Source of the DNA: Gemmatimonadaceae bacterium
GTDB lineage: Bacteria; Gemmatimonadota; Gemmatimonadetes; Gemmatimonadales; Gemmatimonadaceae
Assembly: GCA_025450035.1 (NCBI GenBank)
Contig: JANWIF010000145.1
Span: 1-36,411 of the forward strand
Length of the DNA stretch: 36,411 nucleotides
Direction of reading: 5' to 3'
Within the stretch, counting starts at the first letter, position 1; every line of letters starts with the position of its first letter. Position numbers and translations under genes: made by a program. A model generated the notes under the pieces. The model was not told the DNA's origin. It worked only from the letters and a program-made list of their open reading frames with translations, and did no database searches. This document shows positions 1 through 36,411 of this stretch, piece by piece.

Positions 1-259
1 AAGGCATTCGTAGGGCGAGGACGGCGGGGGGGAGCGGGGGGGGGGGGGGACGCTATTGCTCAGCTGGGGGGGTCGGCCTATATTCTTGCCCGTGCCACCC
101 GAATGTGCGTGCGGACCCGGGCGGATGGATCGCTTGGGCCTTTTGTACATTGAGGTGGTGCGTAACGTGTGGCGACGCGGCACAAGGGTCCGTGCGTCCG
201 TCACGTGATGTCAGGGTGCGGCCCGTCCGATCCCTCGACAGCGAGCAACCATTCCGGAG

Positions 260-475
260 TTGGACATGCGCGTCACAGGCAAGGTGAAGTGGTTCAACGA
301 TGCCAAAGGATACGGTTTCATCACTCCTGACAACGGCGAAAAGGACTGCTTCGTGCATTACAGTGCGATCCAGGGGAGCGGCTTCAAGACGCTCGCCGAA
401 GGGGATCCGGTGGAGTTCGACATCGTCGAAGGGCAGAAAGGGCCGGCCGCCGAGAACGTGACCAAGCGGGAATAA
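260..475 (+). CDS. cspA: Cold-shock protein, CspA family (ATG at 266 likely the true start)
   Basis: Translation [65 protein letters not shown] has the canonical CSD motifs KGYGFI and VFVH(F/Y)SAI. Confidence 0.95.
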
Positions 476-495
476 GGGACACGAGCGGACGCAGG

Positions 496-530
496 CGGGG
501 GCACCGGTGAAATCGGTGCCCCCGTCTTGT
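496..530 (+). terminator. Rho-independent-type terminator after the cold-shock gene
   Basis: Perfect 11-bp stem CGGGGGCACCG (496-506) / CGGTGCCCCCG (514-524), 7-nt loop, then a short T-rich stretch; 20 nt past the stop. Confidence 0.7.
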
Positions 531-579
531 CGTTGGGCAATGCGACCCGGGCCGACCCGTGGGTAGGCTTCTACTGCGC

Positions 580-1989
580 CTAACTCAACGCCGAGCGTGC
601 GGCGGCGATCTGTTCCTTGACGGCGGTTGGTCCGGTGGCGCCGTGGATGTCGCGACGCTCGACGGACGCCGCGGGTGAGAGCGCCTCGAACACGTCGGGC
701 CCGAAGCGCGTGTGCGCGGCGGTGAACGACTTGAAAGGGAGCGCATGGAGCGAGATGCCCGACTCCTCGCTCTCGCGAATCAATTGCCCGACGCTGGCGT
801 GCGCTTCACGGAACGTGGCGCCGCGGAGTACGAGATAGTCGGCGAGATCGGTAGCCATCATCGAGCTGGACAGCGCATCGCGCATCCGGTCGGTGCGGAA
901 GGTACACTCGGCCAGGGCGCCGGCCACCGCGGGGAGCACCAGTTGCGCGGTGTCTACCGCGTCGAACAGCGCGCGCTTGTCGTCTTGCAGGTCCTTGTTG
1001 TAGCCGCTGGGCAGCCCTTTGAGCGTGGCGAGCAGCGCAGTGAGATCGCCGAGCATGCGCGCACCGGAGCCGCGCGCCAGTTCCAGCGCGTCGGGGTTGC
1101 GCTTCTGCGGCATCATGCTCGAGCCGGTGGTGTACGCGTCGCCGAACTGCACGAAGCCGAATTCGGTGGTGCCGTAGAGAATGAGATCTTCGGCGAGTCG
1201 CGACAGGTGGCCGGCCATCATCGCGACGGTGAACAGCAACTCGGCCACGAAATCGCGATCACTCACGGCATCGATGCTGTTGGGGCTCAGACGTGAGAAC
1301 CCAAGGCTGCCCTGGAGCAGCACGCGTGAGATCGGATACGCGCATCCGGCGATCGCGCCGGAGCCGAGTGGCAGCGTCGCCGTGGAACGCGCGGTATGGG
1401 ACAGGCGCAGCCGGTCCCGCTCGAGCGGCCAGAAGTGGGCGAGCATCCAATGCGCCGCGGCCACCGGTTGGGCACGCTGCATATGGGTGTACGCCGGCAT
1501 GAGCGCGCCCTCGGCCTCGAGCGCGATCGCGTGATCGAGGAGCACGCGCTGCAGCTGGCGCACCGACGCATCGAGGGCGGCGCAGGCGTCCATGGTCCAG
1601 AGGCGCGTGGCGGTGGCCACCTGATCGTTGCGGCTGCGGCCCGTGTGCAGCTTGGATGCGAGGTCGCCGATTTCATCGTGCAGGAGGCGATCGATCATCG
1701 TGTGCACGTCTTCATCGGATGGCAGTGGCGTCGTACCGGCGCGGAAACGTGCGGCGACTCCATCCAGTCCGCGCTCCAAGCGCTGACTTTCGTCCACCGT
1801 TAGGACGCCGGCGCTCCAGAGGGCGACGGCCCAAGCTTTCGAGAGGCGGATATCGAACGGCCAGAGGCGGAAATCGACGCCGATGGAGCGGTTGAGGGCA
1901 TCGAGCGCGGCTGCCGAGTCGCCGCTGAACCGGCCGCCCCAGAGTTTGTGTGCCGTCGCGTCAGCGCCCACGAGCTTGAGTGAGGTCAC
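580..1989 (-). CDS. argH: Argininosuccinate lyase
   Basis: KLWGGRFSGDSAAALDALNRSI at the N-terminus; signature GSSMMPQKRNPDALE; 4-nt overlap with argG. Confidence 0.95.
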   Translation of the reverse strand: MTSLKLVGADATAHKLWGGRFSGDSAAALDALNRSIGVDFRLWPFDIRLSKAWAVALWSAGVLTVDESQRLERGLDGVAARFRAGTTPLPSDEDVHTMIDRLLHDEIGDLASKLHTGRSRNDQVATATRLWTMDACAALDASVRQLQRVLLDHAIALEAEGALMPAYTHMQRAQPVAAAHWMLAHFWPLERDRLRLSHTARSTATLPLGSGAIAGCAYPISRVLLQGSLGFSRLSPNSIDAVSDRDFVAELLFTVAMMAGHLSRLAEDLILYGTTEFGFVQFGDAYTTGSSMMPQKRNPDALELARGSGARMLGDLTALLATLKGLPSGYNKDLQDDKRALFDAVDTAQLVLPAVAGALAECTFRTDRMRDALSSSMMATDLADYLVLRGATFREAHASVGQLIRESEESGISLHALPFKSFTAAHTRFGPDVFEALSPAASVERRDIHGATGPTAVKEQIAAARSALS

Positions 1990-3239
1990 GCGATGGCGAG
2001 CGCCTGCGGCGCTTCCTCGGCGGCGGCGGCATCCGCCGAAGCAAGCTGCTGATCCTTGAGCGCGCGCACGCGCTGCGAGAGACCATAGAGGCGGATGAAG
2101 CCCGCCGCGTCGCTTTGCTGGTAGACGTCATCTTCGCCGAAGGTGACGAAGCGTTCGTCATAGAGCGCCTGCTCGCTGACCCGTCCGGCGACGGTGATCG
2201 TGCCCTTATAGAGGCGCATCGTGATGGTACCGGTGACGCGCTGTTGGGTGGCGTCGACGAACGCATCGTACGCCTCGCGCTCCGTGGTCCACCAGCGTCC
2301 CTCGTACACGAGATCGGCGTAGCGTGGGGAGATAAAATCTTTGGCGGCGAGAGTGCGGCGATCGAGCACGAGCTGCTCGAGCTCGGAATGGGCGGTGTGG
2401 AGCAGTGTGCCGCCGGGCGTCTCGTACACGCCGCGGGACTTCATGCCGACCAGGCGGTCTTCCACCAGATCGATCCGACCAATGCCGTGGCGGCCGCCGA
2501 TGGTGTTGAGCGTTTCGATGAGCGCGACCGGGGGCAGCGTTTTTCCGTTGACGGCAACCGGCGTACCGGCGACGAAGCCAATGGCGACGTCCTCGGGCGA
2601 GTCTGGCGCCGCGACCGGACTGGTGGTGAGGAGAAAGAGATCATCTGGCGGAATGGAGGCAGGATTCTCGAGGATTCCGCCTTCGTGCGAGATGTGCCAA
2701 AGGTTGCGGTCGCGCGAGTAGATCTTTTCGCGTGTGGCGGCGACTGGAACGTGATGCTCTGCGGCGTAGGCGATGGCGTCTTCGCGGCTGCGGATGTCCC
2801 ATTCGCGCCACGGGGCGATGACAGGAAGGTCAGGGGCGAACGCGGCGTAGGTGAGCTCGAAGCGCACCTGATCGTTTCCCTTCCCGGTGCAGCCGTGCGC
2901 GAGCGCGTCCGCGTTGACGGCGCGCGCGACCTCGACCTGGCGCTTGGCAATGAGCGGTCGGGCCATGGACGTACCGAGCAGGTATTTGCGTCCATAGACT
3001 GCGCCCGAGCGGAGCGTGGGCCAGATGTATTCGGTGACGAACTCTTCGCGGAGGTCTTCCACGTGGCATTCCGCGGCGCCGGAGGCGAGCGCTTTCTCGC
3101 GGATGCCGGAGAGCTCCTCGCCCTGTCCGATGTGGGCGGCGACGCAGACGATGCGTGCGCTGTACCGTTCGCGGAGCCACGGGACGATGATCGAGGTATC
3201 GAGGCCGCCCGAGTAGGCGAGGGCGATGGTGCGAATCAT
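1986..3239 (-). CDS. argG: Argininosuccinate synthase
   Basis: ALAYSGGLDTSIIVPWLRE PP-loop; GCTGKGNDQVRFE motif; gene neighbourhood. Confidence 0.95.
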   Translation of the reverse strand: MIRTIALAYSGGLDTSIIVPWLRERYSARIVCVAAHIGQGEELSGIREKALASGAAECHVEDLREEFVTEYIWPTLRSGAVYGRKYLLGTSMARPLIAKRQVEVARAVNADALAHGCTGKGNDQVRFELTYAAFAPDLPVIAPWREWDIRSREDAIAYAAEHHVPVAATREKIYSRDRNLWHISHEGGILENPASIPPDDLFLLTTSPVAAPDSPEDVAIGFVAGTPVAVNGKTLPPVALIETLNTIGGRHGIGRIDLVEDRLVGMKSRGVYETPGGTLLHTAHSELEQLVLDRRTLAAKDFISPRYADLVYEGRWWTTEREAYDAFVDATQQRVTGTITMRLYKGTITVAGRVSEQALYDERFVTFGEDDVYQQSDAAGFIRLYGLSQRVRALKDQQLASADAAAAEEAPQALAIA

Positions 3240-3274
3240 GGAAGCTCCGGCGTCCGGTCAGCGTGCGGTCAGGA

Positions 3275-3324
3275 TAAATATGCTAGGCGAGTGCATATTT
3301 AGTCCTCGAACATCGTCGAGTCAA
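3275..3324 (-). promoter_or_regulatory. argG promoter with overlapping palindromic operator (candidate ArgR box)
   Basis: Minus strand TTGACT (3324-3319) - 17 nt - TAAATA (3301-3296); perfect inverted repeat TAAATATGC (3275-3283) N9 GCATATTTA (3293-3301). Confidence 0.7.
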
Positions 3325-3360
3325 GGAGGGGAGCAGGGGAAGGGAGAAGTGAAGGGCGGG

Positions 3361-3819
3361 TCAGCGGTCGGCGAGAGATTTGAGGCGGCGCACGAGCTTT
3401 TCGCGGGCGTTGCTGGAGCGGCAGACGATGAGAATGGTGTCGTCGCCGGCGATGGTGCCGATGACTTCGGGCCATTCTTCGGCGTCGAGGGCTTCGCCGA
3501 TGGGTTGGGCGCCGCTGGGGAGCGTGTGCAGGACGATCAGTTCGCCGACGCCATCGATCTGCGTGAAGAAGTGAGGCAGGAGCGCTTCCAGTGAGGGCGA
3601 GCCATCGTCGCTCGTGGAGGCGGTGACGGCGTAGCGTGCGCCGCCGTGGGGCAAGGGCACGCGGCCAATGCGCAGCTCGCGCAAGTCGCGGGAGAGCGTC
3701 GACTGCGTGACGTCCCAGCCGCGGTGGAGGAGGAGTCTTCGCAGCTCTTCCTGGCTCTCGACCGGTTGCGACTCGACGATTTCGCGGATCGTCGCCTGTC
3801 GTTCCCGCTTGTTCGCCAT
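3361..3819 (-). CDS. argR: Arginine repressor ArgR (start trimmed to MANKRERQ...)
   Basis: MANKRERQATIREIVESQPVESQEELRRLLLHRGWDVTQSTLSRDLRELRIGRVPL: typical ArgR winged helix with TQSTLSRDLREL; C-terminal oligomerisation/Arg-binding part follows. Confidence 0.92.
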   Translation of the reverse strand: MANKRERQATIREIVESQPVESQEELRRLLLHRGWDVTQSTLSRDLRELRIGRVPLPHGGARYAVTASTSDDGSPSLEALLPHFFTQIDGVGELIVLHTLPSGAQPIGEALDAEEWPEVIGTIAGDDTILIVCRSSNAREKLVRRLKSLADR

Positions 3820-3936
3820 GGGCTTCCTCTTCGTGCTCGTTCCGGGGAGGATACAGCACCCAGTGCCCGGCCTGCCAGAGCGGAGGAGCTTGGCGGGCGG
3901 GCTTTGGGATGTGGGTGCCGGCGCCGGTCTGCGGCA

Positions 3937-3980
3937 TTGACACGGGCGTCGTGCGTGTTTATGCATGGATCGTGCATAAA
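3937..3980 (+). promoter_or_regulatory. argC promoter with overlapping palindromic operator (candidate ArgR box)
   Basis: TTGACA (3937-3942) - 17 nt - TATGCA (3960-3965); perfect inverted repeat TTTATGCA (3958-3965) N7 TGCATAAA (3973-3980). Confidence 0.65.
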
Positions 3981-4934
3981 GTTTCGATCGGGGTCCTGGG
4001 CGCGAGCGGCTATGCCGGTCGTGAGTTGTGCGCGTTGGTGGCGCGTCATCCGCGGGCCGAGCTGGCGTTCGCGTGCGCGAACGAACGGCGCGGGGAGACG
4101 GCGAGGATTGGTGGGCGGGAGGTGACATTCCTGGCCAGCGACGACGCGCCGCTCGAACGTGCCACGTTGGTGTTCAGCGCGTTGCCGCACGGGGCATCGA
4201 GGCCTTGGGTGGATGCGGCGCGCGGGGCGGGCGCGAAAGTCGTGGACCTGTCCGCCGACTTGCGTCCGGGGAACGGCGCGGCGTGCCAGGTGCCTTACGG
4301 CCTAACGGAATTGGCACGCGAGGATGTGCGCGCGGCGGACGTGGTTGCGAATCCCGGGTGCTACCCGACGGCGGTGCTGTTGGCGCTGCTGCCGCTGTTG
4401 ACGCGGGGGCTGATTGCGGGCGGCGGGTGTGTGAGCATTGCCGCGGCGAGCGGCGTGACGGGCGCCGGATTCACGCCGCGGCGCGACCTGTTGTTCGCCG
4501 AGGTGAGTGAGGACTATCGGCCGTATGCGGTGGGCAACGTGCACCGGCACCTGGCCGAGATGTCGGCCATGGTGCGCGCGTTGGGGAGCGACGCCGATCT
4601 GGTGTTCACTCCGCATCTGCTACCGGTGTCGCGCGGGATTCTGGCGACGATCACCGTACCGCTGGCCGAACCGGTGAGCGATCCAATAGGTATCTGGCGG
4701 GCACACTATGCCGGCGAGCCGTTTATCGAGGTGACGAGTGATGTGCCGGCGCTTCGCGACGTGGTGCACCGGAACGTGGCGCGCATCACGGCGCACGTGG
4801 CGGCCGGTGTGCGGGGGCCGACGCTGATCGTGATCGCGGCGATCGACAATCTCATGAAGGGGGCGGCGGGGCAGGCGATGCAGAACGGCAACCTGTTGAT
4901 GGGCTTGGACGAAACGATGGGGTTGCCGGCGTGA
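3972..4934 (+). CDS. argC: N-acetyl-gamma-glutamyl-phosphate reductase (GTG start at 3972 proposed; ORF open from 3909)
   Basis: KVSIGVLGASGYAGRELCALVARHP; VVANPGCYPTAVLLAL active-site signature. Confidence 0.93.
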   Translation: MHKVSIGVLGASGYAGRELCALVARHPRAELAFACANERRGETARIGGREVTFLASDDAPLERATLVFSALPHGASRPWVDAARGAGAKVVDLSADLRPGNGAACQVPYGLTELAREDVRAADVVANPGCYPTAVLLALLPLLTRGLIAGGGCVSIAAASGVTGAGFTPRRDLLFAEVSEDYRPYAVGNVHRHLAEMSAMVRALGSDADLVFTPHLLPVSRGILATITVPLAEPVSDPIGIWRAHYAGEPFIEVTSDVPALRDVVHRNVARITAHVAAGVRGPTLIVIAAIDNLMKGAAGQAMQNGNLLMGLDETMGLPA

Positions 4935-5695
4935 TGCGAGTGGTGAAGATCGGCGGGCGTGCGCAGGACGACGCGCGGTTAGTGGCCGCGGTGGCGGCGC
5001 TCTGGCACGCCGCACCGGGCGCCCTGTGCGTGGTGCACGGGGGCGGCGACGAGATTTCGGCGCTGCAGCGTGCGTTAGGCGTCCAGCCCGCGTTCATATC
5101 GGGTCGGCGCGTGACCGATGGGGGCGACATCGAGACAATTCGGATGGCACTCTCCGGCGCGGCGAACAAGCGGTTGGTGGCGCGCCTCACGGCTGCCGGG
5201 GTGCCGGCGCTGGGGTTGTCGGGCGAGGATGCCGGACTGTTCGGCGCGCGTGCGGGAGTGGATGCGGGGATGGGGCGGGTGGGCGAGCCGGCATGGGTGG
5301 ACGTGAGGCTGATCCGGCATCTCCTGGCGGGTCCATATCTGCCGGTGCTGTCGCCGCTGTCGCGCGATCTGGATGCGACGGACGGCAGCGCGTTGAACGT
5401 GAACGGCGACGATGCGGCGGCGGCGTTAGCCGTCGCGCTCGGCGCCGAGGAGTTGATATTCGTGGCCGATGTACCCGGTGTGCTCGTGGATGGCGATGTC
5501 GCGCCGTTGCTGGACGTGGATGAGGCAACGGCAGCGATTGCGGCGGGGACGGCGACTGGCGGAATGTCCGCCAAAGTGCAGGCTGGCATCGCGGCGCTCG
5601 AGCGTGGCGTCCCGCGCGTGCGCATCGGCGATCTGGACGCTCTTCTCGACTCGGTGCGGGGCACGGTGCTCGCGCCATCACGGAGCCTGGTGTGA
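4931..5695 (+). CDS. argB: Acetylglutamate kinase
   Basis: VVKIGG ... VVHGGGDEISALQRALG ... SALNVNGDDAAAALAVALGAEELIFVADVPGVL; overlaps argC and argD. Confidence 0.9.
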   Translation: MMRVVKIGGRAQDDARLVAAVAALWHAAPGALCVVHGGGDEISALQRALGVQPAFISGRRVTDGGDIETIRMALSGAANKRLVARLTAAGVPALGLSGEDAGLFGARAGVDAGMGRVGEPAWVDVRLIRHLLAGPYLPVLSPLSRDLDATDGSALNVNGDDAAAALAVALGAEELIFVADVPGVLVDGDVAPLLDVDEATAAIAAGTATGGMSAKVQAGIAALERGVPRVRIGDLDALLDSVRGTVLAPSRSLV

Positions 5696-6909
5696 CCGCT
5701 CTCCCACTTCAAGCGCTGGTGCCGGACGCTATCCCGGCCGTCCGGTCCACTCCCGATTCGCTGCTCGGGCTCTATCGTCGTCCGTCGATCGAACTGGTTC
5801 GCGGTGCTGGACTGCGCGTGTTCGACCGCGAGGGGCGCGTGTACCTGGATTTCACGAGCGGCATAGGCGTGAACGCGTTCGGCCACGGCGACGAGGGCAT
5901 CGCCGCCGCGATGGGCGAGGCAGCCGCCTCGGGGCTGGTGCACACGTCGAATCTCTATCACACCGAGCCGGCGCGGCGTCTGGCCGACGCGCTCACGCGG
6001 CTGTCCACGTTGGACCGCGCCTTCTTCTGCAATTCGGGCGCCGAGGCCAATGAAGGCGCGTTCAAGTTCGCGCGCCGGTGGGCCCGCGAGTTAGGCGGGC
6101 CCGCGAAGCACGAGATTCTGGCTGTGCGGGGGGGATTCCACGGACGGCTCTTCGCCACGCTGGCGGCCACCGACCGGCCTAACTACCGGGCGCCATTCCG
6201 TCCGCTGGCGGGGGGCGTGAGCGTGGTGGAGCGCGATCTACGCACCCTCGAGCACGTGTTGGACGGCGAGAGTGTGGCGGCGCTGATCCTCGAGCCGGTG
6301 CAGGGCGAGGGCGGGGTGCGCGTGCTTGACGTGGGATTCCTGCGCGAGGTGCGCGCGCTCACGCGGGCGCGGCGGGTGGCGTTGATCTTCGACGAGATCC
6401 AGTGCGGGCTGGGGCGGACGGGCTGGATGTTCGCATACGAGCGCGCGGGGGTCGTGCCCGATCTGGTCACGCTCGCGAAGGCGCTGGCGGGCGGCCTGCC
6501 GATGGGCGCGGTGCTCATGTCGGAGGAGATCGCGGCGACGGTCCGGCCCGGCGATCATGGGACGACGTTCGGCGGCGGCCCGTTCGTATCGGAGGTGGCG
6601 CTGCACGTGATCAAGCGGCTCGCCGATCCGGCGCTGCTGGAGCAGGTGCGCGGCACGGGTGCATGGTTAGGCGAAGAGCTTGCGACGCTGGCGGCGCGGT
6701 CGAGGCGCATTCGCGCGGTCCGCGGGATCGGATACATCTGGGGGATCGACGTGATGCAAGCGGCGAGCGAAGTGGTTCGCAAAGCGCTCGACGCGGGCTT
6801 GCTGGTGTGCTCGGCGGGAGAGTTCACCATCCGTCTGCTGCCGCCGCTCATTGCGCAGCGCGACGATCTGGCCGAGGGGCTGAGCCTGCTGGAAGAGGCG
6901 GTTCGATGA
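5692..6909 (+). CDS. argD: Acetylornithine/succinyldiaminopimelate-type class III aminotransferase
   Basis: FTSGIGVNAFGHG; FFCNSGAEANEGAFKFARRW; LIFDEIQCGLGRTG; TLAKALAGGLPMGAV PLP-lysine motif. Confidence 0.93.
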   Translation: MTALPLQALVPDAIPAVRSTPDSLLGLYRRPSIELVRGAGLRVFDREGRVYLDFTSGIGVNAFGHGDEGIAAAMGEAAASGLVHTSNLYHTEPARRLADALTRLSTLDRAFFCNSGAEANEGAFKFARRWARELGGPAKHEILAVRGGFHGRLFATLAATDRPNYRAPFRPLAGGVSVVERDLRTLEHVLDGESVAALILEPVQGEGGVRVLDVGFLREVRALTRARRVALIFDEIQCGLGRTGWMFAYERAGVVPDLVTLAKALAGGLPMGAVLMSEEIAATVRPGDHGTTFGGGPFVSEVALHVIKRLADPALLEQVRGTGAWLGEELATLAARSRRIRAVRGIGYIWGIDVMQAASEVVRKALDAGLLVCSAGEFTIRLLPPLIAQRDDLAEGLSLLEEAVR

Positions 6910-7094
6910 ACGATCGGCTTCAGGTAAGAGTGATGGTGGTTGGGGGGGGGGTCATCGGTGAACATTTCTCTCAGCTTGTCATGTCGCCTTCCGCAGCGCA
7001 CGATTCGAGGTGCGTGCGCAGGATCGTGGCATCGTGGCGGCCGGATGGTGGGGCGTCGCCGAGAGGACTCAATGGTGACTCAAGGGGGAGTGGA

Positions 7095-7661
7095 ATGAGA
7101 CGAACGTGGATGAGCATGGCGATCGGGGGGGTGATGCTCGCTGGCTCGGGTGTGTCGGCCGGAGCACAGGAGCTGGTTTCGCGGCCGTGGCAGTTCGGTC
7201 TTGTGGGCGGAATGACGGTGCCGCTTGGAAATCTGTCACAGCAGTCGACCACGGGGTGGCATGCTGGCGCGCTGATCAACCTCGGTGTGCCACTCGTTCC
7301 GTTGGGCGCCCGGATCGAAGCCACATGGTACCAGATGGGGACCAAGAGCTTTGGCGATGGCAACAGTGCGAAGGCGCGCATCATTGCCGGAACCTTTGAT
7401 GTGACATATACGCTGGCCACGGTGCCGATCGTCAAGCCGTATCTGATTGGCGGCGTGGGCGCGTACAACGTCAAATTTGACGACACGAGATTTACAACGA
7501 TCGGGTCGAACTCCCAAACACGTTTCGGCATCAACGCAGGCGCCGGCCTTCGCGTGCAGCTCACCGGATTTTCGACGTTCGTGGAGGCGAGGTGGCACGA
7601 TATCTTTCTGACCGGCCAGAGTCGGCAGATGCTCCCCATCAGCGTCGGGATCTCGTTCTAA
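7095..7661 (+). CDS. Outer-membrane beta-barrel protein, secreted
   Basis: Signal peptide MRRTWMSMAIGGVMLAGSGVSAGAQE followed by alternating amphipathic strands (PWQFGLVGGMTVPLG ... FGINAGAGLRVQL ... LPISVGISF ending in F). Confidence 0.7.
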   Translation: MRRTWMSMAIGGVMLAGSGVSAGAQELVSRPWQFGLVGGMTVPLGNLSQQSTTGWHAGALINLGVPLVPLGARIEATWYQMGTKSFGDGNSAKARIIAGTFDVTYTLATVPIVKPYLIGGVGAYNVKFDDTRFTTIGSNSQTRFGINAGAGLRVQLTGFSTFVEARWHDIFLTGQSRQMLPISVGISF

Positions 7662-7671
7662 CAGAGGCGAT

Positions 7672-8292
7672 GTGAGTCGCCGCTCGCCGCCGCGCGCGGG
7701 GATGCGCGCGGTGCAGTCGGCGCTGGACGAAGCGCGCTTCGGGCCCGGGCGCACGCTCAATCTGCGCTCGATGCTGCCCACGGCCGCGCAGGCGACTGCC
7801 CGCGCCGAAAGCTGGCTACGCGGAAAACAGGCTGAGCGGGCTGGTGAGGTGCTCGTCATCACTGGCCGCGGAAATCGAAGCGTGGCCGGCGTGTCGGTGG
7901 TGCGGCAGTCCGTCGGCGCCTTACTCGCGTCGCTGCGCCGTCGTGGGGTGGTGCGGGCAATTCAGGAGCACACGCCGGGCTCGTTCGTCGTCGAGCTCGC
8001 ACCGCTTTCCGCACTGCGAGAGGCGCCGATGCGGCGGCGGCATCCAGTGCCCGTACCTACGGCTGACCCGATAGCACTCGCCGGGTTGTCACGCACCACG
8101 CGTGCGTTGTTGCGCACGGTAGCGTTGCGCGCACTGGAGTCGCTGGGTGTGCGCGATCCCGAGCCATTTGTGGAGCACGAGATGCTCGCGCAGTTCGCGC
8201 ACATTGGCGCGAGTGTAGGTGAGGGTCCGCAGCGTGAAGAGCGGCTGCGCGGCGCGCTGCGCACCGTGCTCGACGAGTTCGAGAAGCGCTGA
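7672..8292 (+). CDS. Smr (MutS2 C-terminal-like) domain protein
   Basis: LNLRSMLPTAAQATARAESWLRGKQAERAGEVLVITGRGNRS...VRQSVGALLASLRRRGVVRAIQEHTPGSFVVEL resembles the DLHG...TGKG...L Smr pattern. Confidence 0.55.
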   Translation: MSRRSPPRAGMRAVQSALDEARFGPGRTLNLRSMLPTAAQATARAESWLRGKQAERAGEVLVITGRGNRSVAGVSVVRQSVGALLASLRRRGVVRAIQEHTPGSFVVELAPLSALREAPMRRRHPVPVPTADPIALAGLSRTTRALLRTVALRALESLGVRDPEPFVEHEMLAQFAHIGASVGEGPQREERLRGALRTVLDEFEKR

Positions 8293-8346
8293 CGCCGCGA
8301 CGTCGGCGAGTAGGGCGCGGGCGCCCTATCGGCGCGTGCGACGTCA

Positions 8347-9036
8347 ATGTTAGCTTGCGCCGTTCCGAGCACGTCGGGCCATCATCCGCCTCGCGCACTT
8401 TTCTTGGGCAACTTTCTCCAGTTCGCGCTTATCACGTTCACGTCGGTGCTGTTCATCGTGGACCCGATCGCGGTGATACCGACGTACTTGGTCATCACGC
8501 GCAACGAGACTCCCGAGCAGCGTCGCGTCACGGCCAGACGCGCCGCCCTCGCGGCGGCAGCGTTGATGATCATCTTCGGGATCGCTGGACGGCTGATTTT
8601 CCGCGTATTCGGCATCACACTGCCCGCGTTTCGTATTGCCGGCGGACTCATTCTGTGGCTGGTGGCGATGGACATGTTGCGTGGCCAGCGCACCACGCAG
8701 GAGAGCACCGCGGAGATCATCGAAGGGGAGGAGAAGGACGACGTTGCGGTCACGCCGCTGGCGGTGCCGATGCTGGCCGGTCCGGGCGCGATATCGACCG
8801 TAATGGTACTCGCCAGCCAGGCGCGCTCGGTTCCCGAGTCGATCGTGGTGTACGGCTCCGTGGTGCTCACTGCGGCCATTTCGTGGGCCGCGCTTCGGTT
8901 AGGCGAGCGACTCGTGGTGGTGCTGGGTCAGACGGGGATTCGGGTGATGACGCGCATCATGGGGTTAATGCTCGCGGCGGTGGCGGTGCAGTTCGTAGTA
9001 ACAGGAGTTCGGGACGCCTTCTTAGCCCACGGGTAG
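8347..9036 (+). CDS. MarC family (UPF0056) integral membrane protein; true start may be downstream (TTG 8404)
   Basis: FVDPIAVIPTYLVIT-like N-terminus, RIAGGLILWLVAMDML, VTPLAVPMLAGPGAISTVM motif of the MarC family. Confidence 0.85.
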   Translation: MLACAVPSTSGHHPPRALFLGNFLQFALITFTSVLFIVDPIAVIPTYLVITRNETPEQRRVTARRAALAAAALMIIFGIAGRLIFRVFGITLPAFRIAGGLILWLVAMDMLRGQRTTQESTAEIIEGEEKDDVAVTPLAVPMLAGPGAISTVMVLASQARSVPESIVVYGSVVLTAAISWAALRLGERLVVVLGQTGIRVMTRIMGLMLAAVAVQFVVTGVRDAFLAHG

Positions 9037-9204
9037 GTGGTGGTGGTGGTCGGTGCATTTGCGTACGACGACCGTTGGGGTGTGGAAGGCGATCATCGTA
9101 GTTGCGTTGCGCAGCGGTTCGGCGGCCTGCCGCGTACACCGCTCGGGTGCGACACGCTGTGAGCTACCCAATCACCATCACCAACCACCAGTCACCAGTC
9201 CACC

Positions 9205-11331
9205 ATGTGCCCTTCCCTACGCCTCATAGCCGCCGCCGCTCTACTCATTTGTGCCCACGGGGCGTTGGCCCAACAATCGGCGTTGCCGGGATACACGGCG
9301 GACGGGTCGCAGAGTGAGCGTGCGCTCGAGGCGAGCGTCGTAACGCGTCCGGATTCGGCGCGGGCGCGCCAGGAGTCGCGGGCCCTCTCGAGCCAGGTGC
9401 ACATCGCGGGAACGTCCGCACAAGCGCGCACGCGCGACTATGTGATCAACGCGATGAAGCAGGCAGGGCTCGAGACCGAGGTGCGTGCGTACGACGTGTG
9501 GATGCCCCACACGACGGTGATGCAGGCATGGCGTGTGTCACCAGACACGCTGGTGTTGAACCTGGCTGAGGGACCGGTGCCCGAGGACACGACATCGTGG
9601 AACGAGACGGAGCCGGTGATCTCCAACGGCTATAGCGGCACGGGGGATGTATCGGCGCCGGTGGTGTACGTGAACTACGGGCTCATCGAGGATTACGCGC
9701 AACTCGATTCGATGGGCGTGTCGGTGAAGGGGAAGATCGTCATCGCCCGCTACGGCCGCTCGTATCGCGGCATCAAGGCACGCGAGGCAGAGAAGCATGG
9801 CGCCGTCGGATTGATCATCTACAGCGATCCCGCGGAAGACGGCTACGCGCGCGGGGACGTGTATCCGCGCGGTCCGATGCGCAACGATCACGGCGTCCAG
9901 CGCGGGAGCGTACTGAATCCGGATGGAGATCCGACGACGCCGGGTTACGCGAGCAAGCCAGGTGTGCACCGCGTGCCGCTCGACTCGTTGGATCTGTCGC
10001 ACATTCCAGTGATCCCGATGTCGTACGGGAACGCGACGCAACTACTGCGCGGTCTGGAAGGCGCGCAGGTACCGCGCGAGTGGCAAGGCGGTCTGCCGTT
10101 CCGATATCACGCGGGTCCTGGTCCGATTGCGGCGCGGGTCATTGTGCAATCGGACACGGCGACGGCGCCCATCAAGACGATCTGGGATACGTTCGGCGTC
10201 ATCCGCGGGAGCGAATTTCCTGATGAGATCGTAATGATCGGCGGCCACCGCGACGCGTGGGGGCCGGGCGCGGCGGACAACGTGAGTGGCACAGTGAGCG
10301 TGCTCGAAGCAGCGCGCGCGGTGGAGGCAGAGGTGAAGGCCGGCCACCGTCCCAAGCGCACGATCATCTTCGCGACATGGGACGCAGAAGAATGGGGACT
10401 TCTCGGCTCGACAGAATACGTGGAAGACGATTCGCTGCGACTCATGCGCGGCGCGGTGGCGTACTTCAATCAGGATGTGGCGGCGCAGGGTCCGGCGTTC
10501 GGCGGCGGCGGCTCGCCATCCCTTCGCCCAACGGTGCGCGACGTGACGAAGCACGTAAAGGATCCGAGTGGAACGGGGACGGTGTACGACGTGTGGCGCC
10601 GCCGTGCGAATGTGGCCGACACGGTCGAGCCGCGGATGAGCGATCCGGGTGGCGGGAGCGACTTCGCGGGCTTTTACAATCACCTTGGGATTCCAATCGC
10701 CGAGTGGGGCTTCGGTGGGGCGGACGGCGTGTACCATTCGCTTTACGATTCGTTCCATTGGATGTCGAAATTCGGCGACCCGACGTTTGGCTACCACGTA
10801 GCGGCGGCAAGTATCGGCGCGGCGATTGTGCTGCGGATGGCGGACGCGGATATTCTGCCGTACGATTACGTGGAATACGCGCGCACCATGCGTGAGTATG
10901 TGCCGAAGGTGCAGGCAGCGGCGAAGGCGAAGGGTGTCACCGTGGACACGGTTGCACTCAGCGCGGCGATCGAGCGGATGGAGAATGCGGCGTCGGTATT
11001 CGACGCAGCGCGCGATTCCGTGCTCGGCCCAGGCCACGCGTCACCATCGCGCGGCATTTCGGTGCGCACCAATGCAGCGCTGATGCGAGTGGAGCGCGCG
11101 CTCACGCGCACGTCAGGCCTTCGCACGCGCCCATGGTTCCGTAACCTCATCTACGCCGCGGATGAGGATAACGGGTACGCCAACATGGCATTCCCCTCGG
11201 TGAACGAGGCGATCCGCAGCGGCGATCAGGCGTTGACGACGAAGGAGGTCGCGGACCTGGCGTCGCGCTTCGACGCGGCGACGGCGGCGATAGTGGAGGC
11301 GACGACGGCGGTGAGGGCGGCGGGGAAATGA
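9205..11331 (+). CDS. M28 family metallopeptidase, glutamate carboxypeptidase II/PSMA-like with PA and TfR-type dimerisation domains
   Basis: VMIGGHRDAWGPGAADNVSGTVSVLEAAR, FATWDAEEWGLLGSTEYVED, GGGSDFAGFYNHLGIPIAEWGFGG; N-terminal signal peptide. Confidence 0.9.
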   Translation: MCPSLRLIAAAALLICAHGALAQQSALPGYTADGSQSERALEASVVTRPDSARARQESRALSSQVHIAGTSAQARTRDYVINAMKQAGLETEVRAYDVWMPHTTVMQAWRVSPDTLVLNLAEGPVPEDTTSWNETEPVISNGYSGTGDVSAPVVYVNYGLIEDYAQLDSMGVSVKGKIVIARYGRSYRGIKAREAEKHGAVGLIIYSDPAEDGYARGDVYPRGPMRNDHGVQRGSVLNPDGDPTTPGYASKPGVHRVPLDSLDLSHIPVIPMSYGNATQLLRGLEGAQVPREWQGGLPFRYHAGPGPIAARVIVQSDTATAPIKTIWDTFGVIRGSEFPDEIVMIGGHRDAWGPGAADNVSGTVSVLEAARAVEAEVKAGHRPKRTIIFATWDAEEWGLLGSTEYVEDDSLRLMRGAVAYFNQDVAAQGPAFGGGGSPSLRPTVRDVTKHVKDPSGTGTVYDVWRRRANVADTVEPRMSDPGGGSDFAGFYNHLGIPIAEWGFGGADGVYHSLYDSFHWMSKFGDPTFGYHVAAASIGAAIVLRMADADILPYDYVEYARTMREYVPKVQAAAKAKGVTVDTVALSAAIERMENAASVFDAARDSVLGPGHASPSRGISVRTNAALMRVERALTRTSGLRTRPWFRNLIYAADEDNGYANMAFPSVNEAIRSGDQALTTKEVADLASRFDAATAAIVEATTAVRAAGK

Positions 11332-11332
11332 G

Positions 11333-11448
11333 AGGTAAGAGGTAAGAGGGGAGGAAGAACATCAATGCATGCAGCCCGAGGGTTCTGCGCCGCGTGATCG
11401 CTACTGGCCACTTGCTACTCTCCCTCTCTCCCCTCTTACCTCTTACCT
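11333..11448. repeat. Long-armed intergenic inverted repeat, AGGTAAGAGGTAAGAGGGG class
   Basis: 19-bp perfect arms at 11333-11351 and 11430-11448 separated by 78 nt, between convergent genes. Confidence 0.85.
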
Positions 11449-12614
11449 GTTCCGAGTACCTGTGTCTCGTCGGCCGTGTTGGTCCTGAGCTTGGCGGGCG
11501 GGGGCGGGACGGTGCGTGCTGGTTCGGTGGAGAGCGGGATGATGACGCCACGCTCCTGTTCCGGTAGGCGTTGGGCGGTGGCGAGCGGTGAACGCGGGCG
11601 CGTCGAGAACGTGGCCGGACCGAGATCGTCGGGTGTTCGTTCGCGTCGCGCCGCGAGCGCGCGGTGCGCCGTGAACGCGCGCGGCACCACGGACCCGGGG
11701 CGCTGACGGACCATCGGGCGCGCGACGGCACGTCGCGGCGGCAGCGGGTGCAGTGGCGGCGCGCCCGGGGCAGGTCCCGCGGCACCGGTGCCTATGGTCT
11801 GGAGGGCCATCGCGTCGAGCATCGAGGGTGGCGCGCCCAAATCGACGCCGTTGGACGTGTCAAGAATTGGTGCATGTGCACGCGGTGGCTCGAGCGCTAC
11901 CAGTGTTGCGCGCGCGCCGCGCGTGGCGCCAGCGCAAGCGCACCCTGTCGGTAAGGCAACGTCGATCAAGACGTTCTGGCGCGTGAGCAGTCGCTGCGCG
12001 AGGTCCACCAGATAATCCGCGCCTTCGAGCTCAACGAGCGCGCGCCGCGGATCGCCGGCGGCGATATGTTCGGCCGATGGAACGCCGCCGGGAAGCGAGT
12101 AATACCGGCGCCGGTCTGGAGGCAGCACAGACTCAAAGAGCTCCGGTTGTTGGGCGGCGACGATCGCGCGTTCGGCAAACTGCGCCAGGAGGGACGCCGG
12201 ATCGAGGCGCGCGTCGATGCTGGCGTCCGCAGCGGCTGGGCACTCGCCGACGTACGTGATATGAACCTTGCGCTCGCCGAACGCTGCTCGGACGTACCGT
12301 GCCGTGGCGGCCGGCGGCGCGGGCAGCACGAGCATCCACGGGGCCAGCTCCATGCCTGCTTGCGTTAGGCGCTGGACGACGCGCGGACAAGCACAGAACA
12401 CGGCCGGCGCACCGGCATGATCGGCGAGATATCGCAAGGACTCCTGGGCCACGAGCTCGTCGCCCCAGCTCGCGGGGAACACCATGTCGTATCCCAGCGC
12501 ACGACAGGCATGCGCCAACTGCACGGATGTTGCGGGCAGCGCTGCCAGGACCGCATCGGCGCCGAGGATGGCTACCGAGGCAAGACTGGATTCCGTGAGC
12601 GGGCGGCGCGACAT
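11436..12614 (-). CDS. [FeFe]-hydrogenase large-subunit C-terminal-like domain protein with a proline-rich low-complexity tail
   Basis: FCACPRVVQRLTQAG-MELAPWMLVLPAPPAATARYVRAAFGERKVHITYVGECPAAAD; YYSLPGGVPSAEHI; VELEGADYLVDLAQRL; LPTGCACAGATRG, matching the order of the HydA-C/Nar1-like Cys motifs. Start trimmed to MSRRPLTESS; upstream codons are not GC3-rich. Confidence 0.65.
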   Translation of the reverse strand: MSRRPLTESSLASVAILGADAVLAALPATSVQLAHACRALGYDMVFPASWGDELVAQESLRYLADHAGAPAVFCACPRVVQRLTQAGMELAPWMLVLPAPPAATARYVRAAFGERKVHITYVGECPAAADASIDARLDPASLLAQFAERAIVAAQQPELFESVLPPDRRRYYSLPGGVPSAEHIAAGDPRRALVELEGADYLVDLAQRLLTRQNVLIDVALPTGCACAGATRGARATLVALEPPRAHAPILDTSNGVDLGAPPSMLDAMALQTIGTGAAGPAPGAPPLHPLPPRRAVARPMVRQRPGSVVPRAFTAHRALAARRERTPDDLGPATFSTRPRSPLATAQRLPEQERGVIIPLSTEPARTVPPPPAKLRTNTADETQVLGTGKR

Positions 12615-12635
12615 TGGCGAATTAGCTCGAGGTGG

Positions 12636-12651
12636 ATTAGAGATGTCTAAT
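12636..12651. promoter_or_regulatory. Palindrome ATTAGA-GATG-TCTAAT in the divergent intergenic region; candidate Crp/Fnr-family operator
   Basis: Perfect 6-bp arms, 4-bp spacer (same geometry as Fnr TTGAT-N4-ATCAA); between the hydrogenase-like and Crp/Fnr genes. Confidence 0.45.
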
Positions 12652-12798
12652 AATGAGTCGCTCAGCCTGGTACCATCATATTCGGCCCGTTCATTGCGGA
12701 TTCTAGCCGCCGAGTGCGGGCTTGAAGAACTGGAGAGAGTCCCGCGAGTGGCTTTGGACCTTACCGCGGCGGATGGACTAGATGTGTCTTCTGTCCTC

Positions 12799-13521
12799 AT
12801 GAAAGAAATCACACGATTGTCGCGCGAGCAACGGGAGTCGATCGGGAAATACGGTGCGCGCACGTTCTGGCCCGCCGGATTCGCGATCTACGAGTTGGGC
12901 GCGACGGCTGACGGCGTGTTCATCGTCGTGAGCGGTCAGGTGGCGCTCCGCAATCCAGTTGCGTCGGGGCGGAGTTTCGTACCGTGGGTGGCGACGCCCG
13001 GGGAGACGTTCGGCGGCGAGGGACTGGAAAACGACCCGCGGTATGCGAGCCAGGCGCGCGCCGAGGAGGAGACGGAGACGCTTCATCTGAGCACGGCGCG
13101 ATTCAGTGCGCTGATGCGCGAGCAGCCATCGCAGGCGCTCGCGCTAGTGCGCCAGTTGATGGCCGAGCGCACGGCGCTGCTTGAGAAGTTCGCGCAGTAC
13201 GCGACGCTCACAGTGGAGCAGCGGTTGGTTGCGGCGCTGGTGCACCTGGCGCAGAGCCGTGAAGTGCTGCCGGGCGACGTGAACGGCGACCCGGTGATGG
13301 TATCGCGGCGCCTGTTAGGCGAACTGGTCGGAGCGACACGTGAGTCGATCTCGCTGGTGCTTGGCCGGTTGTCCTCGGAGGGCCTCATACAGCGGGCGGG
13401 CAATTCGTTGATGATCGCCGACCTCGAGGGGCTCGTGGCGCGTCTCGTGCACCCGACTGCACGTCCTGGGATCGCGCTGTATGACGAGCGCGCGGCCAGC
13501 GAGGCGGACGCCCGGGAGTGA
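12799..13521 (+). CDS. Crp/Fnr family transcriptional regulator (start 12799 proposed; ORF open from 12484)
   Basis: cNMP-binding-like FAIYELGATADGVFIVVSGQVAL...GETFGGEGL; HTH VMVSRRLLGELVGATRESISLVLGRLSSEGLIQRAGNSLMI. Confidence 0.9.
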   Translation: MKEITRLSREQRESIGKYGARTFWPAGFAIYELGATADGVFIVVSGQVALRNPVASGRSFVPWVATPGETFGGEGLENDPRYASQARAEEETETLHLSTARFSALMREQPSQALALVRQLMAERTALLEKFAQYATLTVEQRLVAALVHLAQSREVLPGDVNGDPVMVSRRLLGELVGATRESISLVLGRLSSEGLIQRAGNSLMIADLEGLVARLVHPTARPGIALYDERAASEADARE

Positions 13522-14414
13522 TCCCGCTCGTTCTGCTCGCCGTTCTGGTGGCGGCGATCACGGTACACAGCATCTGGCGCCGCGTCGTAGAGCGTGCCGT
13601 GATGCGGCGACTGCCCGTGGGTCCAGAGGGCATCATATCAGGCGCCGAGCCCATCGAACCGGGGCAGCCGCCGGCGCGCGAGGCGCTGCTCCTGCTCCAC
13701 GGGTTCGGCGACACTCCGCAAACATTCGCAAAATTGGCGGTGCGTTTGCGTGCTCGCGGATTCGCGGTATGGGCACCGTTGCTTCCGGGTCATGGACGCA
13801 CGTTGCGCGACTTTCGCGCATCGGGGCGTGACGTGTGGCTGGCGGCGGCGCGCGAAGCGTTGGCGGCAACGATGATGCGTCACGAACGCGTGGGTGTGGT
13901 GGGTCTCTCGATGGGCGGCGCGCTGGCAGTCGTGTTGGCCGCGGAGTCTCGCGACATCACCGCACTCGCACTGTTGGCGCCGTACATCGAGCCGCCTGGT
14001 TCGGTGCGGACACTGGCGCGCGCCGCGACCGTGGTGGGCAGCGTGATGCCTTATCTGACCGGCAACAGCCGGCGGTCCATCCACGATCCTATCGAGCGCC
14101 TCAGGGCGGTCAGCTATCGTGCGGTTCCGCCGCGACTGGTGCGTGAGCTGGTTAAGCTGGCCGCGCGGGCGCGCGAGGATCTGCCGCGCGTGAGCGCGCC
14201 GACGCTGTACATCCAATCGCGCGAGGACAATCGCCTAACGAGCGGCGGCGCCGAGCGCGCGTTCGCGGCGCTCGGCAGCGCAACGAAGGAGCTCGAGTGG
14301 GTAAGTGGCGCCGGGCACGTGATCACCGTGGACTACGGGTGGGAGCACGTCGCGCAGCGGGTGGGCGACTGGATGGAGCGATATGTGCGGGCAGGCGCCG
14401 GCGCCATGTCCTAA
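13518..14414 (+). CDS. Alpha/beta hydrolase (carboxylesterase/monoacylglycerol lipase-like)
   Basis: LLLLHGFGDTPQTF, VGLSMGGALAVVLA nucleophile elbow, PTLYIQSREDNRLTS, SGAGHVITVD. Confidence 0.88.
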   Translation: MIPLVLLAVLVAAITVHSIWRRVVERAVMRRLPVGPEGIISGAEPIEPGQPPAREALLLLHGFGDTPQTFAKLAVRLRARGFAVWAPLLPGHGRTLRDFRASGRDVWLAAAREALAATMMRHERVGVVGLSMGGALAVVLAAESRDITALALLAPYIEPPGSVRTLARAATVVGSVMPYLTGNSRRSIHDPIERLRAVSYRAVPPRLVRELVKLAARAREDLPRVSAPTLYIQSREDNRLTSGGAERAFAALGSATKELEWVSGAGHVITVDYGWEHVAQRVGDWMERYVRAGAGAMS

Positions 14415-14686
14415 CGGGGCGACTGTCCGGACACCGGGAGTGGCGACAGGCACTCAGCGCTTTTCCACGCAAGGCGCAGGTCGTGCTCGGTGACAGTCGA
14501 CTTCAAGTCTTCCGGCACCGTGGCGCGGCGCAACTGGCCGTCAGCGCTGCGGAAGAACACGAACAGGCGGCGCTCGCGCTCGCGTCCGCGGCGCATCAGC
14601 TGTGCGCGCTCGTGCTGAAATTCCGCCGTCCACCATGCGCCATCAGGCATAAGGAGGCGCGGCAGTGTAGTCTCGTTGGTGGTCAT
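14411..14686 (-). CDS. Small hypothetical protein
   Basis: 91-aa ORF MTTNETTLPRLLMPDGAWWTAEFQHERAQLMRRGRERERRLFVFFRSADGQLRR; plausible composition, fills the gap between flanking genes. Confidence 0.45.
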   Translation of the reverse strand: MTTNETTLPRLLMPDGAWWTAEFQHERAQLMRRGRERERRLFVFFRSADGQLRRATVPEDLKSTVTEHDLRLAWKSAECLSPLPVSGQSPR

Positions 14687-14791
14687 ACTGGAACATGCTC
14701 TGGGCAGCGCCGACGAGCAACGTGCAGCATCACGCGTGGTGCCGCGTATATTCCTGAGCCTACCAATTCACTTCAGCAAGCGAGGACTGAC

Positions 14792-15517
14792 GTGCGTACT
14801 TCGATTTGGACATTGACTGCGCTGGCATTGCTTGCCGCGGCGTGCGCGAAGAGGAGCGACGCCAGCCTGGCGGCGGATTCTACCGGCGCGGCGGCTAGCG
14901 CGGCTGCAGACACTTCCAAGGGCATGTCGGGGATGGCGATGGACACGGACAAGACCGTGCAGGGCAATGGCGTGCCGGCCGGATACATCGCTCTGACCGA
15001 TCACGCGGACGCGAAGATCACCGATGCCAAGTACGCGGTGAACGGCGGTAAGTGGGAGGTCGAGACGGGGCCGGCGCACATCGTGTATTCGCCGAAGGAT
15101 ACCGCGAGCGGCATCTATGCGGTGTCGGCAACCATCGACCAGCTCGTGAAGCCGCGCCATCCTGAGGCATACGGCTTGTTCTTCGGCGGTCAGAACCTGG
15201 ATGACCGGACGAAGCAGACGTATGGCTACTTTCTGGTTCGCGGGACCGGTGAGTTCCTGATCAAGGTGCGCAATGGCGATAAGACCAGTCCGGTCGTTGA
15301 GTGGAAGGCGAGCCCTAACGTGCCGAAGGAAGATGCGTCGGGGAAAGCGACCTACACTCTCAAGGTGCATTTTGCGAAAGACACCGCGCACTTCCTGGTG
15401 AACGACAAGCTCGTGGACGCGATCCCGCGGAGCAAATTGTCGACGGAGGGCGTAGCGGGACTGCGGATCAATCACAATTTGCAGGTGGCGGTGACGCCGG
15501 TTGTGATCGACAGATAG
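14792..15517 (+). CDS. Lipoprotein with LamG/DUF1080-like jelly-roll fold
   Basis: Lipobox LTALALLAAACAKR after GTG start; WEVETGPAHIVYSPKDTASGIYAVSATI...EAYGLFFGGQNLDDRTKQTYGYFLVRGTGEFLIKVRNGD...GVAGLRINHNLQV. Confidence 0.7.
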   Translation: MRTSIWTLTALALLAAACAKRSDASLAADSTGAAASAAADTSKGMSGMAMDTDKTVQGNGVPAGYIALTDHADAKITDAKYAVNGGKWEVETGPAHIVYSPKDTASGIYAVSATIDQLVKPRHPEAYGLFFGGQNLDDRTKQTYGYFLVRGTGEFLIKVRNGDKTSPVVEWKASPNVPKEDASGKATYTLKVHFAKDTAHFLVNDKLVDAIPRSKLSTEGVAGLRINHNLQVAVTPVVIDR

Positions 15518-15656
15518 TGGTGAGTGGTTGCTAGCTGGTGGTTGGTGGTTAGTGGTTAGTCGACTACGAACTATGGCCGTCGTTCGCAGTTCACCAACCA
15601 CCAATCACCAACTACCATCTACCAACTACCATCTACCAACTCCCAGCTACCAACCT
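15518..15656. repeat. GGTTGGT/ACCAACC-rich imperfect inverted repeat in a convergent intergenic gap
   Basis: Left arm ggtggttggtggttagtggttagt, right arm caccaaccaccaatcaccaactaccatctaccaactaccatctaccaac, core cgactacgaac... Confidence 0.75.
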
Positions 15657-16735
15657 CTCGTCTCACCAAAATCCAGCAGCCATAGCAGACGCTCGTCCAA
15701 GCCGGCTTCACGCCAGCAGTGAAGCATTCGGCGGTGCGGTTCGTCCATGGGCTCATCGGTGAGCTTGAAGGTGCCCCAGTGGATTCCGAGTACCACCGGT
15801 GGCGGCGAGGCGGGGTGGGCGGAGGCGATGTCCTGGTACGCGCGGACGGCATCGTCGGGATTCATGTGCACGGGGCGCATGAACCAGCGCGGCTCGTAGG
15901 CCCCGATGGGGAGCAGGCAGAGATCGAAGGGGCCGTGGCGTTGGGCGATGGCGCCGAACTCGGGATGGTAGCAGGTATCGCCGGCGAAGAAGACCGACCG
16001 ACCGCCGACGCGCAGCGTCCATCCGCACCACAGGGTGCGCATGCGGTCGGTTAGGCCGCGAGCGCTGAAGTGCTGAGCAGGTATGCACGCCGCTTGGGCG
16101 CCTGCCACATGCGCGGCGTCCCACCAATCCAACTCGGCCACGTCGCGCACGCCCCAGCGGTGCACGAGCGCCGCTAGACCGAGGGGAACGAGCCAGTGCG
16201 CCGCGGGGTGTTGGCGCGCGAGCGCGCGCACGGTCCGGGTGTCGAGATGATCGTAGTGGTTATGCGAAAGCAGGACGATGTCGATGGGCGGCAGTGCATC
16301 GAGCGCGATGCCGGGCGGCACCCAGCGGCGCGGCCCGAGCAAACGAATGGGCGACGCGCGATCGCTCCACATAGGGTCAGTGAGCACGTTGAGCTCACCG
16401 ATCTGGAGCAACACCGTCGAATGTCCGACCCAGGTGGCCGAGAGCTCGCCGGACGCCGCTCGTGGTGCGGCGAACGCGGGAGTGCCGCGCCGAAATACTG
16501 ACGGATCGGGATCCGGTGGCAGGACGCGCGTGCGCCGCCAGCGAACTACGTCGCCCAGGTCGTGTGGCGTTGTGTCCGGCCAGGGGTTCTGGAACCGACC
16601 GTCCGTTGTTCGATGGACGTAGGAGGCGAGCGCTGGCGCGGTGCGGGCCGGCGTCGCCTGCACGATGCTCGAGTGAGGATCTGCCGTGGTGCGTGGTGCG
16701 TCGGCCAACGAATGGGTCCTGGTGGGCGGTTTCAC
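15647..16735 (-). CDS. MBL-fold metallo-hydrolase (NAPE-PLD/UlaG-like)
   Basis: WVGHSTVLLQIGELNVLTDPMWSDRASP; LLSHNHYDHLD; FFAGDTCYHPEF; GIHWGTFKLTDEPMDEP. Confidence 0.9.
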   Translation of the reverse strand: MKPPTRTHSLADAPRTTADPHSSIVQATPARTAPALASYVHRTTDGRFQNPWPDTTPHDLGDVVRWRRTRVLPPDPDPSVFRRGTPAFAAPRAASGELSATWVGHSTVLLQIGELNVLTDPMWSDRASPIRLLGPRRWVPPGIALDALPPIDIVLLSHNHYDHLDTRTVRALARQHPAAHWLVPLGLAALVHRWGVRDVAELDWWDAAHVAGAQAACIPAQHFSARGLTDRMRTLWCGWTLRVGGRSVFFAGDTCYHPEFGAIAQRHGPFDLCLLPIGAYEPRWFMRPVHMNPDDAVRAYQDIASAHPASPPPVVLGIHWGTFKLTDEPMDEPHRRMLHCWREAGLDERLLWLLDFGETRGW

Positions 16736-16828
16736 GAAAGCTGAACGCCGGCCCGCGTCGAGGAAAGCGCAGCCCGCGACGTCGGGCGCGGCTATATTTC
16801 AGGACACTTCCCTCCACCGTCCTGGCCC

Positions 16829-18280
16829 ATGTCCGACGACGTGTCTCGCCCGAGCTTTGTTCATGCTCCTGATTTTCCGCAGGGCCTCGACTGGATCAAC
16901 AGCGGCGGACGGGTGCTGTCGTTAGGTGAGCTGCGCGGCCGCTTTCTGATGCTGGATTTCTGGACGTACGGGTGAATCAACTGCATCCACGTGATCTCGC
17001 AGTTGCGAGACCTTCAGCATCGGTACGCGGATGTACTGACCGTCATTGGCGTGCACAGCGGGAAATACCATCGCGAGCGTGAGACGGCGCGCATCCGCGA
17101 TGCGGCCCTTCGGTTAGGCAACGACCACCCGATCGTCAACGACCGGCAGTTCCGCGTCTGGCGGAGCTACGCGGTGAACGCGTGGCCGACGATCGCGATC
17201 GTGGGGCCGGATGGGCGGGTGTTGGCGTCGCACGCCGGAGAGTTCAGCGCCGACACGCTCGCGCCCGTGTTCGACCGATGGATCGCGGCGTACGACGAGG
17301 ACGGATCACTGGAGCGGCGGGCGATCGAATTCCCGCTGGACCTCCCGACGATGGCACCGGGTGTACTGCGCTATCCGGGCAAGGTGGCGGTGGACGGCGA
17401 GCGCATCGCGATCGCGGATACGGGGCACAACAGGGTGCTTATTGGCCGAATGTCGCCGGATGGATTGCGGGCAGACATCAGCCGGGTGATAGGAAGCGGC
17501 GCGGCGGGATTCATCGACGGCTTCGACGCGGCCTTTCATGCTCCACAGGGGATCACGTTCGAGGGCGACACGCTCTACGTGGCCGACGCGGAGAACCACG
17601 CGATACGGAGCGTGGATCTCGCGACCGGCGCTGTGCGCACGCTCGCCGGCACAGGACATCAGGTACGCACGCGCGAGGATCAGCGCGCCGGTGCGCTCTC
17701 GTCGCCCTGGGACGTGGTGCCGGTGGCCGGCACCCTGTACATCGCGATGGCCGGTATTCATCAACTCTGGTCGCTCGATCTCTCGACCGGTAGCGTGCGG
17801 GCGCACAGCGGCAGCATGCGCGAGGACATTGCCGATGGTCCGCATGCATCGGCGGCGCTCGCCCAACCGATGGGCATCACCGCGGGCGACGGGCGGCTGT
17901 TCTTCGCGGATTCGGAATCGAGCGCGGTGCGGTGGTCGGACGTCGGCGATGCGGGGTCCGTCGGCACGATCGCAGGTGTGGGACTCTTCGACTTCGGCGA
18001 CCGCGACGGAGTGGGCGACGACGCGCTCCTGCAACATCCGCAGGGAATCGCGCGCCATCCCGATGGCCGGTTGTTGGTCGCCGACTCGTATAACGATGCG
18101 TTGCGCTGGGTGGATCCAGTCACGCGGGCGGTCACGACATGGGTTCGCGGGCTCCACGAGCCAGAGGGCGTGGCGTGCGGTGCGCGCATGGCGTACGCAT
18201 CCGACACGAACGCGCATCGGATCGTGGCCATTCCCTACGATGACGCGACACCGCGGGAAGTAGAAATCGTGGGCGCTTGA
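16829..18280 (+). CDS. Probable selenoprotein: thioredoxin-like/NHL-repeat (NHLRC2-like) protein with in-frame TGA (Sec) at 16973-16975
   Basis: ATG 16829, open in the same frame to 16972 then TGA, then open to 18280: [139 protein letters not shown]...; NHL repeats follow. The ORF track only shows the 16991.. fragment. Confidence 0.88.
16976..17010 (+). promoter_or_regulatory. Candidate bacterial SECIS element
   Basis: Hairpin TCTCGC (16995-17000) AGTT GCGAGA (17005-17010) immediately 3' of the TGA; 25 nt between TGA and apical loop; G at loop position 2. Confidence 0.7.
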
Positions 18281-18289
18281 TATGGCCGA

Positions 18290-19390
18290 TCAGCGGCGGC
18301 GTGCGGCGCCGAGATTTTCCTCGAGATGTTGGCGCGACTTGGTGCCAACCAGCGCGGACGCGACCATGGGCAGCGAGCGCACGAACGCGATGGCGCGTTG
18401 GGCGTCGGTGTCGAATCCCGGGACTGCTTGGTGTACGGCGGGTGGCAGGTGGTGCGTGAGCTTGCCTTGCAGCAGGGCGGCGCTGGCGACGACGCTCACG
18501 TCCAGCTCGGCGGCGGCTTGCAGCAACGGCACCGTGTGCCTGCCGAGTTGTTGCGTCGGGCTGCGCACCGCGTCGGTGAAGCCGATGTTGATCGGGAGTT
18601 GGACGACGCTGAAGTGATGCTGGTCGCCAGCGACATCGTGCGCCGCGGCGATGAGCTCGGCGAGGCTCAGATGCCCGCGGCTGCCGGGCGGGACGCGGAG
18701 GCCGTTCCACGTGGCGCAGCCGTACGTACCGATCTCACCGTGGGCGCATCGCTCTTCGAGCAGTGCGAAGGCGGCGCGGAGTCGTTGGGCGAGCAGATCG
18801 GGCGCGATAGCATCGAGTTGCTGTTCGGGATTGTGGACGTAATAGACGTCGATCGTGTCGAGCCCGAGGTTGGCGCGGCTGCGCGAGATCTGCGCGCCGA
18901 GGAACGATGGCGCGATGCAGTGGGCACCAGCTACGACCTCATCGGGGCGGGCGAGTCCGGTGGCGAAGAAATCGCGGTCGACGTAGGCGAGGTAGTCGTC
19001 GCGCGTGGCTGGCGGAGTGTCGTCGAGCGGGATGTAGCCGCCCTTGGTACACACCACGACCTCCTCGCGGGTCACGACGTTCTCGCCCACGGCACGTGAG
19101 AGTGCGCGGCCGATCGCGCGTTCCGAGCGTTGACACCGGTAGTTGATGGCGGTGTCCAGCAGGTTGATACCGGACGCGAGCGCATGGTACGCGGTGGTGG
19201 CGTATCCTTCGTCGTCGTTCGCCGTGCACTCGCCCAAGTAGGTGCCGAGCCCGATCGAAGAGACGTGCAGGTGGGGCGGGAACGGACGAAAGAAGTCGGC
19301 GGCAAAGCGCGGCGCGAGGCGAGCAGCGTACTGTGCGGTGCCGCCGGCGGTGGCGCGCGAGGTCATGGGTGCGTCGTTAGCATGCATCAT
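18290..19390 (-). CDS. Aldo/keto reductase
   Basis: SSIGLGTYLGE, GINLLDTAINYRCQRSERAIGRAL, DTIDVYYVHNPEQQ, ALVGTKSRQHLEENL. Confidence 0.9.
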   Translation of the reverse strand: MMHANDAPMTSRATAGGTAQYAARLAPRFAADFFRPFPPHLHVSSIGLGTYLGECTANDDEGYATTAYHALASGINLLDTAINYRCQRSERAIGRALSRAVGENVVTREEVVVCTKGGYIPLDDTPPATRDDYLAYVDRDFFATGLARPDEVVAGAHCIAPSFLGAQISRSRANLGLDTIDVYYVHNPEQQLDAIAPDLLAQRLRAAFALLEERCAHGEIGTYGCATWNGLRVPPGSRGHLSLAELIAAAHDVAGDQHHFSVVQLPINIGFTDAVRSPTQQLGRHTVPLLQAAAELDVSVVASAALLQGKLTHHLPPAVHQAVPGFDTDAQRAIAFVRSLPMVASALVGTKSRQHLEENLGAARRR

Positions 19391-19534
19391 CGCAAGCCGG
19401 CGCGGGGCTGTTGGTCACAGGACGACGCTACGTCGCTTGGCCGCTGACGGCAAGATGCGCCGCGTCTGCTTTCGCGTCTCCGCGCGCGTGGACACGTTGA
19501 GGGGTCGCGATGGTGGCGCGCGTCGCGCCAGCTC

Positions 19535-21631
19535 GTGTCTCCTTCTCCTTTCACCCATCCGTTCGTGCATCGTTGTCGCGTTCTTTTTCTCTGTTGCATG
19601 GCCGCGTGCGCGCACCCGCATCGCACGGCACCATCGCCGATAGCCAGCGCCCCGGTGCGCGTCGACACCGCCGTGCGGCGCGAGCCGTCGGTGACCGTTC
19701 CCATACCCGTCGCCGCGCCGAAACCAATGGCGACGCCGATGGCGGCCCCGAGTGTCAAGGCATTCGACCGACTCGACCAGATGGCGTGGCCGGGCCCGAA
19801 TCGATATCGGTCGGCCGATGGGTCGCCCGGTCCCGACTATTGGCAGCAGCGGGCGGATTACGACATCGCCGCCACGTTGGACACCGGCGCACAGACGGTG
19901 AGCGGCCACGTGACTATCACGTACACCAACAACTCACCCGAAACGCTGCGTTACGTGTGGCTGCAGGTCGATCAGAACCTGTATCGGCCCGGGAGCGACG
20001 GCTCGGCGCTATTCGCGCAAGATTCGCGGTGGGGGGTACGCGGGTTTCCGGGCGGCTACACGATCACGCATCTCGTGGTCGATGGGCGTGTGGCCGATTC
20101 GCGGGTGAACGACACCCGGATGTGGGTAGCGTTAGGCAAACCACTCCTGCCGCACGGCGGGCGCGTGACCATCGCGATGGACTACCGCTTTCGTGTGCCC
20201 GAACATGGATCCGATCGCATGGGACGCGACGGCACGCTGTACGAGATCGCGCAGTGGTACCCTCGCATGGTGGTGTACGACGACGTCCGCGGCTGGAACA
20301 CCGATCCGTATCTCGGGCAAGGCGAGTTCTATCTGGAGTACGGGGATATCACGTACGCCGTGACCGTGCCCGCCGGCTACGTGATTGCGGGCAGCGGGGT
20401 GCTGCAGAACCCGAAGGAGGTGCTTACGTCCACCGAACGTGAGCGGTTGGCGATGGCCGCGATCTCGGATACCGTGATTCCGGTAATACGCGTGGATGAA
20501 GCGCGGGCCGTACCAACTGCGGGGACCAGGACGTGGCGGTTTCGCGCGCACAACGTGCGCGATGTGGCGTGGGCGGCCGCGCCCGACTTCCGGTGGGATG
20601 CGACGAGTTGGAACGGCATCCTCACGCAAGCGCTCTACCAGTGGCCGAAGGCCGGTCGGGGATGGGAGAACGCGGCCGAGAACACGCAGTGGACCATTCG
20701 CACGTACTCGCAGCTGTTCAGTCCGTTCCCCTATCCGCAGGCGACGTCGGTCGCGGGCCCGGTCGGCGGCATGGAGTACCCGATGTTTGTGATGGTGCAC
20801 TATGCGACGGAGCCGCAGAGCGCGTACAGCACGATCGACCACGAGCACGGACATGAATGGTTCCCGATGACCGTCGGGTCCAACGAGCGGCGATACGCAT
20901 GGATGGACGAAGGGATCAACACCTACATCAATACGTTTTCGAACGAACGACGGCAGCCGGGGACGAGCCCGTACGGGGCGTATCTGGGCAACTGGCGCGC
21001 CGTGGTGGCCAACGGGACGCAGGCGCCGTTGATGACGATGCCCGACCAGATCGATGCCGGCGCGTTAGGCGCGATCGGCTATCGCAAGCCGGCCGCGGTG
21101 TTGTTGGCGCTCCGCGACCACGTCGTTGGGCGGGTGGCGTTCGATGGGGCGTTCCGCGAGTACATTCGCCGCTGGTCGTTCAAGCATCCCACGCCGGCGG
21201 ATTTCTTCCGGACGATCGAGAGCTACACCGGCGACGATCTGGCGTGGTTCTGGCGCGCGTTCTTCTATTCGACCGACGTGTTGGACATCGGGATCGATTC
21301 GGTGGCCACCCAGTCGACCAACGGGGATTCTCGTGCGACAGTGGTCCTCACCAAGCACACGTCGATTCCCTTCCCCGTGGAACTGCGGTTGTCGCTCGCC
21401 GATGGGAGCACGCAGGACGCGCGACTGCCGGTGGCCATCTGGAGCGCCGGCGACACATACGCCGCGACGATCCCCGTGCGGGCGCGAGTAATAGGGGCGC
21501 GACTGTGGCCGGATGGCACCGTGCCCGACTTCAACGCGACGAATGACACGTGGGGGAATCCCCCACCGGCAACACCGCTGACCGCCGTTACCGGCGGCGG
21601 GCTCACCAGTCCCGTGAGTAGCCAGCGCTAA
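19535..21631 (+). CDS. M1 family metallopeptidase, secreted (start uncertain; lipobox-like MAACAHPH downstream)
   Basis: VGGMEYPMFVM and STIDHEHGHEWFPMTVGSNERRYAWMDEGINTYI zinc-binding signature. Confidence 0.92.
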   Translation: MSPSPFTHPFVHRCRVLFLCCMAACAHPHRTAPSPIASAPVRVDTAVRREPSVTVPIPVAAPKPMATPMAAPSVKAFDRLDQMAWPGPNRYRSADGSPGPDYWQQRADYDIAATLDTGAQTVSGHVTITYTNNSPETLRYVWLQVDQNLYRPGSDGSALFAQDSRWGVRGFPGGYTITHLVVDGRVADSRVNDTRMWVALGKPLLPHGGRVTIAMDYRFRVPEHGSDRMGRDGTLYEIAQWYPRMVVYDDVRGWNTDPYLGQGEFYLEYGDITYAVTVPAGYVIAGSGVLQNPKEVLTSTERERLAMAAISDTVIPVIRVDEARAVPTAGTRTWRFRAHNVRDVAWAAAPDFRWDATSWNGILTQALYQWPKAGRGWENAAENTQWTIRTYSQLFSPFPYPQATSVAGPVGGMEYPMFVMVHYATEPQSAYSTIDHEHGHEWFPMTVGSNERRYAWMDEGINTYINTFSNERRQPGTSPYGAYLGNWRAVVANGTQAPLMTMPDQIDAGALGAIGYRKPAAVLLALRDHVVGRVAFDGAFREYIRRWSFKHPTPADFFRTIESYTGDDLAWFWRAFFYSTDVLDIGIDSVATQSTNGDSRATVVLTKHTSIPFPVELRLSLADGSTQDARLPVAIWSAGDTYAATIPVRARVIGARLWPDGTVPDFNATNDTWGNPPPATPLTAVTGGGLTSPVSSQR

Positions 21632-21780
21632 GCCCGGTGTTTCATCTGTTGGCAGCATGCGCCGTAATGCTTAGATTGGCTCGGGTGCCAGGTTCCCGTC
21701 GCTTCCCAGCGAGGCCTGGCCCACGTCGTCGCGCCGCCGCTTTACGCGACCGTCCCATTCAGTAGGAGCGTGGAGACACC

Positions 21781-22530
21781 ATGCCAGGTTTCGCAACTCT
21801 CGCTTCCCATTGGTGGAAGCCGATTCTCTTCATTATCATCGCCGGCCACATCACGAACGTGTGCGTGACGCTGTTCCTGCACCGCTCGCAGACGCACAGA
21901 GGCGTGACGTTCAGCAAGTTCGCCGAAGTTCCAATGCGGATCTGGCTGTGGCTCTCGACGTCGATCGTGACCAAAGAATGGGTGGCGTGCCATCGCAAGC
22001 ATCACGCGTTCGCCGACCGTGATGGCGACCCGCACAGTCCGCTGCTGGAAGGCCTACGCAACATCATCCTCAAGGGCGCGTTCTACTATCGGAAAACGGT
22101 CAAGCAGCCCGGGATTCTGGAGAAGTACGGCAAAGGGACCACCAACGACTGGTTGGAGCGTCACGTCTTGGCGCGCCTCCCGTGGCTGGGCATCATGCTG
22201 ATGCTCGGGATCGATGTGTACCTGTTCGGCTTCTTCATTGGACCGCTGGTGTGGGGCGCGCAGATGCTCTGGATTCCCTTCTGGGCGGCCGGGATCATCA
22301 ACGGTGTGGGGCATGCGTTAGGCTACCGCAACTTCAACGTGAAGGACGAGAGCCGGAACATCTGGCCCATCGCGATCTGGCTGGGTGGTGAAGAGTTGCA
22401 CAACAACCACCACGCGGATCCGCACTCGGCGAAGTTCAAGGCCAAGTGGTACGAGTTCGACGTCGGCTGGATGTACATCCGCATGCTGGAGCTGGTGCGG
22501 CTGGCCAAGGTGCAGTACGCCCGCGCGTGA
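21781..22530 (+). CDS. Acyl-CoA/fatty-acid desaturase (delta-9 type)
   Basis: Histidine boxes HRSQTHR, HRKHH, NNHHADPHSAKF; transmembrane segments. Confidence 0.93.
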   Translation: MPGFATLASHWWKPILFIIIAGHITNVCVTLFLHRSQTHRGVTFSKFAEVPMRIWLWLSTSIVTKEWVACHRKHHAFADRDGDPHSPLLEGLRNIILKGAFYYRKTVKQPGILEKYGKGTTNDWLERHVLARLPWLGIMLMLGIDVYLFGFFIGPLVWGAQMLWIPFWAAGIINGVGHALGYRNFNVKDESRNIWPIAIWLGGEELHNNHHADPHSAKFKAKWYEFDVGWMYIRMLELVRLAKVQYARA

Positions 22531-22685
22531 GACAGTAGCACAACGGCGGTAACCCGGAAACGCATCGGCATCCACGCGGCGCGCTCCCCTGTGCGGGGGG
22601 TGCGCCGCGTTCACGTTGCAGCCGCGTCGCGCGGCGTGTCCGACATCGCGATATCTTTGACGGACCACTCCGGAGGAGAAGGATC

Positions 22686-22961
22686 ATGGATGTCACCTGC
22701 ACTCGCTGCGGCGTCGCGCACGCGGGATTCGAGCGGCCGCCCTTTCCGGGCGCCATCGGTGCGCGGGTCCAGACGGAAATCTGCGCCGAATGTTGGGCGC
22801 AGTGGCTGAAGCAGCAAACGATGCTCATCAACCACTACGGATTGAACCTCATGGATCCACAGGCGCGAACGTTTCTGACGCGCAACATGGAAGGATTTCT
22901 GTTCAAGCACGGGACCCAGGAATCGGTGGACACGAGCAAAGAAGGGACGATCAACTGGTGA
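22686..22961 (+). CDS. Fe(2+)-trafficking / oxidative damage protection protein, YggX family
   Basis: VTCTRCG...GFERPPFPGAIGARVQTEICAECWAQWLKQQTMLINHYGLNLMDPQARTFLTRNMEGFLF. Confidence 0.92.
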   Translation: MDVTCTRCGVAHAGFERPPFPGAIGARVQTEICAECWAQWLKQQTMLINHYGLNLMDPQARTFLTRNMEGFLFKHGTQESVDTSKEGTINW

Positions 22962-24844
22962 GCGGACGGCGCGCTGCGCCGCGTGGGCGCCGGGGGCGCA
23001 TGTGTGTGTGGGGGCGGGGTCTGGCAGCGTGGCTCGTGGCACTCGCCGCCGTTGCCGGATGCGCGACCACACATCCGGCATCGTCCATCGCCGGCCCCGC
23101 GCGCTCGATCGATCGAGCGTGCGCGCCGGTGGCCGCGTCCGATGCGTGGGTAGAGTGCGCGCTCACGCACATGACGCTGCGAGACAAAGTGGCGCAGATG
23201 GTGTGGCCGCAACTGTACGGCGACTATGTGTCCGCCGACGCGCCGGAGTGGCGGCGGCTCACGGGGCTCGTGCGAGAGCAACATGTAGGCGGCGTCATCA
23301 TGTCGGTTGGCTCGCCGCTGGAGATCGCGGCCAAGCTGAACGCGCTGCAGCGAATGAGCGACCTGCCGCTGCTGGTGAGCGCCGATCTCGAGGCCGGCGC
23401 CGGCTTTCGCGCCCGTGGTGGATATTTCCTGCCTAACGCGATCGACCTCGGGGGCGCGGTGGTTTTCCCGCCCGAAATGGCGCTCGGCGCAAGCGGTGAC
23501 ACCGCGCTGGCGTGGGCGCAGGGGCGCGCCACGGCATCCGAGGGGCGGGCGATCGGCATCACCATCGACTTCGCGCCGGTGCTGGACGTCAACAACAATC
23601 CGGCAAACCCCGTGATCAATACGCGCTCCTTTGGAGAGATCCCGGAGTCGGTAGCGAACATGGGGGTCGCGTACCTGCACGGGATCGAAGCCGGCGGAAT
23701 GATCGCTACGGGGAAGCACTTTCCGGGACACGGCGACACCGGTGTCAACTCGCATCTCGCGCTGCCGGTGGTGGACGCGTCGCGAGCGCGGCTCGACACG
23801 GTAGAGCTGGTGCCGTTTCGTGCGGCAATCGATGCGGGCGTGGGTGCGATCATGACGTTCCACGGCGCGATGCCGGCGTTGGACTCGACCGGGGTACCGG
23901 GCACGTTGTCCGCACCGGTGCTCACCGGGTTGCTACGCGATCAGTTGCACTTCAACGGGTTGATCGTGACCGACGCCATGGACATGCGTGGAGTGCTCGA
24001 CCTGTTCGGCACTCCCGAGGCAATGAAGCGGGCGGTCGCTGCCGGCGCCGACGTACTGCTCATGCCGGCGGACGTTCTGCACGCGATCGATGCTGTCGTG
24101 CAGGGCGTGCAAGAAGGACGCTACGATGAAAAACGCATCGACCAGTCGGTGCGGCGTATCCTGACGCTCAAACGACAGCTCGGTTTACCGGAGGTCCGGC
24201 TGGTGGATCTGGACAGCGCTCGGGCGACGGTTGACGACTCGGCGCACCAGGCGTTGGCCGCGCTCGTGGCCGAGCGATCGATGACGCTGGTGAAAGACTC
24301 GCTCGGGCAAGTCCCGCTCGGACGGCTGAATCACGGCGCGCGCGTGTTGTCGGTGACGTACGCGCATCGGACCGATCTGGGCGCCGGCGTGACGTTCGAC
24401 GCCGAGCTGCGGAGAACCTTTCCTTCGATGCGCGGCGAGTTCGTGAGCGCGGACGACGCCGCTCCGGATTTCTGGCGGTTGCTCGCGGTGGCCGATTCGG
24501 CGGACGTGGTGATCGTGAGCTCGTACCTGGCCGCCGGATCGACGGTGGCGAATCTGTCGGCGCCGCGCGGGTTCGTGGAGTTCGTCGAAGAACTCGTGCA
24601 CCGCGGAGCGCACCCGGTGATGGTGTCGCTCGGCAATCCGTATTTGTTGCAGCAGGTGACCGACGTGTCGGCGTATCTTGTGGCGTGGAGCGGCGCGCCC
24701 GTGTCGCAGCGCGCGGCCGCGCGGGCGCTGCTCGGGTTGGCGCCGATCGGTGGACGATTGCCGATCAGCATTCCGCCGGTGGCGCGCGTTGGCGACGGAC
24801 TGGTGCGCGCGGTGCTGCCCGCCTCGACGTCGAGCGCGCGGTAA
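22958..24844 (+). CDS. Glycoside hydrolase family 3 (beta-N-acetylglucosaminidase NagZ-like), lipoprotein; GTG 22958 or ATG 23000 start
   Basis: MVWPQLYGDYV..., GRAIGITIDFAPVLDVNNNPANPVINTRSFGE, GMIATGKHFPGHGDTGVNSHLALP, LIVTDAMDMRGV; lipobox LAAVAGCATT. Confidence 0.92.
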   Translation: MSGRRAAPRGRRGRMCVWGRGLAAWLVALAAVAGCATTHPASSIAGPARSIDRACAPVAASDAWVECALTHMTLRDKVAQMVWPQLYGDYVSADAPEWRRLTGLVREQHVGGVIMSVGSPLEIAAKLNALQRMSDLPLLVSADLEAGAGFRARGGYFLPNAIDLGGAVVFPPEMALGASGDTALAWAQGRATASEGRAIGITIDFAPVLDVNNNPANPVINTRSFGEIPESVANMGVAYLHGIEAGGMIATGKHFPGHGDTGVNSHLALPVVDASRARLDTVELVPFRAAIDAGVGAIMTFHGAMPALDSTGVPGTLSAPVLTGLLRDQLHFNGLIVTDAMDMRGVLDLFGTPEAMKRAVAAGADVLLMPADVLHAIDAVVQGVQEGRYDEKRIDQSVRRILTLKRQLGLPEVRLVDLDSARATVDDSAHQALAALVAERSMTLVKDSLGQVPLGRLNHGARVLSVTYAHRTDLGAGVTFDAELRRTFPSMRGEFVSADDAAPDFWRLLAVADSADVVIVSSYLAAGSTVANLSAPRGFVEFVEELVHRGAHPVMVSLGNPYLLQQVTDVSAYLVAWSGAPVSQRAAARALLGLAPIGGRLPISIPPVARVGDGLVRAVLPASTSSAR

Positions 24845-24944
24845 CCGCCGCGTCGCCGATTTGACGGCGGCACTCGGCGCCGATATAGTCGCGTACGGTC
24901 ACGATACGGCCAATTCGTACGCAAACGCAACGAAATAGCGAGGC

Positions 24945-24974
24945 TTGACATTAGTCACAATCCGTGACTAATTC
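24945..24974 (+). promoter_or_regulatory. Promoter with palindromic operator in the -35/-10 spacer upstream of the NrtR-like gene
   Basis: TTGACA (24945-24950), perfect inverted repeat ATTAGTCAC-AATCC-GTGACTAAT (24950-24972), TAATTC at 24969-24974. Confidence 0.6.
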
Positions 24975-25704
24975 GTTACCGATGCCCGATCGCTCCTCAT
25001 CCGCAGCCAACCGGTCGACCGCGCGCCGCACGCCGCTTTCGGTCGATGTCGTGCCGCTCACACCCCACGGCCGACAACTCACCACGCTGCTCGTTCGAGC
25101 CGCCGATCCGCGATCCCGCCAGCGGTGGGAGTTGCCGTGGGATGCGATGCGGGGTGACGAAACGCTGGACGATGCTGCCGCTCGCCTCGTGCGCGCCGCG
25201 CTCGGCACCGCGCCGGGGCTTCTGGAACAGATCGCGGCGTTTGGCGATCGGCAGCGGCATCCGGCGGACGCGATGGTGTCGGTGGCGTACCTGGCACTCG
25301 TCGCGGAGGGCACCGCCGTGCCGATTGGCGGCGACGCGGCGTGGTTTCCGGTGGACGAGCTGCCGCCCATATCGCCGAGGCAGCGGGCGATGGTGGATGG
25401 GGCGATGCGCGCGGTGCGGATGCGTCTCGACCAGTCGCCGATCGCGTTCTCTCTCTTGCCGCAGACGTTCACGCTGAGCCAGCTCCAGGAGGTGTACGAG
25501 TTGCTGCTCGGGCGGCGGTTGCACAAGGCCAGCTTCCGGCGGGCGCTCCACGCGTCGTGGCTGGTGGAGCCTACCGACGAGTGGCGCAGCGAGGGGCGCG
25601 GCCGACCGGCGCAGCTGTTTCGCTATGCTCCGCGGAAACGGCGCGGCGGTCGTCGCGGGGTGCGCTTCGAGGGATTGGGGGTGGCGGCGGCTGAACGATC
25701 GTGA
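24964..25704 (+). CDS. Nudix-domain transcriptional regulator, NrtR-like (ATG at 24982 may be the true start)
   Basis: Nudix-like RQRWELPWDAMRGDETLDDAAARLVRAALG and C-terminal winged helix FSLLPQTFTLSQLQEVYELLLGRRLHKASFRRAL typical of NrtR. Confidence 0.82.
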   Translation: MTNSLPMPDRSSSAANRSTARRTPLSVDVVPLTPHGRQLTTLLVRAADPRSRQRWELPWDAMRGDETLDDAAARLVRAALGTAPGLLEQIAAFGDRQRHPADAMVSVAYLALVAEGTAVPIGGDAAWFPVDELPPISPRQRAMVDGAMRAVRMRLDQSPIAFSLLPQTFTLSQLQEVYELLLGRRLHKASFRRALHASWLVEPTDEWRSEGRGRPAQLFRYAPRKRRGGRRGVRFEGLGVAAAERS

Positions 25705-25765
25705 CCGAAGGCTGACACATCCGGGACGGCGCGGCCCTTGCTGTACGTGACCCTTTAGTGGCAAT

Positions 25766-26173
25766 ATGTGTATAAGGACAAAGGAGGCCATCGTGGGAGC
25801 TGAACGCCGCAACCGCAGCCGGTCATCGTCCCGCATCCTGGCGGGCAGTCCGAACGCGCGCGCGCGTTCGGCGGCGGTCGACTCGGCGAAGCCCGATGCG
25901 GAGTCGCGCGTCATCACGCTCCGTGACGGCGTCCGTTCGTTGGTCACGGTCGTCGCTCGTCTGGTGTCGGAGGACGTGCCGGCCGGACAGGACAGCGCGC
26001 GGCTGGTCGTGCGCTTCGAATGTCTGGCCCCGCCCCGCCGCTCGGTACGGGTCGCGACGGTGCGAGCGCGGTCGCTTCACGCGGTCGATGACGAGTCGCT
26101 CCGCCTGCTCGCCGAAGTCCCCGCGACTCGCGTCCGGCGGGCCGCCCTGCAACGATGCGGAGGCGGCGGGTAG
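25766..26173 (+). CDS. Hypothetical protein (GTG 25793 is an alternative start)
   Basis: 135-aa ORF; RVITLRDGVRSLVTVVARLVSEDVPAGQDSARLVVRFECLAPPRRSVRVATVRARSLHAVDDESLRLLAEV looks protein-like. Confidence 0.45.
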   Translation: MCIRTKEAIVGAERRNRSRSSSRILAGSPNARARSAAVDSAKPDAESRVITLRDGVRSLVTVVARLVSEDVPAGQDSARLVVRFECLAPPRRSVRVATVRARSLHAVDDESLRLLAEVPATRVRRAALQRCGGGG

Positions 26174-26245
26174 CGGGGCGCCTATTCAGGCCAAGTTACA
26201 CAATGTACGCGAGGGCGCCCCGAATTGTCGGCGCCACTCGTCGCA

Positions 26246-26560
26246 TCACGCGTGTGCGTCCGCTGTGCCGCCAGTCGATGGGCGCAACTCAGCCGGTGGC
26301 GCCGACCGATGCGCCTGCCATAGCAGAAGTCCGCGGGCGACGGACACGTTGTCGGCGGCAATTCCATACAATTCGCGGAACGCAAGCGCCTGCGTCGATG
26401 CGCTCGCTTCGGCGATGACGGGAGGTACGTGTCCGTCGCGACGACGAGCATCACCGCGTCGCTCCACGGCCAAGCGGCAGTGCACGGCCGCGCCTTCGGT
26501 CGAGGTAGTCTCGATCGTCACTAAGCCACCGCCGGGAAGTTCACGCAAATAGAGAAGCAC
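26246..26560 (-). CDS. Hypothetical protein
   Basis: 104-aa ORF MLLYLRELPGGGLVTIETTSTEGAAVHCRLAVERRGDARRRDGHVPPVIAEASASTQALAFRELYGIAADNVSVARGLLLW. Confidence 0.4.
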   Translation of the reverse strand: MLLYLRELPGGGLVTIETTSTEGAAVHCRLAVERRGDARRRDGHVPPVIAEASASTQALAFRELYGIAADNVSVARGLLLWQAHRSAPPAELRPSTGGTADAHA

Positions 26561-26614
26561 AACGCCACGCGAAAAGTGTGAGGTCGGCGGTCGTGGAAAC
26601 GCGATGCGTTATCG

Positions 26615-27721
26615 TCATCGATTGTTTACTGCGGACCGTGGTCCGTCACGCGGTTGGGCGGCGGCCCGCAGTGCGCGCGCGCTATTGCGCCGCTGCATGG
26701 CGGGTCCCCACAGATCGCCTAGCCGCGCGACACGATCAGGAATGGTGGCCATGGTGAATGCGCGGAGGTCGAGCGTAGGCGTTACCTCATCCCAAGCAAG
26801 TGGTGTGGAAACAGTGGCGCCCTTGCGTGCCCGCACGGCGTATACAGCCACGACACTCTTTCCTCTCATGTTCTGAATACAATCCAAGTACACCGTTCCG
26901 TGGGGACGGTTCTGCAGTGCGCGCTGCATCGTGGTCTCGCCAGAATGGGCCTCCACCACGCGCCCCGCGACGAGCTGTGCTATGGCAAGCGCGGTGTCGT
27001 ACGATGCGCCGGCTGGGAGCGGGAGAGCGACGTGGATGCCGCGCGAGCCGGAAGTTTTCGGGACACCGCGCAACCCCAATTGGGTGAGCTCCTGATTGAT
27101 CCAGCGCGCGGCCGCAACGACGCGGCCAAATGTGACGCCGGGACCGGGATCGAGATCGATGATGGCGTAGTCGGCGGTGTCGAGGGACGTTACGCGCGAC
27201 ATCCATGGGTCGACTGAAATACAACCGAGTTGGACCGTGTAGAGCAGGGTCATCAGGTCGCCGCCAATGAAGCGGCGCTGTCGATCACCAGCGGTATCGG
27301 CGATTTCCTCCACGCGCACGCCCGCAGGCACGTGCTCGCCGGCGTTCTGCTGGAAGAACATCTCGCCGGCTATCCCGTCGGGGGTGCGCTTGAGGACGAG
27401 CGGGCGGTCGGCAATGCGCGGGAGGATTATTGGCGCAAGCGTGGCATAGTAGCGCATGACGTCGCCCTTGGTGACACCGTCGTCGGGGAAGTACACCTTG
27501 TCCAACGCCGAGACATTGAGCTCGCGGCCGCGCGTGACGCGCAACGTGCCGGCGCCACCCTTACGCTCGATCTCGGTCAGTTGGGCGACGATCGCGTTAT
27601 CGGAACTGGACCGACCCGGGGTCGTCGATTCCGCGGGCCCGGACCGGGGTCGAGGTCCGGACTTGAGCTGGGGGCGCGGGCGCGTCTTACTTGAGCGGGA
27701 GCGGGGGCGACGAGATGGCAT
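26615..27721 (-). CDS. Stand-alone LigD-type primase-polymerase domain protein
   Basis: VSALDKVYFPDDGVTKGDVMRYYATLAPIILPRIADRPLVLKRTPDG..., DTADYAIIDLDPGPGVTFGRVV, KTSGSRGIHVALPL, NMRGKSVVAVYAVRARKGATVSTPLAWDEV; start trimmed to MPSRRPRSRSSK. Confidence 0.9.
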   Translation of the reverse strand: MPSRRPRSRSSKTRPRPQLKSGPRPRSGPAESTTPGRSSSDNAIVAQLTEIERKGGAGTLRVTRGRELNVSALDKVYFPDDGVTKGDVMRYYATLAPIILPRIADRPLVLKRTPDGIAGEMFFQQNAGEHVPAGVRVEEIADTAGDRQRRFIGGDLMTLLYTVQLGCISVDPWMSRVTSLDTADYAIIDLDPGPGVTFGRVVAAARWINQELTQLGLRGVPKTSGSRGIHVALPLPAGASYDTALAIAQLVAGRVVEAHSGETTMQRALQNRPHGTVYLDCIQNMRGKSVVAVYAVRARKGATVSTPLAWDEVTPTLDLRAFTMATIPDRVARLGDLWGPAMQRRNSARALRAAAQPRDGPRSAVNNR

Positions 27722-27808
27722 TCGGACTCCGTCCGGGGATGACGCGTCGCAATGCGTAGTACCAGGTAGGTGGATGCACAAGGTGTGCACACTTCGCCGC
27801 GGCTGCAA

Positions 27809-27836
27809 AAAAACTCCGGCAAGTACCGGAGTTTTT
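27809..27836. terminator. Bidirectional Rho-independent terminator
   Basis: AAAAACTCCGG (27809-27819) / CCGGAGTTTTT (27826-27836), 6-nt loop, A-tract and T-tract on either side; downstream of the minus-strand csp gene. Confidence 0.9.
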
Positions 27837-27879
27837 CAGTGACGTCGTTGGGCCTAGGGGAAGAGGATAGCTGGCGCGA

Positions 27880-28086
27880 TCAGACTTTCTGCACCTCTGC
27901 TGCCTGGGGACCCTTCTGGCCTTGCACGATTTCAAATTCGACTTGGTCGCCTTCGGCTAAAGACTTGAATCCGTTGCCTTGGATTGCGCTGAAGTGGACG
28001 AACACATCGGGGCCACCTTCACGCGAGATGAAGCCGTAGCCTTTTGCATCGTTGAACCACTTCACGGTTCCGGTAATGCGAGACAT
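27880..28086 (-). CDS. cspA: Cold-shock protein, CspA family (second paralogue)
   Basis: [68 protein letters not shown]. Confidence 0.96.
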
Positions 28087-28347
28087 GGTACCTTCCCTCT
28101 CCCCTGCTGGGGCGAAACTGTGACGCAGGATCCCGCGCGAGCGGATCGGAACCGTGAGGTCCACGAATCTGCTCAGCGTCATCGTGGGACGAGCCGCAAT
28201 TTAAACATCCGAGATTCTGGATGCCACGACGCTACCCGGCCTGGCACTTCATGAATCGGGCCATTAGTGAGCGGTGCGGCCGGATGCGAACCGGTAGCGA
28301 CACGATACGCTTGTGCTGCCGACAATGCGGCGGAACTGCCGAGTGTG

Positions 28348-28557
28348 CTAGGCGGCGCCGGCGATGTAGCGTGCGATGCGTCCGCAGTTGGCGCAGCGCA
28401 ACGTGACGTGGCAGCGCGGGGGTGGAGGAGTGAAGTCCGGGTCGCGCAGGATATCACCGGAGCAGGATGGGCAGCTGAGTGGCATACCGTTGCGATCGTG
28501 TGAAATCAGCTGGAGCGCTTGAGCGGGGTTGTACGTGGCCGGTCGAGGCTTACGCAT
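28348..28557 (-). CDS. Small zinc-ribbon protein
   Basis: MRKPRPATYNPAQALQLISHDRNGMPLSCPSCSGDILRDPDFTPPPPRCHVTLRCANCGRIARYI: two CxxC pairs. Confidence 0.6.
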   Translation of the reverse strand: MRKPRPATYNPAQALQLISHDRNGMPLSCPSCSGDILRDPDFTPPPPRCHVTLRCANCGRIARYIAGAA

Positions 28558-28837
28558 TGATTCCTCCAGGGTGAACCACAGCGGCGTCTGTTCGGCCGAA
28601 GCGGACGCCGATCAACCACGGGGGGGCCTGTTACGCCCCGTCAACCTCCTCCCCCCACGTAGGAGAAACGCTTCGCGGTGCGAGAACGTTGTCGCGGTGG
28701 GGCAAGCGGAGGCGGGTGCACGCCAGCGGGCCGAGTTGGAGCTCGCGCGAGGCACGCCGATTGGCTAGATACACTGTATACCACCCGGGTTGCCAACGCG
28801 TTCCCTAAATTGGCGACGGGCGCGCTACGGCCGCCTC

Positions 28838-29059
28838 TTAGCCGGCGTAGACGATCTCGCCCTCTTCGTCGATGCCGAGCTCCTGCTGCATATCGCAAAC
28901 GCCACAGACTTTCACTGCGCGCCATGCAACGCCCAACTCGCTGCGCACCGCAGCGGTGGCTGGCTTCACTATCAGCTTCTTGTAGCTATACTCGCCGCAG
29001 TTCTCGCATGCGTGTGCTTTGGCGATTCGCTCGGCCCGCTCACGAGTGATTTTTGCCAA
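28838..29059 (-). CDS. Small protein with two CxxC motifs (zinc-binding)
   Basis: MAKITRERAERIAKAHACENCGEYSYKKLIVKPATAAVRSELGVAWRAVKVCGVCDMQQELGIDEEGEIVYAG. Confidence 0.75.
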   Translation of the reverse strand: MAKITRERAERIAKAHACENCGEYSYKKLIVKPATAAVRSELGVAWRAVKVCGVCDMQQELGIDEEGEIVYAG

Positions 29060-29062
29060 GCG

Positions 29063-30181
29063 TCAACCTTTCTGCGGTTCGGACGACGGACCCGCGGCAG
29101 GCGGAATGCCAAGAAGCGGAGGGAATGTAACCGTCGCGTTTGGTGTAGGGCGGGATGTGTCTGCAGGCTTCCCGCTGCCCGACGAAGACTCGTCGGCGCG
29201 GCCTCCGGTTCCGGTTCGCCCCATGAGCTCGCGTAGGCCGCCGAGTGCGCCCATGACGCCCGCGGCTTCGGCCGGGAGGAAAATTGTAGAGCCCTTGCCC
29301 TGCGTTAGCACAGGGAGGGCCTCGAGATACTTGAGACCAAGGAGGTAGAGTGACACCTCGCCCGGAGGCAGCACCGCGCCGATGCGGCGAATGGCTTCTG
29401 CCTCCGCCTCGGCCATTGCCAGGCGTGCCGTCGCGAGACCTTGGGCGCGAAGCACCGAGGCCTCGGACTCGCCCTGCGCCCGGCTCACCTGCGACTGCTG
29501 GACGCCCTCGGACTCGAGAATCGCCGCGCGCTTGGACGCTTCGGCGTTGGTCACTGCCGCGCGGCGTTCGCGTTCGGCGCGCATCTGCAGTTCCATCGAC
29601 TGTTGGATGTCGCGTGGCGGCTCGATGCTCTGCAACTCGACGCGCGTCACATCGACGCCCCAGCCAATGGACGCTTCCTCTATGATCTCGCGCATGCGCT
29701 TGTTGATCTGGTCGCGGCTCGCGAGCGTGCTATCGAGTTCCATCTCGCCCACGATGTTGCGCAGCGTGGTGCGAGTGAGTGTCTCGAGGGCAAACGGAAG
29801 ATTCTGCACGGCGTACGTGGCCTTCTGTGGATCGGCGACGCGGTAGTACAGCACCGCATCGATGTCGATGGTCACGTTGTCTTTGGTGATCACCGACTGG
29901 CTCGGAAAGTTGAGCACCTGTTCGCGCAGGTCGATACGCGTGGTGGACCCGGCGATGAGCCGCCTGTTGCCACTTGCATCGCCTACCGCGTAGCGGACAT
30001 CGATGGCGCGCGGCCGCTCAAATCCCGGGATGAGGATGTTGAGTCCGGAGCGTGCAATGCGATTGAACCGCCCCAGGCGCTCGATGACCATGACCTCTGC
30101 TTGTCCCACCACCTTGAAGGTCTTGCTGACGACAAACAGGCCGACGACGATGATGAGTCCGAGGATGATCAGGCCGGTCAT
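29063..30181 (-). CDS. SPFH/Band-7 domain protein (stomatin/paraslipin-like)
   Basis: TM helix then QAEVMVIERLGRFNRIARSGLNILIPGFER, VTIDIDAVLYYRVADPQKATYAVQNLPFALETLTRTTLRNIVGEMELDSTLASRDQIN, WGVDVTRVELQSIEPP. Confidence 0.95.
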   Translation of the reverse strand: MTGLIILGLIIVVGLFVVSKTFKVVGQAEVMVIERLGRFNRIARSGLNILIPGFERPRAIDVRYAVGDASGNRRLIAGSTTRIDLREQVLNFPSQSVITKDNVTIDIDAVLYYRVADPQKATYAVQNLPFALETLTRTTLRNIVGEMELDSTLASRDQINKRMREIIEEASIGWGVDVTRVELQSIEPPRDIQQSMELQMRAERERRAAVTNAEASKRAAILESEGVQQSQVSRAQGESEASVLRAQGLATARLAMAEAEAEAIRRIGAVLPPGEVSLYLLGLKYLEALPVLTQGKGSTIFLPAEAAGVMGALGGLRELMGRTGTGGRADESSSGSGKPADTSRPTPNATVTFPPLLGIPPAAGPSSEPQKG

Positions 30182-30324
30182 AGGGGCTGAGGCAAGAGGG
30201 AAGAGGAAAGAGGCGAAAGTAGATAGGCGAGAACCACTCGCCACCGATCTCCAATCTAAGAGTAACCGTCTCGTCCAGCCGCGGCAGACAGGAATACCCC
30301 GCGCCCGATTCGCTACTACCCCTC

Positions 30325-31395
30325 TTACTTCTCGCCTGTTGTCTCCACCCTGTCGGTCCACCTCGCAATGAAGACATTCGTCTCGTGGGGGTCGGAGGCA
30401 TTGCGGCTGGAGGCCCAGACGAGGTATTTGCCGTCGGGGCTGAATTGGGGGAAGCCATCGAATCCCGGATCGGTGGTGATCTGCTCCAGGTTGGAGCCGT
30501 CGGGATCGATGAGGTACAGGTCGAAATTGCCGCTATGCGGACTCTTGTAGTTGGACGAGAAGATGATCCGCGTGCCGTCGGGCGTGTAGAACGGCGCGAA
30601 ATTGGCGCCTCCCAAGTGCGTTACCTGGTGCTGGTCGCTCCCATCGGCGTTCATGATCCATATCTCCATCTTGTTCGGCCGCACGATGTGCTGTGCGAGG
30701 AGGGCACGGTACTCGGCGAGCTCGGTGGAGTCGGTCGGGTGGTTCGCGCGATAGACGATCTTGGTGCCATCCGGGGAGAAGAACGCGCCGCCGTCATAGC
30801 CGACTGCGTCAGTCAGGCGTCGTACGTCGGTCCCGTCGACGTTCATCGTGTAGATGTCGAGATCGCCGTCCTTGAGGGACGTGAACACGATCGTCCGTCC
30901 GTTGGGCGACAGTGTGCCTTCGGCTGTGTAGACGCCGAAGTCGGTTAGGCGCTGGAGATTCGAGCCGTCGGCGTTCGCGGTGTAGATGTCGTACGGGTCC
31001 AGCCCCCACACATAGCCCTTCGACGGATCGGGCTTGGGAGGGCACGCACTGTCGGCGGCGTGTGTGGAGGCGAAGAAGATCTTCGTGTCGTAGGCGAAGA
31101 AATAGCCACACGTGGTCTTTCCGGTGCCCGTGGACACGCGGTGCACGTCGGAGCCGTCGATATTCATGATGAACTGCTGATCGCAGCTTCGGCCGTCGCG
31201 TGTGGACTGGAAGATGAGCCGCTTCCCGTCCTCGCTGAAATACGCTTCGGCGTTGGCGCCGCCGTGCGTGAGCTGCCGGATGTGCGAGAGATGCGACTCA
31301 CCCTGCGCGGGCGTGACCCTCGCCTGAGGAACGGGGTGGGAGCATGCGGCCGCGACCACGAGGGTGGCCGCGGCGACTGCTTGCTGGAGTCTCAT
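30325..31395 (-). CDS. PD40/TolB-like beta-propeller lipoprotein
   Basis: Lipobox LVVAAACSHP; repeats DIYTANADGSNLQRLTDFG, DLDIYTMNVDGTDVRRLTDAVGYDGGAFFSPDGTKIVY, FDLYLIDPDGSNLEQIT. Confidence 0.9.
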   Translation of the reverse strand: MRLQQAVAAATLVVAAACSHPVPQARVTPAQGESHLSHIRQLTHGGANAEAYFSEDGKRLIFQSTRDGRSCDQQFIMNIDGSDVHRVSTGTGKTTCGYFFAYDTKIFFASTHAADSACPPKPDPSKGYVWGLDPYDIYTANADGSNLQRLTDFGVYTAEGTLSPNGRTIVFTSLKDGDLDIYTMNVDGTDVRRLTDAVGYDGGAFFSPDGTKIVYRANHPTDSTELAEYRALLAQHIVRPNKMEIWIMNADGSDQHQVTHLGGANFAPFYTPDGTRIIFSSNYKSPHSGNFDLYLIDPDGSNLEQITTDPGFDGFPQFSPDGKYLVWASSRNASDPHETNVFIARWTDRVETTGEK

Positions 31396-31404
31396 GCTAC
31401 CAAC

Positions 31405-33006
31405 TTACCGCCTCGTGGCAGAGGTGGTTTGCGCGAGAGCAAACAGGTCCTTCTGCGTCGTGCCTTTGCGAAGGAGTTGCATGGCCTTCTGGAGCTGCTG
31501 GTCGCTCGGAATCTGCCGACGGAACGCCGTCGAATCGCCGAAAGCCAGCTCCGCAACCTGATTGGCGATCCAGCGGTCGATCAGCGGTGACGCTGCATCG
31601 TACTGTGCCCGATCCACGCTGATCTTCGCCGCTTGCAGCCGGCGATAGAGCTCGCTTCGCCACTCCGGTTTCACGGTGAACGAGGGCGAGACCGTGCCTT
31701 TGAGCTCGAGTGCATAGGCGTACAAAACGCCACGAACGGCCGGGTATTTGGGCGCGATGGTCTTGAAAAATTGCTGCTCCGTCGTCGTAACCGTGTCGTC
31801 GGGAATGATCACATCGGGCGTGATGCCACCGCCGCCGTATATCAGACGGCCGGCGTCGCTGCGATAAGCAGGCCGGCTCTTCTTGACCGATTCCTTCTCG
31901 AGCGAATCTGGTGCTGTCGAATCGGCCGCTACGCCGTCGTCATCCGGATTGGCGGGCTTGCGATTTTTCTGAATGGACCGGCCGCTGGGTGTGTACCACT
32001 TGCCGGTGGTCAGTTTGAGCGCCCATCCGTCCTCGACGGGAAACACAGTCTGCACGAGCCCTTTGCCGAACGACGTGGTACCGACAACGAGCCCGCGGTC
32101 ATGATCCTGGAGGGCGCCTGTCACAATCTCGGCCGCCGACGCGGTGTAGCCGTTCACCAGGACGACGAGCGGAACCGATTGAATGTGTTCATCATCGTGC
32201 GCCGTGTAGACCTGGGGTAGGCCCTGGCGCATACGCACGCTGGCGATCTGCTGACCATTGCTCAGGAACAGGTCGGCTACCTGCAGCCCCTGGTCGAGAA
32301 TGCCTCCCGGATCGTTGCGCAGATCGAGGACGATCGACTTCGCGCCCTGCTTGACGAGCTGATTGACCGCGGTCTGGAGTTCATCGGCCGCGTCTTCATT
32401 GAACGTCTGGAGCGGGATGTATGCGATCTTGTCGTCGAGCATGAGCGAGTACGGCACTGCCGGAACGTGAATCTCGGCACGCGTGAACGTGTACTCGATT
32501 GGTTCGGTGACTCCAGGGCGGGCGAAACGCACCTGTACCTTGGTCCCCACCGTGCCTATCAACACATCGGATACTTTCTGCGACGACCATCCGCGAATGA
32601 CGGTGGTGTCGATGCCGATGATGTGATCGCCGGGCTGAACGCCGGCCGACTGCGCCGGGCTGTGGGAGAACACATGCACCACGACGATGCTGCCGTCCTG
32701 ATCTTCGATCTGCATGCCGATACCGCCGTAGCGGCCGGATGACAGCGTGGAGAAGCGCTTCAGCTCGGCGGGGGAGAAAAGCTCCTAGTACGGATCGTTG
32801 AGCTGTTTGACCAATCCGCGTGCCGCTTTCTCGTACAATGCGTTGGCATCGACCGTGTCGACGAAACGGTCGGAGACCAGCGACACCACTTGATCGAAGA
32901 CACGCGCACCGTCGCGGCCGACCCGTTCGCGGATTGTGAACCCGCCGATGACTACCGGAAGGACGAGAGCACCGGCGACGATAACCGTGCGAAGACGGCG
33001 AGACAT
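31405..33006 (-). pseudogene. S41 family C-terminal processing peptidase (CtpA-like) interrupted by an in-frame TAG at 32787-32785
   Basis: N-terminal part MSRRLRTVIVAGALVLPVV...KAARGLVKQLNDPY-* then ELFSPAELKRFSTLSSGRYGGIGMQIEDQDGSIVVVHVFSHSPAQSAGVQPGDHIIGID... in the same frame; PDZ and S41 catalytic NGYTASAAEIVTGALQDHDRGLVVGTTSFGKG intact. Confidence 0.85.
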
Positions 33007-33030
33007 GACACCATCCGAGTCGGAGGGTCG

Positions 33031-33053
33031 GCGCGCCGGGAATTCCGGCGCGC
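33031..33053. repeat. 9-bp-arm hairpin in the 5' leader of the S41 peptidase gene
   Basis: GCGCGCCGG (33031-33039) GAATT CCGGCGCGC (33045-33053), 25 nt upstream of the ATG on the minus strand. Confidence 0.6.
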
Positions 33054-33114
33054 ACGCTGTTCCAAAGATACGACGGCCGCGGATAGATGTTCCTCGTCCG
33101 TCCATGCCCGCCGA

Positions 33115-33315
33115 TCAAGCCATGCCTGCCGGCTCCCCCGCTTCACCGCCCGAATTGGCGTCGCCCGAAGTGAGGAGCTGCTTCCATGTGAGCTCCGGGC
33201 CCTTGCGGAAGCCCTTTTGGGTGAGCTTCACCCCTTCGGGGGAGATTGCGACCATGTATGCCTGTCCGTCGATCTCGATCTCCCGCTTGAGCGTTTTCTC
33301 CAGCTTGGTCGCCAT
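33115..33315 (-). CDS. Small conserved-looking hypothetical protein
   Basis: MATKLEKTLKREIEIDGQAYMVAISPEGVKLTQKGFRKGPELTWKQLLTSGDANSGGEAGEPAGMA with upstream GGAG. Confidence 0.75.
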   Translation of the reverse strand: MATKLEKTLKREIEIDGQAYMVAISPEGVKLTQKGFRKGPELTWKQLLTSGDANSGGEAGEPAGMA

Positions 33316-33341
33316 GTGATGCTCTCCGTGAAAGTCAGGAT

Positions 33342-33358
33342 GGGGGGGGGGGGGGGGG
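33342..33358. repeat. Homopolymeric G17 tract
   Basis: Read directly; starts 27 nt upstream of the minus-strand ATG at 33315. Confidence 0.9.
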
Positions 33359-33388
33359 AACCGCAGGAAACGCTGGACACGAAACGCA

Positions 33389-34240
33389 TCAGGTCGCCCG
33401 CGTCGACAAAACATAATCGACAAACCAATCCCGCTTGTGCTGCCGAACGGCCGCGTCGCGCAACAACCCGGCTGCGAGTAGCATCTCGTGTGCCGGTTGC
33501 AACACACGCTGCAGGTGAGACGGGTAGCGTTGGGCGAGCGGAAGACGCTCGGCGAGCTCTGCCAATCCCACCCGCCAAGCGAGATTTCCCTCCTCGCGGG
33601 CGACCTCGAGTAGTCGATAGAGCCGCCGGGCCACGGGGGACGAAAGCGCCTGGTAGTGGGTCACCGATAGGGACACGGTACGTCCGGCCGCGATGTTGGC
33701 CCGGGGACCCGCAGCCAGGGTGACCACCGCTTCGCCGGGCTCGGAGGCGGCTATGCTGGGAAAGAGCGCCAGCTGGTCGCGATCCAGCGATCGGCGGCGC
33801 TCGATGAACACAGCCGTCAAGACGTTGAATCGCGCATCGACAGCGTTGCCGGCGCCGGCGTCGAAGTACGCGTTCTGTGATTCGAGCGTCGTGTGTTGGA
33901 GTCGAGTGAGCGCGGCGCGCAACTGTTCGTACGTGCGCCCATCCACCCGGCGACCGATGGAGCGCAGGAATGCGTGCAGGGTGAACGTTACCATGCCGTC
34001 CGCGGGCGACCCCAGGTCGTGATAGCGGTGCCATAGCTCTACGTAGACATCCTGGTCGAAGGTACCCGGCAGGCGATCGCCGGGACGCGGAAGAACGCGC
34101 CATCGTCCGCCGCCGGGCGGGGCATAGGCGATTGCGGAATCGTCGGCCGAGTCGCTGAGCCGAAACAACGGCAACGCCTCGAGCGACCGGTCGAGCACGA
34201 TGATGCGCGTGGTACTGCGTCGTCGCGCCGCGAGACTCAT
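33389..34240 (-). CDS. Replication initiator protein A (RPA/RepA plasmid-type) homologue
   Basis: LPGTFDQDVYVELWHRYHDLGSPADGMVTFTLHAFLRSIGRRVDGRTYEQLRAALTRLQHTTLES...VARRLYRLLEVAREEGNLAWRVGLAELAERLPL resembles the RPA initiator family layout. Confidence 0.7.
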   Translation of the reverse strand: MSLAARRRSTTRIIVLDRSLEALPLFRLSDSADDSAIAYAPPGGGRWRVLPRPGDRLPGTFDQDVYVELWHRYHDLGSPADGMVTFTLHAFLRSIGRRVDGRTYEQLRAALTRLQHTTLESQNAYFDAGAGNAVDARFNVLTAVFIERRRSLDRDQLALFPSIAASEPGEAVVTLAAGPRANIAAGRTVSLSVTHYQALSSPVARRLYRLLEVAREEGNLAWRVGLAELAERLPLAQRYPSHLQRVLQPAHEMLLAAGLLRDAAVRQHKRDWFVDYVLSTRAT

Positions 34241-34297
34241 GCCCTAAAGTACGGCGGCACAGGCACTCGGGGCCAGATGAGTTCGACGAAACAGCAC

Positions 34298-35005
34298 TCA
34301 TCCCAAGCGAATCAGTTGTCCGGTAATGGCGCGCGCGGCATCCGAGCACAGCCATGCCACGATGGTGGCGACGTCTTCACGCTCAACGTAGCGGACCTTG
34401 TCTCCCATGCTGGCCATGTTTGCCGCGGTGCGAATCGCGGTTGGGGCGATGGCATTGGCGCGCACGCCGTTCGCACGCTCCTCTTCCGCCACGGCGCGCA
34501 TCAGCGCGACCACGGCACTCTTTGCGGCGCCGTATGCGGACATGGCTATCAGCTTTGCGCCGGGAAGAACGGCGGCGGCGGCGAAATAGACGATAGCGCC
34601 GTTGGCGGCTCGCAGAGACGGAAGAAACGCGCGTGTTGCGAGGTACGCCGTGGTGGCGTTGATGGCAAACTGTGTGTGCCAGGTCGCCAACGTACTTTCA
34701 CCCACGGGTCCACTCATCGCGAAACCACCAGCCACGTTGACGAGCGTATCGACGCGCGTTCCAACAGTGGAGGTGACATCGCTGGCGAGTTGCGCGACCT
34801 GTACTTCATCAGTGAGATCGCAGGCGAACCCCAGGGCTTCGTGCCCTGCCGCGTGCAAGTCGGCCACGCGGGCATCGACTTCGTCCCGTGTCCGACCCAC
34901 GGCGACGATGCGGGCGCCCCGTTCGGCGAGGGTGCGCGCGATGACTTCACCGGCCTGGCCGGGTTTCCCGATGCCAGTGATGACAGCGACGCGGGTTGGG
35001 GGCAT
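34298..35005 (-). CDS. SDR family oxidoreductase
   Basis: VAVITGIGKPGQAGEVIARTLAERGARIVAVGRT, VNVAGGFA, SAYGAAKSAVVALMRAVAEEERANGVRANAIAPTAIRT. Confidence 0.9.
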   Translation of the reverse strand: MPPTRVAVITGIGKPGQAGEVIARTLAERGARIVAVGRTRDEVDARVADLHAAGHEALGFACDLTDEVQVAQLASDVTSTVGTRVDTLVNVAGGFAMSGPVGESTLATWHTQFAINATTAYLATRAFLPSLRAANGAIVYFAAAAVLPGAKLIAMSAYGAAKSAVVALMRAVAEEERANGVRANAIAPTAIRTAANMASMGDKVRYVEREDVATIVAWLCSDAARAITGQLIRLG

Positions 35006-35098
35006 GGTGGTTGGTGGTTGGTGGTTGGTAAACAACTTACTACGATCGTAGTTAGTAGTTCAGCAGCCACCAACCACCAACCACAACCACCAACCACC
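35006..35098. repeat. GGTGGTT-type inverted repeat with a palindromic core in a divergent promoter region
   Basis: 18-bp perfect arms GTGGTTGGTGGTTGGTGG (35007-35024) / CCACCAACCACCAACCAC (35067-35084); core palindrome ACTACGATCGTAGT (35039-35052). Confidence 0.85.
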
Positions 35099-35103
35099 AG
35101 TCA

Positions 35104-36411
35104 ATGTCTCTCGACGCATTCCATCCGCTCGTGCAGGCGTGGTTCGGGGAGACGCTCGGCACGCCGAGCGAGCCACAGCGGTTGGGGTGGCCAGCGATTG
35201 CCGAGGGGGCGCATACGCTCATCCTGGCGCCCACGGGGACTGGAAAAACACTCGCCGCATTCTTGTGGGAGCTGAACCAACTGATCGTGCGCGGACTCGA
35301 GGCCCCGCTGCCCAACGGCGTGCAGATCCTGTACGTGTCGCCGCTCAAGGCGTTGAGCAACGACATCCATCGCAACCTCGAGCGACCGCTCGCTGAGCTG
35401 CAACGGCGGTTCAGCGAGTCCGGCCTCTCGTTTCCCGAGATTCGGATCGGCGTGCGCACCGGCGATACGCCCGCTGCCGCGCGGGCGAGCATGACGCGCC
35501 GTGCGCCGCACATTTTGATCACCACGCCGGAATCGCTGCACATCATGCTCACCACCACCAAGGGGCGGGGGATGTTCTCGCTCGTGCGGGCGGTGATCAT
35601 CGACGAGATCCATGCGGTGGCGGGGAGCAAGCGCGGCGTTCATCTGGCTCTTTCCCTAGAACGTCTACAGGAGCGGTGCGAGGCCCCGCCGCAGCGCATC
35701 GGTCTCTCGGCCACGCAGCGGCCGCTGGAGGAGATCGCGCGGTTCCTTGGCGGGTGCGCGTCACGCTCGGCCGCCGAAGCGCCGGTGTTCCGCCCGGTGT
35801 CGATCATCGATTGCGGTCTTGTGAAGCGAATGACGTTGGCGATTGCGTCCGCGGTGTCCGATCCATCGGCGATCGCGGGGAGCATCTGGCCCCACGTGGC
35901 GGCGCTCGCGCTCGCGCGCATTCGGGGCGCGCGGACGACGCTCATCTTCGTCAACAATCGCGGCCAAGCGGAGCGCATGGCGGCGCGGATCAACGGGCTG
36001 GCGGGCGAGGAGGTGGCGCGTCCGTATCATGGATCGCTGGCCCGCGAGCGACGGCTGGGGCTCGAGCGCGCCCTGAAAGCCGGAGAGTTGCGCGCGCTGG
36101 TGACGACGAGCTCTCTCGAGTTAGGCATCGACATCGGTTCAGTGGATCTCGTGCTCCAGCTGCAGAGCCCGAAGCGCGTGTCGGCAGGGTTACAGCGGGT
36201 CGGCCGGTCCGGCCATTCGTTAGGCGAAGCCAGCGCCGGCGTGTTCGTGCCCACGTTTCGCGACGACCTGCTGGAGACGGCGGCGATCGTCGAGGCGATG
36301 CGCGGCGGCGAGGTCGAACCGACTCGCGTGCCGCAGAACGCGCTCGACGTGCTCGCCCAGGGGCTCGTGGCGATGGCGTCGGTCGACGACTGGACCTCCG
36401 CCGACGCGTAC
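35104..36411 (+). CDS. Lhr-type DEAD/DEAH-box helicase, truncated by the window edge
   Basis: Open frame from ATG 35104 to the window end: PQRLGWPAIAEGAHTLILAPTGTGKTLAAFLWELNQL, YVSPLKALSNDIHRNLERPL, VIIDEIHAVAGSKRGVHLALSLERLQ, IGLSATQRPLEEIARFLGG, LVTTSSLELGIDIGSVDLVLQLQSPKRVSAGLQRVGRSGH. Confidence 0.93.
   Translation, partial: MSLDAFHPLVQAWFGETLGTPSEPQRLGWPAIAEGAHTLILAPTGTGKTLAAFLWELNQLIVRGLEAPLPNGVQILYVSPLKALSNDIHRNLERPLAELQRRFSESGLSFPEIRIGVRTGDTPAAARASMTRRAPHILITTPESLHIMLTTTKGRGMFSLVRAVIIDEIHAVAGSKRGVHLALSLERLQERCEAPPQRIGLSATQRPLEEIARFLGGCASRSAAEAPVFRPVSIIDCGLVKRMTLAIASAVSDPSAIAGSIWPHVAALALARIRGARTTLIFVNNRGQAERMAARINGLAGEEVARPYHGSLARERRLGLERALKAGELRALVTTSSLELGIDIGSVDLVLQLQSPKRVSAGLQRVGRSGHSLGEASAGVFVPTFRDDLLETAAIVEAMRGGEVEPTRVPQNALDVLAQGLVAMASVDDWTSADAY

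Follow-up and report, generated by a model that had tools for sequence, protein, structure and literature searches.

A stand-alone [FeFe]-hydrogenase H-domain in Gemmatimonadaceae: probably no enzyme but an iron-sulfur sensor or adaptor

What can the H-domain of a [FeFe] hydrogenase be good for once almost everything around it has gone? The question is raised by a gene of a Gemmatimonadaceae bacterium (GenBank assembly GCA_025450035.1; genome 81% complete, 3.5 Mb), which lies on contig JANWIF010000145.1; the window that we analysed is the whole stretch of 36,411 nucleotides from position 1. A first-pass annotation, made from the letters alone, had seen here a stand-alone, diverged protein resembling the C-terminal part of [FeFe] hydrogenases. 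Our answer is that the cut-down H-domain which some soil Gemmatimonadaceae have kept probably acts not as an enzyme but as an iron-sulfur sensor or adaptor. The open reading frame and coordinates of that annotation were right: the gene runs on the minus strand from an ATG at 12614 to a stop at 11436-11438 and encodes 392 residues (P0001), and the motifs that it had picked out could be placed at residues 73-81, 121-130, 171-177 and 221-229. Within the genus the core of P0001 is under purifying selection, with dN/dS of 0.15-0.23 over the first 262 codons and 0.38-0.58 in the tail.

11436..12614, minus strand: gene of the stand-alone H-domain-like protein P0001, 392 aa (open reading frame, homologues, purifying selection)
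11829..12584, minus strand: H-domain-like core, residues 11-262 (PF02906, AlphaFold2, PDB fold matches, hhalign)
12372..12398, minus strand: L1-like motif FCACPRVVQ, residues 73-81 (Cys76 in 48/48)
12225..12254, minus strand: L2-like motif YVGECPAAAD, residues 121-130 (Cys125 in 48/48; without the following Lys)
12084..12104, minus strand: YYSLPGG segment, residues 171-177, within a conserved RRRxxSLPGGxP stretch
11928..11954, minus strand: L3-like motif LPTGCACAG, residues 221-229 (Cys225 and Cys227 in 48/48; ungapped from Asp218)

The likeness to [FeFe] hydrogenases that the annotation had proposed is borne out by Pfam, by the AlphaFold2 core and by fold matches in the PDB. P0001 scores 27.3 bits against PF02906 (Fe_hyd_lg_C; cut-off 22.1), over residues 27-127 only, and several members of the stand-alone family score under the cut-off; NCBIfam gave P0001 a weak match only (FeFe_hydrog_B1, 17.5 bits against a cut-off of 450). 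The AlphaFold2 model, built with 38 relatives in the alignment, has pLDDT above 90 for 214 of the 392 residues, covering most of 11-260, and when it was compared with the PDB by Foldseek the first 50 matches listed were all [FeFe] hydrogenases (best E 4.4e-8), among them CrHydA1, CbA5H, CpI, a Desulfovibrio enzyme and TmHydABC, at TM-scores of 0.32-0.48 that are normalised by query length, which counts the 130-residue tail. Since a sequence search of the PDB reached only E about 0.1 with the profile of the stand-alone family, and gave no match at 1e-5 with a profile of the GGDEF-linked relatives described below, the link to the PDB rests on the predicted fold. The comparison with HydA suggested in the annotation thus has a clear outcome: the first ~260 residues are predicted to take up the [FeFe]-hydrogenase large-subunit fold, the H-domain of HydA.

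From where might such a protein have come? Profile searches place the stand-alone family in 42 of 179 Gemmatimonadaceae genomes and 16 of 35 genera, and two peptide patterns run against 84,980 species returned 39 matches, all in Gemmatimonadaceae or other Gemmatimonadetes MAGs (in a genome-contig search the single P0001 sequence gave no match and an alignment as query succeeded). In other Gemmatimonadota families (f2, f7 and f9 here) the same H-domain sits at the centre of ferredoxin-H-FeS-GGDEF proteins, with hhalign linking the stand-alone family to these GGDEF-linked H-domains at a probability of 99.9 (E 2.9e-34). The FeS domain of the fusions reads Cx2Cx4Cx16C, the very motif reported from group C and group D sensory hydrogenases (PMC8163306). 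In our tree the stand-alone proteins (f1) make up a single clade with a long stem (100/99), sister to all GGDEF fusions, and a grouping of f1 with f2 was not rejected (AU 0.31). A more distant class, G203, contains ferredoxin-H-FeS-histidine-kinase and PAS-like versions, with PCxxKK retained in L2 at two loci, and every full-length relative that we examined in the phylum is a signalling protein. The F- and the FeS-domain are both present in the histidine-kinase outgroup, so that the stand-alone lineage most simply lost the two of them. A split FeS partner protein, possibly FeS-GGDEF, was sought through PF04060, a domain absent from the 15 genomes of the window's family that were searched, and in none of the genomes compared did a fusion clearly occur alongside a stand-alone protein. 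As for the fusions themselves, seen in other Gemmatimonadota families (loci L018-L030, L136-L168 and L177) with an intact GGDEF motif, the four genomes checked hold no HydF or HydG over cut-off, and these proteins are possibly diguanylate cyclases with an H-domain sensor for something other than H2.

Could P0001 be a hydrogenase all the same? That it is not one is well supported, because the accessory Fe-S domains are missing, L3 is changed and HydF and HydG stay below cut-off. No C299-type Cys stands directly before the L1 ligand, no [2Fe]-binding Lys follows the L2 Cys, and L3 departs from the canonical spacing with four cubane Cys. Both this Lys and the residue equivalent to C299 are important for the 2Fe site and for proton transfer. 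There is no Fer4 match for an N-terminal F-domain with two [4Fe-4S] clusters and no C-terminal Cx2Cx4Cx16C FeS domain (PF04060) in P0001; Pfam-A gave nothing over cut-off except Fe_hyd_lg_C, and the ferredoxin, PAS and kinase domains that the annotation had noted as lacking are indeed absent, as is GGDEF. The annotation had also seen no maturation genes in the window and pointed to the rest of the genome, where HydF and HydG are likewise unmatched over cut-off; the same models, for which Thermotoga maritima served as a positive control, found nothing over cut-off in 14 relatives either, several of them 97-100% complete. We read the raw HydF matches, all below cut-off, as other GTPases and those of HydG as other radical-SAM proteins. 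The earlier word 'non-catalytic' therefore stands, given the unmatched maturases, the altered L3 and the missing L2 Lys and electron-relay domain.

What the protein does keep is a set of cysteines. It has six in all (37, 74, 76, 125, 225 and 227), none of them N-terminal of residue 37, and in the comparison of orthologues that the annotation had recommended Cys76, Cys125, Cys225 and Cys227 are invariant in 48 of 48 family sequences (alignment at about 40-50% identity), with Cys37 and Cys74 varying. Cys76 and Cys125 coincide with the L1 and L2 ligand positions, and three of the family's Cys match cubane ligands of the H-cluster. In CpI numbering we take Cys76 to be at the position of C300, a cubane ligand, Cys125 at that of C355 and Cys225, as the second L3 Cys, at that of C503, with C499 as the position of the first L3 Cys, now missing. 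Cys225 is assigned as the second L3 Cys because the stretch from invariant Asp218 to Gly224-Cys225 aligns without gaps with the Asp..Gly-Cys of the GGDEF-linked forms, whose RRRHWSTAGG aligns with the RRRxxSLPGGxP stretch of P0001. In the stand-alone family, then, the first L3 Cys is missing and a new one, Cys227, follows the second at a distance of two residues. All four Cys are present in 6 of 12 sampled f2 proteins, while the other f2 proteins lack several or every one of them, and none is left in the four f7/f9 H-domains sampled; because these sister domains have partly lost their Cys, retention in the stand-alone family is selective. The Cys site is thus dispensable to the H-domain fold, yet it is strictly retained, in altered form, in the stand-alone family, where the four Cys would hold an Fe-S cluster. 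The annotation's suggestion of an Fe-S or sensory protein is one that we share, on the strength of the invariant Cys and of signalling-type relatives.

The remaining third of the protein is a tail.

11439..11828, minus strand: disordered Pro/Arg-rich tail, residues 263-392 (low pLDDT, composition, dN/dS 0.38-0.58)
11637..11687, minus strand: conserved tail linear motif VPRAFTAHRALAARRER, residues 310-326 (34/49 tails)
11592..11612, minus strand: TFSTRPR, a tail segment conserved within the genus, residues 335-341 (four-way genus alignment)

The first-pass annotation had called it a Pro/Arg-rich low-complexity tail, and it is indeed rich in Pro (17%) and Arg (13%), free of Cys and predicted to be disordered, ending in ...GTGKR; it is more than low complexity, however, in that a linear motif, (L/V/I)PR(A/T)(Y/F/S)xA(R/H/L)R, was observed in 34 of 49 tails where 1.5 would be expected from shuffled tails. 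In about half of the relatives there is a single, strongly hydrophobic helix, which either ends the protein or has a further C-terminal stretch behind it. This membrane helix is lacking in the window's genus, and its distribution needs five changes on the tree. Several genomes hold a second copy of the gene in a different neighbourhood. A second paralogue, at seven loci, has a membrane helix in mid-tail, followed at three of these loci by a coiled-coil-like C-terminus (LEELRAIHAEIDARKRHMDSLTxSLDSLK), and in the window's genus it adjoins an acyl-CoA-dehydrogenase-like gene.

Does the neighbourhood say what the protein works with? The gene lies divergent to a regulator that the annotation had named as Crp/Fnr, an assignment that Pfam upholds as Crp/Fnr-type, with the start moved.

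12799..13521, plus strand: divergent Crp/Fnr-type regulator (PF00027 and PF13545; 25 orthologues)
12683..12697, minus strand: GCAATGnnnGGGCCG element between the two divergent genes (exact at 23 of 25 two-gene loci)

The most likely start is 12799 (MKEITR), which orthologues conserve; the upstream in-frame starts at 12484 and 12643 have no such support, and the choice leaves a divergent intergenic region of 184 bp. Across the 25 orthologues the recognition helix GATRESxSLVL is invariant and no Cys is conserved, an N-terminal cluster of Cys included, so the regulator is not an Fe-S sensor of the FNR ([4Fe-4S]) type. It is adjacent and divergent at 25 of 49 loci. Co-occurrence of the two genes, which the annotation had wanted checked, turns out to be a conserved neighbourhood with a promoter element and not a strict pair, either gene being found alone: 26 genomes have both, 16 only the P0001-type gene, 38 only crp and 99 neither (Fisher p 9e-5, uncorrected for kinship). 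The element GCAATGnnnGGGCCG is exact at 23 of the 25 two-gene loci and has two mismatches at the others, in intergenic regions that are otherwise unalignable; the copy in the window is the only exact one in the 3.5-Mb genome, and it shows no obvious palindrome. A site tied to the P0001 gene was considered and set aside, the element being absent upstream of P0001-type genes at loci without crp and present in degenerate form, in the corresponding position ahead of crp, where a genome lacks the P0001-type gene. We assign it to crp on the latter ground, as probably the regulatory site of the crp promoter, and it looks like a dedicated autoregulatory site of that gene; it is found before crp across the family (L031-L037, L061-L074, L179-L194). 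Co-regulation of the P0001 gene with crp through their common promoter region is plausible. Beyond the pair, a convergent M28-like peptidase gene downstream and an alpha/beta hydrolase gene beyond the regulator are widely syntenic, and no consistent GGDEF or kinase gene neighbour was recognised in the conserved gene neighbourhoods. At six loci, the window's excepted, a gene for a protein with MoeB/ThiF-like and rhodanese-like domains lies between the regulator (or the P0001-type gene) and the alpha/beta hydrolase.

Taking up what the computations gave on fold, ancestry, invariance of the Cys, missing HydF/HydG matches and conservation of the tail motif, we think with a probability of roughly 0.55 that P0001 signals in trans, either as a redox or gas sensor with a single cluster or as an adaptor, because its ancestors and sisters are of sensor type, its Cys site has been selectively kept and its flexible tail bears a motif. 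Such a protein would descend from [FeFe] hydrogenases of the sensory, group C/D-like type; their ferredoxin, C-terminal [4Fe-4S] and output domains have gone, as has the capacity for holding the 2Fe subcluster. Its cubane pocket would present the original ligands Cys76, Cys125 and Cys225 together with Cys227, a relocated replacement for the first L3 Cys, and this four-Cys site could bind a [4Fe-4S] or other Fe-S cluster. The redox or gas-ligand state of the cluster may then alter the shape of the H-domain, and the change may be relayed to a partner protein by the flexible tail with its PRA(Y/F/S)xAxR motif, the tail presumably being tied to the membrane by its C-terminal helix in many relatives and soluble in the window's genus. 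Where it is divergent to crp, the P0001-type gene is probably co-regulated with it via the common promoter region. The membrane helix in the C-terminal region of many relatives and the motif in 34 of 49 tails support a sensor or adaptor; against it count the CxC spacing of L3, which is unusual for a cubane, the lack of a fused output domain and of a consistent GGDEF or kinase neighbour, and the fact that Crp, the sole frequent regulator neighbour, is missing at about half of the loci. More tentatively, and with the odds somewhat against the full picture, a bacterial H-domain may have been repurposed here as a single-cluster sensor that dropped its hydrogenase modules, moved a ligand from CxxC to CxC and uses a disordered PRAYxARR tail, often anchored in the membrane, for signalling in trans.

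The strongest competitor, which we nevertheless think unlikely, is a structural protein or adaptor whose four Cys bind Zn or a structural Fe-S cluster and whose core is an interaction module that senses nothing, with the tail as its tether to the membrane or to a partner. Invariant Cys are compatible with a structural metal, the linear motif, like the membrane helix, points to scaffolding, and the persistence of the H-domain without Cys in f7/f9 and half of f2 implies a use without metal; that same loss tells us, however, that the fold needs no metal, and yet the stand-alone family always keeps all four. An Fe-S trafficking or assembly factor in the manner of Nar1/IOP1 would share a HydA-like body with a kept cubane site and a missing 2Fe subcluster (compare Nar1, PMC12621388), but seems improbable, given that the N-terminal four-Cys site (site 2 of Nar1) and the C-terminal Trp are missing, that the L3 spacing differs, that presence in 42 of 179 genomes of a single family argues against an essential assembly role and that no recurrent Fe-S assembly genes were recognised in the neighbourhoods, viewed overall.

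We give equally little credence to a role in electron transfer, as a redox carrier or as a subunit of some oxidoreductase: the lone cubane of an H-domain might pass electrons on, and relatives are membrane-tethered, but P0001 has no accessory clusters, and the conserved clusters inspected around the main copy contain no recurrent oxidoreductase neighbour. The idea of a catalytically active minimal [FeFe] hydrogenase has the fold alone in its favour and, with no HydF or HydG over cut-off and the C299-type Cys, the L2 Lys and the first L3 Cys all missing, is close to refuted. The stand-alone family and the partly Cys-less diguanylate-cyclase fusions form a graded series of the uses of an H-domain once the handling of H2 has gone, and in practice a PF02906 match in Gemmatimonadota should not count as hydrogen metabolism.

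How does P0001 compare with what is already known? Of the non-catalytic proteins with the [FeFe]-hydrogenase fold, eukaryotic Nar1 is the best known. P0001 is like Nar1/IOP1, which is HydA-like and keeps the cubane site without having hydrogenase activity (PMC12621388), in being a HydA-like protein that is not a hydrogenase; it lacks the N-terminal [4Fe-4S] site (there are no site-2 cysteines, nor any Cys before residue 37) and the C-terminal Trp for CIA targeting (it ends in ...GTGKR), its altered L3 departs from the canonical Cys pattern of cubane site 1, and it adds a long disordered tail. With the H-domain of HydA (PF02906) it shares the fold, the L1-L2-L3 order and three of the four cubane-ligand positions, but it has only ~260 such residues, Cys227 in place of the first L3 Cys, none of the 2Fe-binding residues, and no HydF or HydG over cut-off in its genome. 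Closer are the sensory groups C (M2f, TmHydS) and D (M2e, TamHydS), whose H-domains are, as in P0001, without C299 (PMC8163306) and whose ferredoxin-H-Cx2Cx4Cx16C layout is common to them and the phylum relatives of P0001 (PMC8163306, PMC13104023); P0001 differs in having no F-domain, C-terminal FeS domain, PAS or output domain, and in a genome where, judged on the HydF/HydG searches, H-cluster maturation is impossible. The ferredoxin-H-FeS-GGDEF proteins carry the sister H-domains (hhalign and tree) and, unlike P0001, retain two accessory cluster domains and a fused diguanylate cyclase, many of them without Cys in the H-domain. We found no description of proteins such as P0001 in Gemmatimonadota in the part of the open-access literature consulted, which is no proof of novelty, and the nearest published concepts are the group C/D sensory hydrogenases and Nar1.
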